Assembly (NCBI RefSeq): GCF_000024845.1
Contig: NC_013501.1
Location: forward strand, 2,956,874-3,020,873
From: Rhodothermus marinus DSM 4252
Lineage (GTDB): Bacteria > Bacteroidota > Rhodothermia > Rhodothermales > Rhodothermaceae
Reading direction: 5' to 3'
DNA length: 64,000 nt
Shown: in pieces, positions 1-64,000 of the stretch
How positions within the stretch are numbered: the stretch's first letter is position 1
How the letters are laid out: every line of letters starts with the position of its first letter
Translations under genes and position numbers: made by a program
The notes under the pieces: model-generated
The model's input: only the letters and a program-made list of their open reading frames with translations
Told to the model about the DNA's origin: nothing
Databases searched by the model: none

Positions 1-2
1 GC

Positions 3-659
3 GGCGGCCTGCAGGCCGAAGCGCGCATGGCGGAGTTTCTGGATCGCCTCTGGACCGCACTGGACCGGGAAGGCCTGCCCCATCCAGTCTTCGTGGTGGG
101 CGACATCGGCACCCGGCTCGACACGCGCACGTTCGACTTCGAGCGGGCCCGACGGCTGGACGCGCTGGTGCGCCGCTACGGTGCCCTCATCAAAGGGCAC
201 TACACCGACGACGTGGATCGCCTCGATCTGTACCCGAAGGCGGGCATCGGCGGGGCCAACGTGGGCCCGGGCCTGGCCGCCATCGAGTTTGAAGCGCTGG
301 AGGCGCTGGTGGAGGAAGCCCGTCGCCGCGGTCTTTCGGTGACGTTCGATCAGGCCATCCGCCGGGCCGTCGTCGAAAGCGGACGCTGGACGAAGTGGCT
401 CCAACCGGAAGAGAAAGGCCAGCCGTTCGATGCGCTGGATCCCGAGCGGCAACGCTGGCTGGTGGCCACCGGCAGCCGCTACGTGTGGACGCATCCGGCC
501 GTCCTGCAGGCCCGCCGCGAACTCTACGAGGCGCTCGCCCCCTGGCTCGATGCCGACGCTTTCGTGCGCACGCGCATCAAAGCACGCCTGATGGACTACT
601 TTCGTGCCTTCAACCTGATCCATTTCAACGAGCGGCTGCAGGCCTTTCTCCCCGAATGA
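3..659 (+). CDS. GatZ/KbaZ-like tagatose-bisphosphate aldolase subunit (5' end outside window)
   Basis: The frame is open from the first bases of the window, so this is the C-terminal ~218 residues of a longer protein (family length is usually about 430). The stretch HYTDDVDRLDLYP followed by GIGGANVGPGLAAIEFEAL is the recognisable signature of GatZ/KbaZ, the non-catalytic chaperone-like partner of class II D-tagatose-1,6-bisphosphate aldolase. That family also includes stand-alone proteins used in galactitol, tagatose or amino-sugar breakdown, so the precise substrate is not certain. It ends 4 bp before the convergent stop of the CCA-adding enzyme gene. An internal ATG at 27 is not a start; homology continues upstream of it. 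Confidence 0.8.
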   Translation, partial: GGLQAEARMAEFLDRLWTALDREGLPHPVFVVGDIGTRLDTRTFDFERARRLDALVRRYGALIKGHYTDDVDRLDLYPKAGIGGANVGPGLAAIEFEALEALVEEARRRGLSVTFDQAIRRAVVESGRWTKWLQPEEKGQPFDALDPERQRWLVATGSRYVWTHPAVLQARRELYEALAPWLDADAFVRTRIKARLMDYFRAFNLIHFNERLQAFLPE

Positions 660-663
660 CCGG

Positions 664-2349
664 TCAGGCCGGCTCTTCTGCCTGCGCCAGCGCTTCTTCT
701 TTGACCCGGTGCAGATAGGCCAGGGCTTCTTCCCGATCGGCCGGCAGCTCACCTTTGAAGATCACCTCCTTGATTGCGCCCAGCGCCCGTCGTTCGGGCC
801 CTTTGAGCGAGGCGGCCATCTCCTCGAACAGCGCCGCACGCCGCAGCGCTTCGTCCTTGATCTCCATCATGTACTGAAAGGCCGCATCGTGCTCGTTGGG
901 AATGCGCCCTTCGAGAATGGCTTCTTTGATGGCCTCTTTGATGATCCCCACGGCCACACCTTCGCCGATGCCCAGCGTCCGCATGATCTCCTCGCCATCG
1001 ACGGGCGGCTGGAAGTTGCGGATGCGGTCCTTTTCCTCCACTTCGGCCATGCGGGCCTCCAGCCGATCGAAAGCCTCCAGATAGCGACGCACGCGCCGGG
1101 GATTCTTGGAGGTGATGTCAGCCCGCACCAGCAGCATCAGATCCTCCAGGTCGTCGCCGGCCTCGAAGAGCAGTCGACGGATGGCCGAGTCGGTCACCTG
1201 TTCGTCGACGAGCGCGACGGGACGGTGGTGCAGGCGGACGAGCTTCTGCACGTAGGCCATGCGCTCGTCCATGGGTAGTTTGAAGCGCCGGAAGATGCGG
1301 GGGACCATGCGGGCACCCAGGTCTTCGTGTCCGTGGAAGGTCCAGCCCGTGCCCGGCACGAAGCGTTTGGTGGCCGGCTTGGCGATGTCGTGCAGCAGGG
1401 CCGCCCAGCGCAGCCACACGGCGTCGTCCTCGCAGGGACGGTCGGCCGTCATGCGGGCCACGTTGTCCACCACCTGCAGCGTGTGGTAGAAGTTGTCCTT
1501 GTGACGGTGCCCGTCGATGGTCTCGACGCCCTTGAGCGCCACCAGTTCGGGGAAGATGCGCGCCAGAATGCCGGTGGACTCCAGGATTTTGAAGCCGATG
1601 GAAGGCTGCGGCGCACACAGGATCTTCTGCAGTTCGTCGGTGATGCGCTCCTGGCTGAGGATTTCGACGCGGTGGGCCTTTTCCCGCATCGCCGCGAACG
1701 TGTCGGGTTCTACGCGGAAGTTCAGTTGCGCGGCAAAGCGGGCCGCCCGGATCATGCGGAGCGGATCGTCCTCGAAGGTCTGGCGCGGATCGAGCGGCGT
1801 GCGCAGCAGCCGTTGCCGGAGATCGCGCCGCCCGTGGAACGGATCGATCAGCGTTCCCCAGCGAGAGGGCCACAGGTCGATGGCCATCGCGTTGATGGTG
1901 AAATCGCGGCGGCGCAGGTCGTCGTCGAGCGTGCCGTCTTCGACGATGGGTTTGCGGGAGTCTTTGCGATAGCTTTCGCGGCGGGCCGCCACGAACTCCA
2001 GCACGAAGACGCCGCTGCGATCCGGCGTGGGTACGCGGATGGCCGCCGTGCCGAAATTTTCATAGACGTGCACGGTGCGGCCCCCCAGCGCGCGCGCCAC
2101 GAGGCGGGCCAGCCGGATGCCCGTCCCGGGTCCCACCGTCACAAAGTCGATGTCGGTGGTCGGACGGTCCAGAAACAGATCGCGCACGACGCCGCCCACG
2201 GCATAGACCGGGATCTCGTGCTGCTGTCCCAGCTCGCCGATCCGACGCAGCAGGGGCGCGTAGGGACGCGACGCCAGGCGTTCCTGTATGCGCAGTGGTA
2301 GCGGCCGAACCGTCACCGTCATGATCGTGCGGGTAGTTGCGGGGGCCAT
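664..2349 (-). CDS. cca: CCA tRNA nucleotidyltransferase with HD domain
   Basis: A tRNA-maturation enzyme that adds or repairs the 3'-CCA of tRNAs using CTP and ATP. The head domain has GGVVRDLFLDRPTTDIDF, with the GG-x-VRD motif and the metal-binding DID acids of class II nucleotidyltransferases. An HD domain follows (HTLQVVDNV and RWAALLHDIAKP). I start it at 2349 (MAPATTRTIM), two bases after the upstream gene's stop; ATG 2322 (MTVTVRPLP) is an equally possible start, and neither has a clear Shine-Dalgarno. The frame stays open further upstream but that part lies inside the oxidoreductase gene. About 561 residues. It is relevant that the tRNA-Asn gene in this window does not encode CCA. 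Confidence 0.9.
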   Translation of the reverse strand: MAPATTRTIMTVTVRPLPLRIQERLASRPYAPLLRRIGELGQQHEIPVYAVGGVVRDLFLDRPTTDIDFVTVGPGTGIRLARLVARALGGRTVHVYENFGTAAIRVPTPDRSGVFVLEFVAARRESYRKDSRKPIVEDGTLDDDLRRRDFTINAMAIDLWPSRWGTLIDPFHGRRDLRQRLLRTPLDPRQTFEDDPLRMIRAARFAAQLNFRVEPDTFAAMREKAHRVEILSQERITDELQKILCAPQPSIGFKILESTGILARIFPELVALKGVETIDGHRHKDNFYHTLQVVDNVARMTADRPCEDDAVWLRWAALLHDIAKPATKRFVPGTGWTFHGHEDLGARMVPRIFRRFKLPMDERMAYVQKLVRLHHRPVALVDEQVTDSAIRRLLFEAGDDLEDLMLLVRADITSKNPRRVRRYLEAFDRLEARMAEVEEKDRIRNFQPPVDGEEIMRTLGIGEGVAVGIIKEAIKEAILEGRIPNEHDAAFQYMMEIKDEALRRAALFEEMAASLKGPERRALGAIKEVIFKGELPADREEALAYLHRVKEEALAQAEEPA

Positions 2350-2351
2350 AC

Positions 2352-3188
2352 TTAACGCAGCCGGCTCATCAAACGTTCGACGATCCGGAGCACCTGCAGG
2401 GTTTCCAGGAGCGAGACCGGGGCCGGCTGGCGGGCGGCCAGGGCCTGCAGAAAGGCAAGGACTTCGGCCTTCGTCAGGCGCTCGTCGGATGCTTCGAGTC
2501 GGAGCCATCGGTGCCAGCCGGTGCGCGCCAGGTACAGTTCGGGCGTGGTGTCGTCGCCGTCGCGCCACATCAGCACCTGCGCATAGGTGCCGCTGTGAAA
2601 GCGCAGGCCGAAGGCCACCGCTTCGAGCCAGGTAGGACCACCCCGGACGGCCTCCCCTTCGATACGCAGCACGCTGCTGGAGCGGGCCAGTGCGCAGCAC
2701 AGATCGACGGCTTCGGCCAGCCGGGCGTGCCAGGGCACCACACCGCGCCCGCCCACCTGCTGTCGGTAAACGAGCAGCGCGGGCGGCGCGCCGTTCCGAA
2801 CGTCCTGCAACTTTGGATGGAAGCGCAGCGGTCGGCTGACGCCCACCTCCACACAGGCTTCCTCGGCCAGCCGGCCCAGTCGCTCCAGATCCTGCAGCGC
2901 CGGGGCCGGTGGCCAGGCCACGAAGCAGTGCACCCCTTCCCGCAGGGCGATCTCCGTCACCCGGAAACGCTCGGCCGGAGGCGTGGCAATGAAAACCACC
3001 TCCAGCGCCTGCATCCAGGCGGCCAGCCGGGCGTCCGGCACGTCCAGGGTGCTTTCCGAAAAGCGGGCAACGGAACGATCCGGATAGAGCGCGCGCAGGG
3101 CAGCGTGCAGGCTACGGGCTTCCCGGCCGCCGCCGATCAGCCCGATGCGAAACGCCGGTGCCGACTCAGTAGCCTGCGGCCTGTCCAT
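2352..3188 (-). CDS. Gfo/Idh/MocA-like oxidoreductase
   Basis: About 278 residues. The N-terminus FRIGLIGGGREARSLHAAL is a Rossmann nucleotide-binding motif, and VVFIATPPAERFRVTEIALREGVHC matches the second part of the NAD(P)-binding domain of Gfo/Idh/MocA proteins. The expected catalytic EKP motif is replaced by AWPPAPALQ, so the normal Lys-based chemistry may be absent or altered. The start at 3188 (MDRPQATESA) overlaps the upstream gene's end by 23 bp; the longer open frame upstream is an Arg/Ser-rich shadow of the gamma-glutamyltransferase gene. Substrate unknown. Confidence 0.7.
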   Translation of the reverse strand: MDRPQATESAPAFRIGLIGGGREARSLHAALRALYPDRSVARFSESTLDVPDARLAAWMQALEVVFIATPPAERFRVTEIALREGVHCFVAWPPAPALQDLERLGRLAEEACVEVGVSRPLRFHPKLQDVRNGAPPALLVYRQQVGGRGVVPWHARLAEAVDLCCALARSSSVLRIEGEAVRGGPTWLEAVAFGLRFHSGTYAQVLMWRDGDDTTPELYLARTGWHRWLRLEASDERLTKAEVLAFLQALAARQPAPVSLLETLQVLRIVERLMSRLR

Positions 3189-4947
3189 CCTTGCGCATTT
3201 CCGAAGCTCCGTGATAGACGCCCAGCGAATCGCGCAGAATGGCCTGGTAGCCGCCGAACGCCCCGCGCGTGAACCGGACGCGATGGCCGCGGCGCTCCAG
3301 CTCCTGCACGACGGCCGGATCGAAGCCGCTTTCGAGCAGCAGCACGCCCGCCCCTTCGCTCGTGCCCAGCGGCGTGCGGCCGCCGATGTGCCGCCAACGG
3401 GCCGCATCGCCCGCCTCCTGCACGTTCATGCCGAAATCGATCATGTTCGTGAGCACCTGCACATGTCCCTGCGGCTGCATGTCGCCGCCCATCACGCCGA
3501 AGCTGAGCCAGGGCTCGCCGTCTTTCATCACGAAGCCCGGAATGATCGTATGGAAAGGACGCTTGCCGGGCGCGTAGGCGTTGGGATGGCCGGGTACCAG
3601 CGCGAAGAGCGCCCCGCGATCCTGCAGCATGAAGCCCAGCCCGTCGGGCACCAGGCCGCTCCCCATGCCCGTGTAGTTGCTCTGGATGAGCGAGACCATC
3701 ATACCCGACGAGTCGGCCACGGTCAGATAGATCGTGTCGCCGTCCGGCAGCGGCTCGTCCAGGCCCGGTCCCACTTCGGCCATTACCGTATCCATGCGGA
3801 TCAGGCGGCGACGCTCGGCCGCATATTCTCTGGAGAGCAGCCGCTCCAGCGGGATCTGATAGAAGTCCGGGTCCGCATAGAAGCGGGCGCGATCCTCGAA
3901 GGCCAGCCGCTTGGCCTCGGCCATGACGTGCAGGTAGTCGGCGCTGCCCCAGCCCATGGCCTTCAGGTCAAACCCTTCCAGAATGTTGAGCATCTGGAGC
4001 ACGGCGATCCCCTGGCCGTTGGGCGGCAGCTCGTAGACGTCGTAGCCGCGATAGTTGACCGAGACGGGCTCGACCCATTCGCTCCGGTGGGCGGCCAGGT
4101 CTTCCTTGCGCAGATAGCCCCCGATGCGGCGCATGTAGGCGTCGATCGTCTCGGCGATCACGCCCCGGTAGAAGGCCTCCCGGCCCTGTTCGGCCAGCAG
4201 TTCGTAGGTGCGGGCCAGATCCGGGTTGCGAAAGATTTCGCCCTCGCGAGGGGCCCGGCCGCCGGGGAAGAACGTGCGGAGTGCGTTGTCGAATTCGGGG
4301 ATCAGATGCCGGTTTTCCTGAAACCGCTCCAGGTTCTGCGCCCAGTAGTAGGCGATCACCTGCGAGACGGGAAAGCCCTCGCGGGCGTAGCGAATGGCCG
4401 GGGCCAGCACCTCGCGCATGGGCAGGCGGCCGAAGCGGGCGTGCAGCTCGAACCAGCCATCCACCGCGCCGGGCACCGTGACCGGCAGCACGCCCCAGAG
4501 CGGGATCGTGGGCGGCTCGCCGGGCTCCGGAGGCTGCAGGCGTCGGGCCTCGGCCACCATGGTTTCGAACGAGAGTCCCTGCGGCGAGCGGCCGCTGGCG
4601 TTCAGCCCGTAGAGCCGCCGCGTTTCCGGATCCCATACGATGGCGAACAGGTCGCCGCCGATGCCACAGCCCGTGGGTTCCATCAGTCCCAGCACGGCAT
4701 TGGCGGCGATGGCCGCATCGACGGCCGATCCGCCTTTTTTCAGAATGTCCAGGGCCACCTGCGTGGCCAGCGGCTGGCTGGTGGCGGCCATGCCGTGGCG
4801 GGCCAGCACCGGGCTCCGGGTGGCAAACGGCGCGCCGACGAGCCGGTCGCCGCCGCCGTGCCCGAACACCTGGGCCCGGCCATGCGAAAGCGGAATCCAC
4901 ATGAGCAGCAGAATCAGCCAGATCGAGACGTTACCGGTGCCTTTCAT
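3166..4947 (-). CDS. ggt: gamma-glutamyltransferase, secreted
   Basis: An Ntn-hydrolase precursor of about 593 residues that hydrolyses or transfers gamma-glutamyl groups from glutathione and related peptides, in the periplasm or outside the cell. It has an N-terminal hydrophobic signal (WLILLLMWIPLSHGRAQ), the family blocks GMAATSQPLATQVALDIL, GGSAVDAAIAANAVLGLMEP and GCGIGGDLF, and a late glycine-rich block GSGLVPDGLGFMLQDRG. The autocleavage nucleophile is Thr about residue 405 in GDTIYLTVAD. The residues after it are Ile-Tyr rather than the usual Thr-His, so activity may be biased. The ATG at 4947 overlaps the upstream TGA (TGATG), suggesting translational coupling to the macrodomain gene. 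Confidence 0.9.
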   Translation of the reverse strand: MKGTGNVSIWLILLLMWIPLSHGRAQVFGHGGGDRLVGAPFATRSPVLARHGMAATSQPLATQVALDILKKGGSAVDAAIAANAVLGLMEPTGCGIGGDLFAIVWDPETRRLYGLNASGRSPQGLSFETMVAEARRLQPPEPGEPPTIPLWGVLPVTVPGAVDGWFELHARFGRLPMREVLAPAIRYAREGFPVSQVIAYYWAQNLERFQENRHLIPEFDNALRTFFPGGRAPREGEIFRNPDLARTYELLAEQGREAFYRGVIAETIDAYMRRIGGYLRKEDLAAHRSEWVEPVSVNYRGYDVYELPPNGQGIAVLQMLNILEGFDLKAMGWGSADYLHVMAEAKRLAFEDRARFYADPDFYQIPLERLLSREYAAERRRLIRMDTVMAEVGPGLDEPLPDGDTIYLTVADSSGMMVSLIQSNYTGMGSGLVPDGLGFMLQDRGALFALVPGHPNAYAPGKRPFHTIIPGFVMKDGEPWLSFGVMGGDMQPQGHVQVLTNMIDFGMNVQEAGDAARWRHIGGRTPLGTSEGAGVLLLESGFDPAVVQELERRGHRVRFTRGAFGGYQAILRDSLGVYHGASEMRKDGQAAGY

Positions 4948-5492
4948 CACGACTCGGGGGTAGCTTGAAGGCGGGCCAGCACCTCTTCGTGGATCCTGCG
5001 GGCGCGTTCGTCGAAGAGCACGAACCGCACGTGGCGCACGTGCCTGAGCTTCGGCGCCGCTTCAAGCACGGTTTTCAGCGCCACTTCCGCAGCCTCTTCC
5101 ATCGGGTAGCCGAACACGCCGGTGGAAATCGCCGGAAACGCCACCGAGCGGATGCCATGCTCGTCGGCCAGTTTCAGGGCATTGCGATAGGCTTCGGCCA
5201 GGATCCGGTCCGAGGGCACATCGCGCCCGTAAACCGGTCCCAGCACGTGAATCACGTACCGGTTGGGCAGCCGAAAGCCGGGCGTGATCACGGCCTGACC
5301 CGGACGGATCGGCGCCAGCGGCCGACAGGCTTCGGCCAGTTCGGGTCCGGCCGCCCGGTGGATGGCTCCGGCCACGCCCCCGCCCGGCATGAGCTGCGCA
5401 TTGGCCGCATTGACGATGGCCTCCATGTCGGGCTGCTTCGTGATGTCGCCCTGGACGATCTCCAGCGTAAAATCACCCTGCTGCACCCGCAT
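4947..5492 (-). CDS. macrodomain protein (ADP-ribose binding or hydrolysing)
   Basis: About 181 residues forming a single macrodomain. Visible hallmarks are VQGDITKQPDMEAIVNAAN, the GGGVAGAIHRAAG loop and FPAISTGVFGYP, all matching the YmdB/Af1521/MacroD group that binds ADP-ribose and removes O-acetyl-ADP-ribose or mono-ADP-ribose. The start at 5492 (MRVQQGDFTL) is the last one before the fold begins. It is the first gene of a reverse block with ggt, divergent from fabF across a 183-bp spacer. Confidence 0.9.
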   Translation of the reverse strand: MRVQQGDFTLEIVQGDITKQPDMEAIVNAANAQLMPGGGVAGAIHRAAGPELAEACRPLAPIRPGQAVITPGFRLPNRYVIHVLGPVYGRDVPSDRILAEAYRNALKLADEHGIRSVAFPAISTGVFGYPMEEAAEVALKTVLEAAPKLRHVRHVRFVLFDERARRIHEEVLARLQATPES

Positions 5493-5675
5493 GGCTATCC
5501 CGGTTTGCGTTGAGGAAGGTGCTTTCCGGAAGATAAAACGCCCAGGGCCAACATGCAGCGCTGGTCGGGAGCTGACTTTTATGCGACTTTTTTGTTTTTT
5601 ACGCACCGGTGCAGGACGGAAGCCTTGCTTCCGGCGTACAAAGGTCCGTCTTTTCCAGAACCCGAATAAAACCGG

Positions 5676-6945
<1,270 letters not shown>

Positions 6946-6956
<11 letters not shown>

Positions 6957-7908
6957 GCACGCGAAGCAGCAGGAGGCCGCGTCTCCGCTGCGCATCGTCT
7001 TCATGGGCACCCCGGAGTTTGCCGTACCCTCGCTGGAGCGACTGGTCGAGGCCGGTTACCGTCCGGTGGCGGTAGTGACCGGCCCCGATCGCCCGCGCGG
7101 ACGCGGCCAGCGCGTGCAGCCCACCCCCGTCAAAGAAGCGGCGCTGCGTCTGGGGCTGTCGCCCATCCTGCAACCGGAGTCTGTGCGCGATCCGGCCTTT
7201 GCCGAGGCCATCGCCGAGCTGCGGCCGGACGTCATCGTGGTGGTGGCCTTCAAGATCCTGCCGCCCGAGGTGTACACGCAGGCGCGGCTGGGCGCCTTCA
7301 ACCTGCACGCCTCGCTTTTGCCCCGCTATCGGGGCGCGGCACCCATTCACCGGGCCATCATGGCCGGCGAGACGGAGACCGGCGTCACCACGTTCTTTCT
7401 GCGCCCCGAGGTGGACACCGGCGAAATCATCCTGCAGAAGCGTACGCCGATCGGTCCCGAGGAGACGGCCGGCGAACTGCACGATCGGCTCATGCATCTG
7501 GGCGCCGAGGCCGTGCTCGAAACCGTCCGGCTGATCGAGCGGGGCGAGGCGCATCCCCGGCCCCAGGACGACACCCAGGCCACGCTGGCCCCCAAGCTCA
7601 CCCGCGAGGAGGCGCGTGTGCCCTGGGATCGTCCGGCTCAGGTGGTCCACAACCACATCCGGGGCCTCTCGCCGCACCCCGGCGCCTGGACGATGCACGG
7701 CGACCGCCTGCTCAAGCTCTACCGCTCGCGCCTGGCTGAAGGCGAAGGGCCTCCGGGCACCGTGCTGGAGGCCGACGACCGGCTGGTGGTGGCCTGCGGC
7801 GAGGGCGCCGTGGAGATTCTGGAACTGCAGCAGGAAGGGCGCCGCGTGCTTCCGGCCGATGCGTTCCTGCGCGGCTATCCGCTCCGCCCCGGCGATCGGC
7901 TGAGCTGA
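6946..7908 (+). CDS. fmt: methionyl-tRNA formyltransferase
   Basis: Formylates initiator Met-tRNA using 10-formyl-tetrahydrofolate. The N-terminal formyltransferase domain shows IVFMGTPEFAVPSL, the active-site run NLHASLLPRYRGAAPIH (Asn119, His121) and Asp157 in RPEVDTGEI. The C-terminal domain follows from about residue 210. 320 residues, standard. The start ATG at 6946 lies inside the end of fabF, so the two are probably translated from one mRNA. A perfect 8-bp stem (7935-7942 with 7952-7959) sits just downstream but has no T-run, so I do not call it a terminator. Confidence 0.97.
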
Positions 7909-7992
7909 ACCGTTTCCGAAACCGAACGTATCGACAGAAAAGCGCGCGTTTCTTTTCTGCCGACAGCCCCGGGATTTGATCGTGACGCGTAT

Positions 7993-9210
7993 ATGGACCT
8001 TCCCCCTGCCAACGGCACCAACAGTCACCTGCTGCGCACCTATCGGGAAGCGCTCGCCCGCCTGGAGGCCGAAGCTCCCCCTGCGCCGGAGGAGCACAGG
8101 GCGCGATGTCAGGCCCTGCTGCAGCGGCTGCGTCCGGCCGACACCGAAGCCGCACGCACGGCCTTCGTGCACGGCACGCCGGGACTGCTGGCCGCGCATA
8201 CGCATTACTTCGATGGTTTTGCCCTGCTGCTGGCCGCACCGCACGGAACGGCCGTGAGCGTGCGCCCGGCCCGCGAACAGACCAGTCGCCTGCTGTTTCC
8301 TCCAGACGAGACCCCCTGGACGCTCCCGCTCGACGCGTCCGTGCCGCCGGACTGGCCGCTCGAAGTGGTGCTGGCCTTTTCGGTGCTGCGCCACTGCTGT
8401 CCCGAGCAGGCCTTCGACATGGCGGTATTCAGTTCCGTGCCGCCGTTTGCCCGCGAGATGCGGCTGGCTTCACTGGCCGTCGCCCTGACGCACGCCCTGC
8501 AGCCCGCCGCCGATCGCTCGGACGCGCAACTCCGGACCCTGGCGGACGTCATCGAGCGCTGCACGGGCTTTCCCTTCAGCGTCGCCTACCTGCTGGCCGC
8601 TTCGGTGGCCCGACCCGGTACGTTCGTGCTGATCGACGCCGCCACGCTCGAACACCTCGAACTGGAAGCGCCCCCGTCGGACGTGCTGCGCTGGCTGCTG
8701 ATCGACGCCGGCTGCACGCTGCTGCCGCCCCCCGACCACCACCGTCGGCAACGCGACCTGGCCCACCAGATCGTCGAGATTCTGCAGCGCCGGGGCTTTC
8801 GCGAGCTCACCTCCCTGCGCGAGCTGGCCTATCGCGACCTATCCCGCGCCCAGGCCCTGCTGCCCCGCCGGCTGCATCCGGTGCTTCGCTACCTGGTCTC
8901 CGAAAACCACCGGGTACACCACATGGTGGTAGCCATCCGGCAGCAGGACTGGCAGAAGCTGGGCTCGCTATTGCTCATGTCGCACGCGGCCCTGCGGTAC
9001 GACTGGCAGGCTTCCTGCGCCGAGGCCGATCTGATCGTCGAGGTCGCCGAAGCGATGAGCGTGGAAGGCATCTTCGGCGCCAGCATGAACGGCTACGGCA
9101 ACGGCGTGCTGGTAGCCGGACGTCCCTTTCAGCTGCCCGTCTATCTGGAACGCCTGCAGCAGACCTTCGAGACCCACTTTGGCCGCACGCCCGAGGCGCA
9201 CCTGATCTGA
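7993..9210 (+). CDS. galactokinase-like protein with degenerate active site
   Basis: 405 residues whose overall order of blocks resembles GHMP-type galactokinase. The substrate-binding motif (normally GRxNLIGEHTDYNGG) appears as HGTPGLLAAHTHYFDG at residues 60-75, losing the Arg, Glu and Asp. The ATP loop (GLSSSA) is replaced by PPFAREMRLA, and the catalytic Asp position (MDQ) reads SVAY. The C-terminal glycine motif remains in part as SMNGYGNGVLV. I read it as a pseudo-kinase of the galactokinase fold, possibly a sugar sensor; this is inference from motif comparison by eye. An intact frame and ordinary codon use argue it is not decaying. Confidence 0.6.
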   Translation: MDLPPANGTNSHLLRTYREALARLEAEAPPAPEEHRARCQALLQRLRPADTEAARTAFVHGTPGLLAAHTHYFDGFALLLAAPHGTAVSVRPAREQTSRLLFPPDETPWTLPLDASVPPDWPLEVVLAFSVLRHCCPEQAFDMAVFSSVPPFAREMRLASLAVALTHALQPAADRSDAQLRTLADVIERCTGFPFSVAYLLAASVARPGTFVLIDAATLEHLELEAPPSDVLRWLLIDAGCTLLPPPDHHRRQRDLAHQIVEILQRRGFRELTSLRELAYRDLSRAQALLPRRLHPVLRYLVSENHRVHHMVVAIRQQDWQKLGSLLLMSHAALRYDWQASCAEADLIVEVAEAMSVEGIFGASMNGYGNGVLVAGRPFQLPVYLERLQQTFETHFGRTPEAHLI

Positions 9211-9271
9211 CGGGAACCCCTGCGTTTGCCACGACTTCGATAGGGCGGTCCATCGAAAATTTTCTTTATCC

Positions 9272-10267
9272 ATGCCTTCGTTCGACCTGGCGCGTGTCAA
9301 TGCCCGCATCGAAGCGGACGGTGCCTTTCTGGACGACCTGCGGGCCGAAGTGGGCCGCGTGATCGTCGGCCAGCGCTACCTGATCGACCGCCTGCTGATC
9401 GGCCTGCTCTGCGGCGGGCACGTCCTGCTGGAAGGCGTGCCGGGTCTGGCCAAGACGCTGACAGTCAGCACACTGGCCCGCGCGCTGGGCGTGCAGTTTC
9501 AGCGCATTCAGTTCACGCCTGACTTGCTTCCGGCCGATCTGCTGGGAACGCTCTATTTCAACCAGAAAGACGGAACGTTTTCCATCCGAAAAGGACCGAT
9601 TTTCGCGAACCTGATCCTGGCCGACGAGATCAACCGGGCCCCGGCCAAGGTGCAGAGCGCCCTGCTCGAAAGCATGCAGGAACGCCAGGTGACGCTGGGC
9701 GACACGACCTTCCGCCTGCCCGAGCCGTTTCTGGTGCTGGCCACCCAGAATCCGATCGAACAGGAAGGCACCTATCCGTTGCCCGAGGCCCAGCTCGACC
9801 GCTTCATGCTCAAGCTTCACGTCGATTACCCTTCGCGCGACGAAGAGCTGGCCATCATGCGGCGCATGGCGCGCACGGACGCGTTGCCCGAGGTGCGTAC
9901 GGTCGCCACGGGTGACGACGTGCTGCGGGCCCGCCAGGCGCTCAACGAGCTGTACGTGGACGAACGCGTCGAGCAGTACATCGTGGACCTGGTGGTGGCC
10001 ACGCGCACGCCCGAGGCGTACGGTCTGGCCGAACTGCGGCCCTACCTTGAGTTTGGCGCTTCGCCCCGCGCCACGATCTACCTGAACCTGGCCGCACGGG
10101 CCCATGCGTTTCTGGAGCACCGGCCCTACGTAACCCCCGACGACGTGCGCGCCGTGGCGCCCGACGTGCTCCGCCATCGCCTGGTGCTCAGCTACGAAGC
10201 CGAAGCGGAAGCCGTCACCAGCGACACGCTGGTCGAGCGCCTGCTGGCTCATATTCCCGTACCCTGA
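9272..10267 (+). CDS. MoxR-family AAA+ ATPase
   Basis: 331-residue AAA+ chaperone of the MoxR class, which typically assembles or activates protein complexes together with von Willebrand-factor-A domain proteins. Walker A is GVPGLAKT at 55-62, Walker B is LILADEIN at 113-120, and the ATQNPIEQEGTYPLPEAQLDRF block (sensor 1 and arginine-finger region) is intact. The usual downstream DUF58 and VWA partner genes are absent; hprK follows instead after 15 bp, so the client complex cannot be inferred from context. Confidence 0.92.
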   Translation: MPSFDLARVNARIEADGAFLDDLRAEVGRVIVGQRYLIDRLLIGLLCGGHVLLEGVPGLAKTLTVSTLARALGVQFQRIQFTPDLLPADLLGTLYFNQKDGTFSIRKGPIFANLILADEINRAPAKVQSALLESMQERQVTLGDTTFRLPEPFLVLATQNPIEQEGTYPLPEAQLDRFMLKLHVDYPSRDEELAIMRRMARTDALPEVRTVATGDDVLRARQALNELYVDERVEQYIVDLVVATRTPEAYGLAELRPYLEFGASPRATIYLNLAARAHAFLEHRPYVTPDDVRAVAPDVLRHRLVLSYEAEAEAVTSDTLVERLLAHIPVP

Positions 10268-10282
10268 AGCCCGAAACCGGCC

Positions 10283-11302
10283 ATGCCCTACCAGCCCAAC
10301 CGCGTCTATCGCAAAGAGTCGATCACGGTCGCCTTCATGGTCGAGCAGCTCCAGAAGGCGGTCGGCCTTCCCGTGGAGCGCGTCAACCAGGTGGACGATA
10401 CGCTGCGCCTGGTGGTCGAAAGCGAACTGAACCGTCCCGGCCTGGTGCTGGCCGGCTACACCGAGCTGTTCACCTACCAGCGCGTTCAGATTCTGGGCAA
10501 CACCGAAAACCGCTACTTGCGCCATCTGCCGCCGGACCAGCGCCGCCGGGCCTTCCAGAATCTGCTGCAGTTCCCCATCCCCTGCATTTTCCTGACCGAC
10601 AACAACGAACTGGATCCCGAGCTGGTCCAGATGGCCACCGAGGCCGGCGTTCCGGTCTATCGCACGCCGGTGCCCTCGACGCGCTTCATGGCGCTGCTGC
10701 GCGACTTTCTCAACGACCAGTTCGCCCCCCAGATGACCGTCCACGGCTCGCTGGTGGACGTCTACGGCATCGGGCTGCTGCTGATCGGCAAGCCGGGCAT
10801 CGGCAAAAGCGAGGTGGCGCTCGACCTGGTCGAACGCGGCCATCGCCTGGTGGCCGACGACGTGGTGATCGTCACGCGCAAGGAAGAGACCGTGCTCATG
10901 GGCACGGGTACCGACCTGGTGCAGCACTTCATGGAAGTGCGTGGCCTGGGCCTGATCGACGTCCGGGCCATGTTCGGCGTGCGCGCCATCCGCTTTCAGA
11001 AGCGTATCGAAGTGGTCGTGAAAATGGAGCTGTGGGACCCCGAAGAGGAGTACACCCGCCTGGGGATGGTCGAGGACACCTACCGGCTGCTCGATGTGGA
11101 GCTGCCCATGGTGAAGGTACCCATCACGCCCGGCAAAAACATCACGGTGCTCTGCGAGGTCATCGCCATGAACCATCTGCTGCGGCACTACGGATACGAC
11201 CCGGCCGAAGTCTTCGCGCAGCGCCTGAGCGAGCGGATTCGCCAGAAGGCTTCCTCGGTGCCCCTGCGGGGTACCGAATATTTTGAGCAGGATTACGAAT
11301 GA
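10283..11302 (+). CDS. hprK: HPr kinase/phosphorylase
   Basis: Phosphorylates Ser46 of HPr or an HPr-like protein with ATP or PPi and reverses the reaction. The C-terminal kinase domain has Walker A GKPGIGKS (169-176), the adjacent AxDDVV, and the family signature MEVRGLGLIDVRAMFG. 339 residues, typical. No HPr (ptsH) or enzyme I gene is nearby. In organisms without sugar transport by the PTS, HprK is often kept in a truncated regulatory PTS; whether that holds here cannot be seen from this window. Confidence 0.95.
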   Translation: MPYQPNRVYRKESITVAFMVEQLQKAVGLPVERVNQVDDTLRLVVESELNRPGLVLAGYTELFTYQRVQILGNTENRYLRHLPPDQRRRAFQNLLQFPIPCIFLTDNNELDPELVQMATEAGVPVYRTPVPSTRFMALLRDFLNDQFAPQMTVHGSLVDVYGIGLLLIGKPGIGKSEVALDLVERGHRLVADDVVIVTRKEETVLMGTGTDLVQHFMEVRGLGLIDVRAMFGVRAIRFQKRIEVVVKMELWDPEEEYTRLGMVEDTYRLLDVELPMVKVPITPGKNITVLCEVIAMNHLLRHYGYDPAEVFAQRLSERIRQKASSVPLRGTEYFEQDYE

Positions 11303-11357
11303 GCCATGGGCGCGCAAAAAGGAAACCAGAGCTACCCGGTCGTCCACTTTCCCCCTG

Positions 11358-11386
11358 TTGACACAATCAGAACCGACGTGTATTTT
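11358..11386 (+). promoter_or_regulatory. predicted promoter of the M23 peptidase gene
   Basis: TTGACA at 11358-11363, a 17-bp spacer and TATTTT at 11381-11386. Both the sigma-70-like spacing and the Bacteroidota-like -7 (TAnnTTnn) fit. It leaves a leader of about 125 bases before the ATG at 11522, which is preceded by a good GGAAGGGGTGG ribosome site. Confidence 0.5.
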
Positions 11387-11521
11387 CCAGTGCGTTTTTA
11401 GTTAAAATGCAAGGCCCCACCTGCCTTCGACCACCCATGCATTGAAGATTTTTCTGCCGGGCACGATTTTTAGATAGGTGGGGTGCCGTGTGAAGTTCTA
11501 ATGCATGGAAGGGGTGGTATC

Positions 11522-12493
11522 ATGCCGAAGAACCGGTATTACTATTTCGACCACACTACGTGTTCGTTCGTAGAGGTTCGTCCGCATCCTCTGCGGCGTC
11601 TGCTGGTGCTTGCCAGCCTGGTGGTCTTTCTGCTTGGAGCCGGTGGATTCATCTTCTGGTACTACACGGGTCGGCTGGCCACCCCGCGCGAACTGGCCCT
11701 GGAGGCTGAAAACGAAGCCCTGCGGGCGCAGTTGAGCCGCCTGAGCAAGAAACTGGATCAATTCTCGGCCCGGCTGAACGAACTGGCGGCGCACGACCAG
11801 TCGCTGTATCGCACGCTGCTGGACGCCGAGCCGATCTCGGAAGACGTCTGGCAGGTGGGTGTGGGCGGCACCGACACCTATGCCGAGTTCGACCGCTTCA
11901 GCAAACCGACGGCCACGCTGCTGCGGGAAACCGCCCAGAAGCTGGACGCCCTGGAGCGCAGAATTGCCCTGCAGAACGCCAGCTACCGGGAGCTCGTGAA
12001 ACTGGCCGAGGCGCGAGAAGCCTGGCGTCGGCAGATGCCGGCGCTGCTTCCGGCCGATGGCGTGATCGTATCGGGCTTTGGAATGCGCCTGCATCCCATC
12101 CTGCGCGTGCGCAAAATGCACGAGGGGATCGACATCCTGCTTCCCTACGGCTCGCCCGTCTATGCGCCGGGCGACGGCATCGTGCGCAAAACCGGCCGTA
12201 GTGCCGGCTATGGTCTCTACATCATCCTGGAACATCCGGCCACCGGCTACCGGACGCTCTACGGGCATCTGTCCAAAGTGCTGGTCCGTCGTGGTCAGAA
12301 GGTACAGCGGGGCGACCAGATTGCCCTCAGCGGCAACTCGGGCCGCTCGACCGGCCCCCACCTGCATTACGAGGTGCGCGACAGCCGAGGCCGCGCCCTG
12401 AACCCCCTGCAGTTCGTAGCCCCCAGCATGACCCCCCACCAGTATCAGCAGCTGCTTGAGGCCGCCGAAAACTCCAGAATTTCGCTGGACTGA
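11522..12493 (+). CDS. M23 family metallopeptidase, membrane anchored
   Basis: About 323 residues. A short cytoplasmic N-terminus with the KNRYYYFDHTT pattern common in Bacteroidota M23 proteins is followed by one membrane segment (about 26-47), a coiled-coil-rich region (about 57-175) and a LytM peptidase domain. The zinc site is intact: His in GMRLHPILRVRKMH, HEGID and HLHYE near the C-terminus. It probably cleaves peptidoglycan cross-links or regulates another hydrolase. I prefer the ATG at 11522 because of its strong purine-rich ribosome site; an in-frame GTG lies 39 bp upstream. Confidence 0.9.
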   Translation: MPKNRYYYFDHTTCSFVEVRPHPLRRLLVLASLVVFLLGAGGFIFWYYTGRLATPRELALEAENEALRAQLSRLSKKLDQFSARLNELAAHDQSLYRTLLDAEPISEDVWQVGVGGTDTYAEFDRFSKPTATLLRETAQKLDALERRIALQNASYRELVKLAEAREAWRRQMPALLPADGVIVSGFGMRLHPILRVRKMHEGIDILLPYGSPVYAPGDGIVRKTGRSAGYGLYIILEHPATGYRTLYGHLSKVLVRRGQKVQRGDQIALSGNSGRSTGPHLHYEVRDSRGRALNPLQFVAPSMTPHQYQQLLEAAENSRISLD

Positions 12494-12577
12494 AATTTCA
12501 TTTCGGCCTCCTTCGATGGGAACTCTTGTCAACTTTCGCCGATAGGGAAAAAAGCCGATATAAGCAAGCGTAACCTC

Positions 12578-12606
12578 TTGCATTTTTCGGGTCGGTGTGC
12601 TATCGT
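12578..12606 (+). promoter_or_regulatory. possible promoter of the DUF2795 gene
   Basis: TTGCAT (12578-12583), a 17-bp spacer and TATCGT (12601-12606) lie 57 bp before the DUF2795 ATG. The same TTGCAT box with 17-bp spacing is seen ahead of the feo operon in this window. Confidence 0.35.
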
Positions 12607-12662
12607 GCCGGCCCATAGAGGGGAAGGAAAGCGAATGTGTTAACCAAACCTGTGTGCCGACG

Positions 12663-12884
12663 ATGGCGTACTGGACGCTTGAGCTGGCCTCCTATCTGGA
12701 GGACGCACCCTGGCCGGCCACCCGTGATGAACTGATCGACTACGCCGAGCGTACGGGTGCGCCGATCGAGGTGATCGAGAACCTCAAGGAGCTGGAGGAC
12801 GACGGGGAGCCCTACGAGAGCATCGAAGAAATATGGCCGGACTATCCCACGGCCGACGACGACTTCTACTACGAGGAAGAGTAA
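12663..12884 (+). CDS. small acidic DUF2795 protein
   Basis: 73 residues, strongly acidic. The pattern LELASYLEDAPWPATRDELIDYAERTG is the DUF2795 motif, in which a small hydrophobic and charged helix pair resembles the start of other 'FPATKEELI' proteins. The tail is a run of Asp, Glu and Tyr (DDDFYYEEE). Function unknown. An in-frame GTG at 12597 is possible but the ATG at 12663 begins exactly at the domain. The last 52 bp overlap the start region of the next gene as drawn. Confidence 0.8.
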   Translation: MAYWTLELASYLEDAPWPATRDELIDYAERTGAPIEVIENLKELEDDGEPYESIEEIWPDYPTADDDFYYEEE

Positions 12885-15343
12885 CCCGGACTGCGGTCGG
12901 CCGTCCGGCCACTCCCCGTCTGCTTAAAGGATTGCTGCTCTGTTTGATCGGCTGGGGGCTGCTGGGTGGGCTTCCGGTGTGGGGGCAGACCCAGCAGCAA
13001 TTTTTTTCGGAGGCCTGGCTGGTGCGCGACGTCCGCCTGGAAGGCAACCGCTCCTTCTCCGACGAAATCCTTCGCCCGTACATCCACACAACGGCCAATC
13101 GACGCTTTCTTGGCATTCCCGGTCTTACCTGGTGGCTGTGGCTCTACAAGCTGGGAGCCTCCGGCAAGCTGGGCGGACTGCTGAGCCGCGCGCTGATGGC
13201 CAGCGGCGAACCACCTGCCTACTACGAACCGGCCGTCGTGCAGGCCGACGTCGAGCGCCTTACGCTCTTCTACCGCCAGGAAGGCTTTCCACGAGCCCGT
13301 GTGGAAGCCCGGCTGGACACGCTGCGACCCGGACAGTTGCGCGTGATTTTCCACATCGACGAAGGCCCTCCGACCTACCTGCGACACGTCCGCTACGAAG
13401 GCATCGAAACACTCTCGCCGGAGCTGCAACGGGCGTTGCTGGCAGGCTCCCGCCTGCGCCACGACCCACCGACCGATACTTCCCGTCAGCTCCGGGCTCG
13501 CGACCAGCGCTACTCGGAGCTCATGCTACTGGAGGAGCGTCAGCGGCTCATGGATTTCCTGTGGAATGCGGGCTATGCGGCCGTCACGCGCGACTCCATC
13601 CGCGCCATCGTGATTCCGGCCCGTCCGGACTCCTTCGACCTGATCTTTCGGATTCATCCCGGCCCCCGCTTCCGCTTCGGCGATCTGGAGGCCGAGGTGG
13701 ACGGGCCGGAGCCCGATCCGTTTTTCCGGCGCGACACGCTCTGGCTGGAGCCGGCCGCCGACACGCTGGCCCCCGGCCGGCTGGTGGTCACCCGACGCCA
13801 GGAGCGCCGCCTGAAGCCGTCCTTTCTGGCCCGCATGCTGCGCTTTCGGCCGGGCGACTGGTACAACCGCGCCCTGCTGCTCAGCACGCGCCGCCGCCTG
13901 GAGGCTACCGGCCTGTTTTCTTACGTTCGTATCGAACCCGCCTGGCGCGACACGCTGCGGCTGCCCGGCGAGGCGGCCCCGCGGCTGCCCCACCGCCTTA
14001 CACTGACCACGCGGCCGCGCCATCGAATGCGCCTGGAAACCTTCATGCTGCAGCGCAACGGCCTGCTCACCGGCAGCGAGAACGAACTGGGCACGGGCGT
14101 GGCCGTCACCTACGAAAACGCCAACCTGCTGGGCCGCGCCGAGACGTTCAGCCTGCGAACGGCCGGCTCCATCTCGGGCAACTTCGAAGAGGGGCTGCTC
14201 ACTTCGGCCCAGCTCGAAATCACCGCCTCGCTGGTCTATCCGTATGCCGTACGCCCCTTCGGCGCACTCGAACGCTGGCTTCGACTCTACGACGCCCGCA
14301 CCCGGCTGTCGCTCAGCCTGCTCACGGCCCGGCGCGACGTGCTCCGACTGGTCATCCGGGGACGCGGCACGGCCCGCTTCCGCCTCGAACTCCAGCACAC
14401 GCCCACGCTGACGTCGTTCGTGGACCTGCTCGACCTGAGCCTGAGCAATCCGGACACGCTGAGCGGCTTCCGCGCGACCTTCCTCGACGAAGTGCTCCGC
14501 CCCATCGAAGATCCGGTGCAACGCGCCCAGATCCTCGACGACTACACGGTCCCGCAGATCAACGACGTGGTGCGCTACACGCTGCAATCCGCCCGTTTCA
14601 ACCCGCTGCGCCGTGAGCGCGGCTACGCGCATGAGCTGTCCGTCGAGACAGGCGGCCTGCTGTCGGACCTGCTCGACCGCACCGTGTTCACACCGGGCCG
14701 GCACGAAGGCACGTTGCCGGGGCTGCCCCTTTTCCGGAGCGGAGCGACGGGCAACCGCCTGCTCTACCGTCCCTACGTGCGCGCAAGTCTGGACCTGCGG
14801 CGCTACCGGCCGCTCCGGTCGGGGACCGTGCTGGTCGGCAAGCTCCAACTCGGGGCAGCGCACCCCATCGGCCGGTCGGACGTAATCCCCTTCGACCGCC
14901 GTTTCTACAGCGGCGGCGCCAACAGCGTCCGCGGCTGGCCGCTGCGCGGGCTGGGCCCCGGTCGCCTGCAGCTGACGGACAACTTGGACGGTACCAACCT
15001 GCTGGGCGGCGAGTTCAAGCTGGAAGCCAGCCTGGAGTTGCGCCAGCGGCTGCTACGGCGCGTGCTGGCCGCCGACTGGATCGGAACGGTCTTCACCGAC
15101 GCGGGAAACGTCTGGCTCGGCCCGCGCAACCCGGGTCCCGAAGCCGGACACTTTCGCCTCGGCCGCTTCGTTCAGGATCTGGGCTGGGGAGGCGGCGTGG
15201 GCTTGCGTCTGGCCTGGGAATATCTCATTATCCGACTGGATGTGGCCTATCGCCTGCATGACCCGGCCCGCCCGGAGGCCGGCCTGCTGCCCGACGGCCT
15301 GCACCGTCCGACGCTGCATTTTGGCATCGGCCACGCGTTCTAA
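12833..15343 (+). CDS. Omp85/TamA-type outer membrane protein
   Basis: About 836 residues. After a hydrophobic signal (LLLCLIGWGLLGGLPVWGQ) come POTRA-like repeats (VRDVRLEGNRSFSDEILRPY; LRHVRYEGIETLSPEL) and a C-terminal Omp85 barrel with FDRRFYSGGANSVRGWPLRGLGPG, the conserved SGG...RG(W) lid-lock element. It belongs to the BamA/TamA superfamily, which inserts or translocates outer-membrane proteins; the length and single gene suggest a TamA or secondary Omp85 rather than BamA itself. The start is uncertain: the ATG at 12833 lies within the DUF2795 gene and gives an unusually long Arg-rich n-region; no ATG or GTG lies nearer, but CTG and TTG codons just before the signal could serve. Confidence 0.8.
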   Translation: MAGLSHGRRRLLLRGRVTRTAVGRPATPRLLKGLLLCLIGWGLLGGLPVWGQTQQQFFSEAWLVRDVRLEGNRSFSDEILRPYIHTTANRRFLGIPGLTWWLWLYKLGASGKLGGLLSRALMASGEPPAYYEPAVVQADVERLTLFYRQEGFPRARVEARLDTLRPGQLRVIFHIDEGPPTYLRHVRYEGIETLSPELQRALLAGSRLRHDPPTDTSRQLRARDQRYSELMLLEERQRLMDFLWNAGYAAVTRDSIRAIVIPARPDSFDLIFRIHPGPRFRFGDLEAEVDGPEPDPFFRRDTLWLEPAADTLAPGRLVVTRRQERRLKPSFLARMLRFRPGDWYNRALLLSTRRRLEATGLFSYVRIEPAWRDTLRLPGEAAPRLPHRLTLTTRPRHRMRLETFMLQRNGLLTGSENELGTGVAVTYENANLLGRAETFSLRTAGSISGNFEEGLLTSAQLEITASLVYPYAVRPFGALERWLRLYDARTRLSLSLLTARRDVLRLVIRGRGTARFRLELQHTPTLTSFVDLLDLSLSNPDTLSGFRATFLDEVLRPIEDPVQRAQILDDYTVPQINDVVRYTLQSARFNPLRRERGYAHELSVETGGLLSDLLDRTVFTPGRHEGTLPGLPLFRSGATGNRLLYRPYVRASLDLRRYRPLRSGTVLVGKLQLGAAHPIGRSDVIPFDRRFYSGGANSVRGWPLRGLGPGRLQLTDNLDGTNLLGGEFKLEASLELRQRLLRRVLAADWIGTVFTDAGNVWLGPRNPGPEAGHFRLGRFVQDLGWGGGVGLRLAWEYLIIRLDVAYRLHDPARPEAGLLPDGLHRPTLHFGIGHAF

Positions 15344-15354
15344 CCGACCCGACC

Positions 15355-15951
15355 ATGCGTATCTGGCACACCCTGCAACGCGGCTACCGGGCGCTGTTTC
15401 GCCCGCGCGAAGACGCCTACACGCGCGAGCTGCTGCACGTGCTGCGGCACGTCCCCATCTTTCAGCACCTGCCCCGGCGCGTTCTGAAGACAATGCTGCC
15501 CTATCTGCACGCCCGCACCTACCGCCGCCACGAGGTGATCTACTTCGAGGGCGACCCCGGCCTGGGGCTCTACATCATCACCCGGGGCACCGTGCGCCTG
15601 CTCATGGAAAACGAAAACGGCCAGTTCGAGGAGCTGGCCCGGCTGAGCGAGTACGACACGTGCGGCCACCTTGCTCTGCTGGGCGAGTTCCGTCGGATGG
15701 AGACGGCCCAGGCGGCCACCGAGGTGCAGGTGCTGGGTCTGTTCCGCCCCGATCTCAAGCTGCTGTTGCGTCGCCATCCGGCCGTAGGAGCGGCCATTCT
15801 GCAGGCCGTGGCCCGCTACGTGGCGGCCCGCCAGGTGGAGCTCATTGCGTTGCTGAGCAACTGCACCGACCGCCGCCAGGCGCTGATCTGGCTGCAGGAA
15901 GCCGGCCGCCGCGCCGAACACCGCCTGCCCTCGCTGCTCTCCGAACGGTAG
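15355..15951 (+). CDS. cyclic nucleotide-binding domain protein without HTH
   Basis: 198 residues. The cyclic-nucleotide-binding fold is visible from about residue 32: IFQHLPRRVLKTMLPYL, EVIYFEGDPGLGLYIITRGTVRLL and CGHLALLGEFRRMETAQAATEV. The residues after the fold (HPAVGAAILQAVARYVAAR) form a helix, but no winged-helix DNA-binding domain follows. It may therefore act as a ligand-responsive partner rather than a Crp-like transcription factor. It starts 12 bp after the Omp85 gene and is probably cotranscribed. Confidence 0.8.
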   Translation: MRIWHTLQRGYRALFRPREDAYTRELLHVLRHVPIFQHLPRRVLKTMLPYLHARTYRRHEVIYFEGDPGLGLYIITRGTVRLLMENENGQFEELARLSEYDTCGHLALLGEFRRMETAQAATEVQVLGLFRPDLKLLLRRHPAVGAAILQAVARYVAARQVELIALLSNCTDRRQALIWLQEAGRRAEHRLPSLLSER

Positions 15952-16016
15952 GGCCGAACCCTTTCGCCGGCTCGGTGGTTTGTTGAGGCCGATCGTCGAC
16001 CTACCCCGGGAGTGTC

Positions 16017-17417
16017 GTGCTGAAGAAAGGCGCCGAGCTGGAACTGATCGTCGAAAAGTTTGCCGACCGCGGCAAGTCGCTCACCCGCGTGGACGGCTAC
16101 GTGCTGTTCGTCGAAGGCGGCGTGCCCGGCGACCGGGCGCGCGTGCGCGTCGTCAAGCGCAAGAAAAACTACGCCGAGGGCCGTATCGTCGAGCTGCTCG
16201 AACCGAGCCCGCTCCGCACCGAGCCGTGCTGCCGCTACTTCGGCACCTGCGGCGGCTGCAAGTGGCAGCACGTGCGCTACGAAGCCCAGCTCGAAGCCAA
16301 ACGCCAGAGCGTCTATGAGGCGCTCGTTCATCACGGCGGCTTCGAAGACGTCGAGGTGCGCCCCACCCTTCCCTCGCCCCGGCTCTACGGCTACCGCAAC
16401 AAGATGGAGTTTTCCTTCAGCGCCGACCGCTGGCTGACGCCCGAGGAAATCGCCAGCGGCCGGCCGCTCGACCGCCATTTTGCCGTGGGGCTCCACGTGC
16501 CGGGCAACTTCTACAAGGTGATCGATCTGGAGGAATGCCACCTGCCCGAGCCGATCACCGTGCGGCTGCTCAACGAGCTGCGGGCCTTCTTCAAGGCGAA
16601 GGGCTGGGAGCCGTGGGACATCCGTCGGCACGAAGGCTACCTGCGCCATCTGGTGATCCGAACCGGCACGCGCACCGGCGAGGTCATGGTCAACCTGGTC
16701 ACCAGCCGCTACGACGAAGCCCGCATGGCCGAGCTGGGCGCCTTCCTGCAGGAGCAATTTCCGGAAGTCACTACGCTGGTCAACACGATCAATTCGCGCC
16801 CGGCCCAGGTCTCCTACGGCGAGGCCACCTACACGATCTTCGGACCGGGCGTCATTCACGACTGCATCGGACCGTTTCGCTTCGAGATTGCGCCCGACGC
16901 CTTCTTCCAGACGAACACCGAACAGGCCGAGCGGCTCTACGAAGTGGCCCGCGAGCTGGCCGCCCTGCGTCCGGACGATCTGGTTTACGACCTCTACTGC
17001 GGCACCGGCACGATCTCCATCTTCATCGCCCCGCACGTGCGGCATGTGGTGGGCGTGGAGCTGGTGGCGTCGGCCGTCGAAAACGCCCGCGCCAATGCGG
17101 CAGCCAACGGCATCACGAACTGCACCTTCGTGGCCGGCGACCTGCTGGAAGTGCTCACGCCGGCGTTCGTGCGCACGCACGGCCGCCCCGACGTCGTGAT
17201 CGTCGACCCGCCGCGGGCCGGTATGCATCCGAAGGTGGTGCGCCGCATCGGCCAGCTCCGGCCGGAACGGTTCGTCTACGTGAGCTGCAATCCCCAGACC
17301 CAGGCGCGCGACCTGAAGCTGCTCCGCGACCTGTATCGGATCGAGGCCGTGCAGCCCGTCGATCTGTTTCCGCACACCGACCACGTGGAAAGCGTCGTTG
17401 CCCTGCGGGCCCGTTAA
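16017..17417 (+). CDS. rlmD: 23S rRNA (uracil-C5)-methyltransferase RlmD-type
   Basis: 466 residues with a GTG start. An N-terminal TRAM domain (VDGYVLFVEGGVPGDRARVRVVKRKKNYAEGRIVE) is followed by an iron-sulfur cluster site CCRYFGTCGGCKWQH (Cys72, 78, 81 plus a later Cys), a SAM domain (FQTNTEQAERLY; VYDLYCGTGTISIF) and the catalytic Cys424 in VSCNPQTQARDL. RlmD and the related RumB/TrmA enzymes make m5U in rRNA or tRNA; the precise base cannot be told from sequence alone. Confidence 0.88.
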   Translation: MLKKGAELELIVEKFADRGKSLTRVDGYVLFVEGGVPGDRARVRVVKRKKNYAEGRIVELLEPSPLRTEPCCRYFGTCGGCKWQHVRYEAQLEAKRQSVYEALVHHGGFEDVEVRPTLPSPRLYGYRNKMEFSFSADRWLTPEEIASGRPLDRHFAVGLHVPGNFYKVIDLEECHLPEPITVRLLNELRAFFKAKGWEPWDIRRHEGYLRHLVIRTGTRTGEVMVNLVTSRYDEARMAELGAFLQEQFPEVTTLVNTINSRPAQVSYGEATYTIFGPGVIHDCIGPFRFEIAPDAFFQTNTEQAERLYEVARELAALRPDDLVYDLYCGTGTISIFIAPHVRHVVGVELVASAVENARANAAANGITNCTFVAGDLLEVLTPAFVRTHGRPDVVIVDPPRAGMHPKVVRRIGQLRPERFVYVSCNPQTQARDLKLLRDLYRIEAVQPVDLFPHTDHVESVVALRAR

Positions 17418-17429
17418 CCCTGCTGTGCC

Positions 17430-18437
17430 ATGAACCGAGGCGTTGCATTCGTTACCGGCGGAACCGGCTTCATCGGCAGCCATCTGGTGGAAGAGCTGCT
17501 GCGCCGGGGCTACCGCGAAGTGCGCTGTCTGGTGCGCAAAGAACTGCGCTGGCTCGAAGGACTCGACATCGTGCCCGTCCGCGGCGACTTTTCCCGAATC
17601 GATGTGCTGTGGGAGGCCGTGCGCGACGCGGATGTGGTCTTTCACGTGGCGGGCGTGACGCGGGCGCGCGACTGGGCCACCTTCGAGCAGGGCAATATCA
17701 CGGCCACGCTGAACCTGCTGGGCACCATCCTGGAAGCCAACCCGAACGTGCGCAAAGTGCTCATTACGAGCAGCCTGGCGGCCGTGGGCTACTGTCCGGG
17801 CGGCGTGGCCACCGAGGAGTCGCCGCTGCGTCCCATCAGCGCCTACGGCCGGAGCAAGGCGCTCATGGAGCAGGCGTTGCGGGCGCCCCGCGCCGACGGC
17901 CCGCCGTTTGCCGAGCTGCTCCCCATCGTCGTGGTCCGCCCGCCGGCCGTCTACGGCCCCCGCGAAGCCGACATCTACACGTTCTTCCGTACGGTCAGCC
18001 GGGGGCTGTGCCCCATCGTGGGCAGCGGCCGCCGCCCCGAGCTGAGCCTGGTGCACGTGCGCGACCTGGTGCGCGGCATGGTGGACGCCGCCGAGTCGGA
18101 CGTTACCACCGGCCAGACCTACTTCATCGGCAGCGAGCAATTCTACTCCTGGCGCGAGATCCGGGACGCCACACTGAAAGCCCTGGGCCGCCGGGCGCTG
18201 ACCGTGCACATCCCGCCGTTTCTGGTGGAACCGATCGGCGCGCTGGTGGAGCTGGCCGGGCGCCTGACGGGCACCTACCCGCCGCTCAACCGCGAAAAAG
18301 CCCGCGAAATCCGCCACGCCTGCAAGATGTGCGCGGTGGACAAAGCCCGCCGCGACTTTGGCTACCGCCAGCAGATCGGCCTCGAAGAAGGGATTCAGGA
18401 GACCATCGCCTGGTATCGGCAGCAGGGCTGGTTGTAA
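17430..18437 (+). CDS. NAD-dependent epimerase/dehydratase (extended SDR)
   Basis: 335 residues. The NAD-binding motif TGGTGFIGSHLVEELL is at the N-terminus and the YxxxK catalytic pair is in YGRSKALME (about 145-153), with the upstream serine run SSLAAVGY. VVVRPPAVYGPREADIYTFFR is also typical. The family acts on nucleotide sugars, flavonoid-like or sterol-like ketones; no context names the substrate. Separated from rlmD by 12 bp and convergent with the MFS gene, one base apart. Confidence 0.85.
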   Translation: MNRGVAFVTGGTGFIGSHLVEELLRRGYREVRCLVRKELRWLEGLDIVPVRGDFSRIDVLWEAVRDADVVFHVAGVTRARDWATFEQGNITATLNLLGTILEANPNVRKVLITSSLAAVGYCPGGVATEESPLRPISAYGRSKALMEQALRAPRADGPPFAELLPIVVVRPPAVYGPREADIYTFFRTVSRGLCPIVGSGRRPELSLVHVRDLVRGMVDAAESDVTTGQTYFIGSEQFYSWREIRDATLKALGRRALTVHIPPFLVEPIGALVELAGRLTGTYPPLNREKAREIRHACKMCAVDKARRDFGYRQQIGLEEGIQETIAWYRQQGWL

Positions 18438-18438
18438 G

Positions 18439-19641
18439 CTATCCTTCCCCCACCGAAGCCTGCAGGTCGGGCTCGGGGAGGCCGTAGCCCACCACCAGCG
18501 CCATCAGCACCAGCGCGAGCGCCCCCAGCAGCGCATTGCTGAGATAGCCGTACTCTTTGTAGAGCCAGCCGGCCGCCACCCCGCTGATCCCGATGCCGAG
18601 CTGACCCAGCGCAATCGACAGACTCATGAGCGAGCCGCGCCGGGCACCCGGCACCAGCGCCGTCAACAGCGATTGCAGCGGACTCATCCGCATGCCCACC
18701 AGCGCCATCGCCAGCGCGAACAGCGTGTAAATGGTCAGGTCGCTCTGCATCAGCAACGGCGCGCCCGCCATCAGCACCGCCAGCCCCAGCGTGGCGCCCA
18801 CGATCAGCGGCTTGCGTCCGATGCGATCCGAGAGCCGCCCGGCCAGGGGTCCGGCCACCACGTTCGCCAGCCCGCCAATCAGAAAAAGCAGCGCCATCTC
18901 TTCGGTCCGGAAGCCCTGCGTGTGCTCCAGCCAGGTGGGCAGATAGATCAGAAAAAGCCCGATACTGAAGAACATCAAAAAGTACACGAGCGGCGAGCGT
19001 GAGGTCGTCGGGCGGCGGAGCAGTTCGTAGTAGCGCCGGAGCACATTGCGGAGCGAGAGCGGGAGCTCGGAACGCACGCCGGGCGGCTGCGGCACGTAAC
19101 GCCAGATCAGGAGCGTGGCCAGCGCCATCGTGAGCCCGAACGCCAGAAACGGCCAGCGAAAGTCGGCCAGTCCCGCCAGCAGCGTCCCGGCCGGGATCCC
19201 CACAATCTGGCCGAAGGCAACCCCGCTCATCACCCAGCCGTTGGCCCAGCCACGTCGCTCGTACGGGAAATAGTCGCCCACGTAGCTGACGGCCGCGCCG
19301 CTGAGCAGTCCCCCGGCCGCCCCGGCCAGCGCCCGCACCGCAAGCAGCGCGGCGAAGCTGTAGGCCACGCCGTGCAGCAGCAGCGCGCCCGTCATGGCCC
19401 CGCTCCCGACCAGCAGAATCAGCCGCCGCCCCAGCCGATCCGAGACGGGGCCGGCCACCAGCGCCATCACACTGAGCATCACGGCGTAGGCCGTGATCAG
19501 GCTACCCTGTTCCAGCTCGCCAATGCCCAGCGTGGCTCCGATACGCGGCAGGATCGGCGCCATGATGACCACCTGGCTGCTGGCCGAAAAGACCATCAGC
19601 CAGAGCGCCAGCAGAATGCGCCATTCCGATCGGGCCGCCAT
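18439..19641 (-). CDS. MFS transporter
   Basis: About 400 residues with some 12 hydrophobic segments. The MFS loop motif is visible as GPVSDRLGRRLILL between helices 2 and 3 and as GRLSDRIGRKPLIV in the second half. A general drug- or sugar-efflux type; substrate unknown. I start it at 19641 (MAARSEWRILLALWLM), directly before the first helix; in-frame start codons up to 19737 would add a charged tail with no visible purpose. Confidence 0.85.
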   Translation of the reverse strand: MAARSEWRILLALWLMVFSASSQVVIMAPILPRIGATLGIGELEQGSLITAYAVMLSVMALVAGPVSDRLGRRLILLVGSGAMTGALLLHGVAYSFAALLAVRALAGAAGGLLSGAAVSYVGDYFPYERRGWANGWVMSGVAFGQIVGIPAGTLLAGLADFRWPFLAFGLTMALATLLIWRYVPQPPGVRSELPLSLRNVLRRYYELLRRPTTSRSPLVYFLMFFSIGLFLIYLPTWLEHTQGFRTEEMALLFLIGGLANVVAGPLAGRLSDRIGRKPLIVGATLGLAVLMAGAPLLMQSDLTIYTLFALAMALVGMRMSPLQSLLTALVPGARRGSLMSLSIALGQLGIGISGVAAGWLYKEYGYLSNALLGALALVLMALVVGYGLPEPDLQASVGEG

Positions 19642-19778
19642 GCCGTCCTCTGCGGATTTTCCGGCCCAACCGGCGGCTTCGGATCTTTGTTTCGACAGGC
19701 GCTGACTCTTTCTGTCTATTGACAAAAACAGGACCACTTAACACGCCAGCGCTTTATGAAAAGGCCATCAAGCCCATC

Positions 19779-19835
19779 GTTAACGATTCGCTAATGCCCG
19801 GTTAATCGTCAGATAACGGGCGGCGGCTACCTTGG
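19779..19835 (+). promoter_or_regulatory. Pho-box-like array (four 11-bp units) and -10 of TonB receptor gene
   Basis: GTTAAC (19779), GCTAAT (19790), GTTAAT (19801) and GATAAC (19812) start at exactly 11-bp spacing. A -10/-7 element TACCTTGG lies at 19828-19835, 16 bp after the start of the last unit. Tandem 11-bp units just upstream of the -10, replacing a -35, are the architecture of PhoB/PhoP response-regulator sites. The same arrangement occurs before the plcP-like gene at 24568-24624. The predicted transcript start favours the ATG at 19868 over the in-frame TTG at 19832. Confidence 0.7.
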
Positions 19836-19867
19836 CCGGCGATCTTAAAAGGATACACCGTCGGCCT

Positions 19868-22741
19868 ATGCAACGCCTGTTTCTCCTGATTCCCGTGCTG
19901 CTGACGGCCTGGAGCGTCCGGGCTCAGACGGGGCGTATCGCCGGGACGGTAGTCGACGCCGAAACGGGCGAGCCGCTCATCGGCGTGAACGTGCTCGTGG
20001 TGGAAAAAGCCACCGGCGCCGCCACCGACCTCGAAGGCCGCTACGAAATCGCCGACCTCGCTCCCGGCACCTATACGCTGCGCTTCTCTTACGTGGGCTA
20101 CGTGAGCCAGACCGTGGAAAGCGTCGTGGTGCGGGCGGGCGAGGTCACGCGCATCGATCTGAGCCTGGCCCCGGAGTCGGTGGGTCTCGAGGCGGTCGTG
20201 GTCGAAGCGCGTCTGCTGCGCAACACCGAAGCGGCGCTGCTGGCCGCCCGTCAGCGGGCCGCCGCCGTCAGCGACGCGATCAGCGCCGAGATGATCGGCC
20301 GCACGGGCAGCAGCGACGCAGCCGACGCCATGGAGAAAGTAACGGGCGCCTCGGTGCTCGACGGCAAGTACGTGTACGTGCGCGGTCTGGGCGAGCGCTA
20401 CATGAACGCCCAGCTCAACGGACTGGACCTCCCCAGCGCCGACCCCGACCGCAAGGCCGTGCCGTTCGATCTGTTTCCCGCCGCCCTGCTCGACAACATC
20501 GTCACGGTCAAAACCTTCACGCCCGATCGCCCCGGCAGCTTCACCGGCGGCAGCGTCAACCTGAACACCCGGGCCTTTCCCGACGCCCTGTCGATCAGCT
20601 TTTCCACTTCGATCACCTACCGGCCGCAGGTGGTGGGCTTCGGCAATCCCATTCTGGCCGTGCCCGGCGCCGACCCGGGCGTCTGGGGCTTTCGGGCCGG
20701 CCGCCTCGACGTGCCCGCCCTGCTACAAACACACCGCTTCGAAAACATTCCGTCGCTCAGCCAGGCCATCCTGAACCCCGACAACGCCCGATTGCTGGAC
20801 CAGCTCTCCCGGGCGCTCACGCCTGAAATGGCTCCGGTCTACCGACGGGCGCCGCTCAACCAGAGCTACACGTTTTCGGCAGGCAATCGCTTCGACCTGG
20901 GCGGCGATCGACTGCTGGGCCTGGTGGCCAGCTTCAGCTATCGACGACAGGCCACCGCCTACGACGACGGCATCTGGGCCCGCTACCGGCTGACCGGCCG
21001 CGACGAAGCGGTCCTTTCCGAGGATAACTACCTGCACACCATCTCGGGCACCGACGAAGTCGTCTGGGGCAGCCTGATCAATGCGACGCTGCGCCCGCAT
21101 CGGCGGCACGAGCTGGGCTTCAGCTTCATTCAGAACCACAGCGCCGAAAGCACCGCCCGCTACCAGCGTGGTCGTTTTCTGTACAATCTGGAGCCCGACG
21201 ACATCTACGAAACGCGCGCGCTCATTTACATCGAACGTGACATCCGCACCTACCAGGTTCGGGGCAAGCATGCGCTCGGCGACGGACGCCAGCCCGCCAC
21301 GCTGAGCTGGGACTTTTCCACGACCGGCACCTGGCAGGACGAACCCGACCGCCGCTTTTTCACGAACCATTATCGCCTGCGCACCGGCAGCGACGGCTCC
21401 ATCGACACGCTCTACACGATCCGCGCCACCACGCCCCCACAGCGCTACTTCCGCTATCTGGAAGAATCGAACCAGGTGGGCAATCTGGCCCTGGAAGTAC
21501 CACTCACGACCGCCCTGCGCCTCAAGGTGGGCGGCTACCTGGAGCGCAAAACACGCACCTATCGCGAGCGCAAATTTGTGCTGCGCCAGCAGCGGGGCAA
21601 CCGCTACGACGGTGACCCCGAGGCTTACTTCGCGCCCGAAAACCTGGGCATCATTCAGGAACGCGACCTGAACGGTGACGGCGCACCCGATCTGTTCACC
21701 TTCGGCCTGTATCTGCAGGAAGACACGCAGCCTTCTTCCAACTACGACGGTACCCAGGACATCCGGGCCGGCTTTGCCATGATCGACTGGACGCCGCTGC
21801 GCCGGCTGCGGGTGATCACCGGGCTGCGCTACGAAACCACCGACATGGAAGTGGTCAGCCAGGACCCCACCAAAGACGTGGGGCGGCTCCGGAACGGCGA
21901 CTGGCTTCCGGCGGCTACGGTCATCTACCGGCTGGCCGACGACATGAACCTGCGGCTGGCCTACGGCCGCACGCTGGCCCGACCGGTCTTCCGTGAGCTG
22001 GCCCCCTACTCGACCTTCGAGTACGTGGGCGGCTACCTGCTCACCGGCAACCCCGACTTGCGCCGCACGCTCGTGGACAACTTCGACCTGCGCTGGGAAT
22101 GGTTCGTGCGTCCGGGCGAATTGCTCGCCGCCAGCCTGTTTTTCAAGTACTTCGACGATCCGATCGAAGTCGTCTACCAGCCCTTCGCGCCCAACGACAG
22201 CCCCGAGGTGCAGTACCGCAATGTCGAAGACGCCACACTTTACGGGCTGGAGCTGGAGCTGCGCAAGCGGCTGGACTTTCTGAGTGGCGCACTGCGGCAT
22301 TTTGAAATCGGCGGCAACGCGACGTTCATCCATTCGACCGTGCGCGTACCGGCCGAAGAGCTGCAATCGATCCGGGAGCTACGACCCGACGCACCGGCCA
22401 CGCGCTCACTGCAGGGGCAGTCGCCCTACCTCATCAACGCCGACCTGAGCTACGTGCACGAACAGCGCGGCACGACGGTCAGCCTCTACTACAACGTGTT
22501 CGGTCCCCGGCTGAAGGAAGTCGGACTCGGCGGCACGCCCGATACCTACGAGCGCCCGCGCCACACGCTGGACCTGAACATGAGCCAGCGGCTGATGACG
22601 AATCTGTCGCTCAAGCTGTCGGCGAAAAACCTGTTGAACGCCCGCTACCGCGTTTCCCACAGCTACAGAGGGCGGGAGTACGTGACGCGCGACTACGGCA
22701 GCGGGCGATCGTTCTCCATCGGGCTCAGCTACCAGTATTGA
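19868..22741 (+). CDS. TonB-dependent outer membrane receptor
   Basis: About 957 residues. Signal peptide (MQRLFLLIPVLLTAWSVRA), then a carboxypeptidase-regulatory-like domain (GRIAGTVVDAETGEPLIGVNV, residues ~20-105), a plug (DAMEKVTGASVLDGKYVYVRGLGERYMNAQLNG) and a 22-strand barrel ending in an aromatic residue (GLSYQY), as outer-membrane proteins do. It imports a large or scarce solute with TonB energy. The Pho-box-like promoter suggests a phosphate-related substrate, for example an organophosphate; this is inference. The secreted beta-helix protein downstream is probably its partner. TSS position supports this start. Confidence 0.88.
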   Translation: MQRLFLLIPVLLTAWSVRAQTGRIAGTVVDAETGEPLIGVNVLVVEKATGAATDLEGRYEIADLAPGTYTLRFSYVGYVSQTVESVVVRAGEVTRIDLSLAPESVGLEAVVVEARLLRNTEAALLAARQRAAAVSDAISAEMIGRTGSSDAADAMEKVTGASVLDGKYVYVRGLGERYMNAQLNGLDLPSADPDRKAVPFDLFPAALLDNIVTVKTFTPDRPGSFTGGSVNLNTRAFPDALSISFSTSITYRPQVVGFGNPILAVPGADPGVWGFRAGRLDVPALLQTHRFENIPSLSQAILNPDNARLLDQLSRALTPEMAPVYRRAPLNQSYTFSAGNRFDLGGDRLLGLVASFSYRRQATAYDDGIWARYRLTGRDEAVLSEDNYLHTISGTDEVVWGSLINATLRPHRRHELGFSFIQNHSAESTARYQRGRFLYNLEPDDIYETRALIYIERDIRTYQVRGKHALGDGRQPATLSWDFSTTGTWQDEPDRRFFTNHYRLRTGSDGSIDTLYTIRATTPPQRYFRYLEESNQVGNLALEVPLTTALRLKVGGYLERKTRTYRERKFVLRQQRGNRYDGDPEAYFAPENLGIIQERDLNGDGAPDLFTFGLYLQEDTQPSSNYDGTQDIRAGFAMIDWTPLRRLRVITGLRYETTDMEVVSQDPTKDVGRLRNGDWLPAATVIYRLADDMNLRLAYGRTLARPVFRELAPYSTFEYVGGYLLTGNPDLRRTLVDNFDLRWEWFVRPGELLAASLFFKYFDDPIEVVYQPFAPNDSPEVQYRNVEDATLYGLELELRKRLDFLSGALRHFEIGGNATFIHSTVRVPAEELQSIRELRPDAPATRSLQGQSPYLINADLSYVHEQRGTTVSLYYNVFGPRLKEVGLGGTPDTYERPRHTLDLNMSQRLMTNLSLKLSAKNLLNARYRVSHSYRGREYVTRDYGSGRSFSIGLSYQY

Positions 22742-22759
22742 AAACAACCCCTGCACATA

Positions 22760-22791
22760 GCGAAGCGGCGGCCCTCGGGTCGCCGCTTCGC
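22760..22791 (+). other. stable hairpin between TonB receptor and partner gene
   Basis: GCGAAGCGGCG (22760-22770) pairs perfectly with CGCCGCTTCGC (22781-22791) around a 10-base loop. No T-run follows, so it is more likely an mRNA-stabilising or attenuating element that sets the ratio of the two proteins than a full terminator. Confidence 0.5.
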
Positions 22792-22837
22792 ATAAGGAAC
22801 CACCGTTAACAAACCATAAACCCAGCGTAATCCCGCC

Positions 22838-24502
22838 ATGAACAAACGCCTTACCACCCTGCTGCTCCTGCTGGCGTGGCCGCTGTTGGGCCGCGCCCAG
22901 AACGTGGTGACCGTGACGGACGCCGACATCGGTCCGGGCGATCAGGTCACCTGGACCAGCGACAACGTCTACGTCCTCGACGGCTTCGTCTTCGTCGAAG
23001 AAGGCGCCACGCTCACCATCGAGCCCGGCACCATCGTCAAAGGCAAACCCGGCACCGGCGAAAACGCCTCTGCGCTCATCATTGCGCGCGGGGCCAAAAT
23101 CTACGCCGAGGGGACGCCCGACCGCCCCATCATCTTCACGGCCGAAGCCGATCCGCTCGACGGCAGCTTCGACGCCTCCATCCGCGGCCAGTGGGGCGGT
23201 CTGATCATCCTCGGGCGCGCCCGCACCAACCTCGCCAACGGCGAAGCCAACATCGAAGGCATTCCCTCTACCGAAACGCGCGCCCGCTACGGCTGCGTCC
23301 CGAACAACACCACCCCCACCACCGTCGATGACTGCGACGACAACGACAACTCCGGCGTGCTCCGCTACGTCTCGATCCGGCACGGCGGCTCCAACATCGG
23401 CGCCGACAACGAAATCAACGGCCTCACGCTCGGCGCCGTCGGCAGCGGCACGACGATCGAGTACGTGGAGGTTTTCGCCAACGAAGACGACGGCTTCGAA
23501 TTCTTCGGCGGCACCGTCAACACCCGCTACCTCGTAGCCGCCTTCTGCGGCGACGACGCCTTCGACTACGACGAGGGCTTCCGCGGCAAAGGCCAGTTCT
23601 GGTTTGCCATCATGCCTCCTGATGTGGGGAACCGCGCCGGCGAACACGACGGCGGCCGCGATCCCGAAGACGGCCAGCCCTACGCCATCCCCGTCATCTA
23701 CAACGTGACCTACATCGGCTCGGGCGCCGCTTCCGGCAACGCCGATAACAACACGTTCGTCTTCCGCGACAACGCCGGCGGCAAGTACTTCAACTCCATC
23801 TTCACCGACTTCGGCAACATCGGCGTTCAGGTGGAAGACGTCGATGGCGTGGACGTGGACAGCCGCCAGCGGCTGGAGCAGGGCGATCTGGTGCTGGCCC
23901 ACAACATCTGGTGGGGCTTCGGAGCCGGCAACGAGCTGGCCGACTTTGCGCCCCAGGATTTCGTGCAGCAGCACCTGCAGGCCAACAACAACTTCGTCGA
24001 AGACCCCATGCTGCGCGGCATCAGCCGCGAGGCGGACGGTGGTCTGGATCCGCGGCCGGCCCCGAACTCCCCGGCGCTGACGCGCCCGCGCGCACCCTAT
24101 CCCGAAAACGACGACTTCTTCACGCCGGTGGAGTACATCGGCGCCTTCGGACCGGACGAGCTCTGGATCAAGGGCTGGACCAAACTCGCCCAACTCGGCA
24201 TTCTGACGGCGCTGGAGCATGACGCCCGGACGATTCCGGCCGCCGTGGCCCTGCAGGCCGGCTACCCGAATCCGTTCCGGTCCGCCACGACGCTTACGTT
24301 CGCGCTGGACCGGGCGCAACGGGTGCGGCTGGCCGTCTACGACCTGCTCGGCCGCGAAGTGGCCCGGCTGGTCGAAGGTGTCCGCCCGGCCGGCACCTAC
24401 CGGTTTACCCTTGAGGGCGCCCGCCTGGCGGCCGGCACCTATCTGGTTCGCCTCGAAACCGAGTCGGGCGTGCAGGTCCGGACGCTGACGCGCCTGCCCT
24501 GA
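22838..24502 (+). CDS. secreted beta-helix-like protein with T9SS C-terminal domain
   Basis: 554 residues. Signal peptide (MNKRLTTLLLLLAWPLLGRAQ), then a repetitive Gly/Asn/Asp-rich region (TLTIEPGTIVKG, GQWGGLIILGRA, GVLRYVSIRHGGSNIG, NEINGLTLGAVGSG, EYVEVFANEDDGFEFFGGTVNTRYL) typical of right-handed beta-helix surface proteins. The last ~80 residues (GYPNPFRSATTLTFAL, YDLLGREVARL, AGTYLVRLETESG) are a type IX secretion sorting domain. It is likely exported to the cell surface and works with the TonB receptor upstream. No catalytic site is recognised. Confidence 0.82.
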   Translation: MNKRLTTLLLLLAWPLLGRAQNVVTVTDADIGPGDQVTWTSDNVYVLDGFVFVEEGATLTIEPGTIVKGKPGTGENASALIIARGAKIYAEGTPDRPIIFTAEADPLDGSFDASIRGQWGGLIILGRARTNLANGEANIEGIPSTETRARYGCVPNNTTPTTVDDCDDNDNSGVLRYVSIRHGGSNIGADNEINGLTLGAVGSGTTIEYVEVFANEDDGFEFFGGTVNTRYLVAAFCGDDAFDYDEGFRGKGQFWFAIMPPDVGNRAGEHDGGRDPEDGQPYAIPVIYNVTYIGSGAASGNADNNTFVFRDNAGGKYFNSIFTDFGNIGVQVEDVDGVDVDSRQRLEQGDLVLAHNIWWGFGAGNELADFAPQDFVQQHLQANNNFVEDPMLRGISREADGGLDPRPAPNSPALTRPRAPYPENDDFFTPVEYIGAFGPDELWIKGWTKLAQLGILTALEHDARTIPAAVALQAGYPNPFRSATTLTFALDRAQRVRLAVYDLLGREVARLVEGVRPAGTYRFTLEGARLAAGTYLVRLETESGVQVRTLTRLP

Positions 24503-24524
24503 CGCAGCAAGCCTGCGCAGCGGA

Positions 24525-24557
24525 GGGGAGCAGAAAACCTGCTCCCCTTTTCTTTTT
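24525..24557 (+). terminator. intrinsic terminator after the TonB receptor/beta-helix operon
   Basis: GGGGAGCAG (24525-24533) and CTGCTCCCC (24539-24547) form a perfect 9-bp stem with a 5-base loop, followed by TTTTCTTTTT. It separates the receptor operon from the Pho-box of the plcP-like gene. Confidence 0.92.
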
Positions 24558-24567
24558 GTTTTTGAAA

Positions 24568-24624
24568 GACAACGGTTTGCTAACCCAGCGCTAATCGTTC
24601 GCTAACGGGCAATCTGTAAACTCC
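24568..24624 (+). promoter_or_regulatory. Pho-box-like array (four 11-bp units) and -10 of plcP-like gene
   Basis: GACAAC (24568), GCTAAC (24579), GCTAAT (24590) and GCTAAC (24601) start at exactly 11-bp spacing. TAAACTCC begins at 24617, again 16 bp after the start of the last unit, just as in the array at 19779. The predicted transcript start near 24630 supports the ATG at 24655 rather than the ATG at 24631. Confidence 0.7.
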
Positions 24625-24654
24625 GGATGGATGCTGAGCTTCCGTCCGCCGGCC

Positions 24655-25473
24655 ATGCGCACCGTCAACTACTTCCGCACGATCTGGATTTCCGACGTCC
24701 ACCTGGGCACGCGGGCCAGCCGCGCCGACTTTCTCTACGACTTTCTGCGCCACAACGAAGCCGACTACCTCTACCTGGTGGGCGACATCTTCGACGGCTG
24801 GGCGCTGCAGCGCAACTGGTACTGGGATCCCTTCCACAACGGCGTACTCCAGCAGATCCTGCGCAAGGCCCGCAAGGGCACGCACGTCGTCTACATTCCG
24901 GGCAACCACGACGAATTTGCCCGCCAGTACTACGGGCTGAAGCTCGATGAGATCGTGGTGCGGCCCAGTGCCCTGCATACGACCGTGGACGGCCGCCAGC
25001 TCCTGGTGCTGCACGGCGACGAGTTCGACGGCATCATTCGCTACGCGCCCTGGCTGTCGCACCTCGGCGCCCGCGCCTACGAGCTGGTGCTCGTGCTCAA
25101 CCGCTGGTACAACCACGTGCGCCGGCGGCTGGGCCTTTCGTACTGGTCGCTCTCGGCCTACCTGAAGTACCGCACCAAACGGGCGGTCCAGTACATCGCC
25201 GACTTCGAACGGGCGGTGGTGACCGAGGCCCGCAAGCACGAGGTCGAGGGCGTCGTCTGCGGCCACATTCACCATGCCGAGCTGCGCGAAATCGGCGACA
25301 TTCTCTACGCCAACACGGGCGACTGGGTGGAAAGCTGCACGGCCCTGGTGGAGCACTTCGACGGACGGCTGGAAATCCTGCACTGGACGCCCGCCGAGGT
25401 GTTTCTGAATCCGTCCGGCGACGGCCGGCTCCCGGACGAACTCCCCGCCCTGAGCGTGCCCGCCCGGTCATGA
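24655..25473 (+). CDS. plcP: PlcP-like phospholipase C (metallophosphoesterase)
   Basis: About 272 residues of the calcineurin-like phosphoesterase fold with all metal motifs: SDVHLG, GDIFDGW, GNHDE, HGDEFD and GHIHHA. It resembles LpxH, but the extra motifs (RNWYWDPFHN, RRRLGLSYWSLSAYLK, NTGDWVESCTALVEHF) and its size match my memory of PlcP, the phosphate-starvation phospholipase of alphaproteobacteria that hydrolyses phospholipids to diacylglycerol. No LpxH-like gene context (lpx genes) is present. It is paired with a glycosyltransferase by an ATGA overlap and sits behind a Pho-box-like array, which supports PlcP over LpxH. Confidence 0.75.
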   Translation: MRTVNYFRTIWISDVHLGTRASRADFLYDFLRHNEADYLYLVGDIFDGWALQRNWYWDPFHNGVLQQILRKARKGTHVVYIPGNHDEFARQYYGLKLDEIVVRPSALHTTVDGRQLLVLHGDEFDGIIRYAPWLSHLGARAYELVLVLNRWYNHVRRRLGLSYWSLSAYLKYRTKRAVQYIADFERAVVTEARKHEVEGVVCGHIHHAELREIGDILYANTGDWVESCTALVEHFDGRLEILHWTPAEVFLNPSGDGRLPDELPALSVPARS

Positions 25474-26585
25474 GGGACCGTCCGCTCCGGGTGTTGTTCG
25501 TGGTGCAGGGCGAAGGCCGCGGCCACCTGACCCAGGCGCTGACGCTGCGCCGCTGGCTGACCGACGCCGGCCACGAAGTGGCGGCCGTGCTGGTAGGACG
25601 AAGCCAGGAGCGCCGGCTGCCCGGGTTCTTTCTGGAAAAAATCCAGACGCCCGTCCACGAATTTGCCTCGCCCAACTTCGCCTTCGATCGACGCTTTCGG
25701 GGCATTCGGCCCGGCCGCACCGTCGTCCGCAACCTGCTGCACCTTCCGGAATTTCAGCGAAGCCTGCACCGACTGCACGAAGCCGTTCAGGACGTGGCGC
25801 CCGATCTCGTCGTCAATTTCTACGAAGTGCTGATCGGCCTGCTCTATCGCCGGGCAAAGCTTCAACCGCCGCTGGTCTGCATCGCCCACCAGTACTTTTT
25901 TCTGCATCCGGACTATCCTTTTCCCCCGGGCTATCCGCTGCAGCGCCGGCTGGTCCGGCTGTTCACGCGGCTGACGGCCCCACCGGGTGCCCGCAAGCTG
26001 GCGCTGTCGTTCTACGAAGCGCCCGATCTGCCCGAACGCCAGCTCTCCGTCGTGCCGCCGCTGCTGCGCCCCGAGCTGTTCCAGCTTCCGCTGGATCGGA
26101 CCGAAAACTTCCTGCTGGTCTATCTGCTCAACCGGGGCTACGCCGACGACCTGATCCGCTGGCACACCCGCCATCCCGAAATCGGCCTGCACGTCTTCTG
26201 GGACAATACGGAGCGGCCCGACGGCTGGTCGCCCCGCCCCGGCCTGGTCTTTCACCACCTGAACGACCGACTTTTTCTGGAAAAAATGGCCCGCTGTCGC
26301 GGCGTGGTCACGACGGCCGGCTTCGAGACCGTGGCCGAGGCGCTCTACCTGGGCAAACCCGTGCTGATGGTGCCCGTCGAAGGACATTTCGAGCAGCGCT
26401 GCAACGCCTACGACGCCGAACGCCTCGGTGCGGGCATCTGGAGCCCCCGCTTCGAGCTGGACCGACTGCTGGCGTTTCTGCCACACTACCGGAGTCCTTC
26501 GGCCGCCTTTCGTCGCTGGGTGGCACAGGCCCCCATGAAAATTCTTCCCCACCTGACGGCCTCCGCCCTGCGGCCGGTTGCGTAA
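25470..26585 (+). CDS. GT28/GT1-like glycosyltransferase, likely diacylglycerol glucosyl/galactosyltransferase
   Basis: 371 residues. GEGRGHLTQALTL near the N-terminus and TTAGFETVAEALYLGKPVLMVP with EGHFEQRCNA near the C-terminus are the sugar-nucleotide-binding pattern of GT-B enzymes such as MurG and the MJ1255/VC2487 group. Its ATG overlaps the upstream TGA (ATGA), so it is probably translated with the PlcP-like enzyme. In the known system a glycosyltransferase adds sugar to the diacylglycerol that PlcP makes; that one (Agt) belongs to another family, so the pairing here is inferred. Confidence 0.7.
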   Translation: MRDRPLRVLFVVQGEGRGHLTQALTLRRWLTDAGHEVAAVLVGRSQERRLPGFFLEKIQTPVHEFASPNFAFDRRFRGIRPGRTVVRNLLHLPEFQRSLHRLHEAVQDVAPDLVVNFYEVLIGLLYRRAKLQPPLVCIAHQYFFLHPDYPFPPGYPLQRRLVRLFTRLTAPPGARKLALSFYEAPDLPERQLSVVPPLLRPELFQLPLDRTENFLLVYLLNRGYADDLIRWHTRHPEIGLHVFWDNTERPDGWSPRPGLVFHHLNDRLFLEKMARCRGVVTTAGFETVAEALYLGKPVLMVPVEGHFEQRCNAYDAERLGAGIWSPRFELDRLLAFLPHYRSPSAAFRRWVAQAPMKILPHLTASALRPVA

Positions 26586-26608
26586 GGCGGAGCCTGCCGG
26601 TATCTTTG
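26578..26608 (+). promoter_or_regulatory. Bacteroidota-type promoter of recJ
   Basis: TTG at 26578-26580, a 20-bp spacer and TATCTTTG at 26601-26608 match the Bacteroidota consensus TTG-N19-23-TAnnTTTG exactly. It overlaps the end of the glycosyltransferase gene and lies 35 bp before the recJ ATG. Confidence 0.6.
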
Positions 26609-26642
26609 GCGTTGCGTACCTGTAGCGAACGCGACGCACGCC

Positions 26643-28406
26643 ATGCGCAAATACCGGTGGGTTCGCCGCCCCCTGCCCGATCCGAGCGCCGTGGCCACGC
26701 TGATGGCGGCGGCGCGCTACCTGCCCGAGCCGCTGGCCCGCGTGCTGGTGGCCCGGGGGATCACCACGGTGGAGGCGGCGCGTGCCTTCTTCCGGCCGGA
26801 GCTCGACCAGCTCCATGATCCGTTTCTGATGGCCGACATGGAAGCGGCCGCCCGGCGCCTGGCCCGCGCCATCGAAGACCGGGAGCAGGTGCTCGTCTAC
26901 GGCGACTACGACGTGGACGGCACGACGGCCACGGCGCTGGTGACCTCCTTTCTGAAGGAACGGGGCGTGCCCGTCCGCTACTTCGTGCCCGATCGCTTCC
27001 GGCACGGCTACGGTCTCACGCAAAAGGCACTCGAAGAAGCGCTGGAAGCCGGCACCCGGCTGCTCATCGCGCTGGACTGTGGCATCACGGCCGCCGAAGA
27101 GGCGGCCTACGCCCGCGCGCGCGGCGTCGATCTGATCATCTGCGACCACCACACGGCCGGCGCCACGCTGCCCGAGGCGGTGGCCGTGCTCGATCCCAAG
27201 CGCCCGGACTGTCCCTACCCCTTCCCCGAGCTTTCAGGCTGCGCGGTGGCCTTCAAGCTGGTACAGGCCACGCTCCAGGTGCTGGGCGAGTCGCCCGAGG
27301 CGGCCTACCGGTACCTCGATCTGGTGGCGCTCTCGACGGCGGCCGACATCGTGCCGCTGACCGGCGAAAACCGCATCCTCATGGCCGAAGGGCTGCGCCA
27401 CCTGCGCCGGAGTACGCGGCCAGGCCTGCAGCAATTGGCCGCCCGCGCCCGCTGGCCCCTGGAAACGCTCACCATGCACGGGATCGTGTTCGGGCTGGCG
27501 CCCCGCATCAACGCGGCCGGACGGCTGGGCGACGCCAACCGGGCCGTGGCGCTGCTCCTGGCCGAAGACGCCGCCACGGCCGACAAGCTGGCCGCCGAGC
27601 TGGACGCGGCCAACCGCGAGCGCCAGCAGATCGACCGCCGGACGCTCGAAGAAGCCATCGTCCAGGCCGAACGCCAGATTACGGCCCGCGACGACCGCCA
27701 CGCGCTCGTGCTCTATCACCCCGACTGGCACCTGGGCGTCATCGGGATCGTGGCCAGCCGCATCGTCGAGCGCTTCTACCGTCCCACCATCCTGCTCTGC
27801 GCCGTCGATTCCATTCTCAAAGGCTCGGCCCGGTCCATTGCCGGGATCAACATCTACGAGGCGCTGCGCGACTGCGAGGACCTGCTGCTGCAATTCGGCG
27901 GCCACACCTACGCGGCCGGTCTGGCCCTGGAGGAAAACCGGCTCGAGGCCTTCCGCGAGCGCTTCAACGAGGCGGTGGGCGCCCGGATGACGCCCGAGCT
28001 GCTCGTCCCCCGCCTGGAGATCGACGCACTGCTCGACCTGCACACGCTCGACGAGCGTTTCTGGCGCCTGCTCCAGCGCTTCGGGCCGCACGGCCCCGAA
28101 AATGAAGAGCCCCTGTTCATGGCCCGCGACCTGGAAGTGGTGGGCGAGCCGAAACTGGTCGGCGGCGAGGGCAAACACCTGAAGTTCTACGTGCGCCAGC
28201 GCGCACATCCCGACGACCCGCCCTGCGAGGTGATCGGCTTCGGAAAGGAACGCCTGCTTCCGGCCGTGCAGCACAGCCGCCGCATGGGCCAGCCGCTTGC
28301 CCTGGCCTTCACGCTTCAGGAGAACACCTGGCAGGGCCAGACGCGCCTCCAGCTCCGATTGCGCGACCTGAAGCTGCAACGCGTCGAGACCCCCGTCGGG
28401 CAATAA
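26643..28406 (+). CDS. recJ: single-stranded-DNA-specific 5'-3' exonuclease RecJ
   Basis: 587 residues of the DHH phosphoesterase family. YGDYDVDGTTA (motif I), DCGITAAEEAAYA, the DHH motif in IICDHHTAG (Asp168) and DIVPLTGENR are all intact; the C-terminal DHHA1 domain (KGSARSIAGINIYEALRDC ... FGGHTYAAGLALE) follows and a short OB-like tail ends it. RecJ trims single strands during recombinational and mismatch repair in the cytoplasm. A near-perfect promoter lies just upstream. Confidence 0.95.
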   Translation: MRKYRWVRRPLPDPSAVATLMAAARYLPEPLARVLVARGITTVEAARAFFRPELDQLHDPFLMADMEAAARRLARAIEDREQVLVYGDYDVDGTTATALVTSFLKERGVPVRYFVPDRFRHGYGLTQKALEEALEAGTRLLIALDCGITAAEEAAYARARGVDLIICDHHTAGATLPEAVAVLDPKRPDCPYPFPELSGCAVAFKLVQATLQVLGESPEAAYRYLDLVALSTAADIVPLTGENRILMAEGLRHLRRSTRPGLQQLAARARWPLETLTMHGIVFGLAPRINAAGRLGDANRAVALLLAEDAATADKLAAELDAANRERQQIDRRTLEEAIVQAERQITARDDRHALVLYHPDWHLGVIGIVASRIVERFYRPTILLCAVDSILKGSARSIAGINIYEALRDCEDLLLQFGGHTYAAGLALEENRLEAFRERFNEAVGARMTPELLVPRLEIDALLDLHTLDERFWRLLQRFGPHGPENEEPLFMARDLEVVGEPKLVGGEGKHLKFYVRQRAHPDDPPCEVIGFGKERLLPAVQHSRRMGQPLALAFTLQENTWQGQTRLQLRLRDLKLQRVETPVGQ

Positions 28407-28442
28407 AATTTCTTGAAGAGGAAACCCCGCAGACGTCGGGCG

Positions 28443-28480
28443 TTGCATTTCTGCGCGCAGACATTTAGACTATGTCTAAG
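28443..28480 (+). promoter_or_regulatory. feo promoter with DtxR-family-like operator
   Basis: TTGCAT (28443-28448), a 17-bp spacer and TAGACT (28466-28471) form a promoter. The inverted repeat TTTAGAC-TAT-GTCTAAG (28464-28480) covers the -10. Its TTAGnC/GnCTAA pattern resembles binding sites of DtxR/IdeR/MntR metal-responsive repressors, so iron-bound repressor would block RNA polymerase. Fur boxes look different. The repressor gene is not in this window. Confidence 0.6.
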
Positions 28481-28509
28481 CTGAAGCCATCGGCCGGAGG
28501 TAGGAAGCC

Positions 28510-28740
28510 ATGCGGAGTGATGCGGCCCCGTTGACCTGTTTCCAGAAAGGACAGTACGTGCAGATCGAATGGCTGGCCCTCGACGAGGAGCAGGCCCAAC
28601 GGCTGCGGGAGCTGGGCGTGCGCGAGGGTTGCCGGGCCTGCGTCATGCTCAACGCCGACAAGTGCATTCTGGGGCTGGGTGCCTGTCGGCTGGCGCTCCA
28701 GCGCGAAGTGGCCATGCGGCTGTTTGCCGTGCCCGCCTGA
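28510..28740 (+). CDS. FeoA-domain protein
   Basis: 76 residues. EEQAQRLRELGVREGCRACVMLNADKCILGLGACRLALQREVAMRLF is the SH3-like FeoA fold: a glycine turn after a small 'LG(I/V)' helix and a final hydrophobic strand with the regular metal-switch position. It has two extra cysteines, unlike the partner FeoA. A strong GGAGG ribosome site lies at 28496-28500. FeoA proteins assist FeoB in Fe2+ import. Confidence 0.78.
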   Translation: MRSDAAPLTCFQKGQYVQIEWLALDEEQAQRLRELGVREGCRACVMLNADKCILGLGACRLALQREVAMRLFAVPA

Positions 28741-28743
28741 ACG

Positions 28744-28968
28744 ATGACGACGCTGCGTGATCTCCGGCCGGGCGAGCGGGGCCGTGTGACGGGCTACGTC
28801 AGCGATCAGCTGCCGCCGCGCATCTTCGAAATGGGCCTGCTGCCCGGCACCGAAGTCGAGCTGGTCCGGCTGGCTCCCCTGGGTGATCCCATCGACCTGA
28901 AAGTCCGTGGCTTCCACCTCTCCATTCGCAAGCACGAAGCCGAGCTGATTCTGGTGGAGCGGTTATGA
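28744..28968 (+). CDS. feoA: FeoA ferrous iron transport protein
   Basis: 74 residues. LRPGERGRVTGYVSDQLPPRIFEMGLLPGTEVELVRLAPLGDPIDLKVRGFHLSIRK is a canonical FeoA domain. It begins 3 bp after the first FeoA-type gene and overlaps feoB by the ATGA at 28965-28968. Two FeoA proteins in tandem with separate FeoB is a known but minor arrangement. Confidence 0.9.
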   Translation: MTTLRDLRPGERGRVTGYVSDQLPPRIFEMGLLPGTEVELVRLAPLGDPIDLKVRGFHLSIRKHEAELILVERL

Positions 28969-31226
28969 GCGGAAGCTGCCACGAACCGGCTGTTGCCGTC
29001 GAAGCACCCCGGGCGCCGGCCATTGCCCACCGCATCGCACTGGCCGGCAACCCGAATGTGGGCAAAACCACGCTGTTCAACCTGCTGACCGGGTTGCGCC
29101 AGAAGGTGGCCAACTATCCGGGCGTGACGGTCGAGCGCAAAAGCGGCCGGCTAGTCGGGCACGAGAGCATCGAAGTCGTCGATCTCCCCGGCACCTACAG
29201 CCTGAATCCCCGCTCCATCGACGAGCGTGTCGCCTACGAGGTGCTGGTCGGGCGCATGCGCGGCGAGCCAGCGCCCGACGTGGTCGTGTGCGTGGTGGAT
29301 GCCACGAACCTGGAGCGTAACCTCTACCTGGTCACCCAGATCATGGACCTGGGCCTGCCGGTCGTGGTGGCGCTCAACATGATGGACGCGCTGGCCGAAA
29401 ACGGCCTGGAACTGGACGTCGAGGGCCTGGCGCGGCGGCTGGGCGTGCCGGTGGTGCCCATGGTGGCCCGTAAAGGTCAGGGCGTCGATCGCCTGAAGGA
29501 AATCCTGCTGCGCGGCGTGCCGCCCCCACCGGCCGAGCGGCGCTGGACGCTCATGCCGGCCGTGGCCTCCGTCGTGGAAGAGCTGGCGCGGCGGCTGAGC
29601 GAGGAGGCCCCGGACGTACCCGAGCGCCAGCGTTTCTTCGAGGCGCTCAGCGCGCTGACCAGCGATACGCTGCTTGAAGCCTGGAAGCGCCGCGCCCCCC
29701 GCTTCTACGAGGCCGTCCTCAAAGCCCGCCGAGATCTGGAAGCCCGCCGGGTGCCCTACCGCCAGGCCGAGATGATCGGCCGCTACGGCTGGCTGAGCCC
29801 GCTCGTAGCCGAGGTGCTGCGCAGGCGCCCGGATGCCCGGGAGCGTACGCTTTCGGACCGCATCGACGCCGTGCTCACGCACCGCGTGGCCGGCCCGCTG
29901 ATCTTCTTCGTGCTGCTGCTGCTCATCTTCCAGGCCATCTTCTCCTGGGCCGTGCCGTTCATGGACGCCATCGAGGCGGCCGTGGCCTGGACCGGCGAGC
30001 AGGTGCGTGCCGTCATGCCCGACGGCTTTCTGGAAGATCTGATCGTCGACGGCGCCATCACGGGCGTGGGCAACGTGCTCGTCTTCCTGCCCCAGATCCT
30101 GTTGCTGTTCTTCTTCCTGGGGATCATGGAAGACACCGGCTACATGGCGCGCACGGCGTTCATCATGGACCGCCTCATGCGCAGACTGGGGTTGAGCGGT
30201 GCCTCGGTGGTGCCGCTGCTGAGCGGCTATGCCTGCGCCGTGCCCGCCATCATGGCCGCGCGCACGCTCGACAACGAGCGCGACCGGATCATCACGATCA
30301 TGGTCACGCCGCTGATGAGCTGCTCGGCCCGCCTGCCCGTCTACACGCTGTTCATCGCGGCCTTCATTCCGAACATCCCGGTGCTCGGCCCGCTCAACAC
30401 CCAGGGGCTGGCCATGTTCAGCCTCTATCTGCTGGGCACGGCCATGGCTTTCGCGGCGGCCTGGGTGCTCAAGACCTTCGTTTTCAAGGGGGAGAGCGCC
30501 TACTTCGTCATGGAGCTGCCGCCCTACCGGGCGCCCCAGTTCAAGCAGATCGTCTATCGCATGATCGACCGGGCCAAGGCGTTCGTCACGCGGGCGGGGA
30601 AGATCATCTTCAGCCTGAGCATCGTGATCTGGTTTCTGGCGAGCTTTCCCCGGGCCGAGCTGGATCCGGAGCTGGCGGCCGAACGCCAGGCGCTGGAGGC
30701 CTGGTACGCGCACGCCCGCGACAGCCTGGAAGCCGTCGGTGCGCCGGTCGCGGCCTTCGAGGAACTGGAGGCGACCTATGAAGCGCGCCTGGCCCCTATC
30801 GCCGACGCCGAAGCCGCCCGCCAGATCAGCCAGAGCTTCATCGGGCGCCTGGGCCATGCGCTGGAGCCGCTCATGCGGCCGCTGGGCTTCGACTGGAAGA
30901 TCACGGCCGGCATCATCTCCTCCTTTCCGGCCCGCGAGGTGATCGTGGGCACCATGGCCACCATCTACGGCGTGGCGCATGCCGGCGAAGACGAGGTCAT
31001 CCTGCGTCAGGCGCTGCGGGCCGATCCGGCCTTTTCGCCGCTGGTGGCCGTCAGCCTGATGGTCTTCTACGTGTTCGCGCTTCAGTGCATGAGCACGCTG
31101 GCCGTGGCACGGCGTGAGCTGGGCACCTGGAAGTGGCCGGCCGTCATGTGGCTCTACATGTTTGCGCTGGCCTACCTGTTCTCGCTGCTCGTCTACCAGG
31201 GCGGCCGCCTGCTGGGACTGGCCTGA
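28965..31226 (+). CDS. feoB: ferrous iron transporter FeoB
   Basis: 753 residues. An N-terminal G-domain (G1 AGNPNVGKTTLFN at 27-39, G3 DLPGTYSL, NMMD as the G4-like NxxD) is followed by a helical linker and a polytopic membrane domain of around ten segments, with two Gate regions (GYACAVPAIMAARTL and FPAREVIVGTMATIYG) and Cys in the pore. It moves Fe2+ inward across the cytoplasmic membrane with GTP binding. The start ATG overlaps the feoA stop. Confidence 0.97.
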   Translation: MSGSCHEPAVAVEAPRAPAIAHRIALAGNPNVGKTTLFNLLTGLRQKVANYPGVTVERKSGRLVGHESIEVVDLPGTYSLNPRSIDERVAYEVLVGRMRGEPAPDVVVCVVDATNLERNLYLVTQIMDLGLPVVVALNMMDALAENGLELDVEGLARRLGVPVVPMVARKGQGVDRLKEILLRGVPPPPAERRWTLMPAVASVVEELARRLSEEAPDVPERQRFFEALSALTSDTLLEAWKRRAPRFYEAVLKARRDLEARRVPYRQAEMIGRYGWLSPLVAEVLRRRPDARERTLSDRIDAVLTHRVAGPLIFFVLLLLIFQAIFSWAVPFMDAIEAAVAWTGEQVRAVMPDGFLEDLIVDGAITGVGNVLVFLPQILLLFFFLGIMEDTGYMARTAFIMDRLMRRLGLSGASVVPLLSGYACAVPAIMAARTLDNERDRIITIMVTPLMSCSARLPVYTLFIAAFIPNIPVLGPLNTQGLAMFSLYLLGTAMAFAAAWVLKTFVFKGESAYFVMELPPYRAPQFKQIVYRMIDRAKAFVTRAGKIIFSLSIVIWFLASFPRAELDPELAAERQALEAWYAHARDSLEAVGAPVAAFEELEATYEARLAPIADAEAARQISQSFIGRLGHALEPLMRPLGFDWKITAGIISSFPAREVIVGTMATIYGVAHAGEDEVILRQALRADPAFSPLVAVSLMVFYVFALQCMSTLAVARRELGTWKWPAVMWLYMFALAYLFSLLVYQGGRLLGLA

Positions 31227-31319
31227 GCCTTCCGCGAATTCCCGACAGAATCGCCCATCGCTGACGTCGGGTTCGTATCTTTTTTTGCGTTCTGCTCAGG
31301 GATTCAGCCTCGACTACCC

Positions 31320-33620
31320 ATGCATACCGCGATGCGTCGCGCCGGAAGGATCGCACTGCTTTCCCTGGTGCTGGCCTGGACCGCCTTTGCCCAGGACGGC
31401 AACGAGCCGATCACGGTCACCGACCTGCTGCGCATTCGCCAGCTCGAAAGTCCGACGGTCTCGCCCGACGGCCGCTGGCTCGCCTACATCGTGCGCCAGA
31501 TCGACACCGTCGAGACCGAACCCGACGTGCGCTACGCCTACCGCACGCACCTGTATCTGGTGCCTACCGACGGGAGCACGCCACCCCGCGCCTACACGCA
31601 CGGCGACCGGACGGCCAGTCAGCCCGCCTGGCATCCGGAAAGCGACCGCATCGCCTTCGTACGGCCGGTCGGCGGTAAGCCCCAGCTCTTCGTGATTTCC
31701 CTCTTTGGCGGCGAGGCCGAGCAGCTCACCGACTTTCGCCACGGCGCGAGCCGGCCCCGCTGGAGTCCGGACGGCTCGCTGCTGCTCTTTACCGCCACGC
31801 TCTCCGAGAAGGACGTGCGCCGCGCCGAGGGCACGCCGCCCTGGCCCGATGAACGACCGGCCCGCACCGCGACCGACACGGCCGGCGCCCGACCGAACCC
31901 CGACGGCTCGCTCGCCGAAATCCGCGCCTGGCTGGCCCGCAACGAAGCCGACGGCAACCCGCGCGTCTTCCACCGGCTCGACTTTCAGGGCGAGCAATCG
32001 CTGCAGCCTCAGTTGCGTTTTCAGCACCTGTACGTCGTCGAACCCCGTCCCGGCGCAAAGCCCCGGGCGCTGACGCACGGCTTCTTCTCGTTCTCCGGTG
32101 CCGAATGGCTGCCGCACGGCCGCCAGATCGTGGCCGCCGCCCTGCTCGATTCTACACGCCATCCGGACCGCACGCGCGGTAGCGACCTCTATCTGATCGA
32201 CGTCGATACCAGTCGCATCAACCTGCTGCTCCATATCGACGGCTACGCGCTCTTTGCGCCCACGCCATCGCCCGACGGCCAGTGGATCGCCTTTCTGGCC
32301 GCACCGCTGGCCGACTCGGGCTATGCCCAGACCGAGATCGGGCTGTTTCGCCTCGACGGTCGCCGCCCGCCCGAGCTGCTCACACTGCACTTCGACCGCT
32401 CGGCGGGCAATCTGAAATGGGCGCCCGACATGCGCTATCTGTACTTCGTGGCACCCTCGAACGGCGGCTTTCCGCTCTATCGCATTCCATTTTTCGACCT
32501 GCACCCGCCACGCCCTGCCGAAGCAACGGCACCGGACACCACCGCCTCACGCGCCCGCTTCACCGCCAACGAGGTTGTGCGCCTGCGGCCGAAAATCGAG
32601 CGCCTGCTCGACTACGACCGCGGCGTGCGCGACTACGACCTGAGCGAGGCCACCGTCTACTACGTGCTCACCGAACCGATAAATCCGTACGAACTCTACG
32701 CGTCCGACCTGGCCTTCAAGCGTCCCCATCGCCTCACCGAGCACAACGCCTCGTGGCTGCGCACGAAGCGACTGAGCCGGCCCGAGTCGTTCACGCTCAA
32801 GCGCGACACGCTGGAGATCCAGTACTGGGTGATGAAGCCGGCCTTCTTCGAAAAGGGCCGACGCTATCCCATGCTGCTAGAAATCCACGGCGGGCCGGCG
32901 GCCATGTGGGGTCCGGGCGAGGCCACCATGTGGCACGAATTCCAGTTCTTTGCGAGCAAGGGCTTTGCCGTCGTGTTCTCGAACCCGCGCGGCTCGGGTG
33001 GCTATGGCCGCGCCTTCCGTCGGGCCAACTACCAGGACTGGGGCGACGGGCCAGCCGGCGACGTGCTGGCCGTGGCGAGTGCGGCGGCCCGCCTGTCGTG
33101 GATCGACCCGGAGCGCCAGGTGGTGACCGGCGGCTCCTATGCGGGCTATCTGACGGCCTGGATCGTGGCACACGACCACCGCTTCAGGGCGGCCGTGGCC
33201 CAGCGCGGCGTCTATGACCTGCAGACCTTCCTGGGCGAAGGAAACGCCTGGCGGCTCGTGCCCTGGCACTTCGGCGGCTACCCGTGGGATCGGGAAACGC
33301 CCGCCCTGCTGCAGGGCGACACGGTCTCGGTGCGCGACGTGATCCTGTACAACTCGCCGATCACCTGGGTACATCAGATCCGCACGCCGCTGCTGATCAT
33401 GCACAGCGATCGGGACCTGCGCACCGGCGTCATCCAGAGTGAAATGCTCTACAAAAGCCTGAAAATCCTGGGCCGGCCTGTCGAGTACGTGCGCTATCCG
33501 GACGAAGGGCACGAGCTGTCGCGCTCGGGCGATCCGAAGCGCCGCATGGACCGCATCCTGCGCATCTACGAGTTTTTCATGCGCTATCTGCCGGCCGAAA
33601 CGCCTCCGGCTTCGGAATGA
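31320..33620 (+). CDS. S9-family prolyl-oligopeptidase-like peptidase, exported
   Basis: 766 residues. Signal peptide (RRAGRIALLSLVLAWTAFAQ), then a beta-propeller of WD40-like PD40 repeats (SPDGRWLAYIV, SPDGSLLLFTA, SPDGQWIAFLA) and a C-terminal alpha/beta hydrolase with Ser606 in GGSYAGY, Asp in HSDRDLRTG and His in DEGHEL. It likely degrades oligopeptides outside the cytoplasm, in the DPP/acylaminoacyl peptidase group. ATG 31320 or 31332 both possible. It overlaps the next gene by four bases. Confidence 0.92.
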   Translation: MHTAMRRAGRIALLSLVLAWTAFAQDGNEPITVTDLLRIRQLESPTVSPDGRWLAYIVRQIDTVETEPDVRYAYRTHLYLVPTDGSTPPRAYTHGDRTASQPAWHPESDRIAFVRPVGGKPQLFVISLFGGEAEQLTDFRHGASRPRWSPDGSLLLFTATLSEKDVRRAEGTPPWPDERPARTATDTAGARPNPDGSLAEIRAWLARNEADGNPRVFHRLDFQGEQSLQPQLRFQHLYVVEPRPGAKPRALTHGFFSFSGAEWLPHGRQIVAAALLDSTRHPDRTRGSDLYLIDVDTSRINLLLHIDGYALFAPTPSPDGQWIAFLAAPLADSGYAQTEIGLFRLDGRRPPELLTLHFDRSAGNLKWAPDMRYLYFVAPSNGGFPLYRIPFFDLHPPRPAEATAPDTTASRARFTANEVVRLRPKIERLLDYDRGVRDYDLSEATVYYVLTEPINPYELYASDLAFKRPHRLTEHNASWLRTKRLSRPESFTLKRDTLEIQYWVMKPAFFEKGRRYPMLLEIHGGPAAMWGPGEATMWHEFQFFASKGFAVVFSNPRGSGGYGRAFRRANYQDWGDGPAGDVLAVASAAARLSWIDPERQVVTGGSYAGYLTAWIVAHDHRFRAAVAQRGVYDLQTFLGEGNAWRLVPWHFGGYPWDRETPALLQGDTVSVRDVILYNSPITWVHQIRTPLLIMHSDRDLRTGVIQSEMLYKSLKILGRPVEYVRYPDEGHELSRSGDPKRRMDRILRIYEFFMRYLPAETPPASE

Positions 33621-34420
33621 GCGGCCGCCTCGCCCCGGAACTGCACCGCCTGCGGCGGGCGCTGCAACGGCTCGATCCACAGGCCATCGTGGTCCTGCTG
33701 GCCGCGCCGTTGCTCGCCTACCTGCAACTGCTCGTCGGCCGCCGCACCTTCTACCTCGACACGCTGGCGCCGGCGCTGGCGTTTCCGGCCACGCCACTGG
33801 CGGCCTGGGCGTGGTGGACCATCCTGCAGGGCGTGCTGGGCTTCGTCGTGCCCGTGGCGCTGCTCCGACTGGGCTTCCGGCACCGCGCCGCCGAGATCGG
33901 GCTGAGTGCGGGCGACCTGCGTTTCGGCCTGTTCGTGCTGGCGCTCTATGTGCCCGTGGTACTGGTCGGAACCTGGGTGCTCTCGGCCGATCCGGCCTTT
34001 CAGGCCATCAATCCCCGGCTTCGGGCCGCCGTCCACGACTGGGGTATTTTTTTGCTTTACGAACTGCTGTTTCTGGTGTACTGGATCGGCTGGGAATACC
34101 TGTGGCGGGGGTTCGTGCTGTTCGGTACGGCCCCGGCGCTGGGCCTCTACGCGATCTTCGTACAGATGCTTCCGTTCGCCGCGCTGCACTTCAACAAGCC
34201 CGCGGCCGAAGCGCTGCTGTCGATCCCCGGCGGGCTGCTGCTGGGTGCGCTCGTGTGGCGCTGCCGCTCGTTCTGGATCGCCGTGCCGATCCACTTCGTG
34301 CAGATGCTGGCGCTGGACTTCTGGTGCACGCTGCGCCTGCGCACCGGCCTCAACGGCCTCGACCCCGCCACTCTCTGGCACCTGCTGCAGCAGGGCTTTC
34401 GTGCGGTTTCTACGGGATGA
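33617..34420 (+). CDS. CPBP-family intramembrane protease-like protein
   Basis: 267 residues with about eight hydrophobic segments. The CPBP motifs are WEYLWRGFVLF (motif 1, normally EExxxR), LPFAALHFNKP (His of motif 2) and IHFVQMLALDF (motif 3). Only one of the two glutamates of motif 1 is present, which questions proteolytic activity. ATGA overlap with the S9 peptidase gene suggests the two are made together. Confidence 0.72.
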   Translation: MSGRLAPELHRLRRALQRLDPQAIVVLLAAPLLAYLQLLVGRRTFYLDTLAPALAFPATPLAAWAWWTILQGVLGFVVPVALLRLGFRHRAAEIGLSAGDLRFGLFVLALYVPVVLVGTWVLSADPAFQAINPRLRAAVHDWGIFLLYELLFLVYWIGWEYLWRGFVLFGTAPALGLYAIFVQMLPFAALHFNKPAAEALLSIPGGLLLGALVWRCRSFWIAVPIHFVQMLALDFWCTLRLRTGLNGLDPATLWHLLQQGFRAVSTG

Positions 34421-34436
34421 TATATAGTTTTCCAGG

Positions 34437-34562
34437 TATTACCGTCGCTCCGGCAATCGAAGCGGACAGGCCGCCCGACTGCTGCGCGAACGTGGCCTGG
34501 AAACCTGCACCAGCGGCGGACAGGAAGAGCTGGCCCGCGCCGGCACCGAAGTGGCGCGCTGA
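34437..34562 (+). pseudogene. rhodanese-domain remnant (C-terminal half)
   Basis: The reading frame reads YYRRSGNRSGQAARLLRERG and then LETCTSGGQEELARAG before TGA at 34560. That is the second half of a PspE-like rhodanese domain, whose catalytic loop is normally Y-C-R-S-G-N-R-S. Here the Cys position is lost and nothing recognisable precedes it, so it is a truncated remnant with no start codon. It begins only 16 bases after the CPBP stop. Confidence 0.65.
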
Positions 34563-34626
34563 AAGCGGAACATCCGCCGGACGCGTGGGTCAGGTTGCCA
34601 CGCCTGGAAATCCATCGCCTTGCCGC

Positions 34627-34956
34627 ATGCCACGCGCCCGTGACTGGTGGGTGCAGGCCGAAGCCGACCTGCGCCATGCCCGCCATGCGCTGGAAGACGA
34701 AGACTACGAGTGAGCTGCGGCGCAGCAGGCGGCCGAAAAGGCCCTGAAGGCCCAGGGGGTGGCGATCGAAGCCGACCTCCTGGATGCCGCCAAAGTGCTG
34801 GACAAGCTATACATTCCCACGCGCTACTCCAACGGCCTGGTAGAAGGTGCCCCAACAGAATTCTTCACGCGCCAGGAAGCCGAACATGCCATCCGCTGTG
34901 CAGAAGCAATCCTTCGGTTCGGTCACGGTCTTCTCGCTGGACCGGCGTCGGGTTGA
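34627..34956 (+). pseudogene. HEPN-domain gene, broken
   Basis: ATG at 34627 opens MPRARDWWVQAEADLRHARHALEDEDYE, then an in-frame TGA at 34711-34713. The frame continues AAAQQAAEKALKAQG, DLLDAAKVLDKLYIPTRYSNG and EAEHAIRCAEAILRF to a stop at 34954. In related HEPN proteins the sequence after DYE is W-A-x-F-A-A-Q-Q; here that Trp codon is TGA and a few codons, plus a longer stretch between EKALK and DLL, appear deleted. I infer three lesions, so no working HEPN protein is made. It would have been the toxin-side partner of the MNT gene downstream. Confidence 0.75.
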
Positions 34957-35278
34957 GGCGGCGCTGCAGGCGCTCGTCGAAACCCTCCAGCATCGGGAAG
35001 AAGTGCTGGCCGTGGTGTGCTTCGGCTCATGGGCACGCGGCGAGGCCAGCGTGGGAAGCGACATAGATGTGCTGGTGGTACTTCGAGACTCGGATCGGCC
35101 TTTTCTGGAGCGGATTGACCGGTACCGCCCTGAAACGTTTCCGGTGGATCTGGACCTCTTTCCCTACACGCTGGCCGAAATTCATCGCGGCCAACCACTG
35201 GCCCGAACCGCTCTGCAGACGGGCACCGTGCTCTGGGCCCGCCAACCCCTCAGCGAACTGCTGAACGATGCGCCCTGA
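34886..35278 (+). CDS. MNT-type nucleotidyltransferase (antitoxin-like)
   Basis: About 130 residues with the minimal nucleotidyltransferase motif CFGSWARGEASVGSDIDVLVV (G-S-x(3)-R-G-E...S-D-I-D) and a third acid in VDLDLFPYT. Such proteins are the antitoxin half of HEPN/MNT modules, which AMPylate the HEPN toxin. The neighbouring HEPN gene is broken. The start at 34886 (MPSAVQKQSF) is the best candidate; an earlier ATG at 34847 lies in-frame. It overlaps the HEPN pseudogene's end and the next gene by 11 bp. Confidence 0.8.
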   Translation: MPSAVQKQSFGSVTVFSLDRRRVEAALQALVETLQHREEVLAVVCFGSWARGEASVGSDIDVLVVLRDSDRPFLERIDRYRPETFPVDLDLFPYTLAEIHRGQPLARTALQTGTVLWARQPLSELLNDAP

Positions 35279-36296
35279 ACTCTGGAATCAGCGCTTTGCG
35301 GAGCCGACGTTTTTCTACGGCACCGAGCCCAACGCCTTCGTGGCCGAAACAGCGCCACGCTACCTCCGGCCCGGTGCCGAGGTGGTCGAGCTGGGCGCGG
35401 GTGAGGGCCGCAATGCCGTCTGGCTGGCGCGCCGGGGCTTCCAGGTGACGGCCGTCGATTACGCCGAGGCCGGGCTGGAAAAAACGCACCGACTGGCCGC
35501 GCAGCAGGGCGTCGCCGTCGAAACGATCCAGGCCGACGTCACGCGATGGCAACCGGACCACTCCTGGGACGCCGTGGTGATCACTTTTCTGCACCTGCCG
35601 CCCGAGGCGCGCCCGGCCCTCTATGCGCTGATCCATCGCATCCTGCGCCCCGGTGGCTACCTGATCGCCGAGTGGTTTCGTCCCGAGCAGCGCACCGAGG
35701 GCTACACCAGCGGCGGCCCACCCGATCCGAGCTGGATGGTGACGGCCGACGAGCTGCGCCGGCATTTTGATCCGGAAGGGATTCTCCTGCTGGAAAATGC
35801 CACGCCCGAACTGAACGAAGGTCCGGGCCACCGCGGCCCCGCCGCCACCGTGCGGCTGGTCTGGCAACGGAGGGCTAAAGGCAGTGCGTGGGATCGTCGG
35901 GGTCCAGGTAGCAGGCGTCGGATTGAAACTGTCGGTCGAGCGCCACCTCATGGACCAGCGCATCCAGAAAGACCCGAATGGCCTCGGCGCCCTCGTAGCG
36001 CGCTCCGTTGCTTTCGGCCAGCACCGGCCAGGCGGTGGGCTTCGAACCGTCCGGAAGACGCTCGCCTTCGCGCACCGGCACCACCCGATGCGCCAGCACC
36101 AGCTCGCGAAGTCGCTCGGCTACCTCGTCGGCTGCCGGGTCTTTCTGTCGTCGATAAAGCACCAGCATCGCCACGGACCAACCGTCTGAACGACTCCTGC
36201 TTTTGTGCTGGTACGTGCAGTGGGTTGATGAGTTCACCGCGCAGGCGGCCAGAAGGCGATCTCCATATCTTCTGCAGCGTTTGTGTTTCCAGGTAA
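35268..36296 (+). CDS. class I SAM-dependent methyltransferase with aberrant C-terminal extension
   Basis: Residues 1 to about 205 are a Rossmann methyltransferase: WNQRFAEPTFFYGTEPNAFVAE, motif I VELGAGEGRNAVWLARRG, DYAEAGLEK, and a LRPGGYLIAEWF motif. The family looks complete there, ending near VRLVWQRR. The same frame then runs on for another 140 Pro/Arg-rich residues that lie antisense to the small reverse gene at 35875-36168. A TAA is found one base out of frame at 35876, so a small insertion or deletion has probably removed the true stop. The run-on ends at TAA 36294-36296, in the same frame as the downstream transporter. Confidence 0.6.
   Translation: MRPELWNQRFAEPTFFYGTEPNAFVAETAPRYLRPGAEVVELGAGEGRNAVWLARRGFQVTAVDYAEAGLEKTHRLAAQQGVAVETIQADVTRWQPDHSWDAVVITFLHLPPEARPALYALIHRILRPGGYLIAEWFRPEQRTEGYTSGGPPDPSWMVTADELRRHFDPEGILLLENATPELNEGPGHRGPAATVRLVWQRRAKGSAWDRRGPGSRRRIETVGRAPPHGPAHPERPEWPRRPRSALRCFRPAPARRWASNRPEDARLRAPAPPDAPAPAREVARLPRRLPGLSVVDKAPASPRTNRLNDSCFCAGTCSGLMSSPRRRPEGDLHIFCSVCVSR
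35875..36168 (-). CDS. small thioredoxin/glutaredoxin-fold-like protein
   Basis: About 97 residues. MLVLYRRQKDPAADEVAERLRELVLAHRVV at the start, WPVLAESNGARYEGAEAIRVFLDALVHE in the middle and CYLDPDDPTHCL at the end suggest a glutaredoxin/GST-N-like alpha/beta fold with a conserved cysteine-rich tail. No CxxC is visible. The start at 36168 begins right at the fold; the open frame upstream is unrelated. Function unknown. Confidence 0.55.
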   Translation of the reverse strand: MLVLYRRQKDPAADEVAERLRELVLAHRVVPVREGERLPDGSKPTAWPVLAESNGARYEGAEAIRVFLDALVHEVALDRQFQSDACYLDPDDPTHCL

Positions 36297-36314
36297 TACA
36301 GGACTGCGCGACCA

Positions 36315-38090
36315 TTGTCCGGAAGGTTTTCATATCGTTTACCGGCACGCCGCCTGATACCGGCACTGGACTGGCTACCCCGCTACGGCCGTGCCGAGGT
36401 GAAGGGGGATCTGGTGGCCGGGCTGACGGTGGGCGTCATGCTCGTGCCCCAGAGTATGGCCTACGCCCTGCTGGCCGGTGTGCCACCGGTCTATGGCCTG
36501 TATGCCTCCCTGATTCCTCTGCTCGTTTACGCATTGCTGGGCACCTCGCGCCATCTGGCCGTCGGCATCATCGCCATCGACATGCTCATCGTGGCGGCCG
36601 GACTGACGCCGCTGGCCGAGCCGGGCTCGCCCCGCTACGTGGCGCTGGCGCTACTGCTGACGGCGCTGGTTGGCGTGCTTCAGCTTGCCATGGGGCTGGC
36701 GCGGCTGGGCTTTCTGGTCAATCTGCTCTCCCGTCCGGTGCTGACCGGCTTCGCCTCGGGAGCGGCGCTCATCATCGCCTTCAGCCAGGTGGACAGCCTG
36801 CTGGGGCTTTCGCTGCCGTCCGCCTCGTCGCTGCCGGCCCGGCTCTGGCTGACGCTCACGCATCTTCCGGAGGTGCACCTGCTCACGCTGGCGCTGGGCG
36901 TCGGTGCGTTGCTACTGCTGGTGGGTCTGCAGCGCTTCGCGCCGCGTCTGCCCTCGGCGCTGGTCGTAGTGGTGCTCGGCACGTTGCTGGTCTGGCTGTT
37001 GCGGCTGGATCGGCTGGGGGTGGCCGTCGTGGGCTCCATTCCCCGGGGCCTGCCCTCCTTCGCACCACCCGAACTTGAGCTGTCCACCGTGCGTGCGCTG
37101 CTGCCGACGGCCGTCACGCTGGCGCTCGTGCAGTTCATGAACGTGATTACGCTGGGGAAGGTCTTTGCCGCCCGCTATCGCTACAGCGTCCGCCCCAACC
37201 GGGAGCTGCTGGCGATCGGCGCGGCCAATCTGGTGGGAAGCTTTTTTCAGAGCCTGCCTGTTTCCGGAAGCTTTTCGCGCACGGCCGTCAACGCCCGGGC
37301 CGGTGCCTGCACGCCCCTGAGCAACGTGGTGGCCGCCGCCGTGGTGGGTCTCACGCTGCTGGTGCTTACCCCGCTGTTTCACTTTCTGCCGGTACCTGCG
37401 CTGGCCGCCATCATCATCGTCGCCGCCCTGGGGTTGTTCGATCTGCGCGGTCTGCGCCAGCTCTGGCGCATCAAACGCACGGACGGCGCCGTGGCGCTGC
37501 TGACCTTCGCCGTCACACTGCTGATAGGCGTGCGGGAGGGGGTGCTCAGCGGCATCGTCGCCTCCATCGTGGCCGTCATGTACCGCATCAGCCGGCCCAA
37601 TGTGGCCGAGCTGGGCCACCTGCCGGGTACGCGCTCCTTCCGGGATCGGCGCCATCATCCCGAGGCGCGGCCGATCCCCGGACTGCTCCTGCTGCGCGTG
37701 GACGCTTCGTTCTCGTTCGCCAATGCCGACTTTCTGCAGGATCTGCTGCTGGACCGCACGCGCGACGACCCGTCCATCCGCGCCGTGGTCATCGACGCCT
37801 CCTCCATCAACGACCTCGACACCACGGCCGCAGCGGCCCTCCAGCGCGTGGCCGAAACGCTGGCCGACCGAGGCGTGGCGCTTTATTTCGCGGGCGTCAA
37901 GGAGCCGGTCATGGAAACGATGCGCCGCGCCGGGCTGGTCGATCTGCTCGGCGCAGATCATTTCTTCCTGACGCCCCATCGCGCCGTGCTCCACATTCTG
38001 GAGCAATGGGGCCAGGCCGACCGTTACCTGGCCGCTCTCCCGAAAGCCGAACTGCCCGAACATGATAACCATGACAGGGACAATATCTGA
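36315..38090 (+). CDS. SulP-family anion transporter with STAS domain
   Basis: 591 residues. An N-terminal polytopic domain (DLVAGLTVGVMLVPQSMAYALLAGVPPVYGLYASLIPLLVYALLGTS is the signature) of 10-12 membrane segments is followed by a C-terminal STAS domain (LLLRVDASFSFANADFLQDLL ... AVVIDASSINDLDTTAAAAL). The class carries sulfate, bicarbonate or other anions. The only upstream start codon after the in-frame stop at 36294-36296 is TTG 36315. It ends three bases before the SQR-like flavoprotein; a link to sulfur is suggested but not shown. Confidence 0.88.
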   Translation: MSGRFSYRLPARRLIPALDWLPRYGRAEVKGDLVAGLTVGVMLVPQSMAYALLAGVPPVYGLYASLIPLLVYALLGTSRHLAVGIIAIDMLIVAAGLTPLAEPGSPRYVALALLLTALVGVLQLAMGLARLGFLVNLLSRPVLTGFASGAALIIAFSQVDSLLGLSLPSASSLPARLWLTLTHLPEVHLLTLALGVGALLLLVGLQRFAPRLPSALVVVVLGTLLVWLLRLDRLGVAVVGSIPRGLPSFAPPELELSTVRALLPTAVTLALVQFMNVITLGKVFAARYRYSVRPNRELLAIGAANLVGSFFQSLPVSGSFSRTAVNARAGACTPLSNVVAAAVVGLTLLVLTPLFHFLPVPALAAIIIVAALGLFDLRGLRQLWRIKRTDGAVALLTFAVTLLIGVREGVLSGIVASIVAVMYRISRPNVAELGHLPGTRSFRDRRHHPEARPIPGLLLLRVDASFSFANADFLQDLLLDRTRDDPSIRAVVIDASSINDLDTTAAAALQRVAETLADRGVALYFAGVKEPVMETMRRAGLVDLLGADHFFLTPHRAVLHILEQWGQADRYLAALPKAELPEHDNHDRDNI

Positions 38091-38093
38091 ACC

Positions 38094-39221
38094 ATGAAGC
38101 GACGGATTCTGGTGATCGGTGCCGGACCGGGTGGCATCGCGGCCGCCCGGCGGTTGCGTGAGCGGATCGGCGACCGACTGGAGATCGTGTTGATCGAACG
38201 GGAAGGGACGGCGGAGTTTCTGCCGGGCACGATTGCCACCGTGCTGGGCGAAGCGCCCGCCGCCCACTGGCGCACGCCGCTTCGGCTTCGGGGCATCGAG
38301 GTACAGCAGGGCGAAGTGCAACGGGCGACCGGCCGGGGCGTCGTGCTGACCGACGGACGCACGCTGGAAGCCGAGGCGGTCATCGCGGCCCCCGGTCTGC
38401 ACCTGAACCTGACGGCCGTGCCCGCCCGGCCGAACGTGTTCGCCTTCTGGAGTCCCACGACGGCCGAAGCTGCCCGGGAAGCCGTCGCCCGCCTGCAGCG
38501 TGGCCGCCTCGTCGTGGTCATCTCCGGCCTGCCCTACCGCTGTCCACCCGCTCCCTACAGCCTGGCCATGCAACTGGCGGCCTTCTACCGCCATCACCGA
38601 CGCGACGTGCAGCTCACGCTGACCACGCCCGAGGAAGCGCCGCTGGCCTCACTGGGGCATGGCATCCCGGAGTTTCTGCTCCGCTCCTGCGCCGAGGCCG
38701 GCGTCGAAGTGCAGCTCGGCCGCCGGCCCGACTGGTCCGCCGGCACCGATCGGGAGCTCGTTTTTACCGACGGAAGCCGCCTGGCCTTCGACCTGGCGCT
38801 GGTCGTTCCGCCGCACGGACGCGCGCCCATGCTGGCGACGCTACCGGACGAGGGCGTGCTGGTGTCTGTCGATGCACGGCTGGAGACTGCCGAGCCCGGC
38901 CTGTTCGTCGTGGGCGACGCGACACGCACGTCCCTGCCCCGCGCGGCCGGCGTCGCCACGGCTCAGGGGCGGACGGCCGCCGACGCCGTGCTGGATCGAC
39001 TCGGGCTGGCCCGCTTCGAGGGACCGCACCTGCCCGAACCCGAATGCTACATCGGCCACGGCGACGGCCGCTACAGCCGCATCACGATCCACTTCCCCGA
39101 AGGCCTGCCGCCCACCGGACGGCCCGAGGTCCGGCTCGAAGGCCCAGCTCCCGAACTGGCCGCCGGATTCGCCCGCGTGTTCGAGGAATGGCGGACGCTT
39201 CGCACCGAAAACGGTCGCTAA
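38094..39221 (+). CDS. SQR/flavocytochrome-c-like FAD oxidoreductase
   Basis: 375 residues. GAGPGGIAAARRL (FAD-binding), a second ELE site and FVVGDATRTSLPRAAGVATAQG near the C-terminus are the two-dinucleotide-binding flavoprotein pattern of the sulfide:quinone reductase family. Cys in LPYRCPPAPY corresponds to the catalytic Cys of several SQR-family members; the second redox Cys is less certain. It may oxidise sulfide or another reduced sulfur compound. Its TAA and the TAG of the opposing gene share four bases. Confidence 0.7.
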   Translation: MKRRILVIGAGPGGIAAARRLRERIGDRLEIVLIEREGTAEFLPGTIATVLGEAPAAHWRTPLRLRGIEVQQGEVQRATGRGVVLTDGRTLEAEAVIAAPGLHLNLTAVPARPNVFAFWSPTTAEAAREAVARLQRGRLVVVISGLPYRCPPAPYSLAMQLAAFYRHHRRDVQLTLTTPEEAPLASLGHGIPEFLLRSCAEAGVEVQLGRRPDWSAGTDRELVFTDGSRLAFDLALVVPPHGRAPMLATLPDEGVLVSVDARLETAEPGLFVVGDATRTSLPRAAGVATAQGRTAADAVLDRLGLARFEGPHLPEPECYIGHGDGRYSRITIHFPEGLPPTGRPEVRLEGPAPELAAGFARVFEEWRTLRTENGR

Positions 39222-40432
39222 GCCTTTCCGCGCAACATCAGGTTCCAGTACAGCCAGGGGAGCACGTACTTCTTGAGCAGGTACATCGAGTACCGCTCCT
39301 TCGTGGTGTCGAACGGAAACGAGGGCATGGGCCGGTTGTCGTAGTCGAACTCGGCCAGCACCAGTTTGCCGTAGCCCGTCACCAGCGGGCACGAGCTGTA
39401 GCCGTTGTAGTGCTTCGGGTTGACGAGCGCTCCGTGCTCCCGGAGCTGGAGCAGGTTGTGCACCACCACGGGCGCCTGCTTGCGCACGGCCGCGCCGGTC
39501 TTCGCATTGGGCGTACCCGCCGCATCCCCCAGCGCGAAGATGTTCGGGTAGCGCACGTGCTGGAGCGTGTATTTGTCCACATCCACCCATCCCTCGGCGT
39601 TGGCCACCTTGCTGTGCTTGATGAAGTCCGGCGCGCTCTGCGGTGGCACGGCGTGCAGCATGTTGAACCGGTGCACCCGCTCTTCGAGCACGTTGCCCTG
39701 TTCGTCCTTCAGATGAAAGACGGCCTCCTGCTGTGGTCCCCGCACCTCGGCCAGTTCATGGCGAAAGTGCACCTGAATGCCGTAGCGTTCGATCACCTTC
39801 TCCAGCGTCCGGGCAAACTCCGGTATGCCGAAAATCACGACGCCCGGCGTGAAGAAATGAATCTCCACCTGGTCCAGAATCCCCCGGCGGCGCAGGTGGT
39901 CGGCCGTCAGGTACATGATCTTCTGCGGCGCACCGCCGCACTTGACCGGTGTCGAGGGCTGCGTGAAGAGCGCGCGGTCGCCGGGCTTGAGCTGCTGCAT
40001 CACCTGCCAGGTGTAGGGTGCCAGCTCGTAGGCGTAGTTGCTCGTGACGCCGTATTTGCCCAGCGATTCTTTGAGGCCGGGGATTTTGTCCCAGTCGAGC
40101 TGAATACCCGGCGCCAGCACCAGGTAGTCGTATTCGATGGTCCGGCCGCCGGCGGTCTGCACCCGATCGTTGTCCGGGTCGAGCGCCACCACACGATCCT
40201 GGATCCACGTGGCGCCCGGTGGGATGTAGTCGGCTTCGTCCCGCACCGAAGCTTCGGGTGGGAAGACGCCCGCGCCCACCAGCGTCCAGAGCGGCTGGTA
40301 GTAATGCTTTGTGGAGGGCTCGATAATCGCCACTTCCGGCGGATTTTTGGCGCGACGCAACCGCGCGGCCACCGTAATGCCGGCCGTTCCGCCCCCCACA
40401 ATCACCACTTCGTAGTGCGTTTTTTCTGCCAT
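39218..40432 (-). CDS. sqr: type II sulfide:quinone oxidoreductase
   Basis: About 404 residues. VVIVGGGTAGITVAARLRRA binds FAD, and KHYYQPLWTLVGAGV is a family block. Both redox cysteines of human-like type II SQR are present: TPVKCGGAPQKIMYLT and YSSCPLVTGYGKLVLAEFDY. ANAEGWVDVDKYTLQHVRYPNIFALGD is also nearly the SQOR signature. It oxidises H2S at the membrane and passes electrons to quinone, detoxifying sulfide or feeding respiration. The ATG at 40432 directly precedes the FAD motif; a longer in-frame extension to 40486 is possible. Confidence 0.9.
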   Translation of the reverse strand: MAEKTHYEVVIVGGGTAGITVAARLRRAKNPPEVAIIEPSTKHYYQPLWTLVGAGVFPPEASVRDEADYIPPGATWIQDRVVALDPDNDRVQTAGGRTIEYDYLVLAPGIQLDWDKIPGLKESLGKYGVTSNYAYELAPYTWQVMQQLKPGDRALFTQPSTPVKCGGAPQKIMYLTADHLRRRGILDQVEIHFFTPGVVIFGIPEFARTLEKVIERYGIQVHFRHELAEVRGPQQEAVFHLKDEQGNVLEERVHRFNMLHAVPPQSAPDFIKHSKVANAEGWVDVDKYTLQHVRYPNIFALGDAAGTPNAKTGAAVRKQAPVVVHNLLQLREHGALVNPKHYNGYSSCPLVTGYGKLVLAEFDYDNRPMPSFPFDTTKERYSMYLLKKYVLPWLYWNLMLRGKA

Positions 40433-40460
40433 GGCGCTGCCTGTTTTTTCCGGTTTACAC

Positions 40461-40478
40461 ATCCTGTTATAACAGGAT
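40461..40478 (-). promoter_or_regulatory. perfect 18-bp palindrome in the sqr promoter
   Basis: ATCCTGTTATAACAGGAT is a perfect inverted repeat 28 bp upstream of the sqr ATG. Its centre TTATAA could be part of the -10. It is likely an operator for a sulfide- or redox-responsive regulator. The half-site ACAGGAT also appears at both arsenic-operon operators (41308-41314 and 42179-42185). Confidence 0.55.
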
Positions 40479-40561
40479 ATGCACACCAGAATTCCTAAGC
40501 CACCCGTCCTCCCTGCATCCGGCCGTCAGGTGAAGCCCGACGCGCGTTGTCGGGGAAATCC

Positions 40562-41275
40562 CTACGGTGATCGACGCGCCCGCACTTGCAGCGAAACGAC
40601 CGGCCCGGTGCCGACGCTACGTTCCACGTATTCCACCACAAAACCGGCCGCTTCGATGGCCGCCAGATAGTCCGCCTCGGGGATCGTACCGGTCAGGCAA
40701 CGGGCGTAGGCTTCGGGATCGTCGCGCCATGCTTCCGGGAGCTCGCCTTGCCGCACCAGATCGGCCACGAGCAGCAGTCCACCCGGCCGTAGCACACGAA
40801 ATGCCTCGACGAAAGCGCGCGCTTTGTCAGGCACCAGGTTAATGGCGCAATTCGACAGCACTACATCCACCGAGGCATCCGGGAGTGGCAACGCTGTGAT
40901 GTCTCCCTCACGGAAGATGACGTTCGTCACGCCCATCTTCCGGGCATTTTCACGGGCCAGCGCCACCATCTCGGGCGTCAGGTCGATGCCGATCACCCGT
41001 CCTTCCGGACCCACCTGTCGGGCCGCCAGCAGGCAATCCCGTCCGGCGCCGGCCCCCAGATCCAGCACCGTGGCCCCCCGTAATGCCGTCCATTCTGCCA
41101 GCGCCAGCGGATTGCCACATCCCAGCCCCAGACGGGCTCCCTCCGGAAGCTCGGCCAGCGCCGCTTCAGAGTAATTGGCCTCGCATCCGCATGCGTCCGT
41201 GCAGCACGAAGTCTGCTTCCGGGCTACCTGCGCATAGTGCTGGCGTACGATTTCCTTTGGATTCCGTGTTGTCAT
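40562..41275 (-). CDS. arsM: arsenite S-adenosylmethyltransferase
   Basis: About 237 residues. The ArsM signature is clear: the N-terminal CCTDACGCEANYSEAAL cysteine region, GLGCGNPLALAEWT, motif I VLDLGAGAGRDCLLAA and SNCAINLVPDK with a further Cys. ArsM methylates arsenite to volatile or less reactive methyl-arsenicals. I choose the ATG at 41275, which has AAAGGGCG upstream; the ATG at 41290 lies inside the predicted operator. Last gene of the ars unit. Confidence 0.93.
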   Translation of the reverse strand: MTTRNPKEIVRQHYAQVARKQTSCCTDACGCEANYSEAALAELPEGARLGLGCGNPLALAEWTALRGATVLDLGAGAGRDCLLAARQVGPEGRVIGIDLTPEMVALARENARKMGVTNVIFREGDITALPLPDASVDVVLSNCAINLVPDKARAFVEAFRVLRPGGLLLVADLVRQGELPEAWRDDPEAYARCLTGTIPEADYLAAIEAAGFVVEYVERSVGTGPVVSLQVRARRSP

Positions 41276-41286
41276 GGCTCGCCCTT

Positions 41287-41306
41287 TCATTGATGTTTAT
41301 CGATGA
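41287..41306 (-). promoter_or_regulatory. ArsR operator upstream of arsM
   Basis: TCATTGAT-GTTT-ATCGATGA is an imperfect inverted repeat (7 of 8 pairs). It matches the copy at 42160-42179 at 18 of the 19 central bases. ArsR repressors bind such AT-rich dyads at their own promoters. Confidence 0.65.
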
Positions 41307-41322
41307 TACAGGATAAAAAAAT

Positions 41323-41772
41323 TCATCGGAGGATATGACACATTACCTGACTGCTGATCGGGCACAGGTAGGTAAACTGCGGAGCCGCACGTACCGAGGC
41401 CGGAACCTCCTCCCGGGTGACGGGCACGAAGCCCAGCCGGGCGAAGAAATCCGCGGCCGTCTCCGTGAGCAGGAACACCTGCGATAAACCTTCCCGGCGG
41501 GCTTCTTCCAACATCACGTCAACCAGGCGGCGGCCAATGCCGCGTCCCTGCCAGGCGGGCTCGACGGCTACAGAACGCAACAGGCCACCTTCGGCGTAAC
41601 GCTCCAGCAACGCCATACCCACGATCCGTCCCCGCCACGTCGCCACACGCACGCGGTCGAGCTGCGCGGCCACGCCTGTTTCGATCAGCCCACAGGTCTG
41701 GAGCAGTTGCCGGAGCGCCGGCCAGTCCTCGGCCCACGCCGGACGGATCTGAAGGGCGTCTTTCTGGTCCAT
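41323..41772 (-). CDS. arsN2: ArsN2-like GNAT N-acetyltransferase
   Basis: 149 residues. GNAT motif A is LLRSVAVEPAWQGRGIGRRLVD, followed by LTETAADFFARLGFVPVTREEVP, RAAPQFTYLCPISSQVMCH at the C-terminus, a pattern specific to ArsN2, the acetyltransferase found in ars operons. Its in vivo substrate is not established; relatives acetylate organoarsenicals. It lies 11 bp after arsR and 47 bp before arsM. Confidence 0.85.
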   Translation of the reverse strand: MDQKDALQIRPAWAEDWPALRQLLQTCGLIETGVAAQLDRVRVATWRGRIVGMALLERYAEGGLLRSVAVEPAWQGRGIGRRLVDVMLEEARREGLSQVFLLTETAADFFARLGFVPVTREEVPASVRAAPQFTYLCPISSQVMCHILR

Positions 41773-41783
41773 GGCATATAAAC

Positions 41784-42146
41784 TTACATGGTCAGTTGCT
41801 GCAGCCAGCCGGTCAGCCCGCTCAGCGCCTCCGGCTGCAGGCGGTAGTAGGTGTACGTTCCCCGCACCTCGGCGGCCAAAAAGCCCGCCTCCTTCAGCCA
41901 GCGCAGGTGGTGCGAGATGGTCGGCTGCTTCAGCTCGAAGTAGGCCTCAATGTCGCACACGCACAACGCATCGCCCGCCTGTGCCAACAGATGCAGAATC
42001 TGCAGCCGGACCGGATGGCCGAGTGCCTTGAGTTGTCGGGCCCGATGGCCTGCTTCGGACGCCGGAAGCCGTTGCAGGCGCGGCGGCACGCAGCAGCTCG
42101 CCGTAGCGGCAACTTGCGGCTGATCGTTATCCGGACGCGCCGTCAT
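41784..42146 (-). CDS. arsR: ArsR-family arsenic-responsive repressor
   Basis: About 120 residues. Winged HTH: ARQLKALGHPVRLQILHLLAQ, the metal-binding CVCDIEAYF (CxC motif of ArsR) and KQPTISHHLRWLKEAGFLAAEVRGTYTYYRL. An additional CC near residue 20 may also bind arsenite. The ATG at 42146 is used; GTG 42158 is in-frame. It leads the reverse operon arsR-arsN2-arsM and its own promoter carries the operator. Confidence 0.93.
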   Translation of the reverse strand: MTARPDNDQPQVAATASCCVPPRLQRLPASEAGHRARQLKALGHPVRLQILHLLAQAGDALCVCDIEAYFELKQPTISHHLRWLKEAGFLAAEVRGTYTYYRLQPEALSGLTGWLQQLTM

Positions 42147-42159
42147 CGGTCTGCCCACT

Positions 42160-42179
42160 ACATTGAAGTTTATCGATGA
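42160..42179 (-). promoter_or_regulatory. ArsR operator at the arsR promoter
   Basis: ACATTGAAGTTTATCGATGA, matching the copy at 41287-41306 at 18 of 19 bases in CATTGAwGTTTATCGATGA. Position just ahead of arsR fits autorepression. Confidence 0.65.
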
Positions 42180-42244
42180 CAGGATTCACTTTTGAGAAAG
42201 TTCCGGGTCCGATTCAGACCATACACCGATACGCAGGAATTGCC

Positions 42245-42277
42245 AACAAAAAACCCCTGCCGAAGTCGGCAGGGGTT
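42245..42277 (-). terminator. intrinsic terminator of tRNA-Leu
   Basis: On the reverse strand AACCCCTGCCGA pairs with TCGGCAGGGGTT (12 bp) and runs into TTTTTTGTT. It lies 6 bp beyond the tRNA 3' end. Confidence 0.93.
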
Positions 42278-42283
42278 GCTTCG

Positions 42284-42370
42284 TGGTGCCCGGGGAGGGA
42301 TTCGAACCCCCACGGGGTTACCCCCACATGACCCTGAATCATGCGCGTCTACCAGTTCCGCCACCCGGGC
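42284..42370 (-). tRNA. tRNA-Leu (anticodon CAG)
   Basis: An 87-nt type II tRNA with long variable arm on the reverse strand. Acceptor GCCCGGG pairs with CCCGGGC; the anticodon stem CATGA/TCATG encloses TTCAGGG, anticodon CAG. GGTTCGAATCC is the T loop. CCA is encoded. A -35/-10-like TTGCGA...TTATCA lies upstream in the spacer 42371-42635, which otherwise holds no gene I can see. Confidence 0.95.
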
Positions 42371-42590
42371 CTTTGGGCTTGCGGATTGCGATGATAACAA
42401 ATCATCGATCGCTTCGCAAGTTCCCGACGTCGAGCTTCACGGCCTTTTCGTCGCCGGGCACCCGCGTCGGGACGGTTCGTTAAACGCCCGGGCCGTGGGA
42501 GCGATCTCCCATCGGTCTGCGGATTGTTGTTGAAGCGAACCTGGCGCGCCTTCAGGCGTTTGAAAAGGCCGTCAAGCAGGGACGCGGTGC

Positions 42591-42620
42591 TTGACGACCC
42601 TCAGGGTGCGGTTGTAATTT
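42591..42620 (+). promoter_or_regulatory. promoter of tRNA-Asn
   Basis: TTGACG (42591), 18-bp spacer and TAATTT (42615-42620), about 15 bp before the mature 5' end of the tRNA. Confidence 0.6.
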
Positions 42621-42635
42621 AGCGCCCGCTTTCAC

Positions 42636-42708
42636 TCCTCGGTAGCTCAATTGGTAGAGCACCTGGCTGTTAACCAGGGGGTTGCAGGTTCGAGCCCTGC
42701 CCGAGGAG
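42636..42708 (+). tRNA. tRNA-Asn (anticodon GTT)
   Basis: 73-nt tRNA. Acceptor TCCTCGG pairs with CCGAGGA, anticodon stem CCTGG/CCAGG encloses CTGTTAA with anticodon GTT, and GGTTCGAGCCC is the T arm. The next bases are CCG, so CCA is not encoded and must be added post-transcriptionally by the cca product. Confidence 0.95.
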
Positions 42709-42720
42709 CCGGTTGCGCCG

Positions 42721-42750
42721 CGCCGGATATTCCGGCGAGGCTTTTTTTTT
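42721..42750 (+). terminator. intrinsic terminator of tRNA-Asn
   Basis: CGCCGG (42721-42726) pairs with CCGGCG (42732-42737) and is followed shortly by a run of eight or more T. Confidence 0.88.
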
Positions 42751-42877
42751 GTTTTGGCGGTTCGGGTTGCAGGTGTTTTCATCATATCTTTTCGAAGGTT
42801 TGACAGCACCTCGCTTGACATAGCCCGGCCTGTGCCTTTCTTGATCAATGTGTTCTGAACGCGTCCTTTCTTCTGCC

Positions 42878-43465
42878 ATGAATCGGACACGTCCTGCTTC
42901 GGCGGCGGCCGCGTGGCGCTGGCTGCCGGTGGTGCTGCTCACGACGCCCGTGGTGGCGCTGGCCCATACGGGCGCAGTGCCTCCCGTCGGCTTCGGACAC
43001 GGCCTGCTGCATCCGCTGACGGGCCTGGATCACCTGCTGGCCGCGCTGGGCGTGGGACTCTGGGCCACGCTGCAACCGGACGCTCCGGGCCGTCGGCTGC
43101 CCGTGGTCTTTCTGAGCGCGTTGCTGCTCGGACTGCCGCTGGGGGCGACCTGGCCCACCCCGGTTGCCGAAATCGGCGTACTGGGCTCGGTGCTGCTCCT
43201 CGGCGCGGCGCTGGCGCTGCTACTGCGCGTGCCGACCGCGCTCAGTCTGGTGCTGGTGGCTCTGTTCGGCCTGGTGCACGGGCATGTGCACGGCACCGAG
43301 GTCCTTCCAGAGGTCGGCCTGAGCTACGTGCTTGGTCTGCTTGCCGGCACGGCCCTGCTGACGGGCACGGGGTATCTGACCGGACGACTCCTGCACCGGT
43401 GGCAACGCGCTGACGCGCTCCGCTATGCCGGCGTGGCGTTGCTGCTCTTTGGACTCCTGTCCTGA
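42878..43465 (+). CDS. hupE: HupE/UreJ-family nickel permease-like membrane protein
   Basis: About 195 residues with a signal-like start and five or six membrane helices. The HupE signature H-P-x-x-G-x-D-H (GHGLLHPLTGLDHLLAA) and a second His site (GLVHGHVHGTEV) are present. HupE/UreJ proteins import Ni2+ for hydrogenase or urease. Being directly ahead of hypB supports nickel supply to the hydrogenase. Start 42878 (MNRTRPASA) is preferred over 42848. TTGACA-like boxes lie in the 168-bp spacer after the tRNA. Confidence 0.88.
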   Translation: MNRTRPASAAAAWRWLPVVLLTTPVVALAHTGAVPPVGFGHGLLHPLTGLDHLLAALGVGLWATLQPDAPGRRLPVVFLSALLLGLPLGATWPTPVAEIGVLGSVLLLGAALALLLRVPTALSLVLVALFGLVHGHVHGTEVLPEVGLSYVLGLLAGTALLTGTGYLTGRLLHRWQRADALRYAGVALLLFGLLS

Positions 43466-43474
43466 CCGAACGCC

Positions 43475-44131
43475 ATGGAACCCGAAGTCAAAATCGTCCG
43501 GGTGGCCCGCCGCGTGCAGGCCGACAACGACGCGCTGGCCCGCGCGCTGCGTCGGCGCTTCGACGAAGCCGGCGTGCGCGTCTTCAACCTGATCGCAGCC
43601 CCGGGCGCCGGCAAGACCAGCCTGATCCGTCGCACCATCGAGCAACTGCGCGACCGCTATCGCATCGGCGTGCTCGAAGGCGACATCGCCGGAAGCATCG
43701 ACACGGCACAGGTGCTGACGGCCGGCGCCCGCGACGCCGTCCAGATCAACACGGGCGGCACCTGCCACCTGGAAGCCCGCATGATCGACGAAGCGCTTGC
43801 GCAGCTCGACCTGGACGCGCTCGACCTGCTCTTTATCGAAAACGTCGGCAACCTGATCTGTCCCACGCACTGGGACCTGGGCGCGCACTACACCATCTGC
43901 CTCGTCAGCGCGGCCGAAGGGCACGACAAGCCGCTGAAGTACCCGGCCATCTTTGCCCGTAGCGACGCCATCGTGCTCAACAAGATCGACCTGGCGTCGC
44001 TGTGCGACTTCGATCGCGAGCAGTTCTACCTGCACCTCCGCGCACTCACCCGGGCTCCCGTCTTCGAACTCTCCTGTCGGACCGGCGAGGGATTGGAGGC
44101 CTGGATTACCTGGTTAACCAATGTATTGTGA
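43475..44131 (+). CDS. hypB: hydrogenase nickel incorporation GTPase HypB
   Basis: 218 residues of the G3E GTPase family. APGAGKTSL is the P-loop (42-50), GDIAGSIDTAQV the switch region, NTGGTCHLEARM contains the metal-binding Cys95-His96, and NKIDLA the G4. The N-terminal His-rich nickel store seen in some HypB is absent. With HypA it delivers Ni to the large subunit. It is 10 bp after hupE and separated by 174 bp from the rest of the region. Confidence 0.95.
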   Translation: MEPEVKIVRVARRVQADNDALARALRRRFDEAGVRVFNLIAAPGAGKTSLIRRTIEQLRDRYRIGVLEGDIAGSIDTAQVLTAGARDAVQINTGGTCHLEARMIDEALAQLDLDALDLLFIENVGNLICPTHWDLGAHYTICLVSAAEGHDKPLKYPAIFARSDAIVLNKIDLASLCDFDREQFYLHLRALTRAPVFELSCRTGEGLEAWITWLTNVL

Positions 44132-44305
44132 TACAAAAATTGCCCATATCTTTTTGTCATTCTATTCACATCTATTTTGCCATATCGCGCTTGCCAAGCG
44201 CAACAACTGTACGATCTTGTAGTCAGTAATACTGGCGACTCCGAAACGCCTCCCTGAGAGGCGGGGCAGCCGCCGTACGAAGTGCCACCAACCGGAGGCC
44301 GCATT
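44132..44305 (+). other. 174-bp AT-rich spacer and structured leader
   Basis: Contains no gene. Two perfect hairpins stand out: GCGCTTG-C-CAAGCGC (44187-44201) and CGCCTC-CCTGA-GAGGCG (44247-44263). It is unusually AT-rich (TATCTTTTTGTC, TATTTTGCC) in its first 60 bases, where the promoter of the FAD/POR operon probably lies. A ribosome site ACCGGAGG precedes ATG 44306. I do not recognise a known riboswitch. Confidence 0.5.
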
Positions 44306-45679
44306 ATGGAACTGACGGCAAACATTCGTACGGTTTACGAAGAGGAGCGCCCCCGCCTGACGGACGACCAGGCCCTTCTGGAAGCTGCGCGCTGTCTGGA
44401 ATGTGGACGGGATGGCCGACCGGCCCCTTGCATCGAAGCCTGCCCCACGCACATCGACATCCCGGGCTTCATCCGGGCCATTCGGGAGGGTGATCCGCTG
44501 CATTCGGCCCGGATCATCTTCGAGGCGAATGTGCTGGGGGGAAGCTGCGCGCGCGTCTGTCCGGTGGAAGCGCTCTGCGAGGGCGCCTGCGTGCTGACCC
44601 ATGAGAAGCGGCGGCCTGTGGCCATCGGCCGCTTGCAGCGCTACGCCACGGATGCCGCGTTGGAAGCGGGCGCCGAGATCCATCCACGTCCGCGGCGCGT
44701 GCGCTGGCCGCTCAGTGTCGGGGTGGTGGGCGCCGGTCCGGCGGGGCTGGCCTGCGCGGCCGAGCTGGCGCGCCTGGGCCATGAAGTGATCGTCTACGAG
44801 GCCGCGCCGGAGCCCGGCGGGCTGGTCGTGTCGGCCATCGCCCCCTACAAGCAGATGGTCGATCCCATCCCACAGGAGGTCGAGGCCATCCGGCGGCTGG
44901 GCGTCACCTTCCGCTTCAACACACGCATCGGCCGCGACCTGTCGCTGGCCGACCTCGAAGCGCGGCACGACGCGCTGTTTCTGGGCGTGGGCATGGACGG
45001 CGACATGCCGCTGGAGCTGGAGGGCATCGACCTGGAAGGCGTGTGGCCGTCGCTGCGCTTCATCGAACGCATCAAGGCGATGAATCCGCCGCCGATCGGT
45101 GATCGCGTGGTGGTGATCGGCGGGGGCAACACGGCCATCGACGTGGCGCGCGAGGCCGTACGGCTGGGTGCCCGGCACGTGACGGTGCTTTACCGGCGCA
45201 CCGAAGCCGAAATGCCGGCCTTCCGGCACGAGGTGGAAGCTGCCTACGAGGAAGGTGTGCAGTTCGAGTGGCTGACGTTGCCGATTCGGCTGCTGGGCGA
45301 AGTGCGCGTCTCGGGCGTCGAGTGCGTCCGCACGCGCCTGGTGCCCGATCCGTCGGGCGGGCGTCCGCGGCCTCAGGTGGTCGAAGGGACCGAATTCGTG
45401 GTGCCCGCCGATACGGTCGTCTTTGCCATCGGACAGCAACCCCGTACCGACCTGCTCTCCGGCCTGCCCGGACTGCGGCTGGAGCGCGGGCGCGTATGGG
45501 TGGACGAAAACTTCCGCACAAGCCATCCCCGGGTGTTTGCCGGAGGCGACTGCGTCAACGGCGGCGGCACGGTGGTCGAGGCCGTGCAGCACGGCAAGCT
45601 GGCGGCCCGTGCCATCGATCGCCTGATCAAACCCCGCCGGCGCAGCGTCCCGGCAACCAACGGGAAGGAGGAAGACTGA
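44306..45679 (+). CDS. NAD(P)H-dependent FAD/iron-sulfur oxidoreductase (GltD/DPD-N-like)
   Basis: About 457 residues. The N-terminus carries two 4Fe-4S sites (CLECGRDGRPAPCIEACPTHID and CARVCPVEALCEGAC). Two Rossmann motifs follow: GVVGAGPAGLACAAELARLGHEVIVYE for FAD and VVVIGGGNTAIDVAREAVRLGARHVTVLYRR for NAD(P). It resembles the small subunit of glutamate synthase, the DPD flavin module and NfnB. In this operon it probably passes electrons between NAD(P)H and ferredoxin or the POR-like complex. Strong GGAGG ribosome site; spaced one base from the next gene. Confidence 0.85.
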   Translation: MELTANIRTVYEEERPRLTDDQALLEAARCLECGRDGRPAPCIEACPTHIDIPGFIRAIREGDPLHSARIIFEANVLGGSCARVCPVEALCEGACVLTHEKRRPVAIGRLQRYATDAALEAGAEIHPRPRRVRWPLSVGVVGAGPAGLACAAELARLGHEVIVYEAAPEPGGLVVSAIAPYKQMVDPIPQEVEAIRRLGVTFRFNTRIGRDLSLADLEARHDALFLGVGMDGDMPLELEGIDLEGVWPSLRFIERIKAMNPPPIGDRVVVIGGGNTAIDVAREAVRLGARHVTVLYRRTEAEMPAFRHEVEAAYEEGVQFEWLTLPIRLLGEVRVSGVECVRTRLVPDPSGGRPRPQVVEGTEFVVPADTVVFAIGQQPRTDLLSGLPGLRLERGRVWVDENFRTSHPRVFAGGDCVNGGGTVVEAVQHGKLAARAIDRLIKPRRRSVPATNGKEED

Positions 45680-45680
45680 C

Positions 45681-46601
45681 ATGCTGGAGATTCGCTGGCA
45701 CGGGCGTGGCGGTCAGGGCGCCATCACGGTCTCGAAGATCCTGGCGCTGGCCGCACTGCGCAGTGGCAAATATGCCCAGGCGTTTCCGGAGTACGGACCG
45801 GAGCGGAGCGGTGCCCCGGTGCGGGCTTATAACCGGCTGGACGATCGGCCGATCGTGCTGCACTCGGGCGTCTACACGCCGCACCGGGTGGCCGTGCTGG
45901 ACGAAACGCTGCTCGAAGCCGAGGACGTGTGCGAAGGGCTGGCCCCGGACGGCGTGCTCGTGATCAACACGACACGTCCGCCCGAGGCGATCCGGGAGCA
46001 GACCGGCTATCCCGGCCGCATCGTGTGCGTCGATGCAGCGGCGATCGCCGAGGAAACGGGCTCGCGGTTCGCCAACGTGCCGCTGCTGGGTGCACTGGCC
46101 AGCACGCTGGAATTCATCCAGCTACCCACGCTGGAAGGGGCACTGCAGGCGTTCCTGGGTAAGCGTCGGCCTGAAGTCGTCGAGGCCAACCTGGAAGCGC
46201 TCCGACGGGGCTACCGCGAGACCGTCGCGCTCGAAGCGGTAGCGCCCGAGACGCTGCCGCCACGTCCACGCTCCGAAGGAAGCCGGGCGCTTCCACCCTA
46301 CTATGCCCTGCCCATCGGCGGCGTCATCACGCCGGAGATCCGCTGGTTCCCGAAAACCGGGGGCTGGCGCAACGAACGGCCGGTCTTCAACGAGGCGCTC
46401 TGCGTGAACTGTCTGCTGTGCTGGGCGCACTGCCCCGAACCGGCCATCGTGGTGCACGACCGCCTGATGGAAGGCTTCAACTACGACTACTGCAAAGGCT
46501 GCGGGATCTGCGTGGCCATGTGTCCGACGGGCGCTCTGACCATGGTGCCCGAAGGCGCTGCCGAACCGGTGGCCGCGTCGGTCTCGCCCAACCCGAGGTG
46601 A
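45681..46601 (+). CDS. 2-oxoacid:ferredoxin oxidoreductase gamma-delta fusion subunit
   Basis: 306 residues. The N-terminal two-thirds is the gamma subunit (WHGRGGQGAITVSKILALAAL, YGPERSGAPVRAYNRLDD). The C-terminal third is the ferredoxin-like delta subunit with two 4Fe-4S sites: CVNCLLCWAHCPEPAI and CKGCGICVAMCPTGAL. In pyruvate ferredoxin oxidoreductase these are normally separate genes in four-subunit enzymes. It belongs with the alpha and beta genes downstream. Confidence 0.88.
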   Translation: MLEIRWHGRGGQGAITVSKILALAALRSGKYAQAFPEYGPERSGAPVRAYNRLDDRPIVLHSGVYTPHRVAVLDETLLEAEDVCEGLAPDGVLVINTTRPPEAIREQTGYPGRIVCVDAAAIAEETGSRFANVPLLGALASTLEFIQLPTLEGALQAFLGKRRPEVVEANLEALRRGYRETVALEAVAPETLPPRPRSEGSRALPPYYALPIGGVITPEIRWFPKTGGWRNERPVFNEALCVNCLLCWAHCPEPAIVVHDRLMEGFNYDYCKGCGICVAMCPTGALTMVPEGAAEPVAASVSPNPR

Positions 46602-46605
46602 TGCC

Positions 46606-47805
46606 ATGACACTCGTGGTCACTCCCCGGCTCGAAGCCGCCCAGTTACTGACGGGCGCGCAGGCTGTGGCGCACGCCATGCGCCAGATCGAGCCCGACGT
46701 CGTGCCGGTCTATCCGATCACGCCGCAGACGCCGATCATCGAAGAGTTTGCGCAGATGGTGGCCGACGGCCGCTGCGACACCGAAATCGTCAACGTCGAG
46801 TCGGAGCACTCGGCCATGAGCGCGGCCGTGGGCGCTTCGGTGGCCGGCGCGCGCGTGATGACGGCCACGGCCTCGCAGGGCCTGGCGCTGATGATCGAGG
46901 TGCTCTACATCGCGGCCTCCATGCGCTGCCCGATCGTGATGCCGCTGGGCAACCGGGCGCTGAGCGGGCCGATCAACATCCACTGCGACCACTCCGACGC
47001 CATGCTGGCCCGCGATTCAGGCGCCGTCCAGATCTTCACCGAAAACGGCCAGGAAGCCTACGACTACACGCTGATGGCCGTGCGCCTGGCCGAAGACCAG
47101 CGGGTGCTGTTGCCCGTGATCGTCAATCTGGACGGCTTCACGCTCACGCATTCGGCCGAGGCCGTCGAGCTGCTGCCCGACGAGGTGGCCCGGGCGTTCG
47201 TGGGCCACTATCGGCCGCTCTATCCGCTGCTGGACACGGTGCGCCCCACCACGCAGGGCCCGTTCGACATGCCCGACTTCTACTACGAGCACAAGCGGCA
47301 ACAGGACGAGGCCATGCGAGGCGTGCTGGAGGTCTTCCCCGAGGTGCAGCGCGCCTACGCCGAGGCCACCGGCCGCAACTACCGGGGTTACTACGAAGCC
47401 TACCGGCTCGACGATGCGGACTTTGCCGTGGTCGTGCTGGGATCGACGGCCGGCACGGCCAAAGTCGTCGTCGATACGCTTCGGGACGAAGGGCAGCGGG
47501 TGGGTCTGCTCAAGCTGTGGCTCTTCCGACCCTTCCCGCATGCCGCCGTGGCCGAAGCGCTGCGCGGCAAGCAGGCCGTGGCCGTGATGGACCGGGCGCT
47601 GTCGTTCGGAAGCTGGGGGCCGCTCTTCACCGAAATTGCCGCGGCCCTGTACGGCCTGCCCGAAGCCGAGCGACCGCGCCTGCACAACTTCACCTATGGT
47701 CTGGGAGGGCGCGACGTTACGCCCGACCAGATCGCCGAAGCGCTGACCCGCATTCAGGATCCGCACACGCCTGCCGTCATGCACTATCTGGGCGTGCGCG
47801 CCTAA
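46606..47805 (+). CDS. porA: 2-oxoacid (pyruvate-type):ferredoxin oxidoreductase alpha subunit
   Basis: 399 residues. YPITPQTPIIEEFAQMVADGR, NVESEHSAMSAAVGASVAGARVMTATASQGLALM and RCPIVMPLGNRALSGPINIHCDHSDAM are hallmarks of the alpha subunit that makes part of the CoA and thiamine sites. It most resembles pyruvate-type rather than ketoisovalerate-type. Substrate specificity cannot be decided by eye. Confidence 0.88.
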   Translation: MTLVVTPRLEAAQLLTGAQAVAHAMRQIEPDVVPVYPITPQTPIIEEFAQMVADGRCDTEIVNVESEHSAMSAAVGASVAGARVMTATASQGLALMIEVLYIAASMRCPIVMPLGNRALSGPINIHCDHSDAMLARDSGAVQIFTENGQEAYDYTLMAVRLAEDQRVLLPVIVNLDGFTLTHSAEAVELLPDEVARAFVGHYRPLYPLLDTVRPTTQGPFDMPDFYYEHKRQQDEAMRGVLEVFPEVQRAYAEATGRNYRGYYEAYRLDDADFAVVVLGSTAGTAKVVVDTLRDEGQRVGLLKLWLFRPFPHAAVAEALRGKQAVAVMDRALSFGSWGPLFTEIAAALYGLPEAERPRLHNFTYGLGGRDVTPDQIAEALTRIQDPHTPAVMHYLGVRA

Positions 47806-47821
47806 CCCGAGAGAAGCTGCC

Positions 47822-48829
47822 ATGATGACCGGGCTTTCCTCCAACGGCGAAACGATTCGCTTGAAGACGCTCAAAGAACTGGCCGAGCGTGAACAGCGCG
47901 CGCTGCGCTTCCAGGGCGGCCACTCGCTCTGCGCGGGTTGCGGCGTGCCGCTGGTGGTGCGCACCGTGCTGAACGCCATCGACACGCCCGTGGTCGTGGT
48001 CAACGCGACGGGCTGCCTGGAGGTGGCCACCACGCGCTATCCTTCGACGGCCTGGAACGTGCCCTGGCTGCACGTGGCCTTCGAGAATGCGGCCGCCGCC
48101 GCCAGCGGCGTGGAGGCTGCCTTCCGGGTGCTCAACCGCAAACGCAAAAACGGCCGGCCGATTCCCTTCGACCTGCCCGAAGACGTGCGCATCATCGCCT
48201 TTGGCGGCGACGGCGGCACCTACGACATCGGGCTGCAGGCCCTCTCGGGCGCCCTGGAGCGCGGGCACCGCTTCACGTACATCTGCTACGACAACGAAGC
48301 CTACATGAACACGGGCAACCAGCGGAGTGGCGCCACGCCCCCACTGGCCCATACGACCACCACGCCCGTGGGCGAGCAGAGCCTGGGCAAACTCCAGCAG
48401 CGCAAGGACCTGACGGAGATCGCCGTCGCCCACCACGTGCCGTATGTGGCCCAGGCGTCGATCTCGAACTGGCAGGATCTGGTGCGTAAGATCCAGATGG
48501 CCGTGCAGGTGGACGGACCGAGCTTTCTCAACGTACTGGCGCCCTGCCAGCGCGGCTGGGGCTACGATCCGTCTCAGACCGTCGAGATTGCCCGCCTGGC
48601 CGTCGAAACGTGCTTCTGGCCGCTCTACGAGGTGATCGACGGCGAGTACCGGCTGAACTACCGACCGCGCAAGCCGCTGCCCATCGCCGAATGGGTCAAA
48701 ACGCAGGGACGCTTCCGTCACCTGCTCCGCCCGGAGAACCGACACCTGCTCGACGCGCTGCAGGAGCAGGTCAACCGCGAATGGGAGCGGCTGCTGCGCA
48801 AATGCGAAGGACGCCTGCTGGAAGTGTAG
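47822..48829 (+). CDS. porB: 2-oxoacid (pyruvate-type):ferredoxin oxidoreductase beta subunit
   Basis: 335 residues; binds thiamine diphosphate and one 4Fe-4S. GHSLCAGCGVPLVVRTVL has the first cysteines, IIAFGGDGGTYDIGLQALSGALERG the ThDP-binding GDG...N motif, ICYDNEAYMNTGNQRSGATP, and a later Cys pair near LAPCQRGWGYDP. The 217-bp spacer that follows has a perfect GGGCGTG/CACGCCC hairpin (48854-48875) and a GTAAC-N6-GTTAC dyad (48885-48900), so a new promoter for hydB is likely. Confidence 0.9.
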   Translation: MMTGLSSNGETIRLKTLKELAEREQRALRFQGGHSLCAGCGVPLVVRTVLNAIDTPVVVVNATGCLEVATTRYPSTAWNVPWLHVAFENAAAAASGVEAAFRVLNRKRKNGRPIPFDLPEDVRIIAFGGDGGTYDIGLQALSGALERGHRFTYICYDNEAYMNTGNQRSGATPPLAHTTTTPVGEQSLGKLQQRKDLTEIAVAHHVPYVAQASISNWQDLVRKIQMAVQVDGPSFLNVLAPCQRGWGYDPSQTVEIARLAVETCFWPLYEVIDGEYRLNYRPRKPLPIAEWVKTQGRFRHLLRPENRHLLDALQEQVNREWERLLRKCEGRLLEV

Positions 48830-49046
48830 GACGATCGGGTATCCGGCCAATGCGGGCGTGTCGCCATGCACGCCCGGAAGCTCCGTAACCGGAACGTTAC
48901 ATCTGAAGCCTTGCGGGAAGTGGCCCGTGGGTGCTCTTTGAGCGCGAAGCAGGGCCGGGCATGTCGGTGCGGGCTTTTCTGAAGGGATAACATGCCCGAA
49001 GCGGGAGTGCCGGTCTGCCTGTTTTCACATCAACCACCGGGAAAAC
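48830..49046 (+). promoter_or_regulatory. 217-bp spacer with hairpin and dyad, likely hydrogenase promoter region
   Basis: GGGCGTG/CACGCCC (48854-48875) forms a hairpin without T-run, and GTAACCGGAACGTTAC (48885-48900) contains the inverted repeat GTAAC-N6-GTTAC. No gene is visible. The latter could be a regulator site for the hydrogenase operon, but no consensus known to me matches. Confidence 0.35.
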
Positions 49047-50186
49047 ATGCGTCAAACCATGGCCTGGGTCCTGGAGCGCCGGGACTTCGATGCGCTGCTC
49101 GAGGCGCTGGCCCGGCGCGGCTACACGCTGATCGGGCCGCGCGTACGCGACGGTGCCATCGTCTACGACCGCATTCGCCGGAGCGAAGACCTGCCCGTCG
49201 GCTGGACCGACGAGCAGCGCGGCGGCACGTACCGCCTGCGCCGCCGGGATGACGAGGCGCTTTTCGGGTACGTGGTGGGTCCGCAGAGCTGGAAGCAATG
49301 GCTCTTTCCTCCCACGCTGCGCCTCTGGCGGGCCAGCCGGAGCGAAGGCGACGGTGCGTTTGCCGTGGAAGAAACACCGCTGCCGGACGAAGCCTATGCC
49401 TTCATCGGCGTGCGCGCCTGCGAGCTGGCGGCCATCGCCGTGCAGGATCGCGTCTTCCTGGAAGGCCCCTATGCCGACCCTTACTACCGGGCCGTACGTG
49501 AGCGGCTGTTTCTGCTGGCCGTCAACTGCACCGAGCCCGGTGGCACCTGTTTCTGCGCCTCGATGCAGACGGGGCCCCGCGCCACCGCGGGCTTCGACCT
49601 GGCCCTGACCGAAGTGCTGGAAGGCGACCGCCACTACTTTGTCGTGACCGTCGGGAGCGACACCGGCCGTGCCGTGCTGTCCGAGGTGCCTCATCGCGAG
49701 GCGCAGCCCGACGAGGTGGCCGCTGCCGACACGCGCCTGCAGGAAGCCGCCACCCGCATGGGCCGCCACCTGGATACCGAGGGGCTGAAGGAGCTGCTGC
49801 AGGCGTGCTACGAACACCCGTGCTGGGACGAGGTGGCCCGCCGCTGCCTGAGCTGCGCCAACTGCACGATGGTCTGCCCGACATGCTTCTGCCACACCGT
49901 CGAGGACGTTACCGACCTGACCGGCCAGACGACCGAGCGTGTGCGACGCTGGGACTCCTGCTTTTCCGTGGAATTCTCCTACATCCACGGCGGAAGCGTG
50001 CGCCAGAGCACCCGCTCGCGCTACCGCCAGTGGCTCATGCATAAGCTTTCCACCTGGGTGGATCAGTTCGGTGTGATGGGCTGCGTGGGATGTGGCCGGT
50101 GCATCACCTGGTGCCCGGTCGGCATCGACCTGACCGAGGAGGTGGCCGCCATCCGTTCCACCCGCAAACCTGCTTCGTCGCCATGA
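49047..50186 (+). CDS. hydB: group 3b [NiFe]-hydrogenase beta subunit
   Basis: 379 residues. Iron-sulfur protein linking hydrogenase to NADP-flavin subunits: [16 protein letters not shown] and [16 protein letters not shown] are two 4Fe-4S sites in the C-terminal third, and [17 protein letters not shown] is the conserved motif of the HydB/AsrA family. ATG at 49047; its stop overlaps the next gene's start (ATGA). Confidence 0.9.
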
Positions 50187-50674
50187 CCGCGCAACGTTCA
50201 CTGAAAGACCTGCTGGCCGAGCACCCGTTCTTTCAGGGGCTCGACGACCCGTACCTGGAACTGATTGCCGGCTGTGCCCGGAACGTACGATTCAATGCCG
50301 GAAGCTACATCTTTCGTGAGGGCGAACCGGCCACCGAGTTCTTTCTGATTCGCTACGGCCGCGTCTCGATCGAGGTGCATCTGCCCGAGCGCGGCACGGT
50401 AACCATTCAGACGCTGGGCGAAGGTGACGTGCTGGGCTGGTCCTGGCTCGTGCCTCCCTACCGCAATCAGTTCGACGCCCGGGCACTGACACTCGTGCGG
50501 GCACTGGCCTTCGACGGCGCCTGCATTCGAAACAAATGCGCTGAGGACCCGCGCCTGGGCTACGAAATCTTCAGCCGCTTTGCCCGGATCATCGCAGAAC
50601 GACTGCAGGCCACCCGCCTGCAACTGCTCGACATGTACGGTGCCGCCCCCCGTCGTCAACCGCTGCACGCCTGA
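50183..50674 (+). CDS. cyclic nucleotide-binding protein embedded in the hydrogenase operon
   Basis: About 163 residues. [54 protein letters not shown] is a CNB fold, followed by [25 protein letters not shown] short helical tail ([22 protein letters not shown]) but no HTH. It is translationally coupled to hydB by ATGA and followed 5 bp later by hydG, so it is part of the complex or regulates it. Known clusters of this hydrogenase class sometimes include such a gene; its role is not established. Confidence 0.8.
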
Positions 50675-50679
50675 GCCCT

Positions 50680-51543
50680 ATGACCGAGACGCTTCTGGTC
50701 CGACCGGAAACGGCGCTGACGCCTGCGCCCATGACGCCCACCCGCTGGCGGGTCCTGCGCCGACGGCGCGAAACGCACGACACGTGCACGCTGGAGCTGG
50801 AGCCGCTCGACACGGACGGCATGGCGTTTCGACCCGGCCAGTTCAACATGCTCTACGTCTTCGGCATCGGCGAAGTGCCGATCTCGATCAGCGGCGATCC
50901 GGCCCAACCGGACCGGCTGGTGCATACGATCCGGGCGGTGGGCCCGGTCAGTACGGCCCTGTGCGCGCGCAAAGCGGGCGACGTGATCGGCGTACGCGGG
51001 CCGTTCGGGAGCGCCTGGCCTGTGGAAGCGGCCGAGGGGTACGACGTGGTGGTGATGGCCGGCGGCATTGGACTGGCGCCCCTGCGTCCCGCCATCTACC
51101 ATCTGCTGCAGCATCGCGGCCACTACGGCAATCTGGTGTTGCTCTACGGCGCGCGCACACCCCGCGACCTGCTCTACGTTCGTGAACTGGAGCGCTGGCG
51201 CGGCCGCTTCGACGTGCAGGTAGAGGTGACCGTCGACCACGCCGGTGCGGGCTGGTTCGGTCACGTGGGCGTGGTGACCACACTGCTGCCGCGCGCCCAC
51301 TTCGATCCGGAAGAGACCGTCGCCTTCGTATGCGGCCCCGAGATCATGATGCGCTTTGCGGCCAAGGCGCTGATGGAGCGTGGCGTGGCCCCGGAGCGCA
51401 TTTACCTTTCGATGGAGCGCAACATGAAGTGCGCCATCGGTCTGTGTGGCCATTGCCAGTTCGGCCCGGTCTTCGTCTGCAAAGACGGACCGGTGTTCGA
51501 CTTTGCCCGCGTTGCCCGACTGCTGACCATCCGAGAACTCTGA
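50680..51543 (+). CDS. hydG: group 3b hydrogenase gamma (NADP-linked FAD) subunit
   Basis: 287 residues of the ferredoxin-NADP reductase fold: [22 protein letters not shown] binds [15 protein letters not shown] and [20 protein letters not shown] bind NAD(P), and [17 protein letters not shown] holds the [2Fe-2S] cluster. This subunit exchanges electrons with NADP(H), which is the distinguishing role of group 3b (sulfhydrogenase-like) enzymes. Confidence 0.92.
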
Positions 51544-51547
51544 CGCC

Positions 51548-52330
51548 ATGGCCCGACGCAAGCCCAAACTCGCGGTCTGGAAGTTTGCCTCCTGCGACGG
51601 CTGCCAGCTCAGCCTGCTCGACTGCGAAGACGAACTGCTGGCGGTAGCCGGCGCCATCGAGATTGCCTACTTCCTGGAGGCTTCCCGGGCGACGGTGCGC
51701 GGTCCCTATGACCTGTCGCTCGTCGAGGGCTCCATCACCACGCCGCACGATGCCGAGCGCATTCGCCAGATCCGTCAGCAGTCGCGTTTTCTTGTGACCA
51801 TCGGCGCGTGCGCCACGGCGGGCGGCATCCAGGCGCTGCGCAACTTTCAGGACGTGGCCGAATTCACGCGCATCGTCTACGCCCGGCCGGAGTACATCGA
51901 GACGCTGGCCACCTCGACCCCGATCGCCGAGCACGTACCCGTTGATTTCGAACTGCGCGGCTGCCCGATCAACAAGCAGCAGCTGCTGGAAGTCATCACG
52001 GCGTTTCTGCAGGGCCGGCGCCCCAACATCCCCACCTACAGCGTCTGCGTCGAGTGCAAGCGTCGGGGCACGGTGTGCGTCATGGTAGCCCGCGGCACGC
52101 CCTGCCTGGGGCCGCTCACACAGGCCGGCTGCGGCGCGCTGTGCCCTGCCTACAACCGGGGCTGCTACGCCTGCTTCGGCCCGAAAGAAACACCCAACCC
52201 GGCCTCGCTCATGCAGTGGTGGCAGGAGCAGCTCGGCGTGTCGGCCCGCGATGCCGAGCGGGCCCTCCGCACCTTCAACGCCTATGCCCCGGCCTTCCGG
52301 GAAGCGACGATCGCCCAACCCAACCCGTAG
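51548..52330 (+). CDS. hydD: group 3b hydrogenase delta (small) subunit
   Basis: 260 residues. The proximal 4Fe-4S site Cys is [18 protein letters not shown] with [15 protein letters not shown] and [14 protein letters not shown], and [40 protein letters not shown] supply further clusters. Cytoplasmic; no Tat signal, as expected for bidirectional group 3 enzymes. Confidence 0.94.
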
Positions 52331-52339
52331 CCAGCAGCC

Positions 52340-53641
52340 ATGTCGGAAGTTCGCCCGACCCGCACGATCCGCGTCGAGGCCCTGGCCCGCGTCGAGGGCG
52401 AAGGGGCCATGTACGTCCGCATTCGCAACAACCAGGTCACCGATGTCCGGCTGCGCATCTACGAGCCGCCCCGCTTCTTCGAGGCGTTCCTGCGCGGCCG
52501 CTCGTTTCTGGAGGCGCCCGACATTACGGCCCGCATCTGCGGTATCTGTCCGGTGGCCTACCAGATGAGCGCCTGCACGGCCATGGAAAACGCCTGCGGC
52601 GTGGAGGTGAACGGTCCGCTGCGGCTGCTGCGTCGCCTGCTCTACTGCGGCGAATGGATCGAAAGCCACACGCTGCATGTGTTCATGCTGCACGCGCCCG
52701 ACTTTCTCGGCTACGAAAGTGCCCTCGAGATGGCCCGCGACTACCCGGACCGGGTCCAGCAGGGCCTCCAGCTCAAAAAGATCGGCAACGAGCTGATGCG
52801 CGTGATCGGCGGGCGGGAGATTCACCCGATCAACGTGCGCGTGGGCGGCTTCTACCGGGCCCCTCGCCCCGACGAACTGCGCGCGCTGGTGGAACCGCTC
52901 CGCTGGGCCCGCGAGACGGCCTACGACACGGTGCGCTGGGTGGCGGGCTTCGAGTTTCCGGACTTCGAGCAGGACTACGAGTTCGTGGCGCTGCGGCGCG
53001 ACGACGAGTACGCCATCCTGGACGGCCGGCTCGTCTCAAACCGAGGGCTGGACATTCCGATCGCGGCCTTCAACGACCACATCGAGGAAGAACACGTGCC
53101 GCATTCCAACGCGCTGCACGCCCGCATTCGCGGGCGCGGTGCCTACCTGGTGGGACCGCTGGCCCGCTTCAATCTGAACTTCGATCGGCTTTCGCCGCTG
53201 GCACAGGAAGCCGCCCGCGAGGTGGGCTTCCTGCCCGAATGCCGCAATCCTTTCAAGAGCATCATCGCCCGGGCCGTCGAGATTCTGTACGCCTGCGACG
53301 AGGCGCTCCGCCTGATCGAAGCCTATGAACCGCCGGAGCAGCCGTTCGTCGAGGTACCACCCCGTGCCGCCACCGGCCACGGCTGCACCGAGGCACCCCG
53401 GGGCATCCTCTACCACCGGTACGTGATCGACGACGAGGGCACCATCCTGGAAGCCCAGATTGTGCCGCCGACGTCCCAGAATCAACGGCGCATCGAGGAA
53501 GATCTCCGGGCCTTCGTCGCGCGGGCGCTCACGCTGCCCGACGACGAGCTCCAGTGGCGCTGCGAGCAGGCCATCCGGAATTACGACCCGTGCATCTCGT
53601 GCGCCACGCACTTTCTGAAGCTCGAAGTGGACCGGGCATGA
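52340..53641 (+). CDS. hydA: group 3b [NiFe]-hydrogenase large (alpha) subunit
   Basis: 433 residues. Ni ligands are the N-terminal pair Cys67/Cys70 in [11 protein letters not shown] and the C-terminal pair Cys418/Cys421 in DPCISCATH. The nine residues after His424 (FLKLEVDRA) are the C-terminal tail that a maturation protease removes after Ni insertion. GGFYRAPR and [14 protein letters not shown] are also conserved. It reversibly oxidises H2. Confidence 0.96.
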
Positions 53642-54087
53642 AGGTGGTGATCGGGCTGGGCAACGCGCTGCGCGGGGACGACGCGGCGGGACCGGCGACG
53701 GTGGAACAGCTCCGGCCCCGCCTGAACGGCACGGTGCGACTGCTTACGCTGAACGATCCGCTGCATCTGCCCGACTGCTGGGAAGGGGCCGACCTGGCCA
53801 TCGTGTGCGACGCCGTCTGCTCGGGCGCGACGCCGGGCACGCTGCACCGGTTCGAAGCGCATGCGGCTCCCTTGCCCGCTTCGGTCCGCCCGGCCCTGTC
53901 GTCGCACGGGATCGGGCTGGCCGAGGTCGTCGAACTGGCCCGGCGGCTCGGTCGGCTGCCCCGCCGCCTGGTCATTTTCGGAATCGAAGGCCGCTGCTTC
54001 GAGCCCGGCACCCCGCTTTCGCCCGAAGTGGCGGCGGCCGTACCGCGCGCCGCCGAAGCCATTCTGCAGGAGCTGCGCGATGCATGA
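53638..54087 (+). CDS. hycI: hydrogenase maturation protease
   Basis: About 149 residues. [16 protein letters not shown] contains the family GNxLxxDDGxG region (here D-D-A-A), [17 protein letters not shown] and [14 protein letters not shown] the later conserved acids and His. It cleaves the large subunit tail after nickel insertion. Its ATG overlaps the hydA TGA (ATGA). Its 3' end overlaps hypA. Confidence 0.9.
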
Positions 54088-54445
54088 ACTGAGCATAGCC
54101 CGCGAGCTGGTCCGGCTCATCGAGGCCGAGGCCCGACGTGCCGGAGCCCGGCGCGTCCGCTCGGCACGCGTGGTGCTGGGCGCCCGCTCGCACGTTTCGG
54201 CCGAGATCCTGCAGTTTTACGTAACGCACCTGCTCGATCCCGAGGGACCGGCCGCGGGGCTGGTGCTCACCTGCGAACGGCAACCCATGCGCTTTCGGTG
54301 CGGGCCCTGCCGGATCGACTACGAACCGTCCGAGACCGACTGGCGCTGCCCGCGGTGCGGCCGCATCGGCGAGCTGCTCGAAACGGGCGACGAAGTCTTC
54401 CTGGAAAGCCTAGAAATCGAATGCGCACCGCAACCGAACACCTGA
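54080..54445 (+). CDS. hypA: hydrogenase nickel metallochaperone HypA
   Basis: 121 residues starting [11 protein letters not shown], the Ni-binding N-terminus with His2. The C-terminal zinc ribbon is C-x2-C...C-x2-C in RCGPCRIDYE and WRCPRCGRIGELLETG. It hands Ni to the hydrogenase with HypB. It overlaps the protease gene by 8 bp and hypF by 25 bp. Confidence 0.94.
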   Translation: MHELSIARELVRLIEAEARRAGARRVRSARVVLGARSHVSAEILQFYVTHLLDPEGPAAGLVLTCERQPMRFRCGPCRIDYEPSETDWRCPRCGRIGELLETGDEVFLESLEIECAPQPNT

Positions 54446-56742
54446 CGCGCTGGCGCCTGCACGTCGAGGGTGCCGTGCAGGGTGTCGGCTTCCGGCCGTT
54501 CGTTTACCGGCTGGCCCACGAGCTGGGCCTGAACGGTGAGGTGCGCAACGATCCTGCCGGCGTGACCATAGAGATCGAGGGCGATCCGGAGCGCCTGGCC
54601 TGCTTCCGGGAACGTCTGGAGCAACAACCTCCGCCGGCCGCCCGCATCCGACGCATCACCTGCACGGAACTGCCGCCCTGCGGCTACCGCACCTTCACCA
54701 TCGCCGCCAGTCGCCCTGAAGGCGAGCGTCAGGTGTTTCTACTGCCGGATCTGGCCACCTGTCCCGATTGCCTGCGCGAGCTGTTCGACCCGAACGACCG
54801 CCGCTATCGCTACCCGTTCATCAACTGCACCAACTGCGGCCCGCGCTTTACGATCATCGAGCGACTTCCCTACGACCGCCCCAATACCACGATGCGGCAC
54901 TTCCGGATGTGCGCGCGCTGCCGGGCCGAATACGAGGATCCGCTGAACCGACGTTTCCACGCACAGCCAAACGCCTGTCCCGACTGCGGTCCGCATCTGG
55001 CACTCTGGGATCGAAAAGGCAACGTGCTGGCCGAGCGGGACGAGGCGCTGCGCCGGGCGGCCGAGGCAATCTGCGAGGGACGGATCGTAGCGGTTAAAGG
55101 ACTGGGCGGCTTTCATCTGATCGTCGATGCCCGCAACGAGGCGGCTGTTCGGGTGCTCCGGTTGCGCAAGGGACGCGAAGCCAAGCCGTTCGCCCTGATG
55201 TATCCGTCGCTGGCGGCGGTCCGGGCGCACGCCTGCGTCTCGGAGGCCGAAGCGGCCCTGCTGACGTCACCCGCGGCGCCCATCGTGTTGCTGCGCCGCA
55301 CCGCAGCGGGTCGGGAGGCGCTGGCCCCGTCGGTGGCGCCCGGCAATCCGTATCTGGGCATCATGCTGCCCTACACGCCGCTGCACCATCTGCTGCTGAC
55401 CGAACTGGGCTTTCCGGTGGTGGCCACCAGCGGCAACCGCTCGGAGGAACCCATCTGCATCGACGAGCGCGAAGCGCTGGTGCGGCTGCGCGACCTGGCC
55501 GATCTGTTTCTGGTGCACAACCGGCCGATCGCCCGCTACTGCGACGACTCGGTGGTGCGCTTCATCGACGGCCACCCGGTCTTCCTGCGACGTGCCCGCG
55601 GCTATGCGCCCCTGCCGGTGGAGCTGGCCGACGACTGGCCCGCCCATCCCGAGCAGGTGCTGGCCGTGGGCGGCCATCTGAAAAACACGGTGGCACTGGC
55701 TTCGGGCCGGACGGTCTGGATCAGCCAGCACATCGGCGACCTGGAGACGGCCGAAGCCCGCGCGGCCTTCGTGCGCGTGATCGACGACTTCACGCGCCTG
55801 TACGAGCGCACGCCCGACGCGGTAGCCTGCGACGCCCACCCCGACTACGCCTCCACGCACCATGCACACCGGCTGGGTCGGCCGGTCGCGCCGGTGCAAC
55901 ACCACCTGGCGCACGTATGGGCCTGCATGGCCGAGCACGGGCTACGACCGCCCGTGCTCGGCTTCGGCTGGGACGGCACGGGCTACGGCCCCGACGGCGC
56001 GGTGTGGGGCGGCGAATGCTTTCTGGTGACGGCGGAACGCGCCGTGCGGATCGCGCACCTGCGGCCGTTTCGGCTGCCGGGTGGCGAGGCGGCCGTGCGC
56101 GAGCCCCGACGGACGGCGCTGGGCCTGCTCCACGCCTGGAAGGGCGAGGCGGCGCTCATGCACCTGCCGTCCGGCGCTTTTACCGAAACCGAAGCCCGGC
56201 TCCTGCTGCAGATGGTGACGCGCGGCCTGAACGCGCCCTGGACCACCAGTATCGGACGGCTCTTCGACGCGGTAGCCGCCCTGCTCGGCCTGTGCCTGCG
56301 CAATCGGTTCGAGGGCGAGGCGGCCATGCTGCTGGAGTTTGCCGCCGAGGAAGCCGAGGCGTCCGGCCCGCCCTATCCGCTGGCGCTTCAGGAGCAGGAC
56401 GGCCGGCTGGTGCTCGACTGGGCTCCGCTGCTCGAAGCGCTCGAGGCCGACCGCGTGCAGGGACTCTCTCCGATGGTCATTGCGCGGCGCTTCCACGAAG
56501 GACTGGCGACCGCCATCGTAACGATAGCCCGGCGTATCGGCTGCCCGACCGTCGTGCTCAGCGGCGGCTGCTTCCAGAACCGCCTGCTCACCGAAACGTC
56601 GCTCCGGCTACTTCGTGCGGCCGGATTTCGCCCGTATATTCACCGACAGGTGCCCCCCGGCGACGGTGGCCTGGCGCTGGGACAGGTGGCCGCGCTCCGC
56701 TGGGGCCTGACCATGCCCGCTCTCGTCAACCATTCATGCTGA
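54421..56742 (+). CDS. hypF: carbamoyltransferase HypF
   Basis: About 773 residues. Acylphosphatase domain (VQGVGFRPFVYRLAHELGLNGEVRN), two zinc fingers (CPDCLRELFDPNDRRYRYPF and CARCRAEYEDPLNRRFHAQPNACPDCGP), a YrdC-like domain (GGFHLIVDARNEAAVRVLR; TSGNRSEEPI) and a Kae1/HypF C-terminal domain (QHHLAHVWACMAEHGL; VLSGGCFQNRLLTE). It makes carbamoyl-AMP and transfers it to HypE for the cyanide ligands. Confidence 0.96.
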   Translation: MRTATEHLTRWRLHVEGAVQGVGFRPFVYRLAHELGLNGEVRNDPAGVTIEIEGDPERLACFRERLEQQPPPAARIRRITCTELPPCGYRTFTIAASRPEGERQVFLLPDLATCPDCLRELFDPNDRRYRYPFINCTNCGPRFTIIERLPYDRPNTTMRHFRMCARCRAEYEDPLNRRFHAQPNACPDCGPHLALWDRKGNVLAERDEALRRAAEAICEGRIVAVKGLGGFHLIVDARNEAAVRVLRLRKGREAKPFALMYPSLAAVRAHACVSEAEAALLTSPAAPIVLLRRTAAGREALAPSVAPGNPYLGIMLPYTPLHHLLLTELGFPVVATSGNRSEEPICIDEREALVRLRDLADLFLVHNRPIARYCDDSVVRFIDGHPVFLRRARGYAPLPVELADDWPAHPEQVLAVGGHLKNTVALASGRTVWISQHIGDLETAEARAAFVRVIDDFTRLYERTPDAVACDAHPDYASTHHAHRLGRPVAPVQHHLAHVWACMAEHGLRPPVLGFGWDGTGYGPDGAVWGGECFLVTAERAVRIAHLRPFRLPGGEAAVREPRRTALGLLHAWKGEAALMHLPSGAFTETEARLLLQMVTRGLNAPWTTSIGRLFDAVAALLGLCLRNRFEGEAAMLLEFAAEEAEASGPPYPLALQEQDGRLVLDWAPLLEALEADRVQGLSPMVIARRFHEGLATAIVTIARRIGCPTVVLSGGCFQNRLLTETSLRLLRAAGFRPYIHRQVPPGDGGLALGQVAALRWGLTMPALVNHSC

Positions 56743-56746
56743 AGCC

Positions 56747-57004
56747 ATGTGCCTGGCCGTACCCGGTAAGATCGTCGCCATCCTGGACGAGGACCCGCTT
56801 ACCCGACGCGGGAAGGTGGACTTCGGCGGCATCCAGAAGGAAGTCAACCTGGCGTTCGTCCCGGAAGCCCGCGTGGGCGACTACGTGATGGTGCACGTGG
56901 GCATCGCCATCAGCGTGGTGGACGAAGCCGAAGCGCACCGCGTCTTCGAGTACCTGCAGCAGATCGACGAACTGGAAGAACTCAATCCGCCCGAGGCGCC
57001 ATGA
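56747..57004 (+). CDS. hypC: hydrogenase assembly chaperone HypC
   Basis: 85 residues beginning [12 protein letters not shown], the invariant HypC start with catalytic Cys2. It escorts the large subunit and carries the Fe(CN)2CO unit with HypD. Its 3' end overlaps hypD by 4 bp. Confidence 0.96.
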
Positions 57005-58110
57005 AATTCATCGACGAATACCGCGATCGCGAGGCCGCACTGCGCTACGCCCGGCTGATCGCGAAGATCACCACGCGGCCCTGGACGATCATGGAGGTTT
57101 GCGGCGGCCAGACGCACGCCATCGTGCGCTTCGGCGTCGACGAGTTGCTCCCGCCGGGCGTGACGCTCGTGCACGGCCCCGGCTGTCCGGTCTGCGTAAC
57201 GCCTGTCGAACTGATCGACAAGGCCATCGCCATCGCGTCGATGCCCGGCGTGATTTTCTGCTCGTTCGGCGACATGCTCCGCGTGCCGGGTACGCAGGGC
57301 GATCTATTCTCGGTCAAAGCGCGCGGCGGCGACGTCCGGATCGTCTATTCGCCGCTCGACGCCGTGCAACTGGCCGCCCGCAACCCGGATCGGGAGGTGG
57401 TCTTTTTCGCCGTCGGTTTCGAGACGACGGCCCCGGCCAATGCGCTGGCCGTGCTACAGGCCCATCGCATGGGGCTGAAAAACTTTTCGATGCTGGTGGC
57501 GCACGTGCTCGTGCCGCCGGCCATGGAGGCCATTCTGCAATCTCCGAACAACCGCGTGCAGGGCTTTCTGGCGGCCGGCCATGTGTGTACGGTGATGGGT
57601 TACCGGGAGTACGAGCCCATTGCGAAAAAGTACCGGGTGCCGATCGTGGTGACGGGCTTTGAGCCACTCGACCTGCTGCAGGGTCTCTACATGTGCATCC
57701 GACAGCTCGAAGAAGGACGCTACGAGGTGGAGAACCAGTACACGCGCTCGGTGCGACGCCAGGGCAACGAAGCGGCTCAGCAGCATATCCGGGAGGTGTT
57801 CGAGATCGTGCCGCGCAAGTGGCGGGGCATCGGCGAGTTGCCTCAGAGCGGGCTGGGCCTGCGGGCGCCCTACCAGGCCTACGACGCCGAGCGCAAGTTC
57901 GGCGTGGTGGCACACACGGCCGAGGAAGCGTCGGAATGCATTGCCGGCGAGGTGCTGCAGGGTGCGAAAAAGCCGACCGAGTGCCCGGCCTTCGGGACGC
58001 GCTGCACGCCCGAGCATCCGCTGGGCGCCCCCATGGTGTCGTCCGAGGGTGCCTGCGCCGCCTACTACCGGTATCGTCGGTTCACCGAAAAACAGACGGC
58101 TACGCCATGA
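57001..58110 (+). CDS. hypD: hydrogenase Fe-ligand scaffold HypD
   Basis: 369 residues. [32 protein letters not shown] with the Fe-binding Cys pair, [26 protein letters not shown] and the C-terminal 4Fe-4S cysteines ([30 protein letters not shown]) are all present. It is translationally coupled with hypC and hypE. Confidence 0.96.
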
Positions 58111-59162
58111 GCGACGGGAACGGCTTCACTCCGGTCTGTCCGCTCCCCATCCAGGAGTATCCGCATGTGCTGCTGGCGCACGGGGGTGGCGGCCGCCTGA
58201 TGCACCAGCTCATCGACGCCATTGCAAGCACGTTTGCCAGCGCGGAGCTGGCCCGCCGCCACGACGGGGCCGCGCTGCGCATCGGCGACATGCGGCTGGC
58301 CTTCACGACCGATGCCTTTGTGGTCCAACCGCTGTTCTTCCCCGGCGGTGACATCGGCAAACTGGCCGTCTGCGGCACGGTGAACGATCTGGCCATGTGC
58401 GGCGCCCGTCCGCTGTACCTGAGCGTCAGCTTCATCCTCGAAGAAGGGCTGTCCATGGAAACGCTCGGGCGCGTGGTGGCCTCGATGCAGGCGGCCGCCC
58501 ACGAGGCCGGCGTCGAGATCGTCACCGGCGACACGAAGGTAGTCGATCGCGGCAAGGGCGACGGCATCTTCATCAGCACGGCCGGCATCGGGGTGATCGA
58601 ACACGATCGCCCGATCGGTCCCGAGGCCGTGCGGCCGGGCGATGCGGTGCTGCTCAGCGGCGACATCGGCCGCCACGGTATCGCCATCATGGCCGTACGC
58701 GAAGGCCTGGCCTTCGAGACCGAGATCACAAGCGACTGCGCACCGCTGGCCGCGCCCGTGCTGAAGCTGCTGGAAGCCGGCGTCGCGGTGCACTGCCTGC
58801 GCGACCTGACGCGGGGTGGCCTGGCCGCGGCTCTGGTGGAAATCGCTCAGACGGCCGGGCTGCACATCCAGCTCGACGAAGCGGCCATTCCCGTGCGCCC
58901 GGAGGTGCAGAGCGCCTGCGAGCTGCTGGGAATCGACCCGCTCTACGTAGCCAACGAAGGGCGCTTTGTGGCCTTCGTGCCCGAAGCCGAGGCGGAACGG
59001 GCCCTGTCGATTCTGCAGACGGAACCGGTCAGCGCCGATGCCCGCGTGATCGGCCACGTGACGGCCGACGGTCCGGCCGGACTGGTCACGCTCCGTACGG
59101 CCATCGGCACCACACGCGTGCTCGACCTCCTCAGCGGCGAACAACTGCCCCGGATCTGTTGA
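58107..59162 (+). CDS. hypE: hydrogenase maturation protein HypE
   Basis: About 351 residues of the AIR-synthase/PurM fold: [15 protein letters not shown] at the start, [30 protein letters not shown], and a C-terminal Cys (LPRIC) that carries the thiocarboxamide/thiocyanate. It receives carbamoyl from HypF. ATG overlaps the hypD TGA. The 105-bp spacer downstream is AT-rich (TTTACAAAAAGACTTTTCTTTCG) with no clear terminator. Confidence 0.96.
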
Positions 59163-59267
59163 AGGGTCGAATTTGTCGAATTTAATCCAGTCTCTTTACA
59201 AAAAGACTTTTCTTTCGTTTCTTCGGAATCAGAGAGCGTATCGTTCGTTCACAGACCGGTTCAGATC

Positions 59268-60479
59268 ATGCGACGACTGCTGTTGAGTCTGGCAAGCCTG
59301 CTGGTGGCCAGCGTGGTGTTCGGTCAGAAATTCGAGCAACTGGCCCGAACGCCCCCGATGGGCTGGAACAGCTGGAATCACTTCGGCTGCAACATCAACG
59401 AGCAGATCGTGCGCGAGGTGGCCCAGGCCATGGTACGCTCGGGCATGCGCGATGCCGGCTACGAATACGTGATCATCGACGACTGCTGGCAGGGCGAACG
59501 CGACAGCCTGGGCTTCATCCAGCCCGATCCCGAGCGTTTCCCGTCGGGCATGAAGGCGCTGGCCGACTACATCCACAGTCTGGGCCTGAAGTTCGGTATC
59601 TATTCGGACGCCGGCGACCGCACCTGTGCCGGACGGCCCGGCAGCCGCGGCCACGAGTACCAGGATGCCCTGACCTACGCCCGCTGGGGCGTCGATTATC
59701 TGAAGTACGACTGGTGCCATACGGAGAACCTGAATCCTATTGGCGCCTACACCACGATGCGGGATGCGCTCTATGCGGCCGGGCGCCCCGTCGTCTTCAG
59801 CATCTGTGAGTGGGGCACAAACGAGCCCTGGAAGTGGGGCCGCACGATCGGCCACCTGTGGCGCACCACCGGCGACATCACCAACTGCTGGGACTGCATC
59901 ATCGACCACGGCACCTGGAAGTCGTGGGGCATTCTACAGATTCTGGACAAGCAGGACGGCCTGCGCATCTATGCCGGTCCCGGCCACTGGAACGACCCCG
60001 ACATGCTGGAGGTGGGCAACGGCATGCGCGTCAGCGAAGACCGCGCCCACTTCTCGATGTGGGCCATGCTGGCCGCTCCGCTCATCGCCGGCAACGACAT
60101 CCGCCACATGTCGGAGGCCACCCGCGAAATCCTGACCAATCGGGAGGTGATCGCCGTCGATCAGGACACGCTGGGCATTCAGGGCTTTCCCTATCGGCGA
60201 GAGGCCGGCGTGGAGATCTGGTTCCGGCCGCTGGCCGGCGGCGACTGGGCGATGGCCATCCTGAACCGCACCGAAACGCCCCGCACCGTGACGTTCAACT
60301 TCCGGGAAGAATACATCTTCGATGACTTCTCGAAACGGGGTACCTTTTTCGACCGGATCACTTACCGACTGCGCGACCTGTGGGCGCACCGGGACATCGG
60401 CACCACCGAGACGCCGCTTACCGTCGAAGTCCCCGGCCACGATGTGGTCATGCTCCGGTTGATCGCTCCGAAGCCATAA
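59268..60479 (+). CDS. GH27 alpha-galactosidase, secreted
   Basis: 403 residues with a signal peptide (MRRLLLSLASLLVASVVFGQ). PPMGWNSWNHFGCNI opens the TIM barrel; nucleophile is Asp148 in DYLKYDWCH and the acid/base is Asp203 in LWRTTGDITNCWD. A C-terminal beta-sandwich ends VVMLRLIAPKP. It removes terminal alpha-1,6-galactose from raffinose-type or galactomannan side chains. Convergent with the TonB receptor, 7 bp apart. Confidence 0.94.
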   Translation: MRRLLLSLASLLVASVVFGQKFEQLARTPPMGWNSWNHFGCNINEQIVREVAQAMVRSGMRDAGYEYVIIDDCWQGERDSLGFIQPDPERFPSGMKALADYIHSLGLKFGIYSDAGDRTCAGRPGSRGHEYQDALTYARWGVDYLKYDWCHTENLNPIGAYTTMRDALYAAGRPVVFSICEWGTNEPWKWGRTIGHLWRTTGDITNCWDCIIDHGTWKSWGILQILDKQDGLRIYAGPGHWNDPDMLEVGNGMRVSEDRAHFSMWAMLAAPLIAGNDIRHMSEATREILTNREVIAVDQDTLGIQGFPYRREAGVEIWFRPLAGGDWAMAILNRTETPRTVTFNFREEYIFDDFSKRGTFFDRITYRLRDLWAHRDIGTTETPLTVEVPGHDVVMLRLIAPKP

Positions 60480-60486
60480 GGCACCG

Positions 60487-62820
60487 TTAAAACATCAGTT
60501 TGACGCTCAGCACCGGGAGCGGAAAACCTTCGCGAACCGCCTCGACGCGACCGGTGCGCATATTGTAAGCCCGGTAGGTTTCCCGAGCGCCCAGCAGGTT
60601 TTTGATCTGAAGCGCCCAGACTTCGGCGTGCCGGCGATGATTGCGCCGGTAGGTGATCGTCAGATCGACCAACCACAGGTCGGGTTCGCGTTCTGCGAAC
60701 GCACGTCGGAGGTCTTCGACGACGTCCTGTTGCTGCGCAGAGGCGATCGGATCGACCGGGCTCCAGCGACGGCCGCCCAGCAGGCTTCCACGAAGGTTCA
60801 GTCCCAGCAGGTTGCGTCCGAGCGTCCACTCACGCCCCCAGAGCGCATTGATCGTGTAGCCCCGATCCCAGCGCGTAGGGCGCCAGCGTCCATCTCCCCC
60901 ACGATAACGGGAGCGGAAAAGCGACGCTGTAATCAGGTAGTAGGTCCCCTGCGAGAAAAAGCGCTCCAGTGTCAGTTCGATTCCCGTATTACGGCCGGCC
61001 CCCTCGTTGACCAGCGTTTCCTGAAACGCCCAGTCCTGCTCCAGATTGAGCGTGGAGATCGGCGAGCCGGGCACAACCGGCACCTCGAAAAGCTCCTGCA
61101 CGTAGCCCTCCAGGCGAAGCCGTGTATGCGTGCTCAGATGCCGCTCGTAGCCGGCCACCAGATGATGCGCCCGGGCCGGTCCCAGTCGCCGATTGGGCTG
61201 TACCTGTTGCCCGGCCTCGGTGCGGGTCACAAAGTAAATGCGGAGGGGCTCAATCTGGCTGTGGAGACCGTAGCCGGCATGAAGCACATGTCCGTCGGCT
61301 ACCGTCCATCGCACGCCCATCCGGGGCTCCAGCAGGGTATGACGCGTAAGCGCCACGTGCATCAGGTGCAGTCCGACATTCACCGTCAGCCGGGCGGAGG
61401 GCCGGAGCAGCGATTGTGCATAGGCCTGCAAAAGCTGGCTGCGCCCGGTGCCTGACGCGATCGTTTCAAGCGGTTGCCCTTCGTGCGGTGCCGCGCGAAG
61501 GTGCAGATCGTAGCCCGGCCATTGTGCCACCACACCCACCTGCGCCGTATGCCGGGCGCCAAACTTGTGCTGGATGTACGAGCGCACGATCAGCCGATCT
61601 TCGGTGCTTCGCACCGTAAGATCGTCGCGGAGCACGCCATCCCATCCCTTCAACCGCTCGTCGAGGTGCGTGCGGTGCAGCGTCAGGGCCAAGGTGGTGT
61701 GCCAGAGGGTTCGATCCCCCAGAAGTTGTCGGAGAGACAGGCCCGTCGCTCCGATGTCGAGGGCCAGACGTCCCTGTACGCGATCCCGACGGTATTTCCA
61801 GTCGGCCGTATCCGCCTCTGGCGTGAAGGTCTGTCGGTCCAGTCCGCCAATGCCCCACACGTCCAGCCATCCACGGCGTCCCAGCGGGAAACTGAGTTTG
61901 AACGAGAGATCCTGAAAACGCGCCACGTCGTCGGTGGGAAGCACTGGTAACAGCAGGGCCAGCGTCGAATAGCGGTAATTGAACAGGTAGCTGGACGCCC
62001 GCCCCTGCACGAACGGGCCTTCAGACGACAGATCAATCCCGATCAGCCCGAGCTGGAACGCATAGGAGCGCCGGGCGGCGTTGCCTCGTCGAAAGCGCAT
62101 GTCGAAGACACCGGCCAGCACATTGCCGTACTCGGCCGGGAAGGCGCCGGTCAGCACATCGCTATCGGCCAGCAACTGACTGCTGAAAAGCGTCAGTCCA
62201 CCCCCGCCCAGCACGGCCTGATCGGCGAAATGGTTGGGGTTTGGAATCTCGACGCCTTCCAGTCGCCATTGCACTCCTTTTGGCGCGTTGCCCCGCACGA
62301 TCAGGGCATTATCCTGAATGCCGGCGCCGCTGGCAATACCCGCAAAGACGGCGGCCATGCGCGCCGGATCGTCCAGCCCCCCTGCATAGCGTCGGGTTTC
62401 TTCCACGGAAAAAGAACGGGCGCTCAGTAAGGCAAAATCGTTGAGCGGGCGCACCGGCTCGACCGAAGGCGTTACCACTACGGCCGACCCGGTGATCACC
62501 TGTTCTTTGAGCGCGACCTCCAGCACGGTTTCCCGTCCGGACGACACCAGCACGCCTGACAGAACCACCGGCTCGTACCCCAGAAAGCTGACGCGCAGAT
62601 CGTAGCGGCCCGGTGCCAGGCCGCTCAGCACAAACCACCCTTCGCCATCGGTAGTAGTGCCCCGCAACGGATCGGTATGCAGTACCACCACGTGTGCGCC
62701 GGGTAGCGGTTGCCCCGTATCGCGATCCACGACGCGCCCGCGAATGGTCTGGGCCATTAGCGTTTCCGCAAAAAGACCCACCAGCACAACCGGCAACAAC
62801 CATCGAGCAACGGTACCCAT
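60487..62820 (-). CDS. TonB-dependent receptor, CarboxypepD-like N-terminus
   Basis: About 777 residues. Signal peptide (RWLLPVVLVGLFAETLMAQ), beta-sandwich domain (TIRGRVVDRDTGQPLPGAHVVVL, GWFVLSGLAPGRYDLRVSFLGYE), plug (AGIASGAGIQDNALIVRGNAPKGVQWRLEGVEIPNPNHF) and outer-membrane barrel with a terminal Phe (PVLSVKLMF). Substrate unknown. ATG 62820 is used; a TTG two codons upstream is in-frame. An AraC-type membrane regulator is directly upstream on the same strand. Confidence 0.88.
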   Translation of the reverse strand: MGTVARWLLPVVLVGLFAETLMAQTIRGRVVDRDTGQPLPGAHVVVLHTDPLRGTTTDGEGWFVLSGLAPGRYDLRVSFLGYEPVVLSGVLVSSGRETVLEVALKEQVITGSAVVVTPSVEPVRPLNDFALLSARSFSVEETRRYAGGLDDPARMAAVFAGIASGAGIQDNALIVRGNAPKGVQWRLEGVEIPNPNHFADQAVLGGGGLTLFSSQLLADSDVLTGAFPAEYGNVLAGVFDMRFRRGNAARRSYAFQLGLIGIDLSSEGPFVQGRASSYLFNYRYSTLALLLPVLPTDDVARFQDLSFKLSFPLGRRGWLDVWGIGGLDRQTFTPEADTADWKYRRDRVQGRLALDIGATGLSLRQLLGDRTLWHTTLALTLHRTHLDERLKGWDGVLRDDLTVRSTEDRLIVRSYIQHKFGARHTAQVGVVAQWPGYDLHLRAAPHEGQPLETIASGTGRSQLLQAYAQSLLRPSARLTVNVGLHLMHVALTRHTLLEPRMGVRWTVADGHVLHAGYGLHSQIEPLRIYFVTRTEAGQQVQPNRRLGPARAHHLVAGYERHLSTHTRLRLEGYVQELFEVPVVPGSPISTLNLEQDWAFQETLVNEGAGRNTGIELTLERFFSQGTYYLITASLFRSRYRGGDGRWRPTRWDRGYTINALWGREWTLGRNLLGLNLRGSLLGGRRWSPVDPIASAQQQDVVEDLRRAFAEREPDLWLVDLTITYRRNHRRHAEVWALQIKNLLGARETYRAYNMRTGRVEAVREGFPLPVLSVKLMF

Positions 62821-62881
62821 CGGCAACTACCTGTTTGTTTGCACTTCAGCGGACGGGCACCGAAGGTAGCGTTGGAGGCGT

Positions 62882-62949
62882 CGCAAAGCGTCCGAGCCGA
62901 TGGGACCGTACGCCTGAACCGGTCTGGTCCCGTGGGTTCAGGCTTTGCG
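62882..62949 (-). repeat. interleaved inverted repeats spanning the AraC gene end
   Basis: Three perfect stems within 68 bp: GGGACC (62902) with GGTCCC (62926); GCCTGAACC (62912) with GGTTCAGGC (62935); CGCAAAGC (62882) with GCTTTGCG (62942). The first and second cross, giving a pseudoknot-like topology, and the second overlaps the regulator's stop codon. Could be a termination or coupling element for the − strand pair. Confidence 0.55.
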
Positions 62950-64000
62950 GGCCAGCACACGTCGCCGGTAGGCCGAAGGCGTCAGGCCCGTGTGTTTTTT
63001 GAAGGCCGCGTTGAAGGTGGACTTCGACGAAAAGCCGGCCTCCATGGCCAGGGCGAGGATGGTCAGGTGCGCCCGGTTCGGATCGGCCAGCAGCGCCTGC
63101 ACTTCCCGTACGCGGTAGCCGTTGATGAAATCGTAGAAACTCTGTCCGAACACCGTGTTCAGCACCTCGCTCAGGTTGTGCGGCGAAATGCCCAGGCGCT
63201 CGGCCAGTGCCTGCAGCGTCAGATCCGGCTGGCGATAGAGCTTTTCCGTTTCCATGAGGGCCAGCACCTGCTCCCGAATACGAGCGATGGCTTCCGGATC
63301 CAGACCGGAACGGGCGTAACGCGGCTTTTCGGGATGAGCCGGAGGGACGAAAGCCGGCGACAGGGAAAGCCCGGCGTAACTGAGCGCGCAGACGAACAAC
63401 GCCAGCGCCCAGAGGGTCAGATCGTCAAAAATAGAACCCGCATCCAGCCCTACCGGCGCCAGAGAAGCCGCCGTCAGCAGATAACCCCCAATCCCGAAGC
63501 CCGCCAGCGCCAGCCCTCCCAGCAGCAACACCCGGAGCCATCGACGGTGAACCGTAAGCCAGAGCTGCTGCAGACGCTTTCGGTATCGAACAAGCAGATA
63601 AAGCGTGCTCAGCAGATAGCCCGACGCGTGTGCCAGTTTAAACGCGGTCAGCACGCGAAGCATGCGTGACCAGAAACCATCCGGACGGGACAGAAACTGC
63701 ACCTTCGCCTCGGCCGACTGCAGGTAGAACGGAAGCAATCCCAGCACCAGGAGCATGAACGGAACGAGATGTAGCCCGTCGCTACGGCGTGCGGAACGCC
63801 CGGTGAGCATAGCCCGCACGTACAGATAAAGGGCCGGACCGTAAAGCAGCGTAACCGGAAAATCCACACCGAGCAGATGCGGCCATCGCTCCACCAGCCC
63901 GACGACATGTGCCGCCGCCAGGGCCAGATCCACAGCGAAAGCGCCCGTCAACAGCGCCAGCCACCCCAGCGGGTACCGCTGCCGACGGGCCAGCACGCCG
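62938..64000 (-). CDS. membrane-bound AraC-family regulator (5' end outside window)
   Basis: Residues visible: about seven hydrophobic segments (LGWLALLTGAFAVDLALAA, VTLLYGPALYLYVRAML, VPFMLLVLGLLPFYL and others) then an AraC DNA-binding domain (LTLQALAERLGISPHNLSEVLNTVFGQSFYDFINGYRVREVQ, ILALAMEAGFSSKSTFNAAFKKHTGLTPSAYRR). The frame is open to the window edge. Such proteins sense envelope signals and act locally; it probably regulates the adjacent TonB receptor gene. Confidence 0.85.
   Translation of the reverse strand, partial: GVLARRQRYPLGWLALLTGAFAVDLALAAAHVVGLVERWPHLLGVDFPVTLLYGPALYLYVRAMLTGRSARRSDGLHLVPFMLLVLGLLPFYLQSAEAKVQFLSRPDGFWSRMLRVLTAFKLAHASGYLLSTLYLLVRYRKRLQQLWLTVHRRWLRVLLLGGLALAGFGIGGYLLTAASLAPVGLDAGSIFDDLTLWALALFVCALSYAGLSLSPAFVPPAHPEKPRYARSGLDPEAIARIREQVLALMETEKLYRQPDLTLQALAERLGISPHNLSEVLNTVFGQSFYDFINGYRVREVQALLADPNRAHLTILALAMEAGFSSKSTFNAAFKKHTGLTPSAYRRRVLARKA

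Follow-up and report, generated by a model that had tools for sequence, protein, structure and literature searches.

In alphaproteobacteria, PlcP degrades phospholipids to diacylglycerol, which is then glycosylated by Agt, a glycosyltransferase (GT) of family GT4. Ocean and soil surveys rely on PlcP as their marker gene of lipid remodelling. PlcP-Agt systems are represented by those of Sinorhizobium, Phaeobacter and SAR11 and by the PA3219-PA3218 pair of Pseudomonas aeruginosa. Upon deletion of plcP, P. aeruginosa had no MGDG under low phosphate, and the characterised partner of its PlcP acts on diacylglycerol (PMC8528852). In Flavobacterium johnsoniae, a phoBR/PUSIV cluster comprising the GT Fjoh_0541 (pf04101), phoBR, a TBDT and FII is strongly induced by phosphate depletion, as is the plcP gene Fjoh_4577, and both Fjoh_4577 and Fjoh_0541 were classed as "lipid remodelling" (PMC8115612). 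Another phosphate-starved flavobacterium, Dokdonia MED134, also induces plcP; however, aminolipids were reported instead of glycolipids (PMC4796936). Thus, the idea of phosphate-starvation lipid remodelling in Bacteroidota is already published, while we found no characterisation of the GT partner of PlcP in Bacteroidota or Rhodothermota in the literature searched.

Here, we describe a plcP-GT pair of Rhodothermus marinus, whose genome comprises 3,386,737 bases in two contigs. Positions refer to the window, that is, the whole stretch of 64,000 nucleotides that was analysed. The pair resembles the PlcP-Agt systems in its orthologous-looking PlcP, in the order of plcP and GT with an ATGA overlap, and in the Pho-type box located upstream. 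It differs from them in the GT, which is a PF13528 UGT/MurG-like GT-B enzyme while Agt1 belongs to GT4, and in the box itself, which reads [GC]NTAA[CT] every 11 bp as compared to CTGTCAT-N4-CTGTCAT. With the F. johnsoniae set, the locus shares PlcP, a non-GT4 GT, a TonB receptor, and an FII-related beta-helix protein; however, plcP of F. johnsoniae is an orphan gene, and in R. marinus, phoBR does not adjoin the plcP-GT pair. We consider it likely that the pair is a two-gene operon under PhoB control that serves to replace phospholipids and encodes PlcP and a diacylglycerol glycosyltransferase.

Organization of the locus

Features of the plcP-GT locus and the neighbouring operon in the window
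Feature	Position	Strand	Description
Second Pho-box array	19779..19817	+	5′ of the TonB-dependent receptor gene
TonB-dependent receptor (TBDR), neighbouring Pho operon	19868..22741	+	Homologue in a phoBR cluster
Beta-helix-like T9SS-secreted protein	22838..24502	+	Related to the FII-type protein adjoining phoBR in Flavobacteriaceae-like genomes
Intrinsic-terminator-like hairpin	24522..24550	+	Separates the plcP operon from the beta-helix gene
Pho-box array	24568..24606	+	Four 11-bp-spaced units, ~50-90 bp 5′ of the plcP start
plcP (P0001)	24655..25473	+	272 aa, metallophosphoesterase of the cytoplasmic type; predicted to convert phospholipid to diacylglycerol as a phospholipase C
GT-B glycosyltransferase (P0002)	25470..26585	+	371 aa, PF13528; predicted UDP-sugar:diacylglycerol glycosyltransferase

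The original prediction described a PlcP-like gene and a GT gene that overlap by ATGA, and both reading frames are indeed present, with the four-base overlap at 25470-25473. An alternative in-frame ATG at 24631 is a possible start of plcP, while homologues favour the one at 24655. The strong hairpin stands between the beta-helix gene and the pair, and thus plcP and the GT gene probably form their own transcription unit. recJ begins at 26643, 3′ of the pair.

The TonB receptor and the T9SS beta-helix protein are encoded under their own Pho-box array (19779-24502). This operon looks like a relative, in a thermophile, of the TBDT/FII operon adjoining phoBR in Flavobacterium, and the plcP-GT28-phoR-phoB-TBDR-beta-helix cluster of genome G084 contains homologues of P0003 and P0004. 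Divergent from the TonB receptor gene across its array lies an MFS transporter gene (18439-19737, minus strand); a related MFS gene occupies the equivalent position in genomes G026 and G092.

A Pho-type repeat array precedes plcP

The array upstream of plcP reads GACAAC-N5-GCTAAC-N5-GCTAAT-N5-GCTAAC. The genome contains a single copy of the 15-base core of this array, GCTAA-N6-GCTAA-N6-GCTAA, as compared to 0.0014 copies expected from base composition. Arrays of the general form found in this genome, [GC]NTAA[CT] every 11 bp, also precede pstSCAB-phoU, an alkaline phosphatase gene with a T9SS tail, and the TonB receptor gene of the TBDR/beta-helix operon. In related genomes, the array is present 5′ of plcP in six cases (G092, G026, G081, G131, Roseithermus, and a Rhodothermia MAG) and 5′ of the TBDR gene in G092 and G143. 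Because it is common to pstSCAB-phoU, the alkaline phosphatase gene, the TBDR operon and the plcP genes of relatives, we regard the array as very probably a Pho box, in agreement with the original prediction.

This assignment was examined with an array score, in which the plcP upstream region exceeded all 1000 of 1000 dinucleotide shuffles. Five control promoters (those of the lpxH-like gene, recJ, feoB, a peptidase gene and the GT paralogue) were negative, as none beat all of the shuffles. Nearly all plcP and TBDR upstream regions from the related genomes also outscored 1000 dinucleotide shuffles; since the score was built from R. marinus sites and two relatives, the independent part of the test consists of pstS and the remaining relatives. 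Genome-wide pattern searches allowing at most one mismatch returned 10 matches to the array pattern and 5 to a reversed control pattern. Single weak matches should therefore not be trusted; the argument is carried by the strong sites, by the genes that they precede, and by the relatives. A few other matches in the genome have no obvious phosphate link. Two further good ones, at G000:C1:1961611-1961638 and G000:C1:2764092-2764130, may be additional Pho sites or chance occurrences; one of them directly precedes the gene of a hybrid histidine kinase, while the gene beside the other has no family match.

P0001 groups with PlcP and not with LpxH

Family searches identified a Metallophos domain in P0001. 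The protein is 56% identical over 234 aa to P. aeruginosa WP_003091510, which was taken as PlcP by synteny and annotation and not by the PA3219 locus tag: its gene lies directly 5′ of a GT4 gene, which it overlaps by 4 bp, the same layout as in PAO1 plcP-agt1 (PA3219-PA3218). In a tree of 34 rows with long LpxH branches, the PlcP rows, with P0001 in the clade of the characterised PlcP, were split from the LpxH rows with a support of 100/99. P0001 has a two-metal calcineurin-like active site with the metal-ligand motifs DxH, GD, GNHD, HGD, and GHxH. Residues D14, H16, D44, N84, H120, H204, and H206 are invariant in the PlcP and LpxH rows of the alignment, while WSLSxYLK and GDWVESCTAL are found in the PlcP rows only and are absent from the LpxH rows. 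With LpxH models, P0001 reached 43.9 bits where the NCBIfam cut-off is 190.35 and 51.5 bits where the cut-off is 134, far too low in both cases. By these sequence comparisons, P0001 is PlcP and not LpxH, as had been proposed, and it is predicted to act as a phospholipase.

The lipid A pathway points in the same direction. Searches detected no LpxC in the R. marinus genome, and no LpxB either there or in five other Rhodothermales tested (the other Rhodothermus and four order-mates); LpxB is present in two more distant relatives. With both LpxC and LpxB missing, the substrate of LpxH should therefore not exist in R. marinus. In addition, the genome carries a separate LpxH-like gene (G000:C1:293024-293632), and LpxH-like genes were also found in order-mates. 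The original prediction depended on P0001 not being the sole LpxH of its genome, and on this point it survives, as P0001 lies outside LpxH, a second LpxH-like gene exists, and LpxC and LpxB are missing. The lipid A enzyme annotation carried by many relatives is misleading for organisms without lipid A.

P0002 is a PF13528 protein with a predicted GT-B fold

P0002 gives a full-length match to PF13528 (Glyco_trans_1_3; residues 7-337), with 137.2 bits as compared to a cut-off of 25. It is also TIGR00661-like and matches PF13439, in both cases with scores under the respective cut-off, while its match to PF04101 (GT28_C) is weak and local, covering 52 residues. The expectation that the GT belongs to a family other than that of the GT4 Agt was borne out, since P0002 is a PF13528 protein and had no significant BLAST match to P. 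aeruginosa Agt1; an assignment to GT4 Agt, which would correspond to PF13439 together with PF00534/PF13692, was rejected. Membership in the GT28 UgtP/MGD1 group was rejected as well: P0002 shares the GT-B fold and the predicted role with these diacylglycerol glycosyltransferases, but it has no match to the MGDG-synthase N-domain, and its GT28_C match is only local.

The AlphaFold2 model of P0002 (pLDDT 95, pTM 0.93) adopts a GT-B fold. Among solved structures, Ugt51, a sterol glucosyltransferase of yeast, aligned best (Z 26.1, rmsd 3.7, 337 residues), and good matches were also obtained with UGTs and with MurG (Z 24.5). The conserved motifs GEGRGH and GHxEQxCNA fall at positions that we take to be the acceptor and donor sites of UGT/MurG enzymes, a placement that makes a UDP-sugar the likely donor. 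No close relative of P0002 with a solved structure was found in the PDB, where a processive diacylglycerol glucosyltransferase matched only at E 0.5, and no characterised PF13528 enzyme was found in the literature searched or as a close PDB sequence match. The lipid acceptor is therefore a guess from context, with diacylglycerol suggested by the neighbouring plcP. A fold match alone shows no substrate.

The only other strong PF13528 protein found in the R. marinus genome is a paralogous GT (L051 4245-5378; G000:C1 about 492744-493877, minus strand), whose gene adjoins a serine-palmitoyltransferase-like gene, an arrangement kept in another Rhodothermus. Given this setting, the paralogue is possibly a sphingolipid or sulfonolipid glycosyltransferase.

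The plcP-GT pairing is widespread in the phylum

A GT of the P0002 superfamily lies directly 3′ of plcP on the same strand for 43 of the 54 strong PlcP matches in 148 genomes of the phylum. Conversely, plcP was found directly 5′ in 44 of the best 80 GT loci of the named genome collection, in which some contigs end early. The GT loci with plcP upstream were found in Cytophagia, Chitinophagia, Sphingobacteriia, Bacteroidia, and Rhodothermia, and the two genes overlap by a few bases in several genomes. Because the same pairing is common in mesophilic Bacteroidota and Rhodothermota, a thermophile-specific or R. marinus-specific pathway was rejected, and the suggestion of an independent version in a thermophile is not supported; independence is further undercut by the earlier listing of F. 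johnsoniae plcP and a GT28-type gene as phosphate-starvation-induced (PMC8115612). Gut Bacteroidales also carry the pair, and phosphate starvation is no obvious pressure there, which weighs against a role in phosphate-starvation remodelling.

Among the PlcP-linked PF13528 GTs, two subfamilies can be told apart, namely, A (P0002-like) and B. GTs without plcP fall between them in the tree, yet the two are clearly related (hhalign probability 99.9%). P0002 shares with subfamily B the Pfam family and the position directly after plcP, but it is only ~25% identical and occupies a separate branch of the GT tree. A third type is a GT28-type GT (motif PLNWGLGHATRCIPII) located beside phoBR in Flavobacteriaceae-like genomes (L195 5670-13421; L187, L188, L191), and it is only remotely related to P0002 (hhalign probability 53%). 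In one genome, G084, the GT28-type gene directly follows plcP, in the order plcP, GT28-type GT, phoR, phoB, TBDR, and beta-helix; the F. johnsoniae cluster induced by phosphate starvation shares this layout for its GT, phoBR, TBDT, and FII genes (PMC8115612). The phoBR-linked GTs of similar genomes, used as a proxy, belong to another subfamily than P0002, and a direct correspondence between P0002 and Fjoh_0541 is therefore unsupported.

Within Rhodothermus, the beta-helix gene of G046 and G054 (loci L176 and L177) runs directly into recJ, and the region corresponding to 24506-26564, comprising the array, plcP, and the GT gene, is absent as one block. Because G092, which belongs to another family, retains the complete order TBDR, beta-helix, plcP, GT, and recJ, loss in G046 and G054 is the simpler reading.

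Proposed pathway and alternative explanations

In the proposed pathway, a PhoB-type regulator would bind the array of 11-bp repeats when phosphate is scarce, and the bound array would switch on plcP and the GT gene together. PlcP, as a soluble two-metal phosphoesterase, would take the phosphate head group off PG and PE to leave diacylglycerol, and the phosphate-bearing head groups freed in this way could be reused. P0002, as a UGT/MurG-type GT-B enzyme, would then glycosylate the diacylglycerol, with a UDP-sugar as donor, generating a phosphate-free glycolipid. Membrane lipids of R. marinus are reported to be mainly PG and PE, with minor amounts of glycolipids (PMC3035238), a composition that fits growth with enough phosphate.

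An unlikely alternative to this pathway is that PlcP and the GT are both Pho-regulated but do not catalyze consecutive steps, with the GT acting on another lipid such as a sphingoid base, ceramide, capnine-type sulfonolipid, or polyprenol. The PF13528 paralogue beside the serine-palmitoyltransferase-like gene shows that the family can occupy sphingolipid-type loci, and together with the aminolipids of starved Dokdonia (PMC4796936), it makes an acceptor other than diacylglycerol possible. In G143, moreover, the GT gene is Pho-linked without an adjoining plcP: it follows the TBDR/beta-helix pair, while plcP lies elsewhere and has no array. What argues for diacylglycerol is the very frequent and close pairing with a gene predicted to produce it, which in several genomes goes as far as an overlap of a few bases, and the activity of the P. 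aeruginosa partner on this lipid (PMC8528852).

The regulatory part of the proposal has its own competitor, in which the pair belongs to constitutive housekeeping lipid metabolism and the array serves another OmpR-family regulator. Repeats spaced by 11 bp are typical of OmpR/PhoB-family regulators in general, the motif is also found 5′ of the hybrid histidine kinase gene and close to an uncharacterised one, and the PhoB protein of the R. marinus genome was not identified. We nevertheless regard this as quite improbable, given the arrays 5′ of pstSCAB-phoU and the alkaline phosphatase gene and 5′ of the TBDR/beta-helix operon, a type that is induced by phosphate starvation elsewhere (PMC8115612). 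Even less credible, to the point of being nearly negligible, is that the first gene encodes LpxH of lipid A synthesis, with the GT acting in an envelope glycolipid pathway. Relatives of P0001 are automatically annotated as UDP-2,3-diacylglucosamine diphosphatase, and its closest solved folds are those of LpxH; however, the 43.9 bits reached with a model that requires 190, the split in the tree, the missing LpxC and LpxB, and the Pho array 5′ of the gene all speak for PlcP. The LpxH reading is thus refuted for R. marinus unless an unrecognised lipid A pathway exists.

Replacement of phospholipids by PlcP and a diacylglycerol glycosyltransferase thus remains the preferred reading for R. marinus. 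Its extension to the wider group, namely, that Bacteroidota and Rhodothermota have a separate solution for lipid replacement in which PlcP was joined repeatedly with UGT/MurG-like GT-Bs (the two PF13528 subfamilies and the GT28-type subfamily, in place of the GT4 Agt) and that PF13528 constitutes a new family of diacylglycerol glycosyltransferases, seems to us evenly balanced. At the R. marinus locus, a single candidate enzyme lies behind a predicted Pho box in a genetically tractable thermophile, which makes the Bacteroidota version of the pathway directly testable. If the extended reading is true, such glycolipids could also matter for the outer membrane of Rhodothermales, which apparently are without lipid A. 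As a side observation, the LpxH-like enzyme that remains in this seemingly lipid A-free lineage must serve another role.
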